Source of the DNA: Melioribacter roseus
GTDB lineage: Bacteria > Bacteroidota > Ignavibacteria > Ignavibacteriales > Melioribacteraceae
Assembly: GCA_020722065.1 (NCBI GenBank)
Contig: DYLK01000014.1
Location: forward strand, 1-64,000
Reading direction: 5' to 3'
DNA: 64,000 bases
Shown: piece after piece, positions 1-64,000 of the stretch
How the letters are laid out: each line of letters opens with the position of its first letter
Position numbering within the stretch: position 1 is the first letter of the stretch
Notes under the pieces: generated by a model
What the model saw: the letters and a program-made list of their open reading frames with translations, nothing else
What the model was told of the DNA's origin: nothing
Databases searched by the model: none
Translations under genes and position numbers: made by a program

Positions 1-17
1 AATATTTTAATTTCCAA

Positions 18-44
18 TTGTCAGACGAGGACGTCTGACCTACC
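18..44. repeat. REP-like palindromic repeat, copy 1
   Basis: The palindrome GTCAGACG-AGGA-CGTCTGAC (positions 20-39) lies in the gap before the first gene. Together with its flanks (18-44) it is the exact 27-base reverse complement of positions 59856-59882. The following bases to about 100 are low-complexity ATC-rich sequence of the kind that accompanies such repeats. It is a dispersed intergenic element; a role as a transcript end is possible but not shown. Confidence 0.8.
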
Positions 45-102
45 TCTTCCAATCATGCAATCATCCAATCAATCTTTTCACTGATTACTGGTTACTCTTT
101 TT

Positions 103-753
103 TTACCACATCCAACCAATTCGAAGCTGAAGATAAAGTCCACCAAAATCTTTCTTTTTACTTCCTTTTAACATTTCAACGCCGTCATTAAAAAGATGAG
201 TATAATGATATTGGAACGAAAAACCCATTAAATTTTTAGTGTTGATTCCAAAATCGGCACCAAAACCAAGTGTAGCTGAAGCTCCTAAATAAGCTTTTGC
301 TTTATCAAAACCTTTGAAAATATCGCGGTCATATTTTGAAGTTACAACAAGCGATGGAGCAATTCCACCAATAATAAATGGGCGAAGATTATCTGTTACC
401 GTTTCAGGAAAAAGTCGCTGGTTGATTCCAATATAAAAAGGAATTGTGAAAACTCTATTTTCTTTCCCAAAAACAATTGGTTGTCCCCAATAATCGTAAT
501 ATTCAAATTCCTTTGGTGATTTTTCTTCTGAAATTTTCACATTGAACAGAAATTTTGTTTCGTTTGATATTTCTTTTTCAAATATATAACCAACTCCAAA
601 TCCGCCATCAGAAAAAATTAAATTGAAACCCATCATTGTCGGAGGAAAATCTATTTTGCTTGAATCTGGAACTATTTTTCCTATTCTTTGAGAAAAATTA
701 ACCGAGAATAAAAAAATCATTACAAATGCTATATTAAATATTGTTTTTTTCAT
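103..753 (-). CDS. Outer-membrane beta-barrel protein
   Basis: This 216-residue protein has a clear signal peptide (MKKTIFNIAFVMIFLFSVNFSQ), so it is exported. The mature part alternates hydrophobic and polar residues in strand-like stretches and ends in an aromatic-rich strand (QLRIGWMW), as outer-membrane barrels do. Glycine-rich turns such as the one around residues 155-170 (LGASATLGFGADFG) fit the OmpW/OmpX-like small-barrel style common in Bacteroidetes and relatives. No enzymatic motif is visible. It stands alone, oriented away from the CYTH gene. The exact family and ligand are unknown. Confidence 0.7.
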   Translation of the reverse strand: MKKTIFNIAFVMIFLFSVNFSQRIGKIVPDSSKIDFPPTMMGFNLIFSDGGFGVGYIFEKEISNETKFLFNVKISEEKSPKEFEYYDYWGQPIVFGKENRVFTIPFYIGINQRLFPETVTDNLRPFIIGGIAPSLVVTSKYDRDIFKGFDKAKAYLGASATLGFGADFGINTKNLMGFSFQYHYTHLFNDGVEMLKGSKKKDFGGLYLQLRIGWMW

Positions 754-868
754 TGCTTTGTCTATTAAATTTAAAATATGTTTTGTGATAATAAGTTAAA
801 AAATATTAAGATGAACAAAAAGGCAATTTGTTTAATAATTTTATTTTTGAGTTAAAAATGAGAAAAAA

Positions 869-1384
869 ATGGGAAAAAATTTAGAAATTAAAGTAAAAGT
901 AGAAAATCATAATTTTTATCTTGAGAAACTAAAAAAGCTGAATTTTTCATCACATTTTGAGATTGAGCAGCGTGATTATTATTTTGATTCCGATTTTGGC
1001 TTGTTAAAGTTGCGTTTATTAAAAGATAATTCTGAACTAATTTATTATAAACGAGATGAAAACAGTTCCGAGCGATGGAGCGATTACAAAATTCTGCATT
1101 TACAAAATGAAGATAATCCGTTGGAATTTCTTGACAATATTTTCAAACAAACAGTAATTGTGGCAAAAAAAAGAACTGTTTATATTTATAAAAACACACG
1201 AATTCATCTTGATGATGTGGAAAATCTAGGAAAATTTATTGAATTAGAAACGGTTGTTGAAAAAGATTTATCTGAAGCAAAAAAGCGATTTGAATTTCTT
1301 GTAGATTATTTAGAACTTGATTTTGAGAACCAAATAAAAAAATCTTATAAAAATTTAATTGAGGAAAATGTTAATATCAAATAA
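869..1384 (+). CDS. CYTH domain protein (triphosphate tunnel metalloenzyme family)
   Basis: The 171-residue protein begins with LEIKVKV, a variant of the ExExK opening strand of CYTH domains, in which acidic residues bind metal and triphosphate. Family-typical features follow: a QRDYYFDSDFGLLKLR segment (residues ~37-52), RDENSSERWSDYK (~65-77), and the late HLDDVENLGKFIELE strand (~112-126), close to the usual HLDxVxxLGxFxExE pattern. Members are class IV adenylate cyclases or inorganic/thiamine triphosphatases; the sequence does not decide which. Its end overlaps the start of the AddB-like nuclease gene, so the two are probably translated together. Confidence 0.75.
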   Translation: MGKNLEIKVKVENHNFYLEKLKKLNFSSHFEIEQRDYYFDSDFGLLKLRLLKDNSELIYYKRDENSSERWSDYKILHLQNEDNPLEFLDNIFKQTVIVAKKRTVYIYKNTRIHLDDVENLGKFIELETVVEKDLSEAKKRFEFLVDYLELDFENQIKKSYKNLIEENVNIK

Positions 1385-4300
1385 ACCTATTAATCAAATT
1401 TCTTTTGAAATTCTGAAAAAAAACACTTCTCGTTTTCGGCTTGAAGAAGTTTTGTTTTTCGTTCCAACAAATAGAAAATTACGTTCATTAAAAAAAGAGC
1501 TTATTTCGTCAAAAAAATCTGCTGTTTCTTACTTATTTATCGAAACTTTTTCAACTTTATCTAAAAAGTTTTCCCAGAAAATCATTTCAAAAAAGTTGAT
1601 TTCAGAAACAGTTTCGGCTTTTTTGTTACGACAAAGTTCAGAAGAAATTTCACCAGAATATTTTTCTCAATATAAAAATGGCGGTTTCCCAAAAGGAGTT
1701 TTGCAACGAATTTCGGCTGTTATTTTGGAATACAAAAGAAATGGAATTTCTCCAGAATTTCTATTAAAGGAAATCTCAGAAACTTCTCTTTCTCAATTAG
1801 AAATTAGAAAAACAAAAGATATTGCGTCTGTTTTTTCTCTTTTCGAGAAAAAAAAGCTCGATTTAGATTTATTTGACATTGGTGATGCTTACCAAGCAAT
1901 TATTTCTCTATCAAGAAATGATTTTCAAACATATTTTCTTTCTTTTTTCCCAAATGTAAAATTTATTCTGTTTGAGAATTTTAGGGAATTCTCGCTTTTA
2001 GAATTTGAATTAATCCAAAAATTAACATCTATTCCGAATATTAACATTTTACTTCATTTTGATTTAGAAGGAAAAAATGAAAATTTATTCGGTGAAATTT
2101 CTTCTCTTTTACAGAAATTTTCTAAAAACGGTTTTTCTTTTTCCGCCGAAAATGAAATTGAAAATCCTTTTATCTCTCATATTGCTAAAAATCTATTTAG
2201 CATAAATCCCGTGAAAATTCCCACTGATAAAATAGAAATCAACAAATTTCCTAATTTGTTTGATGAAATTGAAAATGTCGCCCGACAGATAAAATATCTT
2301 AACATAAAACAAAATGTTAACTTAAACAGTATTGCAATCGTTTCAAATTTACCAAACGAAGTTTCAAGTTTGATTCGCTATATATTTTCAGATTTTGGAA
2401 TTCCTATAAATTTGAGTGACCGCGAATCTTTGGATAATTCCAATATTATTTCATCAATTATTACAATTCTTGAACTTCAAAATGGCAATTATTATTTCAA
2501 AGATCTTCTAAAAACAGCTTTTTCCAAGAATTTGAATCTTAATATTGATGGAAAAAATCTTAAAAAAATTGCTTCTGAATTCCAAATATTTCGCGGTTAT
2601 GATGTTTGGATTGAAAAAATTTCAAAAGCAAAGAAAAAAGAAATAGGTAATATTTTAGCTTATGAAAAAGCAATTTCGGATTTGCAAAAAGTTAAGAAAA
2701 TAACCGATAAATTTGCTTCGCCGATGACTTTCTCGGAATTTCTAAAAGAAATAAAGTTGTTAATTTCTAAATTGGGAATTGTCGAGAAGATTTTAATAAA
2801 TAGAAATGATTCGGCTGAAAGAAATCTGAAAATATTAACAACTTTTCTTCAAAATACAGAAGAGATTTTTTCTCTTTTTGGCGAAAAGGAAAAAAACACC
2901 AAACATTCGCTTTCTTTTTTGTTGAAACAATTAAAATCTATTGTCTTTTGGTCGCGTTTTAACGTAAAAGAAAGGTCAGATACAGGAGTTTTAGTAACTT
3001 CAATTGATGAAATTCGTGGTTTAACATTTGATTATATTTTCCTCATCAATTTTGTTGATTCTTCTTTTCCGACCAAATATCGTCCAGAAATCTTTTTGTC
3101 TAAAAATCTCGCCAAAAAGGAAAATCAGCATATTATTGAAGAAAGAATAAAGCTGTTTAATGTTTTTAAGTCGTTTACAACAAAAATTTTCATTTCCTTT
3201 TCTTCAAAAAATAATAAAAAGGAATTGTCTGTTTCTTCATTTTTGGAAGATTTAAAAGAAGTTTTCGTTTTATCTAAATCTTATGATTTTTTAGAAAATT
3301 ACTTTTTTTCTCAAAAAGATTATCTTATTGATCTTGGGAAAAAAGTCCAATTGGAAAAGGAAAAAATTGACTCGCTTTTTCTCGATTTTTACCGCAGAGC
3401 TAACTTTTCTGAAATTAGAAAATTTGATAGAAATTCTATTTATAATGGAAATCTATTTACTGAAGAATTGGGAAATCTTTCAGAAAATTCTACAAAAATC
3501 ATTAATTATCTGACAGAAAAACCTTTTTCTATCACAAAAATAGAAACTTACGCAAAATGTCCTTTTAAGTTTTTTATTGAACAAATTCTAAAAATTAGCT
3601 TAATAGACAATCCAGAAAAGGAAGTAAATTATCTTCATTATGGCTCGTTTTTTCATTCCGTTATGTTTAATTTTTTTACATACCTAAAAAAAAATCAAAT
3701 TGATATAAATGATAAAGAGGCAGAGATTAAGCTGTTTTCGATAGCCGAAGAAATGTTCAACCAATATAGTTTTGAAGATGATATTTATTTTATCACAAAA
3801 GAAGTTGTTTTTGGAATAAACGGAAATAAAAAAAATTCTCTTCTTTACATTTTCTTAGAAAATGAAAGAAAAAACAATAGTAAAAAGCCTTCTTTTTTTG
3901 AAGTTTCTTTCGGAATGAAAGTGAGAAATGATGTTGATTCTGAACTTTCGACAACCGAACCTTTTATTCTTGGTAATAATAAATTTTCTGGAAAAATTGA
4001 TAGAATAGATGTAAACGATACTAATTTCGAAATAATCGATTATAAAACTGGTTTAGCTAAAGTAGAAATTTCAAATATTGAAAAAGGTTACAATTTACAG
4101 CTTCCGTTTTATTCTCTTGTGGCTCAAAATCTATTTTCTAATAAAAAGCAAGCTGATGATTTTTCTTATTATTTATTAAAATATAAATCCACAAAATTTG
4201 GAAAAGATTCTTTTTCAAGCCGAAAGAAAAATAAAATACAAATTGAAGAATTAATTGAAATAACAAAAAACAACATCATTATGTTTACTGAAAACATTAA

Positions 4301-4424
4301 ACAAGGAAAATTTACTTTAACAAAAGATACTTCTTTTTGCAGATATTGTGATTTTTCTTCAATTTGTAGAATTTCAGAAATTGACAATTCCACTAATGAA
4401 CAAAATGAAGAAGCGAGTGAATAA
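1368..4424 (+). CDS. AddB-like PD-(D/E)XK nuclease with iron-sulfur cysteines
   Basis: This ~1,018-residue protein resembles the AddB subunit of AddAB double-strand-break resection enzymes. A helicase-like segment around residues 540-560 (DEIRGLTFDYIFLINF) matches the late motif of UvrD-like domains. The C-terminal nuclease shows GKIDRID and then IIDYKTG (catalytic D-x-K near residues 891-893). One cysteine in YAKCPFKFF (~731) and three in CRYCDFSSIC (~991-1000) form the four-cysteine iron-sulfur arrangement typical of AddB. No Walker A (GxGKT) is visible in the N-terminal region, where FVPTNRKLRSLKKEL sits instead, so the helicase half may be inactive. An in-frame TTG lies at 1359; ATG 1368 is preferred because GAGG precedes it, although the spacing is short. 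No addA partner is in the window. Confidence 0.7.
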   Translation: MLISNKPINQISFEILKKNTSRFRLEEVLFFVPTNRKLRSLKKELISSKKSAVSYLFIETFSTLSKKFSQKIISKKLISETVSAFLLRQSSEEISPEYFSQYKNGGFPKGVLQRISAVILEYKRNGISPEFLLKEISETSLSQLEIRKTKDIASVFSLFEKKKLDLDLFDIGDAYQAIISLSRNDFQTYFLSFFPNVKFILFENFREFSLLEFELIQKLTSIPNINILLHFDLEGKNENLFGEISSLLQKFSKNGFSFSAENEIENPFISHIAKNLFSINPVKIPTDKIEINKFPNLFDEIENVARQIKYLNIKQNVNLNSIAIVSNLPNEVSSLIRYIFSDFGIPINLSDRESLDNSNIISSIITILELQNGNYYFKDLLKTAFSKNLNLNIDGKNLKKIASEFQIFRGYDVWIEKISKAKKKEIGNILAYEKAISDLQKVKKITDKFASPMTFSEFLKEIKLLISKLGIVEKILINRNDSAERNLKILTTFLQNTEEIFSLFGEKEKNTKHSLSFLLKQLKSIVFWSRFNVKERSDTGVLVTSIDEIRGLTFDYIFLINFVDSSFPTKYRPEIFLSKNLAKKENQHIIEERIKLFNVFKSFTTKIFISFSSKNNKKELSVSSFLEDLKEVFVLSKSYDFLENYFFSQKDYLIDLGKKVQLEKEKIDSLFLDFYRRANFSEIRKFDRNSIYNGNLFTEELGNLSENSTKIINYLTEKPFSITKIETYAKCPFKFFIEQILKISLIDNPEKEVNYLHYGSFFHSVMFNFFTYLKKNQIDINDKEAEIKLFSIAEEMFNQYSFEDDIYFITKEVVFGINGNKKNSLLYIFLENERKNNSKKPSFFEVSFGMKVRNDVDSELSTTEPFILGNNKFSGKIDRIDVNDTNFEIIDYKTGLAKVEISNIEKGYNLQLPFYSLVAQNLFSNKKQADDFSYYLLKYKSTKFGKDSFSSRKKNKIQIEELIEITKNNIIMFTENIKQGKFTLTKDTSFCRYCDFSSICRISEIDNSTNEQNEEASE

Positions 4425-4425
4425 T

Positions 4426-5658
4426 TTATTTCATTTTCTCGCTTATTAATTTTGTTAAATTATTCCCACTTGGATTTTGGAATAATTTTAAGCCAAAGTA
4501 TTGCACAGAAACTAAAAGATGGTCAAAAATATCAGATTGAATTCCTTCAAATCTAACCCAATCAATTTCCGACAAGAAAACATAAATTTCGATTGGAAGT
4601 CCGTTCGGAGTTGATTCAAGTTGCCTTACCATAAATGTAAAATCTTTGTTTACTTCTTTTTTAGTTTCCAAAAACCTTTTTATATACTCTATAAAAATGC
4701 TAATATTAGTTAATTTTCTTTTATTAATTTCGTTTGATTCAGTTTTGGAATTGTTTTTATTCCATTCATCAATTTCAATTTTCTTTTCTTTTATGTAATC
4801 AGAAAGAAGATTAATTTTTTCTAACTCTTTTATCTCTTCTTCAGTCAGAAATTTTATTGATTCAATATCAATAAAAATTGAACGAGAAATTCTTCTAACT
4901 CCAGCATCAACCATTCCTCTCCAATTTTTAAATGAATTCTCAATCAATTTAAAAGTTGGAATTAATGTGATAGATTTATCCCAATTTTGTACTTTCACAA
5001 TATTCAATGAAATTTCGATAACAACGCCGTCAGCTCCAAAAGTTGGGGATTCTATCCAATCGCCGATTTTTATTAAATCATACATACTAATTTGTATGCT
5101 CGCAACAAAAGATAAAATTGTATCTCGAAAGAGTAATAAAATTATTGCTGTAATTGCACTTAATCCGCCCAAAATGGTTAAAGGAGAGTGTCCTGTAATT
5201 ATTCCAAAAATTATAATTATAAACCAAATAGTTATAATAATTTTAATAACTTGGAAATAACTTTTTATTGGTTTGTTAGCAAGTTTTTCATTTTCTTCCA
5301 GATAAGAAGAAATAGCTGTTAAAAAGGAAAGAATCGTAAGTAAAAAAAAGAAAGTAAATATTATTTGTATTATTAGGGAAATAGAAGTTCCAAAATTTTT
5401 CATTTTTAGTGAGAAAAAATAAAGCAAATAAAGAGGCAATAAATATGAAAGCCAAATTAGAGATTTGCTATGAATTAAGTAATCATCAAAACGATTTTTT
5501 GTTTTTTTAAGAAACTTTGAAATTACTTTGACTAAAATTTTTCTATTAATAAATAGAATAGTCAAAGAAAATAAAAATCCAATAAAAAAATTTAGAATTT
5601 CTTTTTGTAATTCCTCTTCTTTAAATATCTCAAAAATATTAAATATACTTACTTCCAT
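4426..5658 (-). CDS. MscS-family mechanosensitive channel, YbdG-like
   Basis: The 410-residue membrane protein has about five hydrophobic segments in its first ~190 residues. The pore-lining helix region GGLSAITAIILLLFRDTILS is followed by the beta domain IGDWIESPTFGADGVVIEISL, the MscS signature. The stretch ending in GVRRISRSIFIDIESI, and the inserted region after it (~260-330), match the YbdG/MscM subgroup rather than short MscS. The likely role is release of osmolytes on hypo-osmotic shock from the inner membrane. It converges with the AddB-like gene with only one base between the stop codons, so there is no room for a conventional terminator between them. Confidence 0.85.
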   Translation of the reverse strand: MEVSIFNIFEIFKEEELQKEILNFFIGFLFSLTILFINRKILVKVISKFLKKTKNRFDDYLIHSKSLIWLSYLLPLYLLYFFSLKMKNFGTSISLIIQIIFTFFFLLTILSFLTAISSYLEENEKLANKPIKSYFQVIKIIITIWFIIIIFGIITGHSPLTILGGLSAITAIILLLFRDTILSFVASIQISMYDLIKIGDWIESPTFGADGVVIEISLNIVKVQNWDKSITLIPTFKLIENSFKNWRGMVDAGVRRISRSIFIDIESIKFLTEEEIKELEKINLLSDYIKEKKIEIDEWNKNNSKTESNEINKRKLTNISIFIEYIKRFLETKKEVNKDFTFMVRQLESTPNGLPIEIYVFLSEIDWVRFEGIQSDIFDHLLVSVQYFGLKLFQNPSGNNLTKLISEKMK

Positions 5659-5884
5659 TTATCAACAAATTATAATTAATAATACTCTTGTTTTATTATA
5701 TGAAAAATAATATTAGTAATAAAGATGTTCATTGTTAAAAAAATTAAATAATTTAGGTTAATAATCCAAAAACAAAGAAAAAATAAAAAACTCATTGTTA
5801 ATTAAATGTTAACAAAACTGTTATGAATTACAAATATCATTTTATTGAAGCAAAAACACAAATTGTTAACACTAAAAAAACAAG

Positions 5885-7021
5885 TTATAAACACTTTTTT
5901 TGATTTATTCTGAAATTTTTCAAGATTTCGGCTGACAATAAGGAATCGTTTGAGAACGAAAAATTGTAAAAAGGAATTTCTCTTCTTTTTGGATAATTTT
6001 TTCGAAGGAAATCAAATCCTGTTTTTATCTCGTTTTTTGAAAAAAATCTTCGAAAATTAGAATCATCTTTTTCTATTGAATAAACATTAGAAAAAATTTC
6101 TTGTAAAACAGAAAAACTATTTTTTTCTAAAGTTGAAGAAATGACAATTTCTTTTTTGAGTTCATCTATAAAATTAAATTTTTTATCTAAATTCAGAAAA
6201 GAATTTAATTTTTCAAAAACCATTCTTGTTCCTTCCAATTTTCCATCAAAAGAATAACCAGCAATATGTGGAGTTGCAATTTTACAAAGATTTGCCAAGT
6301 CAAAATTGATATTCGGTTCGTTTTCCCAAACATCAAAAACTGCTGTTATTTTATTTTTTTTAAGTATTTTTTGTAGGGCTAAGTTATCCACAACTTCACC
6401 GCGAGAAGTGTTTATTAAAATTGAATTTTTAGAAATTGATTCCAATTTTTCTTTATCAAATAAATGAAAAGTTGAGTCAATTCCAGAAAGAATTAGCGGA
6501 GTGTGAATTGTAATTATATCGCATTTTAATATTTCTTCAAGTTCAGAGTTTTGAAAATCAATTTCTTTTCTTTTTCGTGGTGGATCATTTAATAAAACAT
6601 TCATTCCCAAAGAAGAAGCCAGTTTAGCAACTTTCGAACCTATATTTCCAACGCCGACAATTCCAATAGATTTATCGCTGAGAATAAAATTCTCTGTTTT
6701 TGACAAATATAAAAGAGCTGCAAAAATATATTCTGTAACAGAAAAAGAATTACAACCAGGAGCATTTGTATAAAAAATTCCATTAGAAGATAAGTAGTTC
6801 TCGTCAAGATGATCAACTCCGATTGTAGTAGTTCCAACAAATTTTACTTTTGTTCCAGATAAAAGTTTTTCATTAACTTTTGTAATTGAGCGAGTTATCA
6901 ATATATCGCAATCTTTCGCAACGGAATTTGTAATTTGTCTTCCGTTAACAAGCTCAACATCTCCAAATTCAGAAAATGCCTCTTTTCCAAAAACAATATT
7001 TTCGTCAACTATAATTTTCAA
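5885..7021 (-). CDS. pdxB: Erythronate-4-phosphate dehydrogenase
   Basis: This 378-residue D-2-hydroxyacid dehydrogenase opens with MKIIVDENIVFGKEAF, the typical PdxB start, followed by NGRQITNSVAKDCDILITRS. The Rossmann motif GIVGVGNIGSKVAKLA lies near residues 120-135. The catalytic residues of the superfamily are seen in INTSRGEVVD (Arg), ENEPNINFDLA (Glu) and TPHIAGYSFDGK (His). A C-terminal extension of about 90 residues after the catalytic His fits the PdxB dimerisation domain and separates it from SerA. PdxB oxidises 4-phosphoerythronate in the DXP-dependent pyridoxal phosphate pathway. It is monocistronic here, transcribed divergently from the TauE/SafE gene. The 226 bases downstream (5659-5884) are AT-rich with no gene seen. 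Confidence 0.88.
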   Translation of the reverse strand: MKIIVDENIVFGKEAFSEFGDVELVNGRQITNSVAKDCDILITRSITKVNEKLLSGTKVKFVGTTTIGVDHLDENYLSSNGIFYTNAPGCNSFSVTEYIFAALLYLSKTENFILSDKSIGIVGVGNIGSKVAKLASSLGMNVLLNDPPRKRKEIDFQNSELEEILKCDIITIHTPLILSGIDSTFHLFDKEKLESISKNSILINTSRGEVVDNLALQKILKKNKITAVFDVWENEPNINFDLANLCKIATPHIAGYSFDGKLEGTRMVFEKLNSFLNLDKKFNFIDELKKEIVISSTLEKNSFSVLQEIFSNVYSIEKDDSNFRRFFSKNEIKTGFDFLRKNYPKRREIPFYNFSFSNDSLLSAEILKNFRINQKKCL

Positions 7022-7124
7022 AACATTTCTTTTTTTAGTTCAAAATTATGAATAACAAACAGATTATTTGTAAAATAAAAATTAAAAGATGACTAAGTTT
7101 CTTTTCTAATTATGGAGAATTAGT

Positions 7125-7871
7125 TTGGAAAATCAAATATTTAGCTTTTTTGTGTTGTTTTTAGTTGGATTATTATCAAGTTTATTGAATATAAACGCTG
7201 GAGGAGGTTCCACGTTAACTTTGCCAGCATTGATTTTTTTAGGTTTAGATACAGCAACGGCAAACGGTACAAACAGGTTAGGAATTTTAATTCAAAACAC
7301 TTCTGCTATTTATTCTTATAAAAAAGAAAATTATTCGGATTTTAAAACATCAATAAAATTATCGCTTGTTGCTATTCCTGGAGCAATTTTTGGGGCTTTT
7401 TATGCTATAGAAATAAATGATAAAGTATATAAAACAATTCTTTCTGTAGTTTTATTATTTGTAATTGTTTCGTTATTCATACCAAGAAAAAAAATTCAAG
7501 TCAATTTTACAGAAAAAATTAGTATTTGGGTTTACATTTCGCTTTTTTTTGCTGGTTTTTATGCTGGAGTTGTACAAGCTGGAATTGGTTTTTTACTTAT
7601 GACTATTTTATACAATATTCAAAAAATGGAAATTGTTCATGTAAATATGCACAAAGTATTCATTGTTGTAGTTTATACAATTCCAGTAATTGCAATTTTT
7701 ATTTTTAGCGGAAAAATAAATTGGTTTTTAGGCTTGGCTCTTGCTTCTGGAACCGCAATTGGAGCAAGAACTGCTGTCAAGTTGCAAGTAAGCAAAGGAG
7801 AGAAAATTATTAAACCAATTTTGATAATAGTTTTATTAATAATGGCAGCAAAATTAGTAAACTTGATTTAG
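7125..7871 (+). CDS. TauE/SafE family sulfite/anion exporter-like permease
   Basis: The 248-residue protein is almost entirely hydrophobic, with about seven or eight membrane segments. The N-terminal motif LLSSLLNINAGGGSTLTLPAL, with ATANGTNRLGILIQN, is the hallmark of the TauE/SafE (DUF81) family. The second repeat, AGFYAGVVQAGIGFLLM, is also typical. Members move sulfite, sulfonates or other small organic acids across the inner membrane; the substrate cannot be told here. The start codon is TTG at 7125, supported by GGAG seven bases upstream and the absence of any suitable in-frame ATG. It converges with the Sua5 gene, four bases apart. Confidence 0.85.
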   Translation: MENQIFSFFVLFLVGLLSSLLNINAGGGSTLTLPALIFLGLDTATANGTNRLGILIQNTSAIYSYKKENYSDFKTSIKLSLVAIPGAIFGAFYAIEINDKVYKTILSVVLLFVIVSLFIPRKKIQVNFTEKISIWVYISLFFAGFYAGVVQAGIGFLLMTILYNIQKMEIVHVNMHKVFIVVVYTIPVIAIFIFSGKINWFLGLALASGTAIGARTAVKLQVSKGEKIIKPILIIVLLIMAAKLVNLI

Positions 7872-7875
7872 AAAA

Positions 7876-8868
7876 TTATCTATAATGATTAACGGCTTTA
7901 GTTAGTCTATCCATTATTGCTTTTCCCAAGCCAATTTCTGGAATTTTCTCAGCTAAAATGAAATCAACATTTTCGCTCTCTAATTCGTGTAGAAAGAAAA
8001 ATAAGTTAGCTGCGGCTTCGCTAAAATCAGCTTTATTAGATAATATTTTTCTAAAAGGAAAATCAGAATACTTCTTATCATCAGAAAAACAAATAATCGC
8101 AGTTTTGTCTTTGTTAAAATTGGAAATTTCTACTTCATCTATAAAAAAGATAGTTTTTTTTGGAGCATAATGAGATTTGAGTTGACCAGGAGAATTGGGA
8201 TTTTTTTCTGAAATCTTTCTGTTTAATTTTTCCCCTAAAAATTCTTCAATTTCCTCAGAAGAAATTCCACCTTCACGTAATAGGACGAATTTATCATTTG
8301 AAAATTCAACAATTGTTGATTCTAATCCAACAGAACATTTCCCCCCATCTAAAATAAAGTCAATTTTATCTTTCAACTGATTTGCAACATGAATTGCGGT
8401 TGTTGGACTGAGCATTCCAAAAGAATTTGCACTTGGTGCTGCAATTGGAACACCAGAGATTTTGATAAGTTTTAAAGCGATTTCGTTGTTTGGAATTCTA
8501 ATAGCCACGGTTGAATTTCCTGCAGTAACAATTTCTGGAACAAGAGCTTTTTTCGGTAAAACCAATGTAATTGGTCCAGGCCAGAACTTATCAACAAGTT
8601 TGAGAACTTTTTCTGAATGGAATGTTGTAAATAATTCAAGAGATGAAACAGAATCAATATGTAATATTAAAGGATTAAAACTTGGACGATTTTTAACAGA
8701 AAAAATTTTAGCAACAGCAATTGAATTCAAACCATTCGCTCCCAAACCATAAACTGTTTCAGTTGGAAAAGCGACCAAACCTCCGTTTTTAATTATTTCA
8801 GAAGCTTTAAGTAAATTTTCATCGGATGATGCAAAAATGTTGTTAAATGAATTCAAAATAGACGACAT
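7876..8868 (-). CDS. L-threonylcarbamoyladenylate synthase (Sua5/TsaC)
   Basis: The 330-residue enzyme uses threonine, bicarbonate and ATP to make threonylcarbamoyl-AMP, the donor for the t6A37 modification of ANN-decoding tRNAs. The YrdC domain (~residues 20-205) shows GGLVAFPTETVYGLGANG, KNRPSFNPLILHI and STVAIRIPN (KxR...SxN-type substrate-binding residues). The linker SPGQLKSHYAPKK (~230) and a C-terminal domain of about 100 residues identify it as the long Sua5 form rather than short TsaC. It joins mnmE, mnmG and rsmG immediately downstream on the other strand in an RNA-modification neighbourhood. Confidence 0.9.
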   Translation of the reverse strand: MSSILNSFNNIFASSDENLLKASEIIKNGGLVAFPTETVYGLGANGLNSIAVAKIFSVKNRPSFNPLILHIDSVSSLELFTTFHSEKVLKLVDKFWPGPITLVLPKKALVPEIVTAGNSTVAIRIPNNEIALKLIKISGVPIAAPSANSFGMLSPTTAIHVANQLKDKIDFILDGGKCSVGLESTIVEFSNDKFVLLREGGISSEEIEEFLGEKLNRKISEKNPNSPGQLKSHYAPKKTIFFIDEVEISNFNKDKTAIICFSDDKKYSDFPFRKILSNKADFSEAAANLFFFLHELESENVDFILAEKIPEIGLGKAIMDRLTKAVNHYR

Positions 8869-8966
8869 CTCTTATTATAACTTATTGTAAAACAATAACT
8901 TAACTGTTGTGTTAATTGTAAAATATAAAATAATTATGTAATTTAGAAATAACAAAATACAAAACT

Positions 8967-10322
8967 ATGAATAAATTTGATGAAGATATTATTACTGCTC
9001 TTGCTACTCCAAATGGAGAAGGTGCTATAGCTGTAATTAGAGTTAGCGGAAAAGAATGTTTTAATCAAATAGATAAAATTTTTAAAGGAAAAATACCATT
9101 ATCAGAAGCCAAAAAAAATACAATTCATTACGGCAAAATTATATACAAAAACGAAATAATAGACGACGTTCTTGTCTCAATTTTTCATTCTCCAAATTCT
9201 TATACTGGCGAAGATTCTGTTGAGATTAGTACTCATGGAAATCCTCTAATTGTTCAAAAAATAATTGAAATATTATTAAAGCAAAATATAAGATTAGCAG
9301 AACCAGGAGAATTTACAAAAAGAGCTTTCCTAAATGGGAAATTTGATTTAACTCAAGCAGAAGCAGTAGCTGATATAATTCAATCAAGAAACGATTCAGC
9401 TTTAAAAGGAGCAAGAAATCAATTAAATGGTTTACTTTCAGCACAAATAAACAATATTAAAAATTCACTTATTGAAATTATTTCATTATTAGAATTAGAA
9501 TTGGATTTTGCTGAAGAAGATCTGCTGTTTATTTCTAGAAACGAAATTATTACTAAAATAGAGAAAATTATAAGAACATTTGAAGTATTAATTTCATCTT
9601 ATAAATTTGGCAGAATATTAAGAGATGGCGTTAATGTTGCAATTGTTGGAAAACCAAATGTTGGAAAATCTTCTTTGTTAAATTATTTTGTTAAAGAAAA
9701 CAGAGCAATTGTTAGTGAAATTCCCGGAACAACAAGAGATGTAATAATCGAAGAAGTTAATATTGAAGGAGTTTTATTTAAGTTTTATGATACTGCAGGG
9801 TTTCGTGAATCTGAAGATGAAATAGAAATATTAGGTGTTCAGAAAAGTGAAAAGACAATTCTACAAGCCGATTTTGTTTTGTTGATTCATGATGTTGAAC
9901 AAGAACTTGATTTAAATTTTTATAACAAAATAATCTCTTTAATAGAAGAAAATAGAGTTTTATTAGTTCAAAATAAAATAGATAAAACAATAAAAAAACT
10001 TAAAGAAAATGAAATTGGAATTTCTGCAAAAACGGGAGAAGGAATAGAAAAACTGTTTAAAGTTCTTCTTGAAAGAATAGGACAAACAAAAATCTATACT
10101 GAAAATTCTTTAATAATTAACAACATAAGACATTTAGAAATATTAACAAAAGCAAAGAATTATTTAACAAATGCTGTAAAATCGATAGAAGAAAATCAAA
10201 GCCAGGAATTTATTTCCATCGAAATTCGATATACTTTAGAAATGTTGGATGAAATAATTGGCGTAGTAACAACAGACGAAATATTAAATAATATTTTTAA
10301 TAAATTTTGCATTGGGAAATAG
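8967..10322 (+). CDS. mnmE: tRNA modification GTPase MnmE
   Basis: MnmE, with MnmG, adds the (carboxymethyl)aminomethyl group to wobble uridine 34 of tRNA. The 451-residue protein has the folate-binding N-terminal domain (DIITALATPNGEGAIAVIRVSG), a helical domain, and an inserted G domain. The G domain carries the P-loop GKPNVGKSSLLN (~225-236), the DTAG switch II motif (~270) and NKID (~332). It ends in the diagnostic FCIGK, whose cysteine is essential. It lies 82 bases upstream of its partner mnmG, and the gap holds two parS sites. Confidence 0.96.
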   Translation: MNKFDEDIITALATPNGEGAIAVIRVSGKECFNQIDKIFKGKIPLSEAKKNTIHYGKIIYKNEIIDDVLVSIFHSPNSYTGEDSVEISTHGNPLIVQKIIEILLKQNIRLAEPGEFTKRAFLNGKFDLTQAEAVADIIQSRNDSALKGARNQLNGLLSAQINNIKNSLIEIISLLELELDFAEEDLLFISRNEIITKIEKIIRTFEVLISSYKFGRILRDGVNVAIVGKPNVGKSSLLNYFVKENRAIVSEIPGTTRDVIIEEVNIEGVLFKFYDTAGFRESEDEIEILGVQKSEKTILQADFVLLIHDVEQELDLNFYNKIISLIEENRVLLVQNKIDKTIKKLKENEIGISAKTGEGIEKLFKVLLERIGQTKIYTENSLIINNIRHLEILTKAKNYLTNAVKSIEENQSQEFISIEIRYTLEMLDEIIGVVTTDEILNNIFNKFCIGK

Positions 10323-10341
10323 AGAAATTCAAATAAATACT

Positions 10342-10357
10342 TGTTTCACGTGAAAAA
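10342..10357. promoter_or_regulatory. parS centromere site 1 (ParB binding)
   Basis: The sequence TGTTTCACGTGAAAAA matches the bacterial parS consensus TGTTNCACGTGAAACA in 14 of 16 positions, keeping the central palindrome TTTCACGTGAAA intact. It lies between mnmE and mnmG, 33 bases from a second, perfect site. Confidence 0.85.
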
Positions 10358-10374
10358 TAAATCATAGAAAAGTT

Positions 10375-10390
10375 TGTTTCACGTGAAACA
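10375..10390. promoter_or_regulatory. parS centromere site 2 (perfect match)
   Basis: TGTTTCACGTGAAACA is a 16/16 match to the parS consensus and a perfect palindrome. ParB (Spo0J) loads here as a CTP-dependent clamp and recruits SMC and ParA for origin segregation. It ends 14 bases before the mnmG start codon. No parA or parB gene is in the window. Confidence 0.93.
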
Positions 10391-10404
10391 GAAAGATAAG
10401 AAAT

Positions 10405-12279
10405 ATGAATAATTTTGATATTATTGTGGCTGGTGGTGGACATGCAGGAATTGAAGCAAGTGTTTCTGCCGCCAGAATGGGATTAAAAGTCGCTCTTATT
10501 ACAATGGACAAAAATGGTTTGGGACGACTTTCCTGCAATCCAGCAATTGGTGGTAGTGCTAAAGGGCATTTAGTTCATGAAATTGATGCACTTGGTGGTG
10601 TAATGGGAATTTTAGCAGATAATTCTGGAATACAATTTCGAACTTTAAATAAATCAAAAGGTCCTGCTATTTGGGCGGCAAGAAGCCAAAACGACAGAAA
10701 AATTTATACGTTAGAAGCTATCGATTATCTATCAAAAATAGAAAATCTTGAAATAATTGAAGATATTGTTACAGAAGCAATTGAAGAAAATAAACAAATT
10801 GTTGGAGTAATAACTAAAAAGGGAAATCACTTCGTTACTAAATCTTTAATAATAGCTGCTGGCACGTTTTTAAATGGAGTTATGTACACGGGTTTAACTC
10901 CTTCAATTGGAGGAAGATTTAAAGAAGAAGCAGCGGTTGGGTTAACCGAATCTTTAGTAAAAATGGGATTTGTTTCTGGAAGGTTAAAAACAGGAACGCC
11001 TCCTCGTTTACATAAAGATTCAATTAATTATAGTATTTTAGAAGAACAGCCTGGGGATGAAAATCCGTTACCTTTTTCTTTCAAAACAAATAAAAGTAAA
11101 TTTCCTTTTTTGCCCCAATTAAGTTGTTATTTAACTTATACAAACGAAGAAGTTCACCGCATTCTTGAAACAGGATTTGATTTTTCCCCTATGTTTCGAG
11201 GTTTAATAGATGGCGTTGGACCGCGATATTGTCCTTCAATTGAAGATAAAATTGTTCGGTTTAATGATAAACTTAAACATCAATTATTTATTGAACCAGA
11301 AGGTTTAGATTCTATAGAAATGTACTTAAATGGGTTTTCTTCCTCTCTTCCTGCAGAAATTCAACTAAAAGCTATGAAAAAAATAAAAGGCTTAGAAAAC
11401 GTAGAAATGCTTCGTCCTGGTTATGCGGTTGAATATGATTTTTTTCCTCCTTATCAAATTGATTTAAACTATGAAACGAAACTAATTAAAGGGTTATATT
11501 TCGCTGGGCAAATTAATGGAACTTCTGGATATGAAGAAGCAGCAGGACAAGGACTATTGGCTGGAATAAACGCTGCGGCAAAAATTCTTGGAATGCCTGA
11601 ACTAATACTTAAACGAAGTGAAGCCTATCTTGGCGTTTTGATAGATGATTTAGTTGGAAAGTCAACTGATGAACCTTATAGAATGTTTACTTCTCGAGCA
11701 GAACATCGATTGTTATTACGTCAAGACAATGCAATGGAAAGGCTTTCTAAATATGGTTATAAATATGGATTGATTACTAAAGAAGAATTAAATCAAATTG
11801 AAGAAAAATATTCTTTAATTCACAAAACAATATTTTCATTAAATAAATTAAAGATTAAACCAAATCAAATAAACAATCTATTAGAAACAAAAAATTTATC
11901 TATACTTGATAATTCTGAAACGGCATCAAAATTGATAAAAAGACCAGAATTAACAATCTCGGACGTTCTATCGTCTTTTCCAAATAATGAAAAGAAATTT
12001 TCTGAAATTATTGATAAACCTGAAATTCTTGAAAAAATTGAAATAGAGATAAAATATGAAGGATACATACAGAAACAACAAGAATTAGTTGAAAAATTAG
12101 ACAAAATTGAAAATGTACAAATTCCTCATGATTTTGACTATTCAATCATTAAAGGTTTTTCAACAGAAGCAAGGCAAAAACTTACAAAAATTAAGCCTCG
12201 TACATTAGGACAAGCAACTCGCATTTCTGGTGTAACTCCTTCCGATATTTCCGTTTTATTTGTATATTTGAAAAGTTAA
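10405..12279 (+). CDS. mnmG: tRNA uridine-5-carboxymethylaminomethyl modification enzyme MnmG (GidA)
   Basis: The 624-residue flavoprotein is MnmE's partner in forming cmnm5U34. It begins with the FAD-binding motif [19 protein letters not shown]. Next comes the family signature [15 protein letters not shown] (~50-65), then TGTPPRLHK (~198) and [12 protein letters not shown] (~342). A second signature is [17 protein letters not shown] (~372-388). The C-terminal helical domain ends with [24 protein letters not shown], which contacts MnmE and tRNA. Length is normal. It is followed after 13 bases by rsmG, the conserved gidA-gidB order. Confidence 0.97.
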
Positions 12280-12292
12280 TTTTGAGAAATAT

Positions 12293-12973
12293 TTGAACAG
12301 ACAAGAAAAATACCTTGGAGAATTAAAATCATTTTTCTGGGAAAACAGTATTAATCCAGAAATATTTCAGATGGAAAGATTAGCTCATTATGCTGAACTT
12401 CTCACGCAAAAAAACGAAGAAGTTAACTTAGTTTCAAGAAAAGATATTGAAAATTTGATTGAAAATCACATTTTTATCTCTGCTTTTATTTCCAGATTTA
12501 TTCCAGAAAAATCATCATTTTTCCTTGATATTGGAACTGGCGGAGGCTTGCCAGGAATTCCAATTGCCATCATGAAACCAACTCTTCGAGGAATTTTGGT
12601 AGATTCAACCAAAAAGAAAATTGAAGCAGTTAATGAATTTATTAATAAGTTGAAATTAAGCAATGTAAGTACTTCAAGCGAAAGAGTAGAAGAAGAAGAG
12701 TTTATAAAAAATTATCAAAACAAATTTGATTTGATTGTTTCAAGGGGAACAACAAGTTTAATTATTTTAATGCGATATTCTGTCCCACTTATTAAAGAAA
12801 AAGCGTTTATTTTAGCTATGAAAGGCGGAGATGTTGAAGAAGAACTAGAAACCGCACGGTTAAAATGGGGACATTATATTAAAAAAGCGACAAAAATAGA
12901 ACTCGGTTACAAACCAACTAATGTTAGAAATATTAAAGAGAAAAAATTGGTTGTTCTTGAACTTGCTAAATAA
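12293..12973 (+). CDS. rsmG: 16S rRNA (guanine527-N7)-methyltransferase RsmG (GidB)
   Basis: RsmG methylates G527 of 16S rRNA using S-adenosylmethionine. The 226-residue sequence has the SAM-binding motif FLDIGTGGGLPGIPIAIMKP (~residues 82-101). The family helix NEEVNLVSRKDIENLIENHI (~41-60) precedes it, and FDLIVSRG follows (~145). The start codon is TTG at 12293, giving normal family length; the first in-frame ATG (12371) would remove the N-terminal helix. It is 13 bases behind mnmG. Loss of RsmG is known to give low-level streptomycin resistance in other bacteria. Confidence 0.93.
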   Translation: MNRQEKYLGELKSFFWENSINPEIFQMERLAHYAELLTQKNEEVNLVSRKDIENLIENHIFISAFISRFIPEKSSFFLDIGTGGGLPGIPIAIMKPTLRGILVDSTKKKIEAVNEFINKLKLSNVSTSSERVEEEEFIKNYQNKFDLIVSRGTTSLIILMRYSVPLIKEKAFILAMKGGDVEEELETARLKWGHYIKKATKIELGYKPTNVRNIKEKKLVVLELAK

Positions 12974-13002
12974 AAAATAAAAATTTATATAAATAATTTT
13001 TT

Positions 13003-13026
13003 AAGCCAACTTCTGTTGGCTTTTTA
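13003..13026 (+). terminator. Rho-independent terminator of mnmG-rsmG
   Basis: An 8-bp stem (AAGCCAAC / GTTGGCTT) with a four-base loop is followed by a T-rich run, 29 bases after the rsmG stop. The rest of the gap to iorA (13027-13293) is AT-rich with no gene or clear motif seen. The gid operon therefore ends here, and parAB do not follow. Confidence 0.8.
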
Positions 13027-13293
13027 ATTTTAAATAACTTATGGTTAATTTTTACATATTTTATGAAAAAGGTTTAATTTTCTCATCAATTGTCTCAATT
13101 CTATTCTAAATAAAACTAAGCTACTTTTTTATAAAATGGTATTTTTCAGAAAAATCTAAATTTTTTTTATCATCAAATAATTTGCGATATTGATTATTTA
13201 CAAATCTAATAAAGTAAAATCGGTTGCTATGCCAAAGGAAATATTTTTGTTTTATTTATATTTGGATATTAACATCTTAAAAAGAAAATCTAT

Positions 13294-14895
13294 ATGAAAA
13301 AAATTTTATTACTTGGTGATGAAGCAATTGGTCAAGGTGCAATCGATGGTGGAATTTCTGGCATTTATGCTTATCCAGGAACGCCTTCAACCGAAATTAT
13401 GGAATATGTTCAGCGATCAAAACAAGCAAAAGAAAACAAAATTCACGCGACTTGGTCGGCAAATGAAAAAACTGCAGTTGAATCTGCTCTGGGAATGTCT
13501 TACGCAGGCAAGCGGGCAATTGCTTGTATGAAACATGTCGGGTTGAATGTTGCAGCAGATGCTTTTATTAATTCCGCAATAACTGGAGTAAATGGCGGTT
13601 TGATAATTTTAGTTGCAGATGATCCTTCAATGCATTCTTCTCAGAACGAGCAAGATTCCAGATTTTATGGTAAATTTTCTCTTCTTCCTATTTTTGAACC
13701 ATCAAACCAACAAGAAGCTTATGAAATGACTTACAACGGATTTGAAATTTCTGAAAAAATTGGATTACCAATTCTATTAAGGATTACAACTCGATTAGCT
13801 CATTCTCGTTATGGAGTAACAACTCTGTTACCTAAAAAACAAAATTCCTTTTCTGTGCCGAAAGAACCCAAACAATTTATTTTGCTTCCAGCTTTTGCAA
13901 AAAAACGCTATAAATCTTTGTTGGAAAAACAATCTCTTTTACAAAAAGAATCTGAATCTTCATCTTTTAATCAATTTATTGTAGGAAAAGATAAATCGCT
14001 TGGAATTGTAGCTTGCGGTATTTCTTTTAATTATTTGATGGAAAATTTTCAAGATTCAGAACTTCCTTTTTCTGTGCTAAAAATAAGTCAATATCCTATC
14101 CCGCATCAAAAAATTAAGAAATTATATGATGAATCAGACGAACTCTTAATTTTGGAAGAAGGATATCCTTTTGTTGAAGAACAAATAGGAAATATTGTGG
14201 GAATTGGGAAAAAGATTAGAGGAAGACTTACTGGCGATTTACCGAGAGATGGAGAACTAAACCCTAATTTAGTAGCAATTGCTTTGGGACTTGAAAAAGA
14301 AAATCAAACAAACTTCCCAGAATTTTTAGCATCTCGTCCTCCAGCGATGTGTCCTGGTTGTGGGCATATAGATGTTTATAAAGCTTTGAACGAAGTAATG
14401 AAAGATTTTGAACCACAACGTGTGCTTTCTGATATTGGTTGCTACACATTAGGAGCTTTGCCTCCATTTAATGCAATAAATTCATGCGTTGATATGGGAG
14501 CCTCAATTACAATGGCAAAAGGAGCTTCTGAAGCGGGAATGTTTCCATCTATTGCTGTTATAGGCGATTCTACTTTTACTCATTCTGGAATGACGGGATT
14601 GCTTGATGCAGTAAACGACAAAGCTAATATTGTTGTAATTATTTTGGATAATTCCTTGGTTGGAATGACAGGCGGGCAAAAAGCCTCGGGAGAAGGGAAA
14701 ATTGATAAAATTTGTCTGGGAATTGGTGTTGAAAAAGAACATCTTAAAATTGTAGAACCGCTGCGAAAGAATCATGAATTGATGAAAAAAATACTTTTAG
14801 AAGAAATAAATTACAATGGCGTTTCTGTAATAATTGCAAGAAGAGAATGCGTTACAGAATTATCAAAAAAGAAAAAATTAAAAGTGATAAAATGA
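13294..14895 (+). CDS. iorA: Indolepyruvate:ferredoxin oxidoreductase alpha subunit (short form)
   Basis: IorA binds thiamine diphosphate and, with IorB, oxidatively decarboxylates aryl-pyruvates from aromatic amino acids to aryl-acetyl-CoA, reducing ferredoxin. The 533-residue protein opens with LLLGDEAIGQGAIDGGISGIYAYPGTPSTEI in the pyrimidine-domain region, abbreviated here as the GDEAIGQGA and YPGTPSTE motifs. It has the diagnostic PAMCPGCGH (~350) and the diphosphate-binding GDSTFTHSGMTGLLDA (~423-438) with ILDN. It stops just after the thiamine-binding domain (VIIARRECV). The ferredoxin-like C-terminal domain with two 4Fe-4S clusters found in archaeal IorA is absent. It overlaps iorB by four bases (ATGA). 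Confidence 0.9.
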   Translation: MKKILLLGDEAIGQGAIDGGISGIYAYPGTPSTEIMEYVQRSKQAKENKIHATWSANEKTAVESALGMSYAGKRAIACMKHVGLNVAADAFINSAITGVNGGLIILVADDPSMHSSQNEQDSRFYGKFSLLPIFEPSNQQEAYEMTYNGFEISEKIGLPILLRITTRLAHSRYGVTTLLPKKQNSFSVPKEPKQFILLPAFAKKRYKSLLEKQSLLQKESESSSFNQFIVGKDKSLGIVACGISFNYLMENFQDSELPFSVLKISQYPIPHQKIKKLYDESDELLILEEGYPFVEEQIGNIVGIGKKIRGRLTGDLPRDGELNPNLVAIALGLEKENQTNFPEFLASRPPAMCPGCGHIDVYKALNEVMKDFEPQRVLSDIGCYTLGALPPFNAINSCVDMGASITMAKGASEAGMFPSIAVIGDSTFTHSGMTGLLDAVNDKANIVVIILDNSLVGMTGGQKASGEGKIDKICLGIGVEKEHLKIVEPLRKNHELMKKILLEEINYNGVSVIIARRECVTELSKKKKLKVIK

Positions 14896-15476
14896 AAAAA
14901 GATATAATTTTAGCTGGAGTTGGCGGACAAGGAATTCTGACGATAGCTGCTGTTATTGGACTTGCGGCAGTTGATAAAGGGTTATTTATTAAACAAGCAG
15001 AAGTACACGGAATGAGTCAGCGTGGCGGAGAAGTAATTTCACATTTGCGAATATCTGACAAAGAAATCTTTTCAGATATAATTCCAAAAGGAAAAGCTGA
15101 TATGATTTTATCGCTCGAACCATTGGAATCTTTGCGTTACTTAGATTTTTTGAAAGAAGAAGGATATATAATTACTAATACAAAGCCCTTTGAAAATATT
15201 CCAAATTATCCGGAAATAAGTAAAATTTTAGCTGAAATCTCTTCAAGAAAAAATAGCAGACTTGTTGATGTTGAAGAAATCGCACGAGAAATAAATTCAG
15301 TAAAATCTGCCAATATCGTTCTAGTTGGAGCTGCGTCGCTATTTTTAGATATTCCATTAGAAAATCTTGAAAATGGAATTAAGCAATTATTTGGTAAAAA
15401 GGGGGAGGAAGTTGTGAACCAAAATATTTTTGCTTTTAGAAAAGGAAGAAAAGAAGCGGAAAAACAAGTTGGTTGA
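14892..15476 (+). CDS. iorB: Indolepyruvate:ferredoxin oxidoreductase beta subunit
   Basis: This is the gamma-type subunit of the 2-oxoacid:ferredoxin oxidoreductase. The 194-residue sequence starts MKKDIILAGVGGQGILTIA, the standard GxGGQG motif of the family. AEVHGMSQRGGEVISHLR follows at ~35-52, also diagnostic. The start was placed at ATG 14892, in the ATGA overlap with the iorA stop, because the homologous sequence begins there; an upstream in-frame start at 14847 would add 15 residues with no family match. Translational coupling with iorA fits the stoichiometric complex. Confidence 0.92.
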   Translation: MKKDIILAGVGGQGILTIAAVIGLAAVDKGLFIKQAEVHGMSQRGGEVISHLRISDKEIFSDIIPKGKADMILSLEPLESLRYLDFLKEEGYIITNTKPFENIPNYPEISKILAEISSRKNSRLVDVEEIAREINSVKSANIVLVGAASLFLDIPLENLENGIKQLFGKKGEEVVNQNIFAFRKGRKEAEKQVG

Positions 15477-15477
15477 A

Positions 15478-16869
15478 ATGATATTTGATTTCAAAAATAT
15501 TGCAGAAAAATTCAATCAAATCAAATCTGACGGGTTTTCTGAGGAAATTGTTAATTATTCAACAATAAAAAATAAGTTAGAAAATCTAACAAGAGATTTT
15601 CCTTTTGCCTACATAGAAAAAATATCTGCTAGTGAAAATGGAATTCCTATTTATCTAATCAAAATTGGGAATGGGAAAATAAAAGTATTAAGTTGGTCGC
15701 AAATGCACGGAAACGAACCAACAGCAACAAAATCTTTTTTTGATTTTATAGAATTTCTAAAAAATCCACTTTTTGAAGAAGAAAAAAACTTTTTGCTTAA
15801 TAATCTTACGATTTATATAATTCCATTATTGAATCCAGATGGATCAGAAAAATGGACGAGAGAAAATTTCTTTGGTATTGATATTAATCGTGATGCAAAA
15901 AAATTAGTTAGCGCCGAAGCAAATTTTTTGCAATCTTGTTTTGAAGATATTTTGCCAGATTATTGCTTGAATTTGCATGATCAAGATGGATGGTATTCTG
16001 TTGGGAATTCAGCAAAACCAACGTTAATTTCATTTCTTTCGCCGCCGTTTGATGCAGAAAATCAAATAAATTCAACACGAAAAAAAGCAATTTCAGTTAT
16101 TTCAAAAAGTGTAGAAATTCTGGAGCAATTTTATCCAAATAGAATAGCACGCTATTCAGATGAATTTGAGCCGAGAGCATTTGGTGATAATTTTACCGCA
16201 AAAGGTTCGTCTGTAATTTTAATTGAAGCTGGTCGTTGGGATAAACACAGAAATTTTGAAGTTGTTAGAAAAGCGTATTTTTTATCGCTTTTATCAATTT
16301 TAAATAATATCATAAAACAAAATAAAACCACATTTAACATTAGCAAATACCGACATCTTCCTTTCAATAGATTAAGATTCTTTGATTTAATTCTAAAAAA
16401 CATTGAAATATCTAAACAAAAATTAGTTGATATTGTAATAAAGAGAGTTCCGTTTTTTAAACATAACAAAATAAGATATTATGGAAAAATTGAATTTATT
16501 GGAGATGCGAGCAATTATGATGCGTTCGAAGAATACGATTTGCTTGGCTACCGAGCAGAAAAAGGGAAAAAACAAGTAGTTACTGAAAAAGAAATTCCGC
16601 ATTGCAGCACAAAATGTCTTATTTATGGCAAGAAGGGAATTACAAATCTTAAAACAAAAACAAAACAATCTGAAGAAATAGGGTTAAATCTTGAGAGAAT
16701 TGATTGCGACATTCCAACAGATATTTTGGTGGGAAATTTTGCTAATTTTTCTTTGATTAATACGAACAACGAAGTTGAATTTTTAATTTTGAACGGAAAT
16801 TTTATTAACTTAAATATTTTTGATTTCCCGATAGATAAATCAATTAATTTTACATTAACGAGTTTATAA
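15478..16869 (+). CDS. M14-family zinc carboxypeptidase-like protein
   Basis: The 463-residue protein shows the M14 metal-binding pattern. HGNE in SWSQMHGNEPTATKSFFDF gives the first His and Glu ligands (~73-76), and LNLHDQDGW gives the second His (~165). The likely catalytic Glu is in SSVILIEAGRW (~250). NPDGSEKW and GIDINRDAK (substrate-carboxylate-binding N-R) are also typical. No signal peptide is visible, so it may act in the cytoplasm, which is less usual for M14. The last ~170 residues after the catalytic domain match nothing I recognise. The start ATG lies one base after the iorB stop; a longer reading from 15430 would run inside iorB and is not preferred. Confidence 0.8.
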   Translation: MIFDFKNIAEKFNQIKSDGFSEEIVNYSTIKNKLENLTRDFPFAYIEKISASENGIPIYLIKIGNGKIKVLSWSQMHGNEPTATKSFFDFIEFLKNPLFEEEKNFLLNNLTIYIIPLLNPDGSEKWTRENFFGIDINRDAKKLVSAEANFLQSCFEDILPDYCLNLHDQDGWYSVGNSAKPTLISFLSPPFDAENQINSTRKKAISVISKSVEILEQFYPNRIARYSDEFEPRAFGDNFTAKGSSVILIEAGRWDKHRNFEVVRKAYFLSLLSILNNIIKQNKTTFNISKYRHLPFNRLRFFDLILKNIEISKQKLVDIVIKRVPFFKHNKIRYYGKIEFIGDASNYDAFEEYDLLGYRAEKGKKQVVTEKEIPHCSTKCLIYGKKGITNLKTKTKQSEEIGLNLERIDCDIPTDILVGNFANFSLINTNNEVEFLILNGNFINLNIFDFPIDKSINFTLTSL

Positions 16870-16870
16870 A

Positions 16871-17182
16871 ATGGGAGAAATTATCTTTTGGGGAATAATC
16901 CGAACGGCTGTTTTAATTGTTTCGCTTTGGTTTTCTCAAGATTATATTGAATATAAATTTTGGTGGACAATCACAATTATTTCAATTTATGCTGTTGTCT
17001 TGCACCCGGCATTTATTCAATATCAACTATTCCTTCAGAAAAACAAACCCGTTTTAGAAGATTCGCTTTGCTCAATTTGTAAACATTTTGATGAAACTGC
17101 CGTTTTATGTAGCAAATATGATGAACATCCCGAAAAAAATTATATTCCCTGTAATAAAATAGACTGGGAACCTAAAAATTAA
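16871..17182 (+). CDS. Small two-helix membrane protein with C-terminal cysteine motif
   Basis: I do not recognise a named family. The 103-residue protein has two hydrophobic helices (~5-20 and ~30-48). A soluble tail follows with four cysteines: CSICKHFDETAVLCSKYDEH and a further Cys in YIPCNKIDWEP. The CxxC-x10-C-x13-C spacing suggests a small zinc or metal site. It begins one base after the peptidase stop, so it belongs to the iorAB-peptidase transcription unit. Its reading frame and coupling make it a real gene; its function is unknown. Confidence 0.65.
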   Translation: MGEIIFWGIIRTAVLIVSLWFSQDYIEYKFWWTITIISIYAVVLHPAFIQYQLFLQKNKPVLEDSLCSICKHFDETAVLCSKYDEHPEKNYIPCNKIDWEPKN

Positions 17183-17224
17183 ATTATAGTAAAAATTCTA
17201 CATTAAGATAAGAAAAGAACGAAC

Positions 17225-18364
17225 ATGATAAAAACAATATCAATAATTGCTCTAATTTTATTTAGCACAATCGAAGCAAAAAAAACTGACATCGATTCCC
17301 TAATAAATGTTGGAATCAACCAAATATATTCACTTCAGTTTAATAAAGCTTATTCAACTTTTGCAGACTTAAAAAAAATACAACCTAATAGTCCTAAACC
17401 ATATTTTTTTGATGCGATGGTACTATGGTGGGAAATTTTAATAGATATAAAAAACGAAAAAAACGATGAAAGATTTTATGAAAAACTTGACGTTGTAATT
17501 GAAAAAAGTGAAAATATTTTAGAAAATAACCCAAAAGATTTTGAGGCTCTATTTTTTAAAATGGGAGCTTTGGGTTTTAGTGGACAATTAAAAAGCGTTC
17601 GTGAGGAATGGCTTTCAGCAGCTTTAGATGGAAAAGCTGCTCTTCCTATTGTAATGGAACTAAACAAACTGTATCCAAATAATTATGATATTTATCTCGG
17701 TTTGGGAATTTATAATTACTACGCAGACATAATACCAAAAAATTATCCGATTTTAAGACCATTTACTTCACTATTTCCAAAAGGAAACAAAAAGCAAGGT
17801 TTGTTACAACTTGAAAAAGCAGGGAAAAAAGGTAAAAACGCAGCAATAGAAGCCGATTATTTTCTTGCAAATGTTGAATTGGTTTTCGAATTAAATTATG
17901 AGAAATCGGCAAAAATTTCCAAAAAACTTGCTAAACGTTTTCCGCAAAATCCGAAATTTGAAAATATTTTAGCTCGAAGTTATTTTGGATTAAGAAAATT
18001 TGAAAAAGCCGATTCTATATTTCAGTTGATATTAAAAAAATCAAAATCCAAAAAATTGGGTTATGGAGAACAGCTAAAAGGAAGTACACTTTATTATTTA
18101 GGCGACATTCAATATCGAAAAGGAAACTTGCCAAAAGCAAAAGAATTTTTCAAAGAAAGTGTTCAAATCTTTCAAAAATTAAATTTAGAAGAGAATTTTG
18201 GATTTATTGTAAATGGAAAAATGTATTTGGCAAAAATTGCTAAACAAGAAAAAAATTACGAATTGGCGGTTAAATATTATCGTTCAGTATTAGATTTAGA
18301 CAATTATGATAACTCACATAAAAGAGCCGAACGAGAGATTTATTTAATTGAATCACGAAAATAA
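17225..18364 (+). CDS. Exported TPR-repeat protein
   Basis: The 379-residue protein has a signal peptide (MIKTISIIALILFSTIEA) and helical tetratricopeptide-like repeats. Examples are INVGINQIYSLQFNKAYSTF (~27-46), a repeat with FEALFFKMGALGF (~105-117), and the C-terminal pair GDIQYRKGNLPKAKEFFKES (~298-317) and AKQEKNYELAVKYYRSVLDL (~340-359). TPR proteins of this kind serve as periplasmic scaffolds; there is no catalytic motif. It lies 42 bases downstream of the small membrane protein and is followed by the tRNA on the other strand. Confidence 0.75.
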   Translation: MIKTISIIALILFSTIEAKKTDIDSLINVGINQIYSLQFNKAYSTFADLKKIQPNSPKPYFFDAMVLWWEILIDIKNEKNDERFYEKLDVVIEKSENILENNPKDFEALFFKMGALGFSGQLKSVREEWLSAALDGKAALPIVMELNKLYPNNYDIYLGLGIYNYYADIIPKNYPILRPFTSLFPKGNKKQGLLQLEKAGKKGKNAAIEADYFLANVELVFELNYEKSAKISKKLAKRFPQNPKFENILARSYFGLRKFEKADSIFQLILKKSKSKKLGYGEQLKGSTLYYLGDIQYRKGNLPKAKEFFKESVQIFQKLNLEENFGFIVNGKMYLAKIAKQEKNYELAVKYYRSVLDLDNYDNSHKRAEREIYLIESRK

Positions 18365-18369
18365 ATTTG

Positions 18370-18442
18370 TACCCACGGTGGGAATCGAACCTACGACCTG
18401 CGGTTTAGGAAACCGTCGCTCTCTCCACTGAGCTACGTGGGC
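18370..18442 (-). tRNA. tRNA-Arg (anticodon CCU)
   Basis: The minus strand folds as a 73-base cloverleaf. The acceptor arm is GCCCACG/CGTGGGT with a G-U at the first pair and A as discriminator; the D arm is GCTC...GAGC. The anticodon loop TTCCTAA carries CCT, and the T arm contains GGTTCGATTCC. The CCA end is not encoded. The anticodon stem has an A-C mismatch at its outer pair (27-43). It reads the rare AGG arginine codon. Confidence 0.93.
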
Positions 18443-18448
18443 AAAAAA

Positions 18449-19345
18449 CTAAACTTGAGTTCTATTTTGATTTATATAATTTAGAAAATCTTTGAGCAAT
18501 TTTTTTTCATTTATAGTTAATTTTTCCTTTACGTTATCGTAAATAGAAACAATGTATTTCAAGTTGGAATATCTGAAAGCATATTTAATATTTTGAATAA
18601 ATTCTTTTTTATCATAAAAAGTTAGGTTAGTAAATTCCAAAATAGCTTTGATATTGTAAATGTCTGGTAAATCTTTATTATTTCCAATATTAATAAAAAG
18701 ATTGTAAAATTTTTTGTTTGTCTTAATTAAATCAAAACAGATGCTCATAGCATTTTGAAAAATGTTTTCTAATTTTTGGGAATTAACAAATCCGTTTGAT
18801 GCAATATCAATTAATTTAGAAACAGATTCTTCAAGTGCTCGAGGATTATTGATTGCTTCAGAATATGCATTTTTAATTGCATTTTCTAATGCTTTAGGTA
18901 AACCAATTTTAGCAGCTTCTCTTTCTCCAGGGTCGTAATTAACATCATTTATTATTTTAATAATCTCTAAATAATCACCTTCGGCAATAAGTTGTTTAAC
19001 AGGAAGACCTCGTTTCGGTTTGTTGATGTTAACTTGCGTGTCCCAACCATCAAAAGCACGAACGTCTTTCTTTTGCATTCTCGAATTTGCAAAAGCTATC
19101 ACTTCTTCATCCTCTTTTTCGCTAGTAATAATTTTAATTTTATTCAAAGTAAATTTTTCTATTATCTTACTATAATATTTTTCTGAGATGTTGAAGGATA
19201 CAAGATAATTTCTATCAAGTTTTTGAAATTCTACTTCTTCTATTTTTACATCTGAAAAAGTTATCTTAAAAATCTTAATAATAGAGTTTAATTTCTCTTT
19301 GTCTTCATAACTAATTTCAGCAAAAACTGTTTTAAAGTCATTCAT
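18449..19345 (-). CDS. Conserved-looking protein of unknown function
   Basis: No family is recognised. The 298-residue protein has no signal peptide or membrane segment and should be cytoplasmic. The first ~85 residues alternate strands and helices (a small alpha/beta domain). The segment at ~95-120 is basic and glycine-containing (FDGWDTQVNINKPKRGLP). The remainder is mostly helical, with a repeat-like character similar to HEAT or armadillo helices (ALENAIKNAYSEAINNPRAL). It lies on the minus strand upstream of the tRNA-Arg gene, six bases away, and divergent from enolase. Codon and base use match the neighbours. Confidence 0.6.
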   Translation of the reverse strand: MNDFKTVFAEISYEDKEKLNSIIKIFKITFSDVKIEEVEFQKLDRNYLVSFNISEKYYSKIIEKFTLNKIKIITSEKEDEEVIAFANSRMQKKDVRAFDGWDTQVNINKPKRGLPVKQLIAEGDYLEIIKIINDVNYDPGEREAAKIGLPKALENAIKNAYSEAINNPRALEESVSKLIDIASNGFVNSQKLENIFQNAMSICFDLIKTNKKFYNLFINIGNNKDLPDIYNIKAILEFTNLTFYDKKEFIQNIKYAFRYSNLKYIVSIYDNVKEKLTINEKKLLKDFLNYINQNRTQV

Positions 19346-19441
19346 AAATTAATTTCTAAGTTTTAAATTTTATTGTTTTGCATATTTAAAAATAAAATTA
19401 ATTAAATAATTGAATTTACAAATTCAAAGTGATAGTTTTAA

Positions 19442-20767
<1,326 letters not shown>

Positions 20768-20790
20768 ACAAAATTATTTTAGACTTTTTA

Positions 20791-20816
20791 AAAGCCCGAT
20801 AAAATCGGGCTTTTTG
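20791..20816 (+). terminator. Rho-independent terminator of eno
   Basis: A 10-bp stem (AAAGCCCGAT / ATCGGGCTTT) with a three-base loop is followed by a T run, 23 bases after the enolase stop. The remaining sequence to 20996 is AT-rich with nothing further seen. Confidence 0.9.
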
Positions 20817-20996
20817 TTTTTTGATAAATTTTCTATTGCTAACTTTTTGTAAATAATCATGTAAAAATGGGGTTTTGCAACTTGTTTTTTAACAATTTAT
20901 GTTAATTTGTTCCATATCGGAAGCTAGTTCTATGTGGATTTTTCAATTATTTAAAAAATAGAGAATTATCTTTTTCTTCTTAGGAAGTAGTATTAA

Positions 20997-21956
20997 TTAA
21001 TCTAATAATTTCAGATAATTACTTATTTGAGAAAAGTCCAAATTCCCGCCGCTTAAAATTATTGCAATGTTTTTGTTGCGAAAAATTTCTGGATTTTCTA
21101 AAATGACAGCAAGAGGTAAAACGGCAGAAGGTTCAACAACAATTTTCATTCGAGTTAAAATCAACATCAATGCGTGAACAATTGTTCTCTCTTCGGCTAA
21201 AAGAATTTTATGAACATTCTCTGAAATAATTGAATATGTTAATTCAGACAAGGATGTTAATAAACCATCTGCAATTGTTTTGGGATTTATAGAAGGATAA
21301 ATCGTTTTATCTCGAATAGAGCGAAAAGCGTCGTTTGCCCCAAACGGTTCTGCTCCAATAACTTTGGTATTTGGAGAAAAGAATTTTGCAGACAGAGAAG
21401 TGCCGCTCAATAAACCTCCTCCTCCAACTGGAGCAATAATATAGTCGATAATTTCTTTTACGTCTTCAAATATTTCTTTCGCCGCTGTGCTTTGTCCTAA
21501 AATTACATCTCTATTATTATAAGGGTGAATAAATGTTGAATTAGTATTTTGAATTACTCTGGTTAACACTTGTTCACGTGATTCCAAAGTAGATTCTGAA
21601 AAGGTAATTGTTCCTCCGTAATTAGCGACAGCGTCAATTTTATTTTGAGGCGCTGTTTTGGGCATAATAATAAACGAGGGAATTCCAATTTCTGTAGCCG
21701 CTTTTGCTAAGGCTGCGGCGTGATTTCCCGAAGAATGAGTTGCAACGCCAAATTTTTTATCTTTTTCACTTAGATTGAGGATGGCATTAATTGCACCTCT
21801 CATTTTAAAAGCACCAACTTTTTGAAAATTTTCGGGTTTCACAAAAATTTTACAACCGCAAATCTTATTCAAAATATGTGAAGTTAAAATGGGTGTTCTG
21901 TGTATAAATGGAGCAATTTGATTATGCGTATTTTCGATTTCGGTTTTACTAATCAT
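20997..21956 (-). CDS. Fold-type II PLP ammonia-lyase (threonine/serine dehydratase or racemase type)
   Basis: The 319-residue enzyme has the PLP-lysine motif FQKVGAFKMRGAINA (~48-62), the SSGNHAAALAKAA segment (~82-94) and the phosphate-binding GGGGLLSG loop (~183-190). It lacks the C-terminal ACT-like regulatory domain of biosynthetic IlvA. It is therefore like catabolic threonine dehydratase, serine racemase or threo-3-hydroxyaspartate ammonia-lyase; sequence alone does not separate these. The start ATG 21956 fits the family, and an upstream start at 22028 would add 24 residues read inside the TetR gene. It overlaps the end of the TetR gene by eight bases, so regulator and enzyme are co-translated. 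Confidence 0.82.
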   Translation of the reverse strand: MISKTEIENTHNQIAPFIHRTPILTSHILNKICGCKIFVKPENFQKVGAFKMRGAINAILNLSEKDKKFGVATHSSGNHAAALAKAATEIGIPSFIIMPKTAPQNKIDAVANYGGTITFSESTLESREQVLTRVIQNTNSTFIHPYNNRDVILGQSTAAKEIFEDVKEIIDYIIAPVGGGGLLSGTSLSAKFFSPNTKVIGAEPFGANDAFRSIRDKTIYPSINPKTIADGLLTSLSELTYSIISENVHKILLAEERTIVHALMLILTRMKIVVEPSAVLPLAVILENPEIFRNKNIAIILSGGNLDFSQISNYLKLLD

Positions 21957-22542
21957 TTTCCACTCGAAAGGCTTCCCAAAATAATTTTGCTTGTTCTTTG
22001 GATTTTTTCTTAACCAAACTAGTGTCAAAGAAGTCGTTTATTAGCAATCTAAATTTTAATACAACGAGTGGTGAAATAAATTGGTCTATCATTAATTCGA
22101 CATCGTATTTTTTTAAGTAATTATAGGTTTGCAGTTCTTGTATTACAATTCTTAGAACGCTTCTTACGCCATCAAAAAAATCATCAAGATTAAATGTTGT
22201 TTTCACTGAAGAATTGAATTTTGTTTGAATTAGTAATTTAATGAACATTCGTTCATCAAGATTTATCCATTTATCGATAATTTTATCAATGAATAATTCA
22301 AAAAATTCTTGAGGGTTAGTTAAATTTTCGAGCATCAAATCATCTATAAAGTTTGAGGCTTCAATATGTTTTAATCCATCAGAAACTAATTCGTCTAAGA
22401 TTTCCTTTTTTGATTGAAAATGATTATAAATAGCACTTTCTCGGATGCCAACTTCTTTTGCAATCATACGTATTGAGGCTTTGTCAAAACCAATTTCTGA
22501 AAAAAGTTGTAAAGAGGCTCGTTTAATTTTTTCTCTGTTCAT
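21949..22542 (-). CDS. TetR/AcrR-family transcriptional regulator
   Basis: The 197-residue protein has the TetR DNA-binding domain at its N-terminus: KRASLQLFSEIGFDKASIRM followed by IAKEVGIRESAIYNHFQSKKEIL (~25-48), the usual helix-turn-helix. The C-terminal ~140 residues form a helical ligand-binding domain without recognisable ligand specificity. It overlaps the PLP lyase gene by eight bases. The likely arrangement is a repressor controlling its own operon, but no clear palindrome is seen in the short 40-base gap upstream. Confidence 0.88.
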   Translation of the reverse strand: MNREKIKRASLQLFSEIGFDKASIRMIAKEVGIRESAIYNHFQSKKEILDELVSDGLKHIEASNFIDDLMLENLTNPQEFFELFIDKIIDKWINLDERMFIKLLIQTKFNSSVKTTFNLDDFFDGVRSVLRIVIQELQTYNYLKKYDVELMIDQFISPLVVLKFRLLINDFFDTSLVKKKSKEQAKLFWEAFRVEND

Positions 22543-22582
22543 AAGAACACCTATTTGAATAGTATAAACAAAATTATCCTAT

Positions 22583-25500
22583 TTATAATTTCCTTGCAAC
22601 AACAAAAGGTTTTTTATAAACATTTAGTAATTTATTGTTGCCATCAATTTCTTCAAATAAAAGAATGTATATTCCCATTTTTAGAAAATTATTGCTGTCA
22701 TTTTTCCCATCAAAAACAATATTTCCGTCGTTTCCTACAATTGTGTTTTCGATTATTGTCCTTACTAGTCTGCCTTTAGAATCAAATATTCTTATACGTA
22801 TTTTGGATAAATTATTTTTCAATTGGTAACTTATTATTGTATAATCTTCAAAGCCGTCGTTATCTGGAGAAAAAGGATTTGGATTTATTGTTATCTGAGA
22901 TGATGATATTGGTAAATCTGTAAAAATCGAATTTTGTTTACCAGGTGTTCCTCCCAAAATGTTAACAGAAGAACTCCAGTTTGAAGCAATATCAGATTCA
23001 AATTTGGGATTGATTTTTTCTAATGAAATATTTTGCTTGGATAAAAATTCACTATTGTGCCAATTAGGACTATAATTAATTGAGTCAATAGAATTAGTGA
23101 AAGCGTCATAAATTCGAAGACGCTCGCCATTATTTGATAAAGATAAATCTTGATTCAAAATGTATATAGGACCAATCTCATCAAAATTATTAAAAATTGA
23201 AGAATCAGACGCTATTACGAAATAATTATGTGGTTCTAAATAATATTCAAATTGGGAAAGAGAAAGTGTTTCGTCCCCTATTTTTATTTTCCAGCCACCG
23301 ATGTTAATTTTGTTTTCAGAGATATTTGCAATTTCTACATATTCTGATGAAGAATTCCCTGGTTCGTACATAATTTCATTTATTTTAATAGCATTATATT
23401 GAGAAGGAGAACACTTGTTCACAGAATTTTTCAAGTTTGGAGTTGCTCCAATTGAATCTATACAAACCAACCAATAATTATAAAAAGGATGATTAACAGA
23501 ATCGATTCTTTCAATAGACTTTTTAGGAGTTAAATTTGAATTATAGATTACCGAATCGACTAAGTTTCCTCGATAATCAAAAAGATAAATAATATCCCTT
23601 CTGTTTGAAAGAGAGCCAAAATCTACTTGATGAACATTTGTTAATTTACCATATTTTTCATAAAACAGGCTGGTGTCCGTTGCGAAAATCATAAAACTAT
23701 TAGGAGCAAAAAGTTTTGACGAATTAAGATTTTGTGGAGAATTTCTTTTCGAAGAATCAGCGAGAAAAATCCAATTAATTGGGTAACTAAAATTAGAATT
23801 ATTATAAATTTCTATCCATTCAGTTTCGTTAGAAGAAGAGATTGCATAGAACTCATTTATCAACAAAGAAGACTTGTCTATTCCTGGTGATAATAAAATT
23901 TGTGAATAATTTTGAGAAGTATCTTCATCTAAAGAATAATTTATTTTGGTCAAAATATTTAGAGAATCTATTAATGAAAGAGGAGAAGTTACTAATATGA
24001 TAATAGAGTCAGAAGGATTTAGTTGAGAAATAGCATTTGTTGTGAACAATTGTTCACTTGCGGTTTGCCATGAAATTTGTAGTTCAGATTGTTCGGTTAA
24101 AGAAGAACCAAAGTTTCTAATTGTTACTTCTAATTCAATAAATTCATTGTAATTTGGAAATTCAGGAGAAATTTGAAGATTTGTTATTCCTAAGTCGTGG
24201 ACTTTCTGGGTTAATGAATTTACTTTTCCTGGAGTTGCAGTTTCAAAATCGGAAGAAATTCCCCAATTAGTAGAATCAAAATCAGAAATTGTCGGATTAA
24301 TTTTCTCAAATGAAAAGCCATATTTTGCCCAATTATCTTTGAAATAAACAGAGTCAATTAAATTATTGTTTGCATCAAAAAGACGAATTCCATCTTCGGA
24401 ATTATTCAAATTTGGAATTTTAATAACTTTTAATTGAGCTGGAATATGGAAATAAAAATCGAAAATTAAACTATCATCAGAAATAACGAGTAATTGATTG
24501 GGGGAAATTGTTAAATCAGAATCGGAAAGACCAACAAGAGAAGGCGAATTAAGTAAATCAGAGATTTGCCAATTTTTCAGATTAATAGAAAAGTCAGAGA
24601 TATTTTGAACTTCAAGCCATTCTGGTTCATCATTTTCAGTTAGGAATTTCACTTCGTTAATAATTACTGAGGATTTTGGATAACTTGGGAAAATAGTGAT
24701 TGATTGCTGATTGTTTGTGGAATCTTCATCTTGATTTGAGAGAATTGCAAGTTTAAAATTAGTTTCGGTTTGAATCTGAAAAATATTTGTGAAATTAATC
24801 TCTTTGCTTTCATCAACAGACAAGGTTAACGCTTGTTCATATAAAGTTGCGTTGTTGTTGGATAAAATTAAATTTAATGAAATCGGATTTTTGCCTAAAT
24901 TGGTAATAACAGCCGAAAAAGAAATTTGTGAATTTATCATCAAATTATTTGAAGAAACAAAAAATGTATCAATTGCAGCATCAAATTCACGTTGAGAAAG
25001 TGAGTTTTTTCGTCCAGGAGTTGCAGTTTCAAAATCGGAAGAAATTCCCCAATTAGTAGAATCAAAATCAGAAATTGTCGGATTAATTTTCTCAAATGAA
25101 AAGCCATATTTTGCCCAATTATCTTTGAAATAAACAGAGTCAATTAAATTATTGTTTGCATCAAAAAGACGAATTCCATCTTCGGAATTATTCAAATTTG
25201 GAATTTTAATAACTTTTAATTGAGCTGGAATATGGAAATAAAAATCGAAAATTAAACTATCATCAGAAATAACGAGTAATTGATTGGGGGAAATTGTTAA
25301 ATCAGAATCGGAAAGACCAACAAGAGAAGGCGAATTAAGTAAATCAGAGATTTGCCAATTTTTCAGATTAATAGAAAAGTCAGAGATATTTTGAACTTCA
25401 AGCCATTCTGGTTCATCATTTTCAGTTAGGAATTTCACTTCGTTAATAATTACTGAGGATTTTGGATAACTTGGAAAAATTCTTAAAAACGATTTATTAT

Positions 25501-27166
25501 TTGTGGTGTCTTGGTCAAGTTCACATTCAGCATAAAGCAAAATATTTACTTCGTTTTGCAAAACAAAAGAATTGTTAAATTGAATTTCACTTGTTTCAAG
25601 TGATTGTAAAATGAACAGTTGTTCACCAATTTGAGTATCAGGCAATAAATCAAAATTATTATCTATAAAAAGTTTTAGATTACCATTTATTTCCTCTTTT
25701 CCACTATTAACGATATTTGCGACAAAAGAAATTTCGGTGTTGTAAAAAGGGAATTCATCAATAATCTGAAAATTCTCAATTTTTACATCAAAATCTTTCT
25801 GAGTAGCAGAATTTATATAACCAGGCGTTCCTCGAAAAGTATTTTCGCAACTTAACCAATTTTGTTGGCTGATTAAAAATATATGGGAATCTTTTCGTTC
25901 TAATGAAAAATTTTCGGTATTCCAATTTGATTCGTAATAAATAGTGTCGATTAGAGTTCCATTTTCATTTGTAATTTTTAATTCTTCATCGGTGTTGTTT
26001 AGTGAAGGAAATTCCAAAATGAGCAACTCAGACGGAATTTCATAAAAATCTTGAATTGTATTGTCTTTGGCGATTACTAAATATTTATTTTTTTCAAGAA
26101 ATAAATTTTCATCAGAAATTATTTTGGAGGAACTTCTATCCCAAATTCGCCAATTTTTTAAGTTAATTGTAAAATCTGAGTTATTATAAATTTCAAGCCA
26201 TTCGGGTTCATCTGTAATTGGCAAATACATAATTTCATTTATTACAACATCTTGAAATTTGGCAACTTTTAGACTTACTTGTTCGCCCCAAAATGCAGAA
26301 TTATTTTGCAAGTTTTCATCATTTTCATCAAAAATAGTAAAATAGAAAAAGTGATTGCCAGAATCTGAAAGCGGAAAATAAATCGAAAGAAAAGTAGAAT
26401 CTTGAAAAAGTAATTCATCAAAAGGTAAGATTGAAAAAATTTCATTCTCTGAAAAAAGCGAGTCTTTGTTTTCATCAAAATAACATTTAAGAGAAGAATT
26501 ATGATTGTTTTCCAGTCCAATATTTTTTATTTGAATACGAAAATGTAGCGTATCAATTAACGAAGGATTTTGAAACAACTGAAAAATGGAATGAAGAAAT
26601 AAATCATAATTCAAAGGCGAAATGGAATTCATTTTGCCTGGAGTTCCTTTCCAAACAGAAGAATTTTTCCAATTCTCAGTGGAATTATCATGAATCATAA
26701 GATATTTTTCGTCTGAAAATCCAACATTGTTATTTGCTGAATATTGGTAAGTTGAAATTGTATCACCATTAACAGAAATTAGTTTGATAATTTTATCTTC
26801 AGAATTTGCCATTCCAGAAGAGCCGAAATTATTGTCTTCGGTAATTAAAATTGGAATATTTTCTGGAAAAACATAATGATTTGTAGAAAAAGGATAATCG
26901 CCTTCAAGAATGATTGCGTAAGAATTTGGTTTTAAGATTGAATCAGAAATGACAATTAGTGAATCTCGAGTGCGAGTATCATATCGAATTTTAATTCCTC
27001 TTAAATTGTATTGTTGAGTTTTAGAATAATTATAAATTTCAATGAATTCACAGTTTGTAGAATCTGCCGAAAACATAACTTCAGAAAAAGTTAATGAATC
27101 TGTAGTTTGTGAAAATAAAATTTCTGTTGCCAACATTAATGTCAAAAAAACTATAAATACTTTCAT
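22583..27166 (-). CDS. Giant exported lamin-tail-domain (LTD) repeat protein
   Basis: The 1,527-residue protein begins with a signal peptide (MKVFIVFLTLMLATEILFSQ). About six LTD modules follow, each opening with a phrase like VIINEVKFLTENDEPEWLEV or VVINEIMYLPITDEPEWLEI and closing with a TPGxxNS sequence. They alternate with CARDB/Ig-like modules (e.g. ISFSAVITNLGKNPISLNL). Modules at residues ~565-717 and ~827-979 are identical, encoded by a perfect 458-bp duplication. The C-terminus has NPNPFSPDNDGFEDYTIISY and FDGKNDSNNFLKMGIYILLF, a FlgD-like/T9SS-type end module. It is likely a T9SS-exported surface or extracellular protein, possibly adhesive or binding other polymers; LTDs in bacteria often accompany secreted nucleases. 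It lies 57 bases after dgt in a minus-strand gene run. Confidence 0.85.
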   Translation of the reverse strand: MKVFIVFLTLMLATEILFSQTTDSLTFSEVMFSADSTNCEFIEIYNYSKTQQYNLRGIKIRYDTRTRDSLIVISDSILKPNSYAIILEGDYPFSTNHYVFPENIPILITEDNNFGSSGMANSEDKIIKLISVNGDTISTYQYSANNNVGFSDEKYLMIHDNSTENWKNSSVWKGTPGKMNSISPLNYDLFLHSIFQLFQNPSLIDTLHFRIQIKNIGLENNHNSSLKCYFDENKDSLFSENEIFSILPFDELLFQDSTFLSIYFPLSDSGNHFFYFTIFDENDENLQNNSAFWGEQVSLKVAKFQDVVINEIMYLPITDEPEWLEIYNNSDFTINLKNWRIWDRSSSKIISDENLFLEKNKYLVIAKDNTIQDFYEIPSELLILEFPSLNNTDEELKITNENGTLIDTIYYESNWNTENFSLERKDSHIFLISQQNWLSCENTFRGTPGYINSATQKDFDVKIENFQIIDEFPFYNTEISFVANIVNSGKEEINGNLKLFIDNNFDLLPDTQIGEQLFILQSLETSEIQFNNSFVLQNEVNILLYAECELDQDTTNNKSFLRIFPSYPKSSVIINEVKFLTENDEPEWLEVQNISDFSINLKNWQISDLLNSPSLVGLSDSDLTISPNQLLVISDDSLIFDFYFHIPAQLKVIKIPNLNNSEDGIRLFDANNNLIDSVYFKDNWAKYGFSFEKINPTISDFDSTNWGISSDFETATPGRKNSLSQREFDAAIDTFFVSSNNLMINSQISFSAVITNLGKNPISLNLILSNNNATLYEQALTLSVDESKEINFTNIFQIQTETNFKLAILSNQDEDSTNNQQSITIFPSYPKSSVIINEVKFLTENDEPEWLEVQNISDFSINLKNWQISDLLNSPSLVGLSDSDLTISPNQLLVISDDSLIFDFYFHIPAQLKVIKIPNLNNSEDGIRLFDANNNLIDSVYFKDNWAKYGFSFEKINPTISDFDSTNWGISSDFETATPGKVNSLTQKVHDLGITNLQISPEFPNYNEFIELEVTIRNFGSSLTEQSELQISWQTASEQLFTTNAISQLNPSDSIIILVTSPLSLIDSLNILTKINYSLDEDTSQNYSQILLSPGIDKSSLLINEFYAISSSNETEWIEIYNNSNFSYPINWIFLADSSKRNSPQNLNSSKLFAPNSFMIFATDTSLFYEKYGKLTNVHQVDFGSLSNRRDIIYLFDYRGNLVDSVIYNSNLTPKKSIERIDSVNHPFYNYWLVCIDSIGATPNLKNSVNKCSPSQYNAIKINEIMYEPGNSSSEYVEIANISENKINIGGWKIKIGDETLSLSQFEYYLEPHNYFVIASDSSIFNNFDEIGPIYILNQDLSLSNNGERLRIYDAFTNSIDSINYSPNWHNSEFLSKQNISLEKINPKFESDIASNWSSSVNILGGTPGKQNSIFTDLPISSSQITINPNPFSPDNDGFEDYTIISYQLKNNLSKIRIRIFDSKGRLVRTIIENTIVGNDGNIVFDGKNDSNNFLKMGIYILLFEEIDGNNKLLNVYKKPFVVARKL
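24231..24688 (-). repeat. 458-bp perfect direct repeat, copy A (inside the LTD gene)
   Basis: Reading both copies side by side I find no mismatch over 458 bases between 24231-24688 and 25017-25474, offset 786 bases (262 codons). The borders are sharp: sequence diverges immediately after the GGAGTTGCAG end and after the TAACTTGG end. It encodes one LTD module. Confidence 0.93.
25017..25474 (-). repeat. 458-bp perfect direct repeat, copy B (inside the LTD gene)
   Basis: This is the second copy of the identical LTD-encoding block; the 328 bases between the copies encode a CARDB-like module that differs from its counterparts. Perfect identity, silent positions included, points to recent duplication or gene conversion. 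Confidence 0.93.
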
Positions 27167-27223
27167 AAAACAGCCCGATTGTTTTATATAAACTACAAAA
27201 AGCGAAGAAAAATTACAAGAATT

Positions 27224-28498
27224 TTATATTAAATCGGAAAAGGAAATGAAATCAGGATCAAAAAGACGTTTATAAGTTCTTCCTGCATAATTATCAGTCA
27301 TGCCAGAAATATAATCACAAATAATTCGAGCTCGATTTTCTGCCACGGGTTCATTACGCAAAAGAAAATCTGTAAAATCGGGAAGTAATCTCGGTGGTTT
27401 TATAGAATCTACATAATTTTCTTTTAGAGCATTGAATAATTTTGATAAAATGTAATTCCCTTTATATTCCATTTGAAAAATTTGAGGAGAATGAAAAACA
27501 ATATCAATTGCAATTTTTTTGTAAAGTTTAGCAAGTCGCTGAATTTCGTGGTCAATTACAAGCTCGTATTTATAACGATTTGTATATTTATTCATAAAAG
27601 TATCGCGTTCTTCGATTGAGCATGCATAAATAAAATTGCCAATTTCTGAACTGAGTTTTGATTTAAAAACTCCATCACGAATCCATTTTACTATTTTTTC
27701 GAGAGCTTTAGTTTCGAGTAAGCCAAGATCTTCGGAATTTGTTGTTACCCATTTTTCAATATTTTTGATTGTAATAAACTTTCCCGCGATGCTATCTGCA
27801 ATGTCGTTAATAGCATAAGATGTGTCGTCAGCCCAATCCATCACTTGACATTCAATACTTCGAAAATCATTTAAGTCTAAACTAGAAGATAGATTATTAT
27901 CAATCTGTAAACCATTAAAAACAAAAGGAATGTATTTTTTCTGAAAATCGTAAATAAAATGATTTTCTGGATTCTCAAAATTGCTGTATGGAATTTTATA
28001 TTTTAGAATAGAATCAAGAAAAGCACGAGTTGGTTTAATTCCTCGCCTTTCGTCATTAACTCGATAAAAAATTTCTGTTAATAAACGAAGAGTCTGCGCA
28101 TTTCCCTCAAAACCGCCATAATTTTTCATTAAAATATTTAAGATTCTTTCTCCAGCGTGTCCAAATGGCGGATGACCTAAATCGTGAGCTAGGCAAGCAG
28201 CTTCCACTAAATCAGAATCTAAATAGTATTCTTCATTGAAAAAATCGGTTTGAGTTTTGTTTAGATAAGAAACAATTGAGCGTCCAACCTGAGCTACTTC
28301 AATAGAGTGTGTTAATCGAGTTCTGTAATAGTCATATTCGCCAGAAAGAAAGACTTGTGTTTTTCCTTGTAATCTTCTAAACTCAGAAGAATGTATTACT
28401 CTATCTCTGTCAATTTGGAAAGGAGTTCTGAAATCTTCTGGCCGAGAGCTTGGTTCGGTTCTTTCAATATCAAAATCATTATAAAATTTATTTTGCAT
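27224..28498 (-). CDS. dgt: Deoxyguanosinetriphosphate triphosphohydrolase-like HD protein
   Basis: dGTPases hydrolyse dNTPs to deoxynucleoside and triphosphate. The 424-residue protein has the family N-terminus (RTPFQIDRDRVIHSSEFRRL, ~24-43) and RLQGKTQVF. The HD metal site is made by THSIEVAQVGRSI (~61-73) and CLAHDLGHPPFGHAGE (~107-122), with a later Asp in VMDWADDTSYAINDI (~219-233). Length fits the type 2 subgroup. Its ATG shares one base with the motB stop (TAATG), so it is co-translated with the motor genes, an arrangement that is positional rather than functional as far as I can see. Confidence 0.88.
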   Translation of the reverse strand: MQNKFYNDFDIERTEPSSRPEDFRTPFQIDRDRVIHSSEFRRLQGKTQVFLSGEYDYYRTRLTHSIEVAQVGRSIVSYLNKTQTDFFNEEYYLDSDLVEAACLAHDLGHPPFGHAGERILNILMKNYGGFEGNAQTLRLLTEIFYRVNDERRGIKPTRAFLDSILKYKIPYSNFENPENHFIYDFQKKYIPFVFNGLQIDNNLSSSLDLNDFRSIECQVMDWADDTSYAINDIADSIAGKFITIKNIEKWVTTNSEDLGLLETKALEKIVKWIRDGVFKSKLSSEIGNFIYACSIEERDTFMNKYTNRYKYELVIDHEIQRLAKLYKKIAIDIVFHSPQIFQMEYKGNYILSKLFNALKENYVDSIKPPRLLPDFTDFLLRNEPVAENRARIICDYISGMTDNYAGRTYKRLFDPDFISFSDLI

Positions 28499-29358
28499 TA
28501 TTCTCCCGCTCGTTGAATTAAAATTTCTACTCGTCTGTTTTTTGCTCTATTTGCTTCGTTAGGTATTCCGTTTTCATCAATATTAGGAAGAATAGGGCGA
28601 GAATCAGCGTAACCCGCAGCTCGAAGTTTTGATGGAGGAATTCCTTTTTGTATGAAATACTTTACAACGTTTGTTGCACGGTTTGTAGAAAGTTCCCAAT
28701 TTGTTTCATATTTAGTAGAATTTATCGGGATATCATCAGTATGTCCATCAACTTCCACAACATAATTGTTAAATCCAGATTTTTGAATTGCTTGGGACAC
28801 TTTTTCTAATACAGGAAGCATTTGCGGTTTAATTTCTGCAGAACCTTTATCATATAAGGAATTACTTGACAAATTTATAACTAATCCACGAGGAGAAGCT
28901 TTTACATTAACCTCTTGGTGCATATTAAATTGCTTAAATATTGTTTCCATTTTAATTCCTAATTTTTCAAAAGAAGTTGTGCTTACTTCTTTTTTAAGGA
29001 ATTCTTTATCAATTGACGCTTTCATTTGTTCAAATTTGCCAAGATCAAACTTTGATAACGAAAAAATTAAAATAAATAATGTTAAAATTATAGTAATTAC
29101 ATCAGAATAAGTTATCAACCAATCTTCTGAAACGCTTTCGTTATCATTAGCTTTTGTTTTGTAAAAATAAAGCGGCTCAGAAGGTTTAGCAGGATTATGT
29201 TTTTCTGCTAGTTCTTTTTCTAAATAATTTATTCTACTTTCGTTAATTTTTTTTTGTCGTTCTTCTTCAGAGAGTTTGTTTTGAATTTTTTGGTCAACTT
29301 TCTGGGTAACAAGTTTTTCAAGAGCATCTTTGCTAATATGTAATATGCCTTTACTCAA
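28498..29358 (-). CDS. motB: MotB-like stator protein (OmpA/MotB family)
   Basis: MotB anchors the MotA proton channel to peptidoglycan. The 286-residue protein has one membrane helix, DVITIILTLFILIFSLSKF (~87-105), whose leading Asp corresponds to the proton-carrying Asp of MotB. The OmpA-like peptidoglycan-binding domain follows: VVEVDGHTDDIPINS (~198-212), NWELSTNRATNVVKY and AGYADSRPI, ending NRAKNRRVEILI. The cytoplasmic segment before the helix is about 80 residues, rich in charged residues, much longer than the ~20-30 of classical MotB. It starts four bases after motA. Confidence 0.88.
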   Translation of the reverse strand: MSKGILHISKDALEKLVTQKVDQKIQNKLSEEERQKKINESRINYLEKELAEKHNPAKPSEPLYFYKTKANDNESVSEDWLITYSDVITIILTLFILIFSLSKFDLGKFEQMKASIDKEFLKKEVSTTSFEKLGIKMETIFKQFNMHQEVNVKASPRGLVINLSSNSLYDKGSAEIKPQMLPVLEKVSQAIQKSGFNNYVVEVDGHTDDIPINSTKYETNWELSTNRATNVVKYFIQKGIPPSKLRAAGYADSRPILPNIDENGIPNEANRAKNRRVEILIQRAGE

Positions 29359-29362
29359 TTTC

Positions 29363-30160
29363 TCACTTCTGAATTACTGAAAAATGATGTTCTGTACTTA
29401 AAAAGCTATTCATTGTATCTTGAATTGTCATTGAATCTTTGTTTTCACCAAGCATTACTAAGCCTTCGGTTACAAGAAGATTACGAAATCTTAAAATTTC
29501 TTGTTTTTGTTTTGCTTTTTCTGCGGCTGGTTTAAGTATTAAATGAGCAAGTAAAACACCGTAAAGAGTTGTAATTAAAGCAAAAGCTAAACCTTCGCCA
29601 ATTTTTGAAGGATCATTTCCCATATTATCAAGCATTATTATCAAGCCGACAACAGTTCCCAACATACCAAAAGCTGGAGCAAAACCAGCCATTGTTTTTA
29701 GGATATAAGAAGCAACCATATTGCGTTCGAACGTTGTTTCAGTAAAATTTGTAAGCATCGTTCTAAGTTCATCGCCACGATAGCCAGTTACAAGTAAATT
29801 CCCACCGTAACGCATAAATTCATCCGTTGTTCTGGAATTACGAATATGTATTTCTAATTCGCGTAAACCATTTTGTTTTGCAATTCTTGCCCAATTAATA
29901 ATATTTTCAATTTCTGAGTATAAAGTTTCTGGATTAATATTTTGTGGAATTAACGTTGCAATTAATTCCTTGAATGAAAGCATAACATATCTTGAACGAA
30001 AGGAAATCATTGTTGCCGCAAATGTTCCGCCAGCAACCATTAAAAAACTTTCGAGATCAATAAACATTTGCCAGTTTGTTGTGCTTGAAAAAATTGCATA
30101 AAAGAATAAAGAAAAACCGAGGAAAATTCCGAGTAGAGTATCAAAAGCTAAAGATTTCAT
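29363..30160 (-). CDS. motA: MotA-like flagellar stator protein
   Basis: MotA forms the ion-conducting stator ring with MotB. The 265-residue protein has four membrane segments: FDTLLGIFLGFSLFFYAIF, FLMVAGGTFAATMISF, and the pair around GFAPAFGMLGTVVGLIIMLD (~154-173) and FALITTLYGVLLAHLIL (~190-206). The conserved prolines of the third and fourth helices are present (FAPAFG, LKPAAE). The cytoplasmic loop between helices 2 and 3 carries charged residues for rotor contact. No rotor or flagellin gene is in the window. motA is the first gene of a minus-strand run, motA-motB-dgt-LTD. Confidence 0.9.
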   Translation of the reverse strand: MKSLAFDTLLGIFLGFSLFFYAIFSSTTNWQMFIDLESFLMVAGGTFAATMISFRSRYVMLSFKELIATLIPQNINPETLYSEIENIINWARIAKQNGLRELEIHIRNSRTTDEFMRYGGNLLVTGYRGDELRTMLTNFTETTFERNMVASYILKTMAGFAPAFGMLGTVVGLIIMLDNMGNDPSKIGEGLAFALITTLYGVLLAHLILKPAAEKAKQKQEILRFRNLLVTEGLVMLGENKDSMTIQDTMNSFLSTEHHFSVIQK

Positions 30161-30313
30161 ATTCTTTCTTTTTTTATTTATTAATATAAAAATAATAGTT
30201 TAGCTAAGCTTATCAACCAAAATAAATTTTGGTTTTCAATTATCGAATAGTTTTGCAAAAAGTGAAATTATTTTGGTATTCGTACTTGCAAATTCCAGAA
30301 AGTTGCTTAAGTT

Positions 30314-30332
30314 TGAGTAAAAAAAATACTCA
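30314..30332. promoter_or_regulatory. Inverted repeat directly before the winged-helix gene
   Basis: TGAGTA and TACTCA flank a seven-A spacer, forming a 19-base inverted repeat that ends three bases before the ATG of the winged-helix regulator. Its size and position suit an autoregulatory operator. The 176-base gap separates it from divergent motA. Confidence 0.5.
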
Positions 30333-30335
30333 TTA

Positions 30336-30863
30336 ATGCTAAAATCGTTAATTACTTCTGAAACAAGAATAAAATTATTATTAAGATTCTTTTTGAATCC
30401 GAATAACCACGCTTATTTGCGGCAACTTTCAAAGGAATTTAACGAGTCTTCGAACGGAATTAGAGTTGAATTAAATAGATTAGTGGAGTCAGAAATTTTG
30501 CAAATCTCGCAATCTGGCAACAATAAACTTTATTCAGCAAATAGAAATCATCCCCTTTTTTCAGAAATTAGAAATATTGTTCTAAAATCAACTGGAATTG
30601 AAAATGTGATTTCTGAAATTATTCGAAAAATTGGCGAATTACAAAAAGCTTTTATTCGTGGGGATTATGCAAAAGGAATAGATTCTGGTTTAATTGAATT
30701 GGTTTTGGTTGGAAATGTTTTGAACAAGCAAGAAATTGAAAGAGTTCGTTCTAAAACCGAAAATTTAATTCAAAGAAAGATTTCCGTTCTCACTTTAACA
30801 AATGAAGAATTTTTGAAACTGGAGAACAACTTTAAAAAAGAGACTACTTTTGACTTACTATAG
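30336..30863 (+). CDS. Winged-helix regulator with a degenerate nucleotidyltransferase-like domain
   Basis: The first ~80 residues form a winged helix: TSETRIKLLLRFFLNPNNHA, then YLRQLSKEFNESSNGIRVELNRL, a MarR/ArsR-like recognition helix. The C-terminal half (KAFIRGDYAKGIDSGLIELVLVGNVLNKQEIERV) follows the strand order of MNT-type minimal nucleotidyltransferases. However, it lacks their catalytic GS...DxD motif, so it is probably a non-catalytic sensor. Proteins of this build often precede polysaccharide gene clusters in Bacteroidetes/Chlorobi. Here it heads a glycan operon, nine bases before the glycosyltransferase, and may control it. Confidence 0.7.
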   Translation: MLKSLITSETRIKLLLRFFLNPNNHAYLRQLSKEFNESSNGIRVELNRLVESEILQISQSGNNKLYSANRNHPLFSEIRNIVLKSTGIENVISEIIRKIGELQKAFIRGDYAKGIDSGLIELVLVGNVLNKQEIERVRSKTENLIQRKISVLTLTNEEFLKLENNFKKETTFDLL

Positions 30864-30872
30864 TGAGAAAAT

Positions 30873-32084
30873 ATGAATATTGGAATGTTACTTGATAAAG
30901 AATTCTACGGCGATTTGCGTGTCGAAAATGAAGTTCGAGCTTTAGCTGAAGCTGGTTTTAATGTCGTTGTATTTTCGCTAAATTTCCATAAAGTTGCTGG
31001 AATTGATAAGTATTTCGGGGGAACAATTGTTCATATTCCTGTTTCTAAAAAATTTGTATATAAATTACGCGGACTGACGAACACAATTTTCAATTTTTAT
31101 CCAACGTATCTGAAGTTATTATTAAAAAATTTGATTATTCAATACAAAATTGACGTTCTTCATGTTCACGATTTATATCTTTTTGAAGCTGGTTTGAAAA
31201 TAAAAGAGGAATTCAGAAAACTATTTTTAGTTGGCGATTTACACGAAAATTACACCGAAGCATTAAAACATTATAAGTTTTCTAATACATTTCCTGGAAA
31301 TATTTTAATTTCAATTAAAAAATGGGAAAAGAAGGAAATTGAGTGGTTATTACAATATGATTTTCTTATTACTGTAATTGAAGAAGCTGTCGAAAGATAC
31401 AAACGGCTTGGCATTTCCGAAGAAAAATTTATAGTTGTTGCAAATTATGTGAATTTTGAGACGTTCAATTCTGAAAATATCGATGAAAAAATTGTTAATA
31501 AGTTCAAGAATTTTAATACTTTAACTTATGTTGGCGGTTTTGATTCTCATCGCGGAATTGAAACAGCAATTAAATCTGTTCCATCAATTATTAAAAAAAT
31601 TAAGAATTTTAGGCTACTTCTTGTTGGCGATGGAAGAAACTTGTTTGAAATGAAATTGCTTGTACAGAAATTAAAAATAGAAGAATTTGTAATTTTTGAA
31701 GGATGGCAAAAATCTGACCTTTTGCCTTCATATATCGAAACATCAAAAATATGTTTAATTCCGCACAAAAAAACATTGCATACAGATAATACAATTCCGC
31801 ACAAACTATTTCAATATATGTTTTTGAAAAAGCCTGTAATTTCATCAAACTGCAAGCCAATTGAACGAATTATAACTGAAACAAAAAGCGGTTTTATTTT
31901 TGAATCTGAAAATGAAAATGATTTAGCTGAAAAAGTGATTGATATATTTTCAGACGAGAAATTGCAGAAAATATTCGCAGAAAACGGCTATAATTCAGTT
32001 ATCACAAAGTATAATTGGAAAGCTACTTCACGGAATTTAGTTAATCTTTATAAAAAAATTGAAAGAGAAAATGTCGAACGATAA
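30873..32084 (+). CDS. Family 4 glycosyltransferase
   Basis: The 403-residue GT-B enzyme has an N-terminal acceptor domain starting MNIGMLLDKEFYGDLRVENE with the HVHDLYLFEAGLKI segment (~98-111). The nucleotide-sugar domain includes TYVGGFDSHRGIETAIKSVP (~218-237), LLLVGDGRNLFEMKLL (~250-265) and EGWQKSDLLPSYIETSKICLIPH (a GT4 pattern near ~274-296). The last conserved part is the FQYMFLKKPVISSNCKPIERII region with the donor-binding Glu-like position. It probably acts at the inner membrane in surface polysaccharide assembly; donor and acceptor sugars are unknown. It overlaps the next gene by 14 bases. Confidence 0.85.
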   Translation: MNIGMLLDKEFYGDLRVENEVRALAEAGFNVVVFSLNFHKVAGIDKYFGGTIVHIPVSKKFVYKLRGLTNTIFNFYPTYLKLLLKNLIIQYKIDVLHVHDLYLFEAGLKIKEEFRKLFLVGDLHENYTEALKHYKFSNTFPGNILISIKKWEKKEIEWLLQYDFLITVIEEAVERYKRLGISEEKFIVVANYVNFETFNSENIDEKIVNKFKNFNTLTYVGGFDSHRGIETAIKSVPSIIKKIKNFRLLLVGDGRNLFEMKLLVQKLKIEEFVIFEGWQKSDLLPSYIETSKICLIPHKKTLHTDNTIPHKLFQYMFLKKPVISSNCKPIERIITETKSGFIFESENENDLAEKVIDIFSDEKLQKIFAENGYNSVITKYNWKATSRNLVNLYKKIERENVER

Positions 32085-32862
32085 TAAAAATTTTTATGAA
32101 CAATTTGATTGGAATCAAGCAAATCTTTCGTCAAAATTACAAGAAAAAATACAAAAAGTAATTTCATTAATACCAAAAGATGTAATTTCCGTAATTGACG
32201 TTGGTTGCGGCGATGGAACAATTACTAATTCTTTGGAAAATCATTTTTCTGTTTTCTCATTAGATAGAAGTTTGAACGCACTAAAGTTGGTTTCAGCAAA
32301 AAAGAAAATTATGGCGTCAGCATCTCAAATTCCAGCAAAAGACAATTCATTTGACTTGCTTTTTAGCAGCGAAATGATAGAACATCTTCCTAATAAAATA
32401 TTTTATGAAGCAATTGAAGAATTTAAACGAGTTTCAAGAAAATATATCTTTCTAACATTTCCAAATGATGAAAATATTGAAAAACAACTAACAAAATGTC
32501 CGAATTGCGGAAAAGTTTTTAATAAAACTTATCATCTTCAGCGAATAAATTTAAACAGAATTCTTGCACTTTTTCCAGAATACGAATTATTGAAAAAATT
32601 TGAAATTGGTGAAAAAATAAGAGTTTACAACAATTCTCTTGGGAAAATGAAACACAATCTTTGTCCCGCAGAATCTTGGATTCCAGAATATTGGACAAAA
32701 GGAAAACCACATCTTCGCCAGACAATGTGTCCAGAGTGTCAAACTAAATTTACAATTCCATACAAGTTCAATTTATTAGCAGCCGCATTAGATTTTACAA
32801 ATGTAGTAGTCTCGCCAAAGAAAAAATATCAACTTGGCGTTTTACTTGGGAAAAAAGATTAA
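32071..32862 (+). CDS. SAM-dependent methyltransferase with split zinc-ribbon cysteines
   Basis: The 263-residue protein has the class I SAM motif SVIDVGCGDGTITNSLENH (~37-55), a later FDLLFSSEMIEHLPN motif (~87-101) and a Rossmann fold of normal length. Two CxxC pairs, CPNCGKVFNKTYH (~134-146) and CPECQTKF (~213-220), probably bind one zinc. ATG 32071 is chosen because it is preceded by GAGAG; an in-frame TTG lies at 32059. It overlaps the glycosyltransferase by 14 bases and precedes the flippase by three, so it likely methylates a sugar or lipid-linked glycan. The target is not shown by the sequence. Confidence 0.8.
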   Translation: MSNDNKNFYEQFDWNQANLSSKLQEKIQKVISLIPKDVISVIDVGCGDGTITNSLENHFSVFSLDRSLNALKLVSAKKKIMASASQIPAKDNSFDLLFSSEMIEHLPNKIFYEAIEEFKRVSRKYIFLTFPNDENIEKQLTKCPNCGKVFNKTYHLQRINLNRILALFPEYELLKKFEIGEKIRVYNNSLGKMKHNLCPAESWIPEYWTKGKPHLRQTMCPECQTKFTIPYKFNLLAAALDFTNVVVSPKKKYQLGVLLGKKD

Positions 32863-32865
32863 TTA

Positions 32866-34296
32866 ATGGGAAAACTAAAGCATTTTCTGATTTACGGATT
32901 TGGCAATATTTCTACAAAATTAATAGGTTTTGTACTTCTTCCACTTTATACAAAATATTTAACAGTAGAACAATTTGGAATTTTAACACTTATTGAAATA
33001 ACTTCGCAGATATTAATTGGCGTTTTATCTTTTAATATCGGAACGGCAATGATGCGTTGGCTGGTTGATGCAAAAAGCCAAAACGAAGAAAAATCTATCG
33101 TTTTTACAGTTTTGATTGAAACAACAATAATTTCGTTCCTTATTATTTTTCTGATGTGGTTTTTTGATTCTGAGCTTTCTTGGGCATTATTTGGTAATTC
33201 ATCTTTTTCTAATTACATCATTTTGCTGGGAATTTCATCTGCTTTGGGAATTTTTATTCTTGTTCCGCTTAATTTGATGCGTCAATATGAAAAATCAATT
33301 TTATTTAGTGTTCTTACCACAATAAAATTTACTCTTTCGCTTCTACTTACTATTTGGTTTGTGAAATATCTTTCTTGGGGAATTGAAGGAGTTCTACTCG
33401 CACAAATAATCGGACAAATTATTTTTGTGTTGGCAACAATTCCTCTTTTATTGAAAAACACAAACTTGAAATTCAGTTTCAAAAAGTTGTTTGAAATGCT
33501 GAATTACGGATTTCCACTCGTTTTATCCACAATTTCAACTCTTCTATTAACAATGAGCGATAGATATATCATAAAAATATTTGAATCTGATGCAGAAGTT
33601 GGGATTTATTCTTTGGCATACAAAATTTCGAGTGTGATAAATATGCTGATAATTCAATCGTATCAATTAGCGTTTTTACCAATTGCTTACCAAAAAATAA
33701 CTCAATCAAACTACTCTCATTTTTTTCAGAAATCACTTAAATATTTTACAATTGTACTTGTCATTTCTGCGCTATCAATTTCTATCTTTAGCAAAGAAAT
33801 AATAGAAATTCTTTCATCAAATACTGAATTTTATTTGGCGATTTACTTAATTCCAATTTTAAGTTTAAGTTTTGTTTTACGCGGAATTCAATATCAAATT
33901 TCGTTAGGATTCCATTTTTCAAAAAAAACAAAGTATAATGGATTTGTTGTTTTTGTCGCGGCATTAATAAATATTATTCTAAATATAGTTTTCGTAAAAT
34001 ATTTTGGATTTTTTGGAGTTGCTTATGCCGTAACGATTTCACTTTTGTTAACACTTCCACTTATGTTGTTCTTTTCACAGAAATTCTTCTTCATTCAATA
34101 TAAATTTTTACAAATTACAGCAATAACTATTGTTGGAATTCTCTTTTATGGAATATCTTTACTTTTTGATGATTATGCTTTTGTGTTAAGATTTTCATTA
34201 AAATCAATTTTACTGTTTCTTTTCATCATTTCATTATTTATTTTAAGATTAGTAACTAAAAATGAAATTCTTTCCTTAAAAAACGAAAAAGGATAA
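32866..34296 (+). CDS. Wzx-type polysaccharide flippase (MOP superfamily)
   Basis: The 476-residue membrane protein has roughly 12-14 hydrophobic helices. The N-terminal pattern YGFGNISTKLIGFVLLPLYT followed by KYLTVEQFGILTLIEI is typical of O-antigen/teichoic acid flippases. The central YGFPLVLSTISTLLLTMSDR with YIIKIF (~210-235) is also diagnostic. Such proteins turn undecaprenyl-linked oligosaccharides across the inner membrane. Its place after a glycosyltransferase and a methyltransferase supports that role. It ends two bases before the PorQ-like gene. Confidence 0.88.
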   Translation: MGKLKHFLIYGFGNISTKLIGFVLLPLYTKYLTVEQFGILTLIEITSQILIGVLSFNIGTAMMRWLVDAKSQNEEKSIVFTVLIETTIISFLIIFLMWFFDSELSWALFGNSSFSNYIILLGISSALGIFILVPLNLMRQYEKSILFSVLTTIKFTLSLLLTIWFVKYLSWGIEGVLLAQIIGQIIFVLATIPLLLKNTNLKFSFKKLFEMLNYGFPLVLSTISTLLLTMSDRYIIKIFESDAEVGIYSLAYKISSVINMLIIQSYQLAFLPIAYQKITQSNYSHFFQKSLKYFTIVLVISALSISIFSKEIIEILSSNTEFYLAIYLIPILSLSFVLRGIQYQISLGFHFSKKTKYNGFVVFVAALINIILNIVFVKYFGFFGVAYAVTISLLLTLPLMLFFSQKFFFIQYKFLQITAITIVGILFYGISLLFDDYAFVLRFSLKSILLFLFIISLFILRLVTKNEILSLKNEKG

Positions 34297-34298
34297 AC

Positions 34299-35219
34299 AT
34301 GAATCGCATAATCTTATTTATGTTTTTAGCATTTGGAGTAATAAATTCACAAACATTCAGATTTTTGAATCTTGAAACCTCGCCTCGAGCCGCCGCTTTG
34401 GGTGGAACATTTGTAGCAAACACAAACGATGTTAATGTAATGTTTTACAATCCCGCTGGAATAGCAAAATTAACGGCAACTCCAGTTTCTACTTCATATT
34501 TAATGCATCTCGAGGAAATAAATTCCGCATACGTAGTTGGTTCTCGTTTTTTTGAAGGCTATGGAAGGTTTGCCGCATCGGTTCAATATGTAAATTATGG
34601 AACTTTTACAAAAGCTGATGAATATGGAAATCAAACAGGAGAATTTGGAGCTTCAGATTTAGCAATTGCTGCTGGTTATGGTAACGAACTTGGTGAAAAT
34701 TTTTACTATGGAATAAGTCTAAAATTTATCTATTCGGGTATTGATTCTTATTCATCAACCGCAATTGCTTCAGATTTAGGTTTAATGTATATTTTACCAG
34801 AAACTAAATGGTCGTTTGGGTTTTCAGTACTAAATCTTGGGACACAACTTACCTCATATATTTCTGAAACAGAGAAATTGCCACTAAATGTTCGGTTAGG
34901 ATTTTCAAAACAATTAGAACATTTACCTCTCACATTTTACGCAAGTTTGAATAAGATTAATGAAACTAATGATGAGTTTTCTCAAATATTTGATAGATGG
35001 ACATTAGGCGGAGAATTCCGTTTTAGCCAATCTGTTTCATTAAGAGTTGGTTACGATAATGAAAAAAGAAATGAATTGAGTTTGGGGGAATCTGCGGGAC
35101 TTGCAGGATTTAATGTTGGATTTGGTGTTTTTGTTAAATTATATCAAGTAGATTATGCTTTTTCATCTTTTGGTCCAGTGGGAAGTGTACATCGTTTTGG
35201 AATAAGTACTTCGTTTTAA
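34299..35219 (+). CDS. PorV/PorQ-family outer-membrane protein (PorQ-like)
   Basis: The 306-residue protein has a signal peptide (MNRIILFMFLAFGVINSQ) and then FRFLNLETSPRAAALGGTFVANTNDVNVMF, seen as FLNLETSPRAAALGG and the FYNPAGIAKL motif. This is the PorQ/PorV opening within the FadL-like barrel class. The remainder is strand-rich and ends in SVHRFGISTSF, a typical barrel terminus. In Bacteroidetes PorV and PorQ work at the outer-membrane side of type IX secretion. PorQ-type is preferred over PorV because of the SPRAAALGG opening, with moderate certainty. It is the last gene of the glycan operon. Confidence 0.78.
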   Translation: MNRIILFMFLAFGVINSQTFRFLNLETSPRAAALGGTFVANTNDVNVMFYNPAGIAKLTATPVSTSYLMHLEEINSAYVVGSRFFEGYGRFAASVQYVNYGTFTKADEYGNQTGEFGASDLAIAAGYGNELGENFYYGISLKFIYSGIDSYSSTAIASDLGLMYILPETKWSFGFSVLNLGTQLTSYISETEKLPLNVRLGFSKQLEHLPLTFYASLNKINETNDEFSQIFDRWTLGGEFRFSQSVSLRVGYDNEKRNELSLGESAGLAGFNVGFGVFVKLYQVDYAFSSFGPVGSVHRFGISTSF

Positions 35220-35264
35220 GTAATTTCAAAAATTGAAAGAGATTTTGGTTGAAAAATAGCTTTA

Positions 35265-35312
35265 AAACAAAAAAGCAGTTAGAATTACACGGTTTTCGTG
35301 TTTTCTAACTGC
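35265..35312 (-). terminator. Terminator of the dihydroorotate-dehydrogenase-like gene
   Basis: Arms GCAGTTAGAA (35275-35284) and TTCTAACTGC (35303-35312) form a 10-bp stem, with an inner ACACG/CGTGT stem inside. Read on the minus strand it is followed by TTTTTTGTTTT, so it terminates the gene ending at 35334. It may also stop plus-strand transcription from the PorQ-like gene, though no T run follows on that side. Confidence 0.85.
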
Positions 35313-35333
35313 AAAAATAAAGCTATAAACTTT

Positions 35334-36314
35334 TTAAAGATTAAAATATTTCATAAACTGAACTCTTTCAAGCAAGGCTGGGTCTTTTACTTTTCCGTAG
35401 CTTAATTTTCCTCTAAAATCATTTATAGATTTGTAACCCTTTCTATTCATCCATTCTTCCAAATCACGCAACATTGCTCCAATTTGTTCGGGACCATTTT
35501 TATATAAAGTAGAAGCAACTTGAACAGCTTTGGCTCCAGCAAGCAATTGTTTAATAACGCCAGCACCATCGTGAATACCAGTTGAAGCAACTAAATCACA
35601 ACTTACTCTGTCGCTCATCATTGCAATCCATCTTAAAGACATAGCTAAATCTTGTGGATTACTTAAAACATAAGTAGAAATTAACTTTTCTTCTTCAATG
35701 TCAAAATCTGGAGAAAAGAATTTGTTGAATAAAACCAATCCTTTAATATTTGTTTCTGATAATTTCTTAATCACCGAAGCAAGATTTGAAAAATAATGAC
35801 TAATTTTTAATGTAACGGGAATTGATATTTCGGAAGTAAGTTTGTTGATAATATCGAAATAAATTTTTTCTGTTTCCTCGCAAGTTCTATTAAGATGGGA
35901 AGGCATCAAAAATAAATTTAATTCTAAAGCATCAGCACCATTTGCTTCCATTTTTTTAGCGAAATACATCCATTCATGATTTGTTACAGCATTTATGCTT
36001 CCAATTATTGGAATTGTAACATGTCGTCGTAATTCAAGCAATAAATCGAGATATTGTTCTACATTATGTTGTTTTACACGCGAATCAAAATAGTCAAATA
36101 ATGATTCATCATATCCAGAATTTATAGCTTCTTTAACATAATGTTCTGCTTCCATTGTTATTTCTTCTTCAAAAATTGAGCGAAGAACCACAGCCGAAGC
36201 TCCGTTTTTAGCTAAATTTTTTACGCTTTCAACATTGTCAGTAAGTGTTGAACTTGATGCGATTATTGGATTTTTTAATTTGAGTCCAAGATAAGTTGTT
36301 GATAAATCAGGCAT
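35334..36314 (-). CDS. Dihydroorotate dehydrogenase-like flavoprotein
   Basis: The 326-residue TIM-barrel protein starts LSTTYLGLKLKNPIIASSS, the class 1 DHODH/dihydropyrimidine dehydrogenase opening. ALELNLFLMPS (~150) and VTLKISHYFSN (~186) sit at the phosphate/flavin-binding strands, and DLVASTGIHDGAGVIKQLLAGAKAVQVAS (given here as ASTGIHDGAGV and GAKAVQVAS) forms the FMN phosphate site. The loop that carries the catalytic Cys or Ser in PyrD is not clearly matched, and this subgroup is usually annotated only as DHODH-like. A role in pyrimidine synthesis should not be assumed. It has its own terminator. Confidence 0.75.
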   Translation of the reverse strand: MPDLSTTYLGLKLKNPIIASSSTLTDNVESVKNLAKNGASAVVLRSIFEEEITMEAEHYVKEAINSGYDESLFDYFDSRVKQHNVEQYLDLLLELRRHVTIPIIGSINAVTNHEWMYFAKKMEANGADALELNLFLMPSHLNRTCEETEKIYFDIINKLTSEISIPVTLKISHYFSNLASVIKKLSETNIKGLVLFNKFFSPDFDIEEEKLISTYVLSNPQDLAMSLRWIAMMSDRVSCDLVASTGIHDGAGVIKQLLAGAKAVQVASTLYKNGPEQIGAMLRDLEEWMNRKGYKSINDFRGKLSYGKVKDPALLERVQFMKYFNL

Positions 36315-36408
36315 TGCTTTGTCCTTTTAAAATCTGTAATAATTGATTGCTTATATTAATTAAAAATTAGTATTAAAAATTAAGAATATTTGATTAAGTA
36401 TTAATAGA

Positions 36409-36558
36409 TTATTTTGCTTTGGGAAAGGATTTTTGTTTTACTGATTCACGGAACTCCTTTGACAAACCACTTGTTTTCGGTCCAAATTGGTTTACAAAAT
36501 TATCTTTGAGAATTTGACCGCTTTCATCATTATTTCTATTCAAATTATTCTTTTTCAT
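36409..36558 (-). CDS. Possible 49-residue protein overlapping the NtrC-type regulator gene
   Basis: A 49-codon frame begins with ATG inside the last codons of the regulator gene (14-base overlap, frame-shifted) and ends TAA at 36409. The peptide starts MKKNNLNRNNDESGQILKD, contains NQFGPKTSGLSKEF and ends QKSFPKAK; it is hydrophilic and basic. The overlap resembles the coupled starts used throughout this window, which is the main support. It matches no family I know and has no ribosome-binding site of its own. Confidence 0.4.
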   Translation of the reverse strand: MKKNNLNRNNDESGQILKDNFVNQFGPKTSGLSKEFRESVKQKSFPKAK

Positions 36559-37918
36559 TTTTGATACCGTATTCATTTATTTTTCTATGTAAACCAGTTC
36601 TATCAATATTTAGAATTTCGGCTGTTTTTGAGATTTGCCAGTCGTTTTCTCGGAGAGTTTGCAAAATATATTGTTTTTCGAATTCAATTTTAGCTGTGTG
36701 TAAATCGTAAATTTTTTTCTCTGAAAACTCAAGTTTGTTATTTCCGCCGCCTCTTTCAAAACTACGAATTATATCAGAAACTTCGATAATCTGTTTGGAT
36801 GTAAAAATCATAAGATTATCAATTACATTTTTTAATTCGCGAACGTTTCCTTCCCATTTCTGATTCATTAATATTCCTTCAGCTTGTGGAGAAATTCTCA
36901 CAATATTTTTATCGTATTTTTCATTAAAAATAGATATAAAATGGTAAGCTAAAGGCAGAATATCTTCTGGTCTTTCGCGGAGTGGTGGAATGTGAATTTG
37001 AACAACTTTTAATCTGTGATAAAGATCTGCTCTAAATTTTCCTTTTTTGGATAATTCTAACAAATCCTGATTAGTTGCAGCTATTATTCTAACATCAACC
37101 TTTAGTGGTTTGTCTGAACCAATTCTCTGAATCTCATCATTTTCCAAAAATCTAAGTAATTTTGGTTGGAGACTAATATCTAAATCACCAATTTCATCAA
37201 GAAAAACAGTGCCACCATTGGATTCTTCTAAAATTCCTTTTCTATCAGATCTCGCGTCGGTAAATGCTCCTTTTAAGTGACCAAAAAGTTCACTTTCGAG
37301 TAATCCAGCAGGAAAAGAAGGACAATTAATACTTGAAAATTTTTTCTTATTTCTGTTTCCAAATTGATAAAGTGAATATGCAACCAACTCTTTGCCAGTT
37401 CCGGTTTCTCCAGTAATTAATACACGAGCACCACTTTTTGCAACTTGTAAAATATCTTGGCGTAGTTCGTTAATAATATTTGAGTTTCCAATAAAATATT
37501 CGGCAATGTTTGTTAATTCAGTATCTTTTCCACTTGGAAGAACTCTACGGACGCTAAGTTCCTTGTTTATTGCATCAATCAACTTGCTGTGTTCTACAGG
37601 TTTTTCTATAAAATTTACTGCACCTTTTTTAAGTAACTCAACAGCTATGTTAATTGTTCCAGTACCGGAAATTATGATTATCGGAATAGTTGGGTTTTTT
37701 GCTTGTATTTGGGAAATAAGCTGATCACCAGAAACCCCTGGCATTTGAATATCTAATAAAATAATTGAAATTTTATATTTTTCAACGTAGTCTATCGCTT
37801 CGAATGGATTAGAAAGTGTAATTACGCTAAAATTTGATAACTGAAGCAATTTTTTAATAGAATGTAAAAAAGATTCATCATCATCAATTGCTAAAATTGT
37901 AATTTGTTCATTGTCCAT
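36545..37918 (-). CDS. NtrC-family sigma-54-dependent response regulator
   Basis: The 457-residue protein has three domains. The receiver (~1-120) shows AIDDDESFLHSIKKLL and ILLDIQMPGVSGDQL, with the phosphorylated Asp near 56. The AAA+ domain (~145-385) has Walker A GETGTGKELVA, the sigma-54 contact loop GAFTDA, Walker B GGTVFLDEIGDL and the arginine segment GKFRADLYHRLKV. The Fis-type helix-turn-helix is NDWQISKTAEILNIDRTGLH followed by RKINEYGI. The loop is GAFTDA rather than the canonical GAFTGA. It lies 12 bases after the sensor kinase gene; sigma-54 itself is encoded at 48933-50387. Target genes are unknown. Confidence 0.92.
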   Translation of the reverse strand: MDNEQITILAIDDDESFLHSIKKLLQLSNFSVITLSNPFEAIDYVEKYKISIILLDIQMPGVSGDQLISQIQAKNPTIPIIIISGTGTINIAVELLKKGAVNFIEKPVEHSKLIDAINKELSVRRVLPSGKDTELTNIAEYFIGNSNIINELRQDILQVAKSGARVLITGETGTGKELVAYSLYQFGNRNKKKFSSINCPSFPAGLLESELFGHLKGAFTDARSDRKGILEESNGGTVFLDEIGDLDISLQPKLLRFLENDEIQRIGSDKPLKVDVRIIAATNQDLLELSKKGKFRADLYHRLKVVQIHIPPLRERPEDILPLAYHFISIFNEKYDKNIVRISPQAEGILMNQKWEGNVRELKNVIDNLMIFTSKQIIEVSDIIRSFERGGGNNKLEFSEKKIYDLHTAKIEFEKQYILQTLRENDWQISKTAEILNIDRTGLHRKINEYGIKNEKE

Positions 37919-37930
37919 AATTTCCTCAAA

Positions 37931-40375
37931 CTAAATGATTTTAAAATTAAATGAAAATTCAGTACCGTTTTTATCAGTAGTAAATTCAATTTTGCTTCCG
38001 TGATCTTCAATAATTTTTTGTGCAATCTGAAGACCCATTCCAGTTCCTTCTTTTTTTGTGGTAACATAAGGCTCAAAAATAATTTCCTGAATTTCCTCTG
38101 GAATTCCAGGGCCAGAATCAATCAAAGAAATGCGAACAATATTTTCGCCTTTTTCTTTTTGTTTTTGGGCGACAATTTTAAATTCACCGATACCATTCAT
38201 AGCATCAATTGCATTTTCAATAAAAACATGAAAAGCTTCAATAAGCTGAAATTCGTCGACAAGAATCTCAATATCATTTTCAACTTCTACAATAAAAGAA
38301 AATCCTTTGTTTTCAAAATTTTCGAATTTTTTAAGAGCTTTTCTTATAACACTTTCTAAATTAACAGCTCTAAAATGGGGTTTTCTAATATCGGCATATT
38401 TTAACAAGTTGTTAACCAAATTGCGAATTCTCTCTACTTCTTTTTCCATAAAATATAAATCTTCTAAAGTTTCTTGTTTATCTAAATCGGAATTTTGATT
38501 GAGTTGAATCTGAAGTGCATTTATATTCATTAAAATTGAAGATAGTGGAGTTTTAATTTCATGAGTGATTTTTTGAATCGAATGCGAATAAACTTTTGCT
38601 CGTTCAACTTGAATTTGCTCTGATAAATCGGTTAAACGTATGTAATAACCTAATTTTATACCATTTGAAAGCGATAAAGGAATGAATTCCAGAATAAGTT
38701 TAAAGATGGATTCGCCGTTATTTAAAACAAGTTGAGTTGAATTTACTTTATCTTCAGAAAGAAAATTAGTGATTATTTGACTAAATTTTTGTGATGATTT
38801 ATATAGAAATTCCACTGATTTTCCTTTTATTGATGTTGTGTTATTGCGGCATAAAAATAAAATAGCTTTTGAATTAATGAATCTAATTCGCAGTTTTTCA
38901 TCAAGAAGAATGATTCCGTTTGAAGATTTTCCTAAAGAATAAGAAAGATAATAGATGAAAGTATAAACTCTTTTTATTAAATATTTTATCAAAAACAATG
39001 TAATTAAAGAAGATATTTGAATAAGTAAAACATAAGCTAACCAATTCGCAGGCAACAAATTGGGAATAATTTGAAAAATGGAATAATCATTTCTGGTATT
39101 AAGAATAATTTCTGGCAGATCATTTTCATAGTTTTTTGCTACAACTATTGGCTCTCTTCCTACAAGCCGAGTTTTTGAGAAAGTTGTAGTACTAACCTCA
39201 CTTAAATTTTTATCAAGAACTGTAATAAATTTTTCTAAATTTAAGTGAATATAGTAATTCTCTTTTTCGTAAGTAAACTTATAAAATCTTGAAAGCCCAC
39301 CATCTAAGTTTATTTTATTTGAGTTTAGAATTTGTAAGTTTTTATCAAAAATGAATACACTATCCAAATAGGAGACAAAAATACTATCTCTGTTAAATGA
39401 AGTTAAGTTGTGATTTCTAAAGTTACTTAACTGTCTCTTTTTTGTTACATTTCCAATAGAATCAACAATGAAAATTTCACTATTTCCACCTTCTTGTTGA
39501 TGATTCATAAAAATAGAAACCAAAAAATTTCCTTCGTTTGTTGAAAGCGAATCAACTGTAATTTGGGAATATAGTTGCTCTCTTTGTAAAGAAAAAATTT
39601 CTTCCATTTCTGTATTTAACACCATTAACCAACTGCTTGTTGAGGGATACTTATTGGTCTTTTCCTGAAGATATTTATTTGGAGCAGAAATTGCAGAAAC
39701 TATAACTTCTTTTATCCCATCTTTATTTAAATCGAATGAAAAAGTAGTGAATGGAAAAGCGGACATTTGAGCTGTTTTTAGTTCTTCGGAGGCAAAATCG
39801 TATGAATAAATTCCACGTGGAAAAGGAACTGAAGTAGCAACTAAAGAGAAAATTAATTTTGTGTTGTTTAATTTATCTTTCAGAACGCCCACATTATTAA
39901 TAACTAAAAACCATTTAGTCTCTCGTTTGGTTTTGGGTTTATTAAGAAGAAATTTTTCGGGATAAATTATTGATTTGGATTTGTAATCAAAAACACTTAC
40001 AAAAATAGAATCCTTTCGCCTATAAATATTTATTAAATCTTTGATCCCATCATTGTTAACATCTCCAAATGAAATCCAAGTAAAAAAACAAGCGTCTGCT
40101 TTAAATCTGTAAAGTATTTTATTTCCGCCATTTACTTCTCTAACTGAATATGAATTAGTTGATTTTTCTTCCGTCAATTCAAATTTTTTCTCTCTTTGTA
40201 AATCTGATAATTTTCCTAAAAAGAGAGATTTTTGCTGATCAGTAAAAAAAAAAGAATTTTCCTTAATCATCAATTTTTTGGTGAAGTTAAAATAAACAAC
40301 ACTTACGATGAAAGTAATTAGTAATGAGGCAAAAATAAGAATGGAATTAATTTGACTATCTTGTTTAATCTTCAT
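37931..40375 (-). CDS. Membrane sensor histidine kinase with periplasmic repeat domain
   Basis: The 814-residue kinase has an N-terminal membrane helix (~10-30) and a large exported region (~35-445). That region contains calcium-site-like phrases DVNNDGIKDLI (~107) and DLNKDGIKEVIV (~217), which suggest an FG-GAP/beta-propeller fold. A second helix (WLAYVLLIQISSLITLFLIKYL, ~446-467) follows. Then come a PAS-like domain (~480-590), HisKA with the phosphorylated His in SIQKITHEIKTPLSSILMN (~610), and HATPase with FIENAIDAMNG, LIDSGPGIPEE and GTGMGLQIAQKI. It sits 12 bases before the NtrC-type regulator, its probable partner. The signal sensed by the propeller is unknown. Confidence 0.9.
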   Translation of the reverse strand: MKIKQDSQINSILIFASLLITFIVSVVYFNFTKKLMIKENSFFFTDQQKSLFLGKLSDLQREKKFELTEEKSTNSYSVREVNGGNKILYRFKADACFFTWISFGDVNNDGIKDLINIYRRKDSIFVSVFDYKSKSIIYPEKFLLNKPKTKRETKWFLVINNVGVLKDKLNNTKLIFSLVATSVPFPRGIYSYDFASEELKTAQMSAFPFTTFSFDLNKDGIKEVIVSAISAPNKYLQEKTNKYPSTSSWLMVLNTEMEEIFSLQREQLYSQITVDSLSTNEGNFLVSIFMNHQQEGGNSEIFIVDSIGNVTKKRQLSNFRNHNLTSFNRDSIFVSYLDSVFIFDKNLQILNSNKINLDGGLSRFYKFTYEKENYYIHLNLEKFITVLDKNLSEVSTTTFSKTRLVGREPIVVAKNYENDLPEIILNTRNDYSIFQIIPNLLPANWLAYVLLIQISSLITLFLIKYLIKRVYTFIYYLSYSLGKSSNGIILLDEKLRIRFINSKAILFLCRNNTTSIKGKSVEFLYKSSQKFSQIITNFLSEDKVNSTQLVLNNGESIFKLILEFIPLSLSNGIKLGYYIRLTDLSEQIQVERAKVYSHSIQKITHEIKTPLSSILMNINALQIQLNQNSDLDKQETLEDLYFMEKEVERIRNLVNNLLKYADIRKPHFRAVNLESVIRKALKKFENFENKGFSFIVEVENDIEILVDEFQLIEAFHVFIENAIDAMNGIGEFKIVAQKQKEKGENIVRISLIDSGPGIPEEIQEIIFEPYVTTKKEGTGMGLQIAQKIIEDHGSKIEFTTDKNGTEFSFNFKII

Positions 40376-40510
40376 CTGAAATGAAATCCGAAATCAATTT
40401 ATTAAATTTTACAAAATTTATTAATTAATCTACAAACTTCAGTTTCAAGTTGCAATTAATTAAGTAATCAAATAATTGTAAATATTCTAATGATTAGATA
40501 TGAGAATTTC

Positions 40511-41179
40511 TTAATTTGGAACATTTTTAAGAATTAAATCTACATTTGGGAAAACGACAGAATACAAAATCCACATCGTAAAACCGGCTGAAAGCGGAAT
40601 TACAAAATTATCGTCCGCCCAACCAAAAGAAAGATTCTCGGCGAATCCCGCAACAATTCCCGCAAGGTAACCAATCAAAAATTCTGTTTGGCTTCCAATA
40701 ACTTTGGGCGACAACATTACAACTATGAATGAGGAAACAATAAAAGCTAAAGTTCCTTCAAGACTTTTTCTTAAAAATTTAGTTTTGCCAATTTTTCTTC
40801 CAACTAAAGCCGCAGTTGTGTCGCTTATAATTAGAATAGAAAAAGCAGTTAGAAAAATTACTTTTGGAAATAAAATAGCTGAAATAAGAGCAGAAAGAAA
40901 TACAAACGAAGCTCCAGTTAAAGTAACTTTCTTTTTATTCATTTCGTGGTCACGCAACATAAAACCGAACCATTTAAAAATAAATTTTTTTGTCGGTTCG
41001 TGAAAATTGCGAAGTAAGTCTAAAGAAATAGAAAAAAAAGTAATTGGAATTAGAATCATTAGTCCTAATTCCAATGAAATAAAATAATAGAAAAAAGGAA
41101 TTGAAAGCGATGTTAAATGGATACTTTTTCTCAAAAGTTCCGTTTTGTAATCGATGTTTCCAAAATCAAGATTGTTCAT
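40511..41179 (-). CDS. Polyprenol/diacylglycerol kinase-like CTP-dependent membrane enzyme
   Basis: The 222-residue membrane protein resembles the dolichol/phytol kinase family (SEC59, VTE5, DGK1), related to CDP-diglyceride synthases. It has [16 protein letters not shown] (~12-27), [20 protein letters not shown] (~118-137, a nucleotide-binding segment) and [14 protein letters not shown] (~138-151). About six hydrophobic helices are visible, and [19 protein letters not shown] (~180-198) matches the late family motif. ATG 41179 is preferred over an in-frame TTG at 41188. It overlaps the end of ftsH by 14 bases. It may phosphorylate a lipid alcohol; substrate not determined. Confidence 0.78.
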
Positions 41180-43277
41180 TGTTTTCAACTGAATTCTCTT
41201 GGTTCTCTAATTTTGATTCTTCAATTTCTGATTCTGCTTTCTTTTTTTCATGAATTAATTTTTGAACATAATCAGGCAATTCTTCGTCTTTTTTTAATGG
41301 AGGAAGTTCTTCGCCATTCATAATTTTGCTTATTTCATCAGCATCAAGAATTTCACGTTCTAAAAGAACTTCGGATAATTTATGAAGCATATCTATATTT
41401 TCTTGAAGAATTTGCTCAGCTCGAGTCATCGCGACATTGATTATTGATCGAACTTCTTCGTCAATTTGCTGTGCCGTTTTTTCGCTATATTCTGTGTGTT
41501 TTGTAACTTCTCTGCCAAGAAAAATTTCTTCTTCTTTCTGACCATAAGCAATTGGTCCCATTTTTTCGCTCATTCCCCATTCACAAACCATTTTACGAGC
41601 TATTTTTGATGCTTTTTCAATATCATTTCCTGCTCCGGTTGTGAATTGTCCGAATACTAATTTTTCAGCAGCACGTCCACCAAGAGCGTAAGCAATCATT
41701 GCTTCGAGATATTCTTTAGAATAGGTATGTTTTTCATCTTGTGGTAAATAGGTTGTAACTCCCAAAGCTCTTCCGCGAGGAATAATTGTTACTTTATGAA
41801 CAGGATCTGATTCTGGAATTTTTAAAGCAACAAGAGCATGACCCATTTCGTGAAAAGCGGTTGTTCTTTTTTCTTTTTCAGAAATTATCATACTTCGGCG
41901 TTCAGTGCCCATCATCACTTTGTCTTTTGCTTCTTCCAGGTCCATCATGGCAACTTTTAATTTGTTTTTTCTTGCGGCAAGTAATGCTGCTTCATTTACA
42001 AGATTTGCAAGTTCCGCACCAGCTAATCCTGGAGTTCCTTTGGCTAATACTTTAAGATTTACATCATTTTCAAGTGGAATTTTTCGAGTGTGAACTTTTA
42101 GGATTCCTTCTCTTCCTTTCACATCAGGGCGATCAACAACAACTTGTCTATCAAATCTACCAGGACGCAAAAGTGCGGGATCAAGAACATCTGGACGGTT
42201 TGTAGCAGCAATAATAATAACACTACTATTTTGTTCAAATCCATCCATTTCTACAAGAAGAGCATTTAATGTTTGTTCTCGTTCATCATGTCCTCCACCT
42301 AAACCAGCACCTCGTTGTCTTCCAACAGCGTCAATTTCATCAATGAAAATTATACAAGGGGCATTTTTCTTTCCTTGTTCAAATAAATCACGTACTCTGC
42401 TTGCTCCAACACCAACAAACATTTCCACAAAGTCAGCACCAGAAATTGAAAAAAAAGGAACGCCAGCTTCACCAGCAACAGCACGTGCGAGTAATGTTTT
42501 TCCAGTCCCTGGAGGTCCCAAAAGCAAAACCCCACGAGGAATTTTACCGCCGAGTTTTTGAAATTTTTTCGGTTCTTTCAAAAATCCGATTATTTCTTCT
42601 AATTCTTGTTTTGCTTCATCTTCACCAGCAACATCTTCAAATGTAACTTTTAATTGTGATTCGTTAATTAATCTGGCTCGACTTTTTCCAAAATTAAAAA
42701 TTCCTTTTGAGCCACCTGCCCCTCCGCCTTGCATTCTTTTCATAAATAGAATCCAAAGCCCTATTATGAAAACCCAAGGAAGTAAACTAACCAAAATTGT
42801 AGTCCATTCGTTTGAATCTTTTTCGAATGAATAATTTACTTTCTTTTCGATCCATAATTTTTGTTGATCTTGAATTATTGGCTCAACCATTGTAACCGAG
42901 AATTTTTTTACATCAAACCAAGCATCATTAATTCTGATTTTTTCTTCTTGTCGAAGTGTTCCTTCGAAGACATAATCATTGATGTCTGTTTTTATTATTT
43001 TAGCTTTTTCAATTTTCCCAGCTTCCAAAAATTCTTGGTATGCTGAATAAGGAATTTCAGTTACACCTCCAACATTGCTTTGCATCAATTGCATAAAAAT
43101 TACAGCAGCAATTACAACTGCTCCCCAAGTAAAAACTGCTTTTATTATTTTATTCCAATCAAAATCCCCATCTGGATTTATTTTAGGCGGAGAATTCTTT
43201 TTATTTTTTTTTGTTTCTTTTTTTGTTGAATTTTTCTTTTCGTCAGCAAAATTTAATTTTTTTATTTCATCGAACAT
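41166..43277 (-). CDS. ftsH: ATP-dependent zinc metalloprotease FtsH
   Basis: FtsH degrades misfolded membrane proteins and short-lived regulators at the inner membrane. The 703-residue protein has a basic N-terminal tail, membrane helix 1 (~50-68), a periplasmic domain, and helix 2 (~158-180). The AAA+ part has [34 protein letters not shown] and the second region of homology [13 protein letters not shown]. The protease has HEMGH (zinc ligands and catalytic Glu) and the third ligand in [10 protein letters not shown]. The glutamate- and asparagine-rich tail is normal. Order greA-tilS-hpt-ftsH is conserved in many bacteria. Confidence 0.97.
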
Positions 43278-43293
43278 TTATTAATAGCTCCAA

Positions 43294-43857
43294 TTATTCT
43301 TCTAATTTGTAGATTGATTTTAAGTTTCTAAATTTTTGAGCATAATCTAATCCGTAACCTAAAACGAATTTATCAGGAATTTCAAATCCAATATAATCAA
43401 TTTTTACGTTATGCTTTAAACTACCAGGTTTAAGCAAAAGAGATGCAATTTTAAGACTTGCAGGATTCATTTCGTTCATCATTTCTTTTATAAATTTTAT
43501 AGATAAACCAGTATCAACAATATCTTCAACAACAATTACATGTCTATCGGTAATATCTGCGTTTAACTCTTTTATTAATTTTACTTTCCCAGAAGAAATT
43601 TTTTCATCTCCATAACTTGAGAGTTTGAAAAAATCTATTTCGCATTTTATAGGTACATTTTTTAACAAATCCGCCAAAAACATAAAAGAACCGTTCAAAA
43701 CACCAATGAAAATTGGAAACTTTGAACGATATTCACGAGCAATTTCCATTCCCATTTCAGCAATTCGTTTTTGGATTTCTTCATCTTTAATAAATTTTAC
43801 GAATTTTTCGTTTCCAACGAAAATTTCTTCAGGGTCAATTACTAATTCTTTTGCCAT
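43294..43857 (-). CDS. hpt: Hypoxanthine phosphoribosyltransferase
   Basis: The enzyme makes IMP and GMP from hypoxanthine or guanine and PRPP in purine salvage. The 187-residue protein has the type I PRTase motif HVIVVEDIVDTGLSIKFIKE (~104-123, PRPP binding), GVLNGSFMFLADLLK (~53-67) and the purine-binding DKFVLGYGLDYAQKFRNL (~161-178). Length is normal. It overlaps the end of tilS by 16 bases. Confidence 0.94.
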   Translation of the reverse strand: MAKELVIDPEEIFVGNEKFVKFIKDEEIQKRIAEMGMEIAREYRSKFPIFIGVLNGSFMFLADLLKNVPIKCEIDFFKLSSYGDEKISSGKVKLIKELNADITDRHVIVVEDIVDTGLSIKFIKEMMNEMNPASLKIASLLLKPGSLKHNVKIDYIGFEIPDKFVLGYGLDYAQKFRNLKSIYKLEE

Positions 43858-45194
43858 TTAATATACAATTTTTGTTTAGTGTTTTCAGTTATTTTTACTT
43901 CGTCGCTAATTCTAAAGCCAATTACATAAACTATTTTTTTTGAATCACTTAATATCCAAATATTTCGTTTGTTTGACGCATTAATTTTTAAATCGGTTAA
44001 AAAATCCGATATTTTTTTTGTTCCTTTGAAATTGATTGGTTTAAATTTATCACCAATTTTCCATTTTCTGATAAATAGTCTTCCTTCTATTTTATCAAAA
44101 TCAATTATTTCTGAAAAGTTGGGAATTTCATTTTCAGTAATTAGAATTGATTGATTCTCGAACTGAAATTCTTTGCCAAGTTCGATAGCAATATTTTTCT
44201 CTTTTAATTCAGCAATTTGAGTAAAAACAATTCCATTTGATTCGCGAATTGCAACTAAATTGTGCTTAAACTTAGCAATTTTGCCTTTTTGAGAATTAGA
44301 AAGCGATTTAATTTTTTGAAAATCTGAAAACTCAAGCTTTACTTTATAAAAATCTGCAATTTTTTTATGCAATAATTCATTTAATAAAAAAATGAATTCA
44401 CTTTTGGAATCGTAATTTATAAAAAGCTTGTTGTCTGAAAATTGAAAAAAAGATTCCAACTTATTAATTTCTTTGTCAATAATAGAAGAAAATTGACGAA
44501 AAATCTCGCTTGAACGAAATAATGCTTCATCAATATTTGGGTTAATTTTTGATTTAAGAATCGGGAAAATTTCATTCCTAAGTATATTTCGTTGATAATC
44601 ATTAATTGCGTTTGTGGAATCAAAAACAAAAGGAATTTTTTTCTTATTAAGATAATTTTCAATTTCGGATTTCTCTAAAATTAGAATTGGTCTGATAATA
44701 TTTTCTCGTTTAAGAGGAATACCGCCCCAACCAGAAATTCCCGTTCCTTTGGCTAAATTTAGTAAAATTGTTTCGGAATTATCGTTTTTGTTGTGAGCAG
44801 TACAAATTTTATTAAAATTATGTTGAACAGCGATTTTTTCTAAAAATTTGTAGCGTAAATATCGGGCGGCTTCTTCAACGGAGATTTTATTTTTTTTAGC
44901 ATAATCTTTAACATTTGCAAAATCAACAAACAACTCAATTCCTCGCGAATTGCAAAAATCACGAACAAATAGTTCATCTCTTTCAGATTCGTCAGCTCGC
45001 AATTTGTGATTAAAATGTGCCGCTGAAACTTGAATTTCTAATTTTTCCTTAAAATTATTTAAATATTCTAACAAAAAAACAGAATCAGACCCACCACTAA
45101 AAGCAACAAGAACTTTATCATTTTTATCAAAGAAAAATTTTTGCTTGATAAAAGTTGTTACAGTTTGTTCTATTGTTTTCAGATGCAGAGACAT
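43842..45194 (-). CDS. tilS: tRNA(Ile)-lysidine synthetase
   Basis: TilS converts the wobble cytidine of tRNA-Ile(CAU) to lysidine so that it reads AUA. The 450-residue protein has the ATP-pyrophosphatase P-loop VLVAFSGGSDSVFLLEYL (~27-44), the family HKLRADESERDE segment (~61-72), and AHNKNDNSETILLNLAKG (~137-154). The C-terminal TilS domain follows, with RKWKIGDKFKPINFKGTKK near ~385. It stands eight bases after greA. Confidence 0.94.
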   Translation of the reverse strand: MSLHLKTIEQTVTTFIKQKFFFDKNDKVLVAFSGGSDSVFLLEYLNNFKEKLEIQVSAAHFNHKLRADESERDELFVRDFCNSRGIELFVDFANVKDYAKKNKISVEEAARYLRYKFLEKIAVQHNFNKICTAHNKNDNSETILLNLAKGTGISGWGGIPLKRENIIRPILILEKSEIENYLNKKKIPFVFDSTNAINDYQRNILRNEIFPILKSKINPNIDEALFRSSEIFRQFSSIIDKEINKLESFFQFSDNKLFINYDSKSEFIFLLNELLHKKIADFYKVKLEFSDFQKIKSLSNSQKGKIAKFKHNLVAIRESNGIVFTQIAELKEKNIAIELGKEFQFENQSILITENEIPNFSEIIDFDKIEGRLFIRKWKIGDKFKPINFKGTKKISDFLTDLKINASNKRNIWILSDSKKIVYVIGFRISDEVKITENTKQKLYIKWQKN

Positions 45195-45202
45195 TTGCCA
45201 TC

Positions 45203-45673
45203 TTAAAAAATATCAATAATTTCAAATTTTATAATACCAGCTGGAACTTTTGCATTTACAATATCACCTTTTCGTTTGCCCATTAGTGCAGCTCCAACTG
45301 GAGAAGTTGCGGCGATTTTGCCTTCTTGCGAATTTGCCTCTTCGGGAGAAACAATTTGATAAGTATATTGTTTTTTGTTGTTGTGATTAATAACAGAAAA
45401 TCTCGATAGAATTCGAATTTCGTCTTTTGGCAATGAATCAACATCAACAATTCTAACCTTGCTTAAAATAGTTTCAAGTTTGTTGATTTTCAGCTCGAGC
45501 ATGCCTTGTTCATCTTTTGCGGCATCATACTCAGCATTTTCTGAAAGGTCGCCATGTGAGCGAGCTTCGGCAATTCTTTCAGCCATTTTTTTTCTACCAT
45601 TTGTTTTAAGCTCTTTTAATTCAGCTTCTAATTCTTGTAATCTTTCTCTGCTTAAGTAAACAAAATCACTCAA
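45203..45673 (-). CDS. greA: Transcription elongation factor GreA
   Basis: GreA rescues backtracked RNA polymerase by stimulating transcript cleavage. The 156-residue protein has the N-terminal coiled coil with SRERLQELEAELKELKTNGR (~8-27) and the acidic tip region SHGDLSENAEYDAAKDEQGM (~39-58; D and E at the tip insert into the secondary channel). The C-terminal globular domain includes SPVGAALMGKRKGDIV. It appears to be the first gene of the minus-strand run through tilS, hpt, ftsH and the kinase. Confidence 0.96.
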   Translation of the reverse strand: MSDFVYLSRERLQELEAELKELKTNGRKKMAERIAEARSHGDLSENAEYDAAKDEQGMLELKINKLETILSKVRIVDVDSLPKDEIRILSRFSVINHNNKKQYTYQIVSPEEANSQEGKIAATSPVGAALMGKRKGDIVNAKVPAGIIKFEIIDIF

Positions 45674-45702
45674 AATATACCTCGTAATTCAATTTAAACA
45701 AT

Positions 45703-45728
45703 AAAAAATGCCACCGCATTGAGTGGCA
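45703..45728 (-). terminator. Terminator after the EVE-domain gene
   Basis: TGCCAC and GTGGCA form a six-bp stem around an eight-base loop; on the minus strand it is followed by TTTTTTATTG. It lies 31 bases past the stop of the EVE gene and upstream of greA, separating the two. Confidence 0.75.
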
Positions 45729-45758
45729 CATTCAAATTAATAAATTATTTTGTTGTTA

Positions 45759-46235
45759 TCAAGATTTTTTCTTGCTCATTTTTAATATTTCGTCAAATTC
45801 TTCTTTTTCAATTGGCATTATAGATAATCTGTTGCCTTTTTGTACAAGTTTCATCTTTTCTAACTTGGGATTTGCTTTTATTTCCTGTAAAGTAACTTTG
45901 TTTGCAAATTTACTAACAAATTGGATATCAACCATAAACCAAGTCGGATTTTTTTCATCACTTTTTGGGTCAAAATGTATGTCGTTTGGATTAAAGGCAG
46001 TAAAATCTGGATAAGAATTGCTACAAATTTCGGCTACACCGACAGCCGCTGGAGGTTCAGAATTACTATGATAAAAAATGACTTGATCTCCAATTCTTAT
46101 TTCATCTCTAAGGTAATTACGAGCTTGATAATTTCGTACTCCATCCCAAAATGTTGTTTTACTTTTCTCTAAGTCTTCAATTGAAAACGAATTGGGTTCA
46201 GACTTAAACAACCAGTATTTTTTATTATGTGCCAT
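45759..46235 (-). CDS. EVE-domain protein (PUA-like fold)
   Basis: The 158-residue protein starts AHNKKYWLFKSEPNSFSIED, the standard EVE/thymocyte-nuclear-protein-1 opening. WDGVRNYQARNYLRDEIRIGDQ (~32-53, key motif WDGVRNYQARN) and FYHSNSEPPAAVGVAEI (~56-72) are further signatures. EVE domains bind modified bases in DNA or RNA, and some fuse to restriction enzymes; this one stands alone. Start ATG 46235 fits the family; an upstream in-frame start at 46292 adds 19 residues with no family counterpart. A pair of palindromes lies upstream. Confidence 0.87.
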   Translation of the reverse strand: MAHNKKYWLFKSEPNSFSIEDLEKSKTTFWDGVRNYQARNYLRDEIRIGDQVIFYHSNSEPPAAVGVAEICSNSYPDFTAFNPNDIHFDPKSDEKNPTWFMVDIQFVSKFANKVTLQEIKANPKLEKMKLVQKGNRLSIMPIEKEEFDEILKMSKKKS

Positions 46236-46290
46236 AATTATTCTTTCTTTTTTGCAAAAATAATAAATTATATAAAAAGATTTGCATTGC

Positions 46291-46316
46291 AAAAGTGTTG
46301 AATAATTTCAACACTT
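46291..46316. promoter_or_regulatory. Twin palindrome, site 1 (TGTTGAA-TTCAACA family)
   Basis: Arms AAAGTGTTGAA and TTCAACACTTT form a perfect 11-bp inverted repeat with a four-base spacer, in the gap between the EVE gene (minus) and a tiny ORF (plus). A T run follows on the plus strand, but no upstream plus-strand gene needs a terminator there. Operator or bidirectional stem-loop are both possible. Confidence 0.6.
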
Positions 46317-46327
46317 TTTTTGTGAAA

Positions 46328-46345
46328 TGTTGAAGAAATTCAACA
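46328..46345. promoter_or_regulatory. Twin palindrome, site 2
   Basis: TGTTGAA-GAAA-TTCAACA repeats the core of site 1 with the same arm sequence and four-base spacer. Centres are 33 bases apart, about three helical turns, placing both on one face of the helix. The pair looks like a double operator. Confidence 0.55.
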
Positions 46346-46392
46346 CAAAAAAAATGTAGTGGATTTTTTAAGCTATTTATACCATTATTTTT

Positions 46393-46408
46393 TGGCACTA
46401 GTTTTGTA
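46393..46408 (+). promoter_or_regulatory. Candidate sigma-54 promoter
   Basis: TGGCAC-N5-TTGTA matches the sigma-54 consensus TGGCAC-N5-TTGCW at the -24 element exactly and at -12 with one change (GC to GT), with correct spacing. Transcription would start near 46418, about 80 bases before the 26-codon ORF. Confidence 0.4.
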
Positions 46409-46497
46409 ATTTTATAAATGTTCTTGAATTGATGCGAATCAAATAAAGACTAAATTGGGGAAGAAGTCGGCTGGTGACCGGATAGGAGGTCAAAAAA

Positions 46498-46578
46498 ATG
46501 AAAAAATCTTTATTGGATTCTAATATTAGGTATTTAAAATTAATTGGGTTTTGTTTAATAAGAGGGCTTTTTTTTTAA
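46498..46578 (+). CDS. Possible 26-residue peptide with a very strong ribosome-binding site
   Basis: The ORF is MKKSLLDSNIRYLKLIGFCL followed by IRGLFF and a TAA stop at 46576-46578. It is preceded by AGGAGGT (46484-46490), seven bases from the ATG, a perfect Shine-Dalgarno in a window where such sites are weak. TGACC (46475-46479) and GGTCA (46488-46492) could pair, partly covering that site. The peptide is basic and then hydrophobic, like a small membrane peptide or leader. It converges with the downstream PAS kinase gene, five bases apart. Confidence 0.45.
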   Translation: MKKSLLDSNIRYLKLIGFCLIRGLFF

Positions 46579-46583
46579 GGGAA

Positions 46584-48224
46584 TTATTTAGGAATTCTTA
46601 ATGTAAATATAGAACCCAATCCTAATTCACTTTCTACTGTTAAATCTCCACCTTGTTTTTTTGCTAAATCTTTACAAAGTAAAAGACCAAAACCGGTTCC
46701 TTTTTCATTTTCAGTTCCTGGAGTAGTGTGGAATTCATTCATTTTGAAGATTTTTTTGATATCTGAAACATGCATTCCTATGCCATTATCTTTAACAGAG
46801 ATGTAATGTGAGTTTTCGTCTTCTTTAAAAAGTATTTCAATTTTACCTCTTTTTCTAGTAAACTTTATTGCATTTACTATCAAATTTCTTAGAATGGTAA
46901 AAACATAATCTTCGTCGGCAATAATTGTTTGTTTTTCGTCAATTGAGCAAGAAATAACGATTCCTTTTTGCTTTGCAGAATCTGAATTAAGAGAAATAAC
47001 TCTACTACAAATTTGATATAACATTATATTTGTTGGATTATATACAACGCCACTTCTTTGGGCTCTTGACCACTCTAATAAGTCTTCAAGTAGAGAAAAA
47101 ATATTTTCAGAAGAAGATTGTATAGTTCGTATTGATTCTTTTACTTCGTCAATAGTAAATTCATTAAAACTTTCATTAAGCATTCTTGTCATTCCAAGAA
47201 GGGCAGTAAACGGACTTCTTAAATCATGAGCAATTATATTAAAGAATTTGTCTTTTGTTAAAATTTCTTCTTTCAGTCTTTTTTCACTTTCAATCAATTT
47301 ATGTTGAGCTTCACGGATTTTTGTTACATCACGAAAAATTCCTTCAATTGCCTCGGGTTCGCCTTTTTCGTTAAAAATAACTTTTGAGTTAAAAGAAATT
47401 AATTTTATAGAATTGTCCTTATCCCTCATTTCTGTTTCGAAATTTTTTATAGAGCCATTTTTCAATATTTCTGCTAAAAACTTTTCTCTTCCTTTTGAAT
47501 CTTTATAAAAAATTTCTGATGGCTTCCCAATTAATTCTTCGGGTTTATATTGTGTTACAAAAGAAATAGAAGGACTAATAATTTCAATTATTCCCTGTAT
47601 AGAAACACGGTAAAAAACATCGATAAGATTTTCAAAAATACGTCTATACTTTTGCTCGCTTTTCTTTAATTGTTCCTCGGTTAATTTTTTTTGTGTAATA
47701 TCATCCTTAATAGCAATAAAATGTGTAATAATACCATCATTATTTTTAATTGGTGAAATTGCTACGCGTTCCCAATACAATTCTCCATTTTTTCGCTTAT
47801 TATGTAACTCGCCCGTCCAATCTTTTCCACTTTTTATTGTTTGCCAAAGATCTTTGTAATAGTCTTCGCTTTGTTCTCCAGATTTTAAGATTCTAGGATT
47901 TTTATCAAAAACTTGTTCAAACAAAAAACCTGTAATTTTTTCAAATTTTTTGTTTACATACTTAATATTTCCGTCTGCATCAGTAATAACAATTGAGCTT
48001 GAACTCTGTTCTGCAGCCCGAGAAAAAAGAATCAACTGTTTTTCGACATTTTTTCGTTCAATAAGTAGATTTTTTAGTTCATTTGTTTGTTGATCAAGTT
48101 CACTTTGTAGCATCAACTTAATTTTTTCTAAATCCTTTTTAAGTTGCACGCAATCAGAATTAGAAATCTTTTCGGTTATTTTTGCAATTTCATCAACTTT
48201 TTTCTTTATAAGATTCTTAGACAT
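46584..48224 (-). CDS. Cytoplasmic PAS-domain sensor histidine kinase
   Basis: The 546-residue kinase has no membrane segment. A coiled coil occupies ~1-65. The first PAS/PAC is ~75-190 (SSIVITDADGNIKYVNKKFE; WTGELHNKRKNGELYWERVA), and the second is ~195-310. HisKA has FFNIIAHDLRSPFTALLG with the phosphorylated His near 334. HATPase has LIVNAIKFTRKRG, VKDNGIGMHVSD and GTGFGLLLCKDLAKKQGG. No response regulator gene is adjacent, so it is an orphan; it could feed the NtrC-type regulator elsewhere in the window but nothing shows that. Confidence 0.9.
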   Translation of the reverse strand: MSKNLIKKKVDEIAKITEKISNSDCVQLKKDLEKIKLMLQSELDQQTNELKNLLIERKNVEKQLILFSRAAEQSSSSIVITDADGNIKYVNKKFEKITGFLFEQVFDKNPRILKSGEQSEDYYKDLWQTIKSGKDWTGELHNKRKNGELYWERVAISPIKNNDGIITHFIAIKDDITQKKLTEEQLKKSEQKYRRIFENLIDVFYRVSIQGIIEIISPSISFVTQYKPEELIGKPSEIFYKDSKGREKFLAEILKNGSIKNFETEMRDKDNSIKLISFNSKVIFNEKGEPEAIEGIFRDVTKIREAQHKLIESEKRLKEEILTKDKFFNIIAHDLRSPFTALLGMTRMLNESFNEFTIDEVKESIRTIQSSSENIFSLLEDLLEWSRAQRSGVVYNPTNIMLYQICSRVISLNSDSAKQKGIVISCSIDEKQTIIADEDYVFTILRNLIVNAIKFTRKRGKIEILFKEDENSHYISVKDNGIGMHVSDIKKIFKMNEFHTTPGTENEKGTGFGLLLCKDLAKKQGGDLTVESELGLGSIFTLRIPK

Positions 48225-48367
48225 TTTTTTATTTTTTGCTATTAAACGAAAATATGAAAGATTTTCTTAATAGGGGAAGATTTTTTACAAATTCTTGCTG
48301 ACAATTTCTTAATTATTTCATTTTGCTTAAAAAAATGTTATTTTAATCAAAAATTATTCCATTTTCT

Positions 48368-48931
48368 ATGTACAATTATATTTCAATAAATAATATTCTT
48401 ATTAATTCAGAGATTTTATCAAAAAAATTTACTTGCGACTTATCCAAATGCAAGGGAGCTTGTTGTACTTTAAAAAGCGACTTTGGCGCCCCTTTGGATT
48501 GGGACGAAATTGAAAAAATTGAAAAGGTTTTACCTTTGGCAAAAAAATATCTTTCTGAAAGAAATATCAAAGAAATTGAAAACAATGGATTTTGGGAAGT
48601 AAAAAACGAAACATTTTTAACTCGTTCTATAAATAAGCGAGACTGTGTTTTTGTTTATTGGGAAAACGATATAGCCAAATGTGCTATTGAAAAAGCATAT
48701 TTAGAAGATAAAACTGATTTTATTAAACCAATATCCTGCCATCTTTTTCCGATTCGAGTTACAAATTTTGGTGGAAAAACACTAAAATATGAAGAATATT
48801 TGGAATGCAAACCAGCGTTAGAATTAGGGGAAAAAACAAATTTAACGGTTGCCGAATTTCTAAAAACTCCTTTACAAAGAGAATTTGGTGATGATTTTTT
48901 CAAGAAATTAATTAACCAAAAGGATAAGTAA
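48368..48931 (+). CDS. DUF3109 family cysteine-rich protein
   Basis: The 187-residue protein belongs to DUF3109, related to the zinc/iron-chelating YkgJ-type domain. Cysteines are conserved in CDLSKCKGACCTLKSDFGAP (~23-42), RDCVFVYWENDIAKCAIE (~90-107), and KPISCHLFPIRV (~120) with a late LECKPAL. The pattern suggests a metal or iron-sulfur site; no reaction is known for the family. It stands one base before rpoN, in a unit with rpoN, a methyltransferase and hslVU. Confidence 0.82.
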   Translation: MYNYISINNILINSEILSKKFTCDLSKCKGACCTLKSDFGAPLDWDEIEKIEKVLPLAKKYLSERNIKEIENNGFWEVKNETFLTRSINKRDCVFVYWENDIAKCAIEKAYLEDKTDFIKPISCHLFPIRVTNFGGKTLKYEEYLECKPALELGEKTNLTVAEFLKTPLQREFGDDFFKKLINQKDK

Positions 48932-48932
48932 A

Positions 48933-50387
48933 ATGTTATCCCTTCAACAGAAAATGTCGCTGCAACAAAAACTTTCACCGCAGCAAATTCAATATCAAAA
49001 ATTATTACAACTAAACAATCTTGCGATGGAACAGAGAATTAAAACAGAATTGGAAATGAATCCTGTTTTGGAAGAAATTCCAGAATTGGAGCAATTAGAA
49101 TCCGATTTGAATTCCGCAAATGAAGAAAATGATTCAAACGAAAATGAAGATTTTGATGAAGATAATCCCGAATTTGACATTGATGATTATGTTAATGAAG
49201 AAGATTTGGAATTTGCACGTGTAAATCGCTCTGCCGATGACGAACACAATGTTCCAATTGCACCTCAGAGAAACACGCTTACAGAACATCTACTAGAGCA
49301 ATTGCAATTGTTAAATTTTTCGGAAATAGAGCAAATAATCGGCGAAAATATTATTTGGAGTTTAGATAATGATGGTTATTTGGGCGAAGAATTGTCGGAA
49401 ATTATTGAAAGAATTTCAGAAGTTGAGAACATTAAAATTCCTTTAGAAAAAGCAGAGGAAGTTTTATATGAAATTCAGAGATTAGACCCAATTGGAATTG
49501 CTTCCCGTTCTTTGCAAGAATGTTTAGTTATCCAAATGGAAGAATCTTCTTTTGACCCTTTTTATAAGCTAATTGCAGAAAAAATCTTAAAAGAAGAATA
49601 TGAAAATTTTACAAACAAACGTTTCGATTTAATCAAAAAAAATCTTCAACTAACTGAAGACTCTGTACGAGTAGCAATAAAATTAATTCAGAAATTAAAC
49701 CCTAAACCAGGTGAAGGAAATATTTCATCTGAACTTGCAAATCAAGTAACGCCAGATTTCATTATCGAAAAAGTTGATAACAATTATATCATTACATTAA
49801 ACGATAAATTTATGCCATCGGTAACGATTAGTCAGGCTTATGTAGAAATGCTTGATGAAGGGAAAAAGAAAAAGAAAAAAACAGAACCAGATAAAGCAGC
49901 AAACAAATTTCTAAAAGAGAAAATTGATTCAGCCAAATGGTTTATTTTTTCTATCGAACAGCGCAGACAAACGTTAATCAAAATAATGAAAGCAATATTT
50001 GAAAAACAACGCGAATATTTTGAATACGGTGCAAGAGCATTAAAACCAATGATTTACAAAGATATTGCCGATAAAATTGAAATGGATATTTCTACCGTTA
50101 GTCGAGTTGTACGAGGAAAATATGTGCAAAGTATTCATGGAATAAACGAGCTTAAATTCTTTTTTAGCGAAGGATTGCAAACAGATGATGGCGAAGAAAT
50201 TTCGAACAAACATATTAAAGAATTGATAAAAGAAATTTGCGAAAACGAACCAGCAAAAAAACCTTATAGTGATGACAAAATAGCTAAAATTCTACAAGAA
50301 AAAGGAATTCACATTGCACGTAGAACAGTTGCAAAATACAGAGAACAACTCGGAGTGCCAGTAGCGAGATTGCGAAAAGGGTTCTAA
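48933..50387 (+). CDS. rpoN: RNA polymerase sigma-54 factor
   Basis: Sigma-54 directs RNA polymerase to -24/-12 promoters and needs an AAA+ activator. The 484-residue protein has the glutamine-rich region I (LSLQQKMSLQQKLSPQQIQY, ~2-21) that blocks open complex formation, an acidic region II (~55-95), the core-binding region (~110-250), a helix-turn-helix region and the RpoN box ARRTVAKYRE (~466-475). The window also encodes an NtrC-type activator, giving a complete control pair. It shares the TAATG junction with the next gene. Confidence 0.96.
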   Translation: MLSLQQKMSLQQKLSPQQIQYQKLLQLNNLAMEQRIKTELEMNPVLEEIPELEQLESDLNSANEENDSNENEDFDEDNPEFDIDDYVNEEDLEFARVNRSADDEHNVPIAPQRNTLTEHLLEQLQLLNFSEIEQIIGENIIWSLDNDGYLGEELSEIIERISEVENIKIPLEKAEEVLYEIQRLDPIGIASRSLQECLVIQMEESSFDPFYKLIAEKILKEEYENFTNKRFDLIKKNLQLTEDSVRVAIKLIQKLNPKPGEGNISSELANQVTPDFIIEKVDNNYIITLNDKFMPSVTISQAYVEMLDEGKKKKKKTEPDKAANKFLKEKIDSAKWFIFSIEQRRQTLIKIMKAIFEKQREYFEYGARALKPMIYKDIADKIEMDISTVSRVVRGKYVQSIHGINELKFFFSEGLQTDDGEEISNKHIKELIKEICENEPAKKPYSDDKIAKILQEKGIHIARRTVAKYREQLGVPVARLRKGF

Positions 50388-51055
50388 TGCTTTTTGATAT
50401 TTTAGCTATTATATCACTAATTGCCTTATTCGGAGTTTTTCACTCATCTTTTGCTTCACAAAAAGTTAAAAAGAATTTTCTCGAAAAAACGGGAAATAAA
50501 ATCGCCTTTTATAGAATTCTTTATTCATTTTTCTCTGGGTTAATGTTTTTAGCAATTTTAATAATCATTCCCAAAAATTCGACTGTCATTTACGATTTAC
50601 CAACTCCTTGGGATTTGGTAGCTTATGTAATTCAATTGCTCGGGTTAATTGGCATTATTTGGACGGGAAAAAGTTTTGATTGGAAAGAATTCTTGGGATT
50701 AAACCAAATAAAAAGATATATTAAAGGCAATTATAATTCTTTGGAGCTTGATGAACATCCAAACTTTCGGGCAAATGGTGCTTTTAAGTATTCTCGACAT
50801 CCCTCATATTTTTATACAATAGTTTTTATGGGATTTCGTCCGTTTATGGATTTAACTTATCTTGTTCTATTTCTTTCAATGACCGCTTATTTTATTATCG
50901 GGGCAAAATGGGAAGAAGAAAAATTAGTTGTAATATACGGCGACGTGTATAAAAAATATCAAAAAGAAGTACCTAAATTTATTCCATTTGGTTTAATTGG
51001 AATAAAAAAGAAAAACGTTAATTATAAATTTGAGATAAAAAATGGAAAAAATTAG
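50387..51055 (+). CDS. Isoprenylcysteine methyltransferase-like (ICMT/PEMT) membrane protein
   Basis: The 222-residue membrane protein has about five helices. The C-terminal signature is [20 protein letters not shown] (~136-155; RHP motif of the ICMT/PEMT fold) and [20 protein letters not shown] (~178-197; EE and Y...Y positions). Related proteins methylate thiols or lipids with SAM, or belong to NnrU-like groups. The substrate is not evident. It overlaps rpoN by one base and hslV by 14 bases, so it is part of the rpoN-hslVU operon. Confidence 0.75.
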
Positions 51056-51578
51056 ATCGACAACAATACTTGGGATAATTCACAACGGAAAAGCCGCAAT
51101 TGGTGGCGACGGACAAGTTACGCTTGGAAATACAGTTGTAAAGCATAATTCAATGAAAATAAGAAAATTATACAAAGGCAAAGTTATGTGCGGATTTGCT
51201 GGTTCGGCGGCAGATGCTTTTACACTGCTTGGTAGATTTGAAGAAAAATTAGAAGAATTCCGCGGTAACGTAGAGAGAGCGGCTGTGGAATTAGCAAAAG
51301 ATTGGCGAACAGATAAATATCTTCGAAAATTAGAAGCAATGCTCGCAATAGTTTCAAATGAAAATACATTTATTGTTTCGGGAACTGGTGATATTATTGA
51401 ACCAGAAGATAACATTGTAGCAATTGGTTCTGGTGGAATGTATGCTCTTGCAGCAGCTAAAATGCTTAAAAAACATAGCAATCTTTCAGCAGAGCAAATT
51501 GTTCAAGAAGCATTAGAAACAGCTGGGGATATTTGTATTTACACAAACAAAAACATTAAAGTCGAAGTATTGGATTAA
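51042..51578 (+). CDS. hslV: ATP-dependent protease subunit HslV (ClpQ)
   Basis: HslV is the proteasome-like peptidase that works with HslU. In the 178-residue sequence the mature enzyme should begin at Thr7 ([20 protein letters not shown]), so the first six residues MEKIRS act as a short propeptide removed to free the catalytic Thr. [20 protein letters not shown] (~25-44) and [20 protein letters not shown] (~49-68) are family hallmarks. The last residues before the stop are unremarkable. It overlaps the upstream gene by 14 bases and precedes hslU by nine bases. Confidence 0.95.
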
Positions 51579-51587
51579 GGTAAGATT

Positions 51588-52964
51588 ATGGAAAAAATTA
51601 AAATGGAAGATTTAACACCACGACAAGTAGTAGCAGAATTAAATAAATATATTATCGGACAAGATGAAGCTAAAAGAGCAGTTGCAATAGCAATTAGAAA
51701 TCGTTGGAGAAGACAGAATGTTGAAAATATTATAAAAGAAGAAATTATGCCAAACAACATAATTTTAATAGGACCGACAGGAGTTGGGAAAACCGAAATT
51801 GCAAGACGTTTGGCAAAATTAGCAAAAGCTCCATTTGTTAAAGTTGAAGCATCAAAATTTACTGAAGTTGGTTATGTTGGAAGAGATGTAGAATCGATGA
51901 TTAGAGATTTAGTTGAACTTTCAGTTTCTATGGTAAATTCAGAAAAAACAGAAGAAGTTCACGAAAAAGCAAAAAAAATAGCAGAAGAACGAATCCTTGA
52001 TATTCTTATTCCACCTGTTTCAAAACCCAAAAATATAGAAATAGAAGAAGTAGAATCTGAAGAAAATGAAGCTCTTCAAAATGAAAAAACACGCGAATGG
52101 ATGATGAAAAAATTACAAAACGGCGAAATGGACGATAAAATAATAGAATTTGATTTTACAGTACCAGCTGCTGGAATGAAGGTTTTTGGTCCATCGGGTT
52201 TTGATGATATGGGAATAAATATTCAAGAAATATTTTCTTCCATGGTTCCCAAAAAAAAGAAAAAACGCCGTGCCACAATTAGCGAAGCAAGGCAAATATT
52301 TATTCAAGAAGAATCACAAAAATTAATTGACATAGAAGCCGTACAACGAGAAGCAATTAAAAGGGTAGAAGAAGCTGGTATAGTGTTTATTGATGAAATT
52401 GACAAAATCGCAAGTTCAAGCAAAGGTGGACACGGACCCGATGTTTCTCGCGAAGGTGTTCAGCGAGATATGTTGCCAATTGTTGAAGGTTCGACAATTA
52501 ACACCAAATATGGACCTGTAAAATCTGACCACATTTTATTTATTGCGTCGGGAGCGTTTCATGTTTCAAAACCATCGGATTTAATTCCAGAACTTCAGGG
52601 ACGTTTTCCGATTCGCGTTGAGTTGAAAAGTCTTACACAAGATGATTTTGTCAAAATTCTAACAATTCCCGAAAATGCTCTATTGAAACAATATTCAGCT
52701 CTTCTTCAATCTGAAGGAATTGATTTGGTGTTTCAGGAAGATTCCATTTCCGAGATAGCAAAAATTGCAGCAGAAGTTAATGATAATGTAGAAAACATTG
52801 GAGCGAGAAGATTACACACAATTCTTACTACTCTGTTGGAAGATATTTTATTTGATGCTCCTGACAATATTTCTGAAAAGAAAATAAGTATTTCTGCAGA
52901 AACTGTTAATCAGAAACTTGATTCAATTGTAAAAAACAGAGATTTGAGTAAATATATTCTCTAA
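51588..52964 (+). CDS. hslU: ATPase subunit HslU (ClpY)
   Basis: HslU unfolds substrates for HslV. The 458-residue protein opens with EDLTPRQVVAELNKYIIGQD, has Walker A GPTGVGKTEIARRLAK (~60-75) and the VGYVGRDVESMIRDL segment that follows. The intermediate domain (~105-240) contains charged stretches and MKKLQNGEMDD. Walker B is GIVFIDEIDKIA (~263-274), and sensor-2 is NIGARRLHTILTTLLEDI. The C-terminus DLSKYIL is the conserved tail that inserts into HslV. The downstream gap (52965-53109) is AT-rich with no clear terminator. Confidence 0.97.
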   Translation: MEKIKMEDLTPRQVVAELNKYIIGQDEAKRAVAIAIRNRWRRQNVENIIKEEIMPNNIILIGPTGVGKTEIARRLAKLAKAPFVKVEASKFTEVGYVGRDVESMIRDLVELSVSMVNSEKTEEVHEKAKKIAEERILDILIPPVSKPKNIEIEEVESEENEALQNEKTREWMMKKLQNGEMDDKIIEFDFTVPAAGMKVFGPSGFDDMGINIQEIFSSMVPKKKKKRRATISEARQIFIQEESQKLIDIEAVQREAIKRVEEAGIVFIDEIDKIASSSKGGHGPDVSREGVQRDMLPIVEGSTINTKYGPVKSDHILFIASGAFHVSKPSDLIPELQGRFPIRVELKSLTQDDFVKILTIPENALLKQYSALLQSEGIDLVFQEDSISEIAKIAAEVNDNVENIGARRLHTILTTLLEDILFDAPDNISEKKISISAETVNQKLDSIVKNRDLSKYIL

Positions 52965-53109
52965 ATTAAGGTTGAAAAGAAGTATTTAATTTTCTGATTA
53001 TTTGACAGAATAATTATTGTTTATAATAATTTGCAAACGGTTGTTTTATTTGTAAAACGTTACAAACTCCGAGAATTATCGGCAAATTGACACGAAATCA
53101 ACTTAAAAA

Positions 53110-54240
53110 TTATTTTAAAGCAAAGATAATTATCACAATTCCAACTGAAATTTTCACAAATAACGAAGATTGTTTTGGATATTCTTTTTTTGCCCAATGC
53201 CAAATATTTGCAGCAATAAGCATTAATACTACCAAAATAATTGTAGCTATAATTACTTCAACCAAACCTAAAGTTTTTCCAATTCCGTTTGCCAAACCAA
53301 TTCCATCGTTAAATTGTCTGTAAATTATTATTAAATGTAGCCAATAAATTAATAGCGATTCGCTACTTGCTTTGAGCACAAAAGATTTTCCTGATGTTAA
53401 TTTTTTATCCCAAAACCAGCACACAACAAAAAGAACCAACACGTATCCCAACCTTTCTAAATAAAAAATTGGGTGAGGCAAAATATTACGTAATTGAATA
53501 GGAATAAAATTTGAGAAGAATAAATGTCCAAAAATTAAAAGTCCTAAGCCAACAAATGCCGTTTTTTTAATAAATGCTTCTTCGTTTCCGCTCAATCTTG
53601 ATTCAACAAAATATTTTGCAAAAATTGCTCCCGCAAGAATAAAATTTATCCAAGGAAAAATTGGGAAAAGTGAACCATTCAATCTATTGAAATAATTTGC
53701 CAAAAATGGATGAAGCCAATTTGTAAAGTTAATTTGCCACGCAAAAGGAGAGAAAATCATTACAAATAATAAAGTAGCGATTAAAATGTAATGATAAAAA
53801 GTATCGGATTTAATTAACAATCTAAGTAAAAACAAAAAAAGCAAACTAACACCAATGCACTGAAGAACATCAACAGCAAAAAAATCTGAAAGAAGTTTAG
53901 GATTAGAATTATTTAAGATTCTTGATAACGAAAAGAAAGGTATATGAAGCGCATAACCGATTAGAATAATCTGGAACATTCTTGAGATTTTTTTCCAAAA
54001 AGGTTTTCCAATTTGTCGCATAACATCCAATTTTGAGTTGGAAGATACTTGAAATGCAAAACCCGAAACAAATAAAAATGATGGGGCAACTAAACCATTA
54101 ATAAAATTTAAAATAGAAAACCACTTGCTATTTGAGAATTCTGGTGATAAAAAAGCATTAAAAACATGAACTTCAATCATTACAAGAATTGCAAGTCCGC
54201 GTAATAAATCCGCAGAATAATATCTATTCCTTTCTGCCAT
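53110..54240 (-). CDS. DUF1624/heparan-N-acetyltransferase-like membrane protein
   Basis: The 376-residue protein has roughly ten membrane helices. The N-terminal RYYSADLLRGLAILVMIEVH (~5-24) followed by NGLVAPSFLFVSGFAFQ (~48-64) is the DUF1624 / heparan-alpha-glucosaminide N-acetyltransferase pattern. The His in IEVH corresponds to the proposed acetyl-accepting residue. LLIYWLHLIIIY near ~305 matches the late motif. Such proteins transfer acetyl groups to sugars across the membrane, but the substrate here is unknown. ATG 54240 follows AAGGAG; a start at 54264 is in frame but lacks a site. Confidence 0.75.
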   Translation of the reverse strand: MAERNRYYSADLLRGLAILVMIEVHVFNAFLSPEFSNSKWFSILNFINGLVAPSFLFVSGFAFQVSSNSKLDVMRQIGKPFWKKISRMFQIILIGYALHIPFFSLSRILNNSNPKLLSDFFAVDVLQCIGVSLLFLFLLRLLIKSDTFYHYILIATLLFVMIFSPFAWQINFTNWLHPFLANYFNRLNGSLFPIFPWINFILAGAIFAKYFVESRLSGNEEAFIKKTAFVGLGLLIFGHLFFSNFIPIQLRNILPHPIFYLERLGYVLVLFVVCWFWDKKLTSGKSFVLKASSESLLIYWLHLIIIYRQFNDGIGLANGIGKTLGLVEVIIATIILVVLMLIAANIWHWAKKEYPKQSSLFVKISVGIVIIIFALK

Positions 54241-54381
54241 TTTTCTCCTTAAAATTGTTTGCAAATCAAAATTAATAAAAAGAATATTTCACACAAAATT
54301 GAAATTTGTTCAATTCTTTTTTGATGGAATTGTCTGACAAAATTATGAATTAATGTAATCGGAAAGATTGCAGAATATGAA

Positions 54382-54408
54382 AAAAGCAGTAAACGAATTA
54401 CTGCTTTT
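54382..54408 (-). terminator. Terminator of the minus-strand run ending in the small barrel gene
   Basis: AAAAGCAGTAA and TTACTGCTTTT pair in an 11-bp stem with a five-base loop; on the minus strand the stem ends in a T6 run. It lies 44 bases past the stop of the small barrel gene. Confidence 0.85.
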
Positions 54409-54451
54409 CGACACTCATTTTAGTTATGTTACATAAGGAGCTACAATAAAA

Positions 54452-54901
54452 TTAATTGATAAAATATCTAATTCCAATAGCGCCGCCAACGCCAATTCTG
54501 GAAGATGGGACGATACCGAGTTGTGGAACAATTTCAACAAAAATATCCATTGGATTTGTTGGGAATTGATAATTTACACCAATTGGAATACGAACATTGA
54601 TTCTTGATTTTTCAGAAAATCCAAGTGAAACACCAACACCATAATAAACAGGCAAACTACCATTTTGCATTTCAATTAAATTATTGTCGTGCCAAACATA
54701 ATCTCCGTGAATATAAATTGCTTCATTTTCACCAAACGACCAAGCAAGTCCGCCGTTTAAAGAATTTTCCGCATTAATCCAATATTTGCCGCTTAAACCA
54801 GTTGGTTCACCAAGCATAATTCCAATCCCATAGCCAGATTTTTGAGCTAAAACACTATTTAATCCAGCAAAAATTAAAATTATAAAAAAATATTTCTTCA
54901 T
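54452..54901 (-). CDS. Small exported beta-barrel protein
   Basis: The 149-residue protein has a signal peptide (MKKYFFIILIFAGLNSVLAQ) and a strand-rich body with glycine pairs (GYGIGIMLGEPTGLSGKYW; YYGVGVSLGFSEKSRINVRI). It ends in GAIGIRYFIN, an outer-membrane-type terminal strand. The GIMLGEPTGLSGKYW opening is typical of DUF3996-like proteins. It begins eight bases after the CBM48 gene, so the pair is co-transcribed. No function can be assigned. Confidence 0.65.
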   Translation of the reverse strand: MKKYFFIILIFAGLNSVLAQKSGYGIGIMLGEPTGLSGKYWINAENSLNGGLAWSFGENEAIYIHGDYVWHDNNLIEMQNGSLPVYYGVGVSLGFSEKSRINVRIPIGVNYQFPTNPMDIFVEIVPQLGIVPSSRIGVGGAIGIRYFIN

Positions 54902-54909
54902 TTTTCCGA

Positions 54910-55218
54910 TTAAATTACTATTACAGAATCTTCTGAATCGCCAAAAGGAGTAGGTAAACTAAAATCTGCTTCCGCGTCGTTTCCCCAAATTTTTCCTTCA
55001 AATAAATATCGGAACTTGTATTGTTTATTTGTATCCAAATCAAGAGTAATAGAAAAACTTCCGTTTGAAGATTTTTTCATCGGAGTAGTTTCAGTATCCC
55101 AATTATTAAAATCACCAAGTAAATGGGCAGAATTAAAATTTTTACCTTCTTCTGCATTTACTTTAAAAGTTACTTTGCAAAGTGGTTTAGTTTTCAAGTA
55201 TTTTTTTGTTATAGCCAT
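54910..55218 (-). CDS. Stand-alone CBM48/isoamylase early-set glycogen-binding protein
   Basis: The 102-residue protein is one CBM48/AMPK-beta-type domain. It shows VTFKVNAEEGKNFNSAHLLG (~17-36) and then LGDFNNWDTETTPMKKSSNG (~35-54; the WN-type aromatic binding residue). SITLDLDTNKQYKFRYLFEG (~57-76) and the W in GKIWGNDAEADF complete the fold. No catalytic domain is attached. Such small domains bind alpha-glucans and are common in this group. No glycogen gene is adjacent, so the role is unclear. No signal peptide is seen, unlike the barrel protein encoded next. Confidence 0.82.
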   Translation of the reverse strand: MAITKKYLKTKPLCKVTFKVNAEEGKNFNSAHLLGDFNNWDTETTPMKKSSNGSFSITLDLDTNKQYKFRYLFEGKIWGNDAEADFSLPTPFGDSEDSVIVI

Positions 55219-55273
55219 TTTTCACCTTTTCGTTTAAATATTTTTTGTTTTTTGCTTTTTGAAGATAATAAAA

Positions 55274-55861
55274 TTATTTATTCAAAAGTGTTATAGATTT
55301 TTTAATTAATTCTTCTATTGTTATTTCGTTTTGCGATGAAATAATATCGGTAATAATTTTTTCAACTTTTTTGGAATTAAAGCCAAGATTCACTAACGCC
55401 GCAGTAGCATCATTTCTTATTTTATAATTTGATGTAAAACTAACTTGTGTTTGAAGTAAAGAAGCCAACTTGTCTTTCAATTCGATTATTAAACGTTCAG
55501 CGGTTTTTCTGCCAACTCCTGGAATTTGAGTCAACTTAAAAACATCTTGATTTGCAACTGCTTGAACTAAATCCTGAGTTGAAACTCCAGAAAGCATTCC
55601 AATTGCTAATTTAGGACCAATTCCATTTATTGAAATTAACATTTCAAATAGTTTTTTATCTTCTTCAGATAAAAACCCAAAAAGGGATAAATCATCTTCT
55701 CGAACATTTAGATATGTATAAAAAGAAGAAATATTTCCAATTTCAGGAAGTTTCTCGAAAGTTGTAAATGAAATATTCAACAAAAAGCCAATTCCATTTA
55801 CATCAAGAATTACTTGATTTGGTTTTTTTTGTAATATTTTTCCAGTTAAATAACCTATCAT
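55274..55861 (-). CDS. ruvA: Holliday junction DNA helicase subunit RuvA
   Basis: RuvA binds four-way junctions and loads RuvB for branch migration. The 195-residue protein starts MIGYLTGKILQKKPNQVILD, the OB-fold domain, with YLNVREDDLSLFGF (~47-60). Two helix-hairpin-helix motifs are FEMLISINGIGPKLAIGMLS (~69-88) and DVFKLTQIPGVGRKTAERLI (~103-122). The C-terminal domain (~145-195) contacts RuvB; ruvB is not in the window. It overlaps ruvC by four bases. Confidence 0.95.
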   Translation of the reverse strand: MIGYLTGKILQKKPNQVILDVNGIGFLLNISFTTFEKLPEIGNISSFYTYLNVREDDLSLFGFLSEEDKKLFEMLISINGIGPKLAIGMLSGVSTQDLVQAVANQDVFKLTQIPGVGRKTAERLIIELKDKLASLLQTQVSFTSNYKIRNDATAALVNLGFNSKKVEKIITDIISSQNEITIEELIKKSITLLNK

Positions 55862-56394
55862 TTAATCACCAAATTTGGATTTTTTTCAATAAAATCTTTC
55901 CAAGAACCTTTTTTAGGGGAAATGTTTCCCATTCTAAGAGCGTGACAAATTGCAATTGCCAAAGCATCTGTTTCATCAAATGTAATATTTGGACGAACGA
56001 TATTTAATAATCTCAACACCATAAATTGAACTTGTTCTTTGCTTGCAGCACCTTTTCCAACAACGGATTGCTTAACTGCACGAGGTGAATATTCCGAAAT
56101 TGGAATTTTATTTTGCACCGCAGCAAGCAACGAAACACCACGAGCATATCCAATTTTGAGTGTAGATTGGATATTTTTACCATAAAAGGCAGTTTCAATA
56201 GAGAATTCATCTGGTTGGTGTGTTTTTATCAAACTAAACAATTCATCGTAAATAATTCCCAATTTCTCGGGAATATTATCAATTTTTGGCAATTTAATTA
56301 CACCTGAAGTAATATAAGTAAGAACATTTTTTTCATATTTTATTATGCCGAAACCAGTTTTTATAGTCCCGGGGTCAATTCCAAGAATTAACAT
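55858..56394 (-). CDS. ruvC: Crossover junction endodeoxyribonuclease RuvC
   Basis: RuvC resolves Holliday junctions by symmetric cleavage. The 178-residue protein has the catalytic acids in LILGIDPGTIKTGFGIIKYE (Asp7 in GIDPG), SIETAFYGKNIQSTLKIGYA (Glu ~68) and TFDETDALAIAICHALRMG (Asp ~141-144). YSPRAVKQSVVGKGAASKEQ (~100-119) is a further signature. Length is normal. It overlaps yebC by one base and ruvA by four. Confidence 0.95.
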   Translation of the reverse strand: MLILGIDPGTIKTGFGIIKYEKNVLTYITSGVIKLPKIDNIPEKLGIIYDELFSLIKTHQPDEFSIETAFYGKNIQSTLKIGYARGVSLLAAVQNKIPISEYSPRAVKQSVVGKGAASKEQVQFMVLRLLNIVRPNITFDETDALAIAICHALRMGNISPKKGSWKDFIEKNPNLVIK

Positions 56395-57119
56395 TATTCA
56401 ATAAAATTAGCATTAGTATAAACATTCTGAACATCATCATTGTCTTCGAGCATTTCAATAAGTTTTTCAACTTTTTCGATATTATCACCTGAAACATCAA
56501 TAGTATTTTTAGCAATCCATTGTAAAGACGCATTTTCCACTGTTAATTTTGCATTTGCAAGAGCAAGACGGACAGATTCAAAATTTTCTATTTCAGAAGT
56601 AATTTCAAAGTAATCTTCTTCAAGTTGAATATCTTCAGCACCTGCTTCAAGAACAATTTCCATTAACTCATCTTCCGATTTTCCTTGTTGAGGAAGAGTG
56701 ATAACGCCTTTACGCTCAAACATCCACGCAACGGAACCTGTTTCTCCCATTGCTCCACCGTTTTTACTAAAAATATGTCGGACTTCAGCAACAGTTCGGT
56801 TTTTATTGTCAGTAGCACTTTCTACTAAAAATGCAACTCCGTTTGGACCGTAACCTTCATAAGTTAATTCAGTATAATTTACGGAGTCAAGTTCTCCGAT
56901 TGCTTTTTTTATTGCTCTTTCGATATTATCTAAAGGCATGTTCGCTGATTTAGCATTATCTACTGCTAAACGCAATCGCGGATTTCCATTTGGATCACCA
57001 CCACCTTGTCGAGCTGCAATTGTAATTTCTTTTATCAATTTTGTGAATATTTTACCACGTTTTGCGTCAATAACGGCTTTTTTTCTTTTTGTTGTAGCCC
57101 ATTTAGAATGACCTGACAT
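56394..57119 (-). CDS. yebC: YebC/PmpR-family regulator (TACO1 homologue)
   Basis: The 241-residue protein starts MSGHSKWATTKRKKAVIDAK, the invariant YebC opening, with RGKIFTKLIKEITIAARQGG (~20-39) and GYGPNGVAFLVESATDNKNR (~88-107). The family acts in DNA-binding regulation or in translation of difficult sequences (the TACO1 role); which applies here is not shown. It is commonly next to ruvC, as here: recJ-yebC-ruvC-ruvA. It lies nine bases after recJ. Confidence 0.93.
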   Translation of the reverse strand: MSGHSKWATTKRKKAVIDAKRGKIFTKLIKEITIAARQGGGDPNGNPRLRLAVDNAKSANMPLDNIERAIKKAIGELDSVNYTELTYEGYGPNGVAFLVESATDNKNRTVAEVRHIFSKNGGAMGETGSVAWMFERKGVITLPQQGKSEDELMEIVLEAGAEDIQLEEDYFEITSEIENFESVRLALANAKLTVENASLQWIAKNTIDVSGDNIEKVEKLIEMLEDNDDVQNVYTNANFIE

Positions 57120-57128
57120 TGTCCACCT

Positions 57129-58844
57129 TTAACTTTTTATTTTAATATCTTTTATTTTTAATTGCGGGAAAACCTTGTCCCATTTTACATATTGATCTAT
57201 TGAAAAAACGATATCCATTAAAACGTTTTCAAAATCATCAACTTCTTGAAAAATATATCCCAGATTAAAACCTATGGAATCAAATACTTTATCGCTTCCA
57301 TTTTGAGAAAGAACTCCAATTACATGATTTGTCCCGACAATTCTTGGTTTTCCGTTAAATTTAACATCTTTTGCTAAAAATACTGGGCGAGAATTTTTAG
57401 GACCGAATGGAGCAAATTGTTCAAGAATTCTTAAAAATTTGCTTGTAATTTCTGAAAAATGTATCTCAGAATCAATACTAATTTCTGGAATGATGTCGTT
57501 TTCTGTCATTCTTTGGTTTAATATTGAATTGAATTTGATACGAAATTCATCAATTTTATCTAATGATATTTCCAATCCAGCAGCAGCTTCGTGTCCACCA
57601 AATTGAATTAACAAATCTTTACATTCTTCCAAAGCTGAATAAATATTAAATCCTTTTATGCTTCTTGCCGAACCTTTTGCAACTCCATCAATCGTGGTTA
57701 GCATTACAGAGGGACGGTAGTATTTTTCCACTAAACGAGAGGCAACTATTCCAATTACTCCAGGATGCCAATCATCATCATGCAAAACAATTCCTTTATC
57801 GACTTCAAAATTAACAACTTCCTCAACTTTTTCGAGAGCAAATGAATAAGTTATTTCATCAATTTTTCTTCGCTCAATATTTTTTTCTTCTAAAATTTTA
57901 GCTATTTCATTTGCTTTTTCTGTCGTTTCGCATGTGAATAAATCTACCGCAATTTGTGCATCACCTAATCGTCCAACTGCATTAATTCGAGGGGCAATAG
58001 AAAAAACAATTTGATTTGATGATAAATTTCCAAAATCAAGTTTTGCAGCTTGTAAAAGTGCTTTAATTCCTGGACGTGGGTTTGTGTTTATCATTTCAAT
58101 ACCCTTGCGGACTAAAATTCTGTTTTCATCAATCAACGGAACGATATCCGCAGTGCTTGCAAGAGCAACTAAATCGATATAATCTAAAACTATATCTTTT
58201 TTGCCAAATTTATCTGCAACGGCGCGAGCAAGTTTAAATGCAACACCAGCACCAGAAAGATATTTGAATGGATAATTATCGCCGGGTTTTAGTGGATCGA
58301 GTACAGCATAAGCGCGGGGAATTTCTTCTTTTGGTTGGTGATGATCGCAGATGATTATATCAATCCCTAATGTATTTGCATAATCAACTTCACTAATTGC
58401 CGTAATTCCGCAATCAACGGAAATAATTAAATCGGTTTTTTGCGAATATATTTGCTCGATTCCTTCTATTGAAAGTCCGTAACCTTCAGTTAATCTCTTT
58501 GGAATATGAACATCAACATTTCCACCTAATCGTTTAAGGAAAAGATACATAAGAGAAGCAGCACAAGTTCCATCAACATCATAATCACCATAAATTGTAA
58601 TTTTTTGATTTGTTGTGAGTGCTTTAATTACTCTTGAAGAAGCCTTTTCCATTCCATCCATTAAAAAAGGATTATGTAATTCTTCCAATAAAGGACGAAA
58701 GAAGTGTTTTGCTTCCAAAAAATTTGTAACATTTCTACTTATTAACAAGTCTGCAAGAATAGTTGAAATGTTCAAACTGTCGGCAAGTGCCAGACTTTTG
58801 ATTTTATCAACTGGGTCTTTAAATTTCCATCGTTTTCGTGTCAT
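57129..58844 (-). CDS. recJ: Single-stranded-DNA-specific exonuclease RecJ
   Basis: RecJ degrades single-stranded DNA 5' to 3' in recombination and mismatch repair. The 571-residue protein has the DHH-family motifs ITIYGDYDVDGTCAASLMYL (~77-96), LIISVDCGITAISEVDYA (~137-154) and the DHH motif IICDHHQPKEEIPRAYAVLD (~161-180). LSGAGVAFKLARAVADKFG follows. The DHHA1 part includes GVAKGSARSIKGFNIYSALE (~393-412) and GGHEAAAGLEI (~420). The ATG lies 16 bases after the rnpB 3' helix and no Shine-Dalgarno is obvious. Confidence 0.94.
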   Translation of the reverse strand: MTRKRWKFKDPVDKIKSLALADSLNISTILADLLISRNVTNFLEAKHFFRPLLEELHNPFLMDGMEKASSRVIKALTTNQKITIYGDYDVDGTCAASLMYLFLKRLGGNVDVHIPKRLTEGYGLSIEGIEQIYSQKTDLIISVDCGITAISEVDYANTLGIDIIICDHHQPKEEIPRAYAVLDPLKPGDNYPFKYLSGAGVAFKLARAVADKFGKKDIVLDYIDLVALASTADIVPLIDENRILVRKGIEMINTNPRPGIKALLQAAKLDFGNLSSNQIVFSIAPRINAVGRLGDAQIAVDLFTCETTEKANEIAKILEEKNIERRKIDEITYSFALEKVEEVVNFEVDKGIVLHDDDWHPGVIGIVASRLVEKYYRPSVMLTTIDGVAKGSARSIKGFNIYSALEECKDLLIQFGGHEAAAGLEISLDKIDEFRIKFNSILNQRMTENDIIPEISIDSEIHFSEITSKFLRILEQFAPFGPKNSRPVFLAKDVKFNGKPRIVGTNHVIGVLSQNGSDKVFDSIGFNLGYIFQEVDDFENVLMDIVFSIDQYVKWDKVFPQLKIKDIKIKS

Positions 58845-58860
58845 CTGTTTTCAGAAGTAA

Positions 58861-59280
58861 ACGAATAATCCAGATCTATAAGCCGAATTCTGTTTCCCTA
58901 AAATTGGGATAGCAGTTATTTATCTAGAACTATTATTACTAATAGTTTCGAGCGACCTACCCAAGAAATATACGAAACGGACAATTTCGCTCCCGAAAGA
59001 AATTTCTCCTATTTGGTCTTGCTCCAAGTGGGGTTTGCCTTGTTCCAATAAAATTGGAATCCACTTAATGGACCTGAAATATTACTATTTCAGCGGTAGT
59101 CTCTTACACTACCTTTTCACCTTTTCCCGAATCAACGGGTAGTTTATTTTCTGTGGCACTTTCCGTATTCCGATTTTTACATCGAAATCCCGGGCGTTAC
59201 CCGGCACCTTGTCCTATGGAGTTCGGACTTTCCTCTACTCAATTAAATTGAATAGCAACTGCCCAATCTGTATCATTCGT
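58861..59280 (-). ncRNA. rnpB: RNase P RNA (class A type)
   Basis: RNase P RNA is the catalytic RNA that matures tRNA 5' ends. Read on the minus strand, the region contains the universal rnpB core GAGGAAAGTCCG near 59225-59236, then GGTGCCGGGTAACGCCCGGG (59192-59211), and near the 3' end ACAGAATTCGGCTTATAGAT. The ends pair to make helix P1: ACGAATGATACAGAT (59280-59266) with ATCTGGATTATTCGT (58875-58861), 14 of 15 positions paired, including one G-U. The gene is about 420 bases and sits 16 bases upstream of recJ on the same strand. Confidence 0.95.
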
Positions 59281-59654
59281 ATTTATTCTACCTTAATCTA
59301 ATTACAAAATAATTACTTTAATATACGAATAATTCGGCTTTTTTGTTTGAAAATGTTGTTAGATAAAAACGAGTTTGGTTATAATTTTTAGTTATTATAT
59401 TGAAAATTATTTTTAGCTATTTCAAAATTAGTTGTCGCCAATTCGAATAAATATTTATAAGTGGCTTTTTATAAATAAAATTGTATGTCGCAGTTAATAA
59501 AAATATTATTTAATAGAATTGTTTTGGATAAGTTAGACTAAACGTAACAACTAACTTTGCAATTTATAAAATGAGAGTGCGAAAAAGAAATCAGTAAAAA
59601 ATGTCTGAACTATGATTAATCTGATTTTAGGATTTCCAAGATTAGTTCTGTCTT

Positions 59655-59680
59655 CCTTCGAGGTACTTGTTCCTCGAAGG
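59655..59680. repeat. Hairpin element CCTTCGAGG / CCTCGAAGG
   Basis: A perfect nine-bp inverted repeat with an eight-base loop. It lies inside the repeat-rich gap with no adjacent T run, so it is unlikely to be a terminator. Confidence 0.65.
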
Positions 59681-59756
59681 TATGAATGAAGAAAAGCAGT
59701 AATCGATAAAGAGTAATCAACTAATCCTAAAGTCTCACATTCTCAAAGTCCAAACT

Positions 59757-59834
59757 TGTCATTCTGAACGGAGTGAAGAATCTTTCTTATATTAATCTAT
59801 TTCTCAAGATACTTCGCATTCGCTCAGTATGACA
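59757..59834. repeat. Long imperfect inverted repeat (GTCATTCTGAACG type)
   Basis: TGTCATTCTGAACGGAGTGA (from 59757) and its partner ending GCTCAGTATGACA (59834) can fold into an imperfect hairpin of about 78 bases. Sequence of the form GTCATTCTGAACGGAGTGAA is a widespread intergenic repeat in Bacteroidetes-group genomes. Confidence 0.7.
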
Positions 59835-59855
59835 TAGAGAAAATCATTTGCATTT

Positions 59856-59882
59856 GGTAGGTCAGACGTCCTCGTCTGACAA
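59856..59882. repeat. REP-like palindromic repeat, copy 2
   Basis: The core GTCAGACG-TCCT-CGTCTGAC (59861-59880) with flanks is the exact reverse complement of positions 18-44. It is followed 33 bases later by copy 3 in the opposite orientation. Confidence 0.85.
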
Positions 59883-59913
59883 AACAAAAAATGATTTAAT
59901 TGTTAATTCAAAC

Positions 59914-59940
59914 GAACAGACGCGGACGTCTGTTCCACCA
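59914..59940. repeat. REP-like palindromic repeat, copy 3 (variant)
   Basis: GAACAGACG-CGGA-CGTCTGTTC has the same CAGACGNGGACGTCTG core and ends in CCACC, as copy 1 ends in CCTACC. Copies 2 and 3 form an inverted pair, the arrangement of BIME elements. Confidence 0.78.
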
Positions 59941-59990
59941 AATAATTAAAAAATTAATCTATAAACTGAAAACTATTATGTAGTTTAAAA

Positions 59991-60023
59991 AAAAGAACTC
60001 CATCTTCAAGGTGGAGTTCTTTT
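59991..60023 (-). terminator. Terminator of the nuclease gene (bidirectional shape)
   Basis: AAAAGAACTCCA and TGGAGTTCTTTT pair in a 12-bp stem with a nine-base loop, flanked by A and T runs on the two sides. It lies 74 bases past the stop of the minus-strand nuclease gene and would also stop plus-strand transcription. Confidence 0.85.
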
Positions 60024-60043
60024 TAAGTTTACAAATTCAAGAG

Positions 60044-60068
60044 ATTCCCGATAGAAGCATTCGGGAAT
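60044..60068. repeat. Short inverted repeat ATTCCCGA / TCGGGAAT
   Basis: A perfect eight-bp inverted repeat with a nine-base loop, followed by GACAG. The phrase around it resembles a common intergenic repeat (GAATGACAG type). It lies between the terminator and the nuclease stop. Confidence 0.6.
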
Positions 60069-60097
60069 GACAGAAAATGATAATATATATTCACTGA

Positions 60098-62071
60098 TTA
60101 TTTCATCAAAATCATTTTCTTTACTTCACTAAAACTGCCACTTTGCAATTTATAGAAATAAATTCCCGAAGGTAATTGATAATTACTAATTGATAATTGA
60201 TAATTATGTGAACCAGCGGACATTTCTTTATCTATCAAAGTTGCCACTTTTTCGCCAAGTGTGTTGAATAATTCCAATTTTACGTGCGAATCTTGAGGAA
60301 TACTAAATTTTATTTCCGTACTTGGGTTAAACGGATTTGGATAGTTTTGGAATAAATGAAATTCATTAACACGCAATATTTCGTCTTCAATTGCAACTGG
60401 AGTTGTCTTAAATCTTGCAACTACTCCATCGTGGTCAGATGCCCACATTGCAGTTGATTCATCATCTTCGTAATATTCTGGATAATCAGAATTTGCATGC
60501 GGATATTTTATATATGAAATGTAAGGTTCAAAATTTTGATTGACTATAATATGGTCTAAAGCCTGTGCATTTCCTTCATAAACGTAAGAAAAACGATGAG
60601 TTTTATCGACTTTGTAAACTAAATTTACCAATGTTGGATTTACGGTTGTACTTGCTTCGTACATTGCTCCGAGTGGATCGGGAATTCCAGTTATTTCACC
60701 AAGAACATCAACATAACCATCTGTAAATTCAAACTGGTTCATATCTCCAACAACCATAATTTTAGAATTAGGATAAGCATTTTGAAAATCTTGAATATAA
60801 TCTGAAAGCCAGATTGATTGCTGATAACGTTTTTCGCGGACAAATCCGCCCAAAGAAGGATCATCGATATCGTTACGTGAACGTAGATGAAGATTTAGCA
60901 ATCTGAAAGAAAATCCATTTACTGTCGCTTCCAATTTCAAAGGAGCTCTATCAAAAGTATCGTAATATTGTCCGCCAAAATAAAATTCCTCATTTTCGCC
61001 AACAACATCTAAACCGCTAATTGTCAAACGGTTTTTATAAAGAAATGCAACGTTATTATGTGTCCAATCTGTATCTTCTAAATATTGAGAATAAACAACG
61101 GTTGGGTCATCTTGGGAGATTTGCGAAATTAATCCGTTTAGAGTTGCAGCGTCTTGAACTTCTTGAACGGCGATAATATCTGGCGAGCCAAGAACTTCGC
61201 GAATATATTTTGAAATTTTCTTTTTTCTTGTTGAATATGTTGTTGCATCATCATCGTTAAAGACATGTAAATTGATTGAAGCAACCGAATATTCATCTTG
61301 ATTTGCTGTAGAAACTGCATCAATTGTGATGTCTGTATCAACATCAAGAGTAATAGGGAAAATACCAAATTCATCAAAACTAAAACGTACTACACCTTTT
61401 ACATAATTTATCAGATTTCCGCCTTTCACTTTTACTGCAGAAGATTCATCGCTGTAAGTGTCAATTTCAAACACTTCGGGATTTCCATCCCAAACGGGCA
61501 AGCCAGTTTGCCCAGGATAATCAATTCCTGGTTCGCGAAAAGTTCTTCCGTTTTGATGAGCAACTGCGTAAAAATCGCCGTGTATATTTGTTCCTGAAGT
61601 TGTCATTCCATTATAAAATTCAACAAGCATTCCTTCAAATCTTTCCATTGAATTTTCTGGTTGAGGACGAATTGGAGAAGGAGTGTTTTCGTCCCACAGA
61701 ATCGCAGTAGGCAATGGGTTGTTATGTGAAATTTCTGTTACAGTTGGACTTGTAATTTCCGTTAATCCATAATATTCAGAAATTGTGCCTGTAACGTTAA
61801 CTAAATCGCCCGACTGCACGGATGGAGTAGAGGAAGTATAAACTGCAATTCCGTTTGAAGTTTCTGGGTTATTATCATCGCGACTATCGGGAGTTTGAAT
61901 GTAAAAACTATTCGAAAGAACCAAAGTTACAATGTTATTTTGTGTTGTAACTGATTGTCCTATATACGGACTTTCCAAACCAGATCCTTGAATTTGGTAA
62001 ATTTCGTACGATTTTTGAGCAAATATCTGTGATGTGAAAATCACAATAATTAGAAGAAATATCTTTTTCAT
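60098..62071 (-). CDS. T9SS-exported endonuclease/exonuclease/phosphatase-family nuclease
   Basis: The 657-residue protein has a signal peptide (MKKIFLLIIVIFTSQIFAQ) and an OB-fold domain (~30-140; SGDLVNVTGTISEYYGLTEI). An EEP catalytic domain (~265-570) follows, with DIIAVQEVQD, HNNVAFLYKN, FRLLNLHLRSRND, MVVGDMNQFE and WASDHDGVVARF in the expected order, so it should be active. A C-terminal T9SS type A sorting module (~580-657) has LFQNYPNPFNPSTEIKFSIP and PSGIYFYKLQSG. It is predicted to be an extracellular or surface DNase, possibly for phosphate or nucleotide scavenging. A short NYQL repeat lies in the sorting domain. Confidence 0.9.
   Translation of the reverse strand: MKKIFLLIIVIFTSQIFAQKSYEIYQIQGSGLESPYIGQSVTTQNNIVTLVLSNSFYIQTPDSRDDNNPETSNGIAVYTSSTPSVQSGDLVNVTGTISEYYGLTEITSPTVTEISHNNPLPTAILWDENTPSPIRPQPENSMERFEGMLVEFYNGMTTSGTNIHGDFYAVAHQNGRTFREPGIDYPGQTGLPVWDGNPEVFEIDTYSDESSAVKVKGGNLINYVKGVVRFSFDEFGIFPITLDVDTDITIDAVSTANQDEYSVASINLHVFNDDDATTYSTRKKKISKYIREVLGSPDIIAVQEVQDAATLNGLISQISQDDPTVVYSQYLEDTDWTHNNVAFLYKNRLTISGLDVVGENEEFYFGGQYYDTFDRAPLKLEATVNGFSFRLLNLHLRSRNDIDDPSLGGFVREKRYQQSIWLSDYIQDFQNAYPNSKIMVVGDMNQFEFTDGYVDVLGEITGIPDPLGAMYEASTTVNPTLVNLVYKVDKTHRFSYVYEGNAQALDHIIVNQNFEPYISYIKYPHANSDYPEYYEDDESTAMWASDHDGVVARFKTTPVAIEDEILRVNEFHLFQNYPNPFNPSTEIKFSIPQDSHVKLELFNTLGEKVATLIDKEMSAGSHNYQLSISNYQLPSGIYFYKLQSGSFSEVKKMILMK
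60172..60206 (-). repeat. Short tandem AATTGAT-type repeat inside the T9SS sorting domain
   Basis: The bases AATTGATAATTACTAATTGA and the following TAATTGATAATTA repeat the unit AATTGATA, encoding NYQLSISNYQLPSG. The repeated NYQL is absent from the general sorting-domain consensus, so a simple-sequence insertion is likely. Confidence 0.6.
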
Positions 62072-62078
62072 AAGTACC

Positions 62079-63638
62079 TTATTTTAATTTAACAACTTTT
62101 TCAACCGCCATCAAAATCTCATTATTTTCAACAAGATTAATAGCTTTATTTAAATCTTTGTATAAAATTCTATCTTTTTTTAGTGTTTTCACTGATTTTC
62201 TTATTTCGTTATAAGCAGCGGAGGTTCCTTTTCCACATTGGAGAGGTTTTAAGAAATCAATTCCCTGGCAAGCAGTAATCATTTCGATAGCAATTACTTT
62301 CTCAACATTTTTTAGAATTTGGTAACAATGTCGCGCCGCAATTGAGCCCATAGAATTGTGATCTTCTTGATTTGCTGATGTTGGAATTGAATCGACACTT
62401 GCTGGATGAGCGAGAGTTTTGTTTTCCGAAACAAGAGAAGCAGCAGTATATTGAACAATCATAAATCCCGAATTTAATCCACCATCAGTTGTTAAAAATC
62501 GAGGCAACATACTTAAAGAACCATTTACTAATCGTTCAATTCTTCTTTCGGCAACATTAGATAATTCAGCAAGAGCAATTTTCATAAAATCCATTGCCAA
62601 AGCCATTGGTTGCCCGTGAAAATTTCCACCTTCGATATGTTTTTCGGATTCTGGGAAAATTAGCGGATTATCATTTGCCGAATTAATTTCAATTTCAACT
62701 CGCGAGGCAACATATTGTATTGCATCTCTTGAAGCACCGTGAATTTGAGGAATTGCCCGCACAGAATATGAATCTTGTACTCGTTTATCATTTTGCAAAT
62801 GCGATTGTCTAATTTCACTTCCTTCTATCAAATTTCGCATATTTTCAGCCGAAGCAAGCTGCCCTGGATATGGACGCAATTTGTGTAAATCTTCATCATA
62901 AGCTTTATCCGTTGCACGCAAAGCTTCGTGAGAAAGAGCGGCGGAAATATCAGCCATTTTGGCAATTTTAATTGCTCTAATTGTAATAAATGATGCAAAG
63001 GCAGTCATCATCTGTGTGCCATTATTTAATGATAAACCTTCTTTTGCCGTTAGTTCTACGGGAATTAAATTGTATTTCTTTAGAATTTTAGATGAATTTT
63101 CAATTTTGCTGTAACTTATTGTTTCTGAAGTAACTGAATCAAATTTTTCTGCCAAACCTTCGCCAATCATTGCCAAAGCAAGATGAGAAAGCGGAGCTAA
63201 ATCGCCACTTGAACCAACTGAACCTTGTGAAGGAATTACGGGAATAATATTTTGATTTATCATTTCAATAAGTAGTTGAATAGTAGAAAGTCTAATTCCA
63301 GAATTTCCTTTCGCAAGTGCATTTGCGCGAAGTAACATCATCAATTTTACAATAAACGGAGGAAGTGGCTCGCCAACTCCAACTGAATGACTTCTAATTA
63401 AATTTTTTTGTAATTCGGCTAATTTTTCTTTTGAAATTTTCACGTTTGCAAACTCGCCAAAACCAGTTGTTACGCCATAAATTACTTTGTCTTCCGCAAT
63501 CCATTTTTCAACCAAATTACGAGCTTTATTTATATTCGATTTTGCCTTCTCTGAAATTTCAACTTTGGGATTTGAAGAGAGAAATTCATCAATAATTTCT
63601 AAAGTAAGACTATTTCCATCGAGAACTAACTTTTTCAT
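62079..63638 (-). CDS. hutH: Histidine ammonia-lyase (HAL) with Ser-Ser-Gly triad
   Basis: HAL deaminates histidine to urocanate, the first step of histidine breakdown. The 519-residue protein has YGVTTGFGEFANVKIS (~60-75; catalytic Tyr), the MIO region GSVGSSGDLAPLSHLAL (~139-155), and NGTQMMTAFASFITIR. Later motifs are QDSYSVRAIPQIHGASRDAI (~287-306), SANDNPLIFPES and GNFHGQPMALAMDF. The triad that cyclises to the MIO cofactor is Ser143-Ser144-Gly145 rather than the usual Ala-Ser-Gly; the central Ser is kept. No hutU/hutI neighbours are in the window. The nuclease gene follows after seven bases. Confidence 0.85.
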   Translation of the reverse strand: MKKLVLDGNSLTLEIIDEFLSSNPKVEISEKAKSNINKARNLVEKWIAEDKVIYGVTTGFGEFANVKISKEKLAELQKNLIRSHSVGVGEPLPPFIVKLMMLLRANALAKGNSGIRLSTIQLLIEMINQNIIPVIPSQGSVGSSGDLAPLSHLALAMIGEGLAEKFDSVTSETISYSKIENSSKILKKYNLIPVELTAKEGLSLNNGTQMMTAFASFITIRAIKIAKMADISAALSHEALRATDKAYDEDLHKLRPYPGQLASAENMRNLIEGSEIRQSHLQNDKRVQDSYSVRAIPQIHGASRDAIQYVASRVEIEINSANDNPLIFPESEKHIEGGNFHGQPMALAMDFMKIALAELSNVAERRIERLVNGSLSMLPRFLTTDGGLNSGFMIVQYTAASLVSENKTLAHPASVDSIPTSANQEDHNSMGSIAARHCYQILKNVEKVIAIEMITACQGIDFLKPLQCGKGTSAAYNEIRKSVKTLKKDRILYKDLNKAINLVENNEILMAVEKVVKLK

Positions 63639-63900
63639 AATTACACTTTTTTATTGGGGTTGAAAAATTATTAAGTTAAATATGATTATCAAAGTAATTA
63701 ATATTCAATTTAACAGAATGTTCTAATTAACTAAATATTCTAAAACCGTAACAAATCCAAAATGATAAATCAATGTTAATTTTTAGTTAATTATTATTTG
63801 TGAATAATATTGAACAGAAGGTTTATTTAACTTTACTAAATTCTTTATTAAGAATTACTTAAATTAATTAAAAAACAGATTTTCAAACCTTATTCATTTT

Positions 63901-64000
63901 ATGGTTGACATAAAAACACTAAACCTTGATGAACATTCCAATTTGGGCGATCTGCCTAAAATTACCGATTGCGTAATAGATTTCCATAAATCTGTTCACG
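63901..64000 (+). CDS. Start of a plus-strand gene, cut by the window end
   Basis: The frame opens at ATG 63901 (MVDIKTLNLDEHSNLGDLPK, then ITDCVIDFHKSVH) and stays open to the last base. The 33 visible residues are too few to assign a family. There is no clear ribosome-binding site, so the true start could lie elsewhere. The 262 bases before it, divergent from hutH, are AT-rich with no recognised motif. Confidence 0.4.
   Translation, partial: MVDIKTLNLDEHSNLGDLPKITDCVIDFHKSVH

Follow-up and report, generated by a model that had tools for sequence, protein, structure and literature searches.

The element studied here (46393 to 46577) lies in the genome of an uncultured Melioribacter-like bacterium, which is 2.38 Mb in size and is represented by 69 contigs. 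The stretch of 64,000 nucleotides that was analysed is called the window and has a G+C content of 30%. A 348-base spacer in the window contains the element. On one side is a gene for a PAS-PAS-HisKA-HATPase histidine kinase (46584 to 48224, minus strand), which is convergent with the element, and on the other side is a gene for an EVE-domain protein (45759 to 46235, minus strand, with the start at 46235 being assumed), which is divergent from it. An earlier note on this DNA placed rpoN and an NtrC-type activator nearby, and both are indeed encoded in the window. The rpoN gene, for sigma-54, is at 48933 to 50387 on the plus strand. A response regulator of the NtrC type, which has a domain for sigma-54 activation, is at 36545 to 37918 on the minus strand.

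Two tandem, near-identical palindromes, TGTTGAA-N4-TTCAACA (46291 to 46345, assigned to no strand), are present between the element and the EVE-domain gene. These are the dyads seen upstream of the promoter-like site. They are able to pair with each other, look terminator-like by eye, and could be either terminator-like structures or possible regulator sites. The terminator scan did not report them. Dyads of another kind, around AGACGGGGACGTCT and related to each other, were found in spacers of two different contigs (L081:270-303 and L146:7538-7572), and these are perhaps a small dispersed repeat.

The element was previously described as a candidate sigma-54 promoter that feeds a 26-codon ORF with the strongest ribosome-binding site noticed. 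The letters that were reported are all present on the plus strand. TGGCAC-N5-TTGTA, in which N5 is TAGTT, is at 46393 to 46408, AGGAGGT is at 46484 to 46490, and the ATG at 46498 begins 26 codons, MKKSLLDSNIRYLKLIGFCLIRGLFF, that extend to 46578. A comparison of the leader and ORF in related genomes had been called for, and in a sister species of the same genus, G003, neither the ORF nor the ribosome site is conserved. There the frame from the ATG reads MKISLFDYSSKY and then reaches a stop after 12 codons. Six codons ahead of this stop are different, each with an altered residue, and AGGAGGT is replaced by AGGTGGT. The window has three copies of AGGAGG ahead of a start codon versus 2.5 in shuffles, and six copies of AGGAGG in all versus 8.2. 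Such pairs are thus at chance level, and a strongest ribosome-binding site is not supported. A Shine-Dalgarno (SD) word of 4-5 bases is found within 20 bases before the start codon of 8 of the 51 protein genes of the window, the start codons being mechanical guesses. The Bacteroidetes, a neighbouring group, have been described as being without SD sites in a paper whose main text does not name Ignavibact- or Chlorobi (PMC6847099). A 16S rRNA was sought in the assembly for an anti-SD check and none was found. Based on the comparison with G003 and on the base rates of AGGAGG and SD words, the peptide gene was rejected, and the 26-codon peptide is probably not real.

The leader was also thought to hide the ribosome site in part by pairing of TGACC with GGTCA. 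These letters do pair in the predicted fold of the window leader, but the energy of the hairpin is ordinary (z -1.0 and z -0.55 in two fold tests) and in G003 the letters are CGTCC and GGTAA, so that the pairing is lost. A hairpin that conceals the ribosome site was rejected since it is not conserved.

Of 58 relatives searched at the DNA level, G003 alone has the full element (85% identity over 219 bases), and the next best match covers 34 bases of G008 (E 2e-5). From 46390 to 46583, 167 of the 192 aligned bases are identical in G003 (87%). Other spacers are 87-88% identical, with one 85-base spacer at 94%, while a 1009-base stretch holding two small ORFs is 89% identical and protein genes are 88-95% identical. 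The core of the element (46458 to 46491) is 82% identical. Because the identity of the element is that of an ordinary spacer, plain conservation is no argument for function. The core pattern was found with up to three mismatches in two of the 58 genomes. The remaining three members of the genus have the EVE-domain gene with different neighbours, and the core is absent from them at up to three mismatches.

Two RNA models of the element were used to search larger sets of genomes. In 79 genomes of the family, the first found the host (G000) and G003 and then, weakly, 11 genomes (E 0.013-0.96). In 164 genomes of the order, the second found the same two and then six others (E 0.00015-0.044). The element is carried by two of these 164 genomes. 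Alignments were inspected for ten of the weak matches, and gene context was inspected for L094 and L151 only. The best weak match of the order search, in G065, was rejected as it lies inside a long ORF that appears cysS-like by eye. The match in L094 was counted as chance because it is mostly outside larger ORFs and its alignment is without the G-rich core. The exact core occurs in GTDB genomes on contig DYSW01000027.1, which belongs to G003, and inside two long ORFs of unrelated bacteria. There is a single copy of the element in the host genome at E <= 0.001, no match was obtained by blastn in plasmids or phages, and the exact core pattern was not found in viral contigs. A mobile element was therefore dismissed. 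No Rfam 15 family matches the element over the gathering cut-off of its covariance model. The element was not taken for 6S RNA, for which a search of the genome itself gave two weak matches elsewhere, below the cut-off, or for SRP RNA, which was found at another place in the genome. A text search of the literature found none on noncoding RNA in Ignavibacteria and, judged by title, none on small RNAs of Melioribacter roseus.

The G-rich core of the element (46455 to 46493, plus strand) is part of a G+C island at 46448 to 46493. In 489 kb of the host genome, consisting of two sets of stretches and the window, there are five islands between genes that reach 60% G+C or more in a 34-mer, and the element is among them. 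The other four are tRNA-Arg, tRNA-Leu, RNase P, and 23S rRNA. The G003 copy of the island reaches 68% G+C. Islands of 59% are the SRP RNA, a second 23S piece, another tRNA-Arg, tRNA-Phe, and one unassigned leader (L140:2009-2056). Islands of 56% include more tRNA and 5S pieces and five that are unassigned, some of which look like dyads or like the possible ends of coding regions. The leader at L140:2009-2056, which has no Rfam match at the gathering score, shows two apparent hairpins with its flanks and lies before a gene that, read on the minus strand, appears flagellar hook-type-like by eye.

The G's of the core appear to be frozen. None of its 17 G's is changed in G003, versus 21 of 113 elsewhere in the same spacer and in other spacers (Fisher P 0.040), and 6 of its 22 non-G bases are changed versus 95 of 788 (P 0.045); both tests were post hoc and were chosen after the data had been seen. 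The core contains a possible small hairpin, CUGG-NNN-CCGG (46471 to 46481, plus strand), with the same stem letters in both species and with changes within its 3-base loop.

The core is flanked by two arms, GAATCAAATAAAGA (46436 to 46449) and TCTTTATTGGATTC (46507 to 46520), that can form a stem, P1, on the plus strand with 13 of 14 pairs and an A.G mismatch. Of 500 shuffles, 7 give a Watson-Crick stem of 13 of 14 pairs, and stems of this size are common (87 of 100 shuffles) when G-U pairs are allowed. In G003, 13 pairs are kept despite three changes (null about 5%). One C-G pair has become U-G, the A.G mismatch has become A-U, and one terminal G-C pair has been lost. No pair is changed on both sides between the two genomes, and there is no real covariation because only two genomes carry the element. 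In both species, P1 is missing from the fold that has the lowest energy for the whole RNA. The free fold has -27.5 kcal/mol versus -23.7 kcal/mol with P1 forced, and in G003 the values are -21.9 and -21.2 kcal/mol. The 91-base region around the core, folded alone, has a z of -2.08 in the host genome and -1.2 in G003 on the plus strand. A run of nine T's follows AGAGGGC (46568 to 46576) and is seven bases before the stop codon of the convergent kinase gene. The terminator scan reported no classical terminator hairpin before this run.

The site at 46393 to 46408 is part textbook and part not. Canonical sigma-54 promoters have GG at -24 and TGC at -12 (PMC4641369), and the window site has TGGCAY (46393 to 46398, TGGCAC) and the spacing in common with them. 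G003 has TGGCAT-N5-TTGTA, and the N5 spacing to the TTG is thus identical in both species. At -13/-12, GT is present instead of GC in the window and in G003. The exact promoter letters occur once in the window versus 0.02 expected in its shuffles, in a test that was made post hoc. No sigma-70-like promoter was found on the plus strand by a scan at the element.

GT at -12 was taken as an exclusion of sigma-54, and this was dropped when the sites of the genome itself were listed, since its own intergenic class is also without C. TGGCAY-N5-TTGNW is present at 31 places genome-wide, and 30 distinct ones of these were examined. Ten of the 30 are intergenic. Counts for 14 other spacings, taken in 43.4 kb of spacer and scaled to the whole genome, would predict about 1.5. 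The P value is about 3e-5 for the nine other than the window site. The genome-wide list replaced an apparent 10-to-1 excess of this spacing, which was inflated; the spacing tables overstate the excess in the host genome because most of the sampled stretches were picked around motif matches. At -12, the ten intergenic sites have A (four), T (five), G (one), and never C, whereas canonical promoters have C after TTG (PMC4641369). Both TTGC matches of the genome are inside open frames (471 and 524 codons). A same-strand gene is downstream of seven of the ten intergenic sites, at 11, 26, 27, 28, 29, 56, and 134 nt. Four are 26-29 nt before start codons, and the products there are KaiC-like, HSP20, DUF3108, and one without a Pfam match (27 nt). 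An adhesin-like protein is also among the products downstream of the class. A further site, TTGAC and hence outside the pattern, precedes by 26 nt the second Met of a gene that resembles one for a flagellar rod protein, with a Pfam score just below the cut-off, and another is 28 nt before FliL, within an upstream open frame. Because the class is in excess between genes and is without C at -12, the site at 46393 to 46408 is a plausible sigma-54 promoter by the standard of the genome itself, not by the textbook one. The sigma-54 promoter that was first proposed thus stands in its letters and as a likely member of this class, and its -12 half is non-canonical.

The main rival to an RNA gene is a spacer without function, in which a chance -24/-12-like match is beside a drifting G+C-rich remnant and nothing is produced. 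This is a serious possibility, even if it is judged to be unlikely. The identity to G003 at the level of ordinary spacer agrees with it, as does the absence of the element from the other relatives searched. Three of the ten intergenic class sites, including the one in the window, have no same-strand gene downstream and may be there by chance, and the adjoining kinase gene is already broken in G003 (L031:6090-7182), where it is a pseudogene with two in-frame stops, seen by eye, and a 657-base deletion. However, the other islands of at least 60% G+C in the 489 kb are all known RNA genes, the G's are frozen while their neighbours change, and the promoter spacing is kept in G003. The decay of the kinase gene bears on two other points as well. 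The element was thought to be beside the PAS kinase gene, which it is, and the two need not be linked because the kinase is broken in G003 while the element is retained. The same decay counts against an RNA from the minus strand, either a long 3' UTR or a 3'-derived RNA of the kinase transcript that would extend to the palindromes at 46291 to 46345 and present a C/U-rich loop. The tandem hairpins are about 240-290 nt beyond the kinase stop, the minus-strand fold beats shuffles by a wide margin (z -4.29), for the most part probably because of the palindromes, and in the host genome the 91 bases around the core have a z of -3.88 there, a lower value than on the plus strand. In G003, that z is only -0.90 and P1 loses pairs on the minus strand. 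This fall in z, the way in which the promoter points, and the broken kinase gene of G003 favour the plus strand, and a minus-strand RNA is considered improbable.

A messenger under sigma-54 control for a basic-hydrophobic peptide of 26 codons, with its SD site partly hidden in a hairpin, has in its favour the letters, spacing, and ORF that are present in the window. It is highly improbable given the early stop, the residue changes, the altered SD site, and the lost pairing in G003, and given that AGGAGG-start pairs are at chance level with SD words before so few of the window genes. The promoter itself could be of another type. TAGTTTTG at 46399 to 46406 is an exact match to TAnnTTTG, the -7 box of a Bacteroidota-type housekeeping promoter, and TAnnTTTG is found 14 times upstream of window genes versus 5.2 times in shuffles. 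Boxes of this kind are 19-29 nt before the starts of window genes at 869, 7021, 13294, 30336, and 46235. These counts suggest, weakly, that the lineage has a Bacteroidota-like housekeeping promoter, and the evidence is weak because the antisense count is equally high (13). The element has G as the first n, a base that hardly ever occurs there in Flavobacterium promoters, for which the consensus has been revised to TAHHTTTG (PMC6847099), and this consensus is matched neither by TAGTTTTG in the window nor by TAGTATTG in G003. A housekeeping promoter in place of sigma-54 is thus unlikely here. The likelihoods given to these readings do not sum to one because the last one is a statement on the promoter alone, and an RNA gene could equally have a promoter of that kind.

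The explanation that is considered best, at slightly short of an even chance, is that 46393 to 46577 on the plus strand is a lineage-restricted gene for a small non-coding RNA of the sigma-54 type, with the empty spacer as the main rival. A small regulatory RNA had been offered as one option for this locus. It is favoured by the G+C island, by G's that stay frozen, and by the persistent stem, and it remains a candidate. We infer transcription, its start, end, and strand, the sigma-54 dependence of the site, and all function from these features. The promoter TGGCAC-N5-TTGTA would fire from about 46418, about 12 nt after the G of the -12 half, once an enhancer-binding activator has acted. The RNA would be about 160 nt (46418 to 46577) and would end close to the run of T's that precedes the convergent kinase gene. 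In it, the A/U-rich stem P1 may present a segment, about 56 nt long and rich in purines and G, with several GG tracts. This exposed segment is the likely working part, and pairing with C/U-rich stretches of target mRNAs would be the simplest use of it. Binding of a protein would be less likely than pairing with mRNA.

Small RNAs that depend on sigma-54 include Qrr in Vibrio, CrcZ and NrsZ in Pseudomonas, and GlmY in enterobacteria. The element resembles them in being a putative gene for a non-coding RNA that lies between other genes and follows a -24/-12 promoter, in a genome that encodes rpoN and an NtrC-type activator. It differs from them in having no Rfam match and no C in the -12 half. 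RNAs such as CsrB and RsmY sequester CsrA or RsmA. CsrA is encoded in the host genome, and the window copy has four GGA in or near the G-rich loop, but the G003 copy has two, of which one is at a shared core position. The GGA are thus not conserved, the repeated sites are too few, and a CsrA sponge was rejected. The element can also be compared with the candidates of GC-IGR screening, which are G+C-rich spacers that stand out (PMC6429828). Here there is an island within an A+T-rich spacer. GC-IGR is a screening approach, not a family, and its candidates in that paper come from other bacteria.

It would be a larger claim that this is a new genus-restricted, sigma-54-dependent regulatory RNA in Ignavibacteria, with a G-tract core on a long A/U stem, and that the lineage also has its own promoter dialect, with a -12 half that is mostly TTGA or TTGT and not TTGC. 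The two together are doubtful. If true, a sigma-54-controlled small RNA would be added for a little-studied branch related to Bacteroidota, and a search for the textbook GC at -12 would miss sigma-54 promoters in that branch. In addition, a tempting strong ribosome-binding site with a short ORF could, in an SD-poor genome, in fact be the G-rich core of an RNA that is non-coding. A dialect with A, T, or G and never C at -12 is possible for the host genome on the basis of its sites. It is at most hinted at elsewhere because one relative is without an excess and another has one only for a looser motif. In a 400 kb sample of G012, there is no intergenic TGGCA-N6-TTG, and TGG-N8-TTG occurs nine times versus 2-11 times at other spacings, which is no excess. 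In a 400 kb sample of G046, the TGGCA sites number two, versus 0-2 at other spacings, and both have G. In the same sample, TGG-N8-TTG occurs 21 times versus 6-13 times at other spacings, and the next base is A in 10, G in five, T in four, and C in two.
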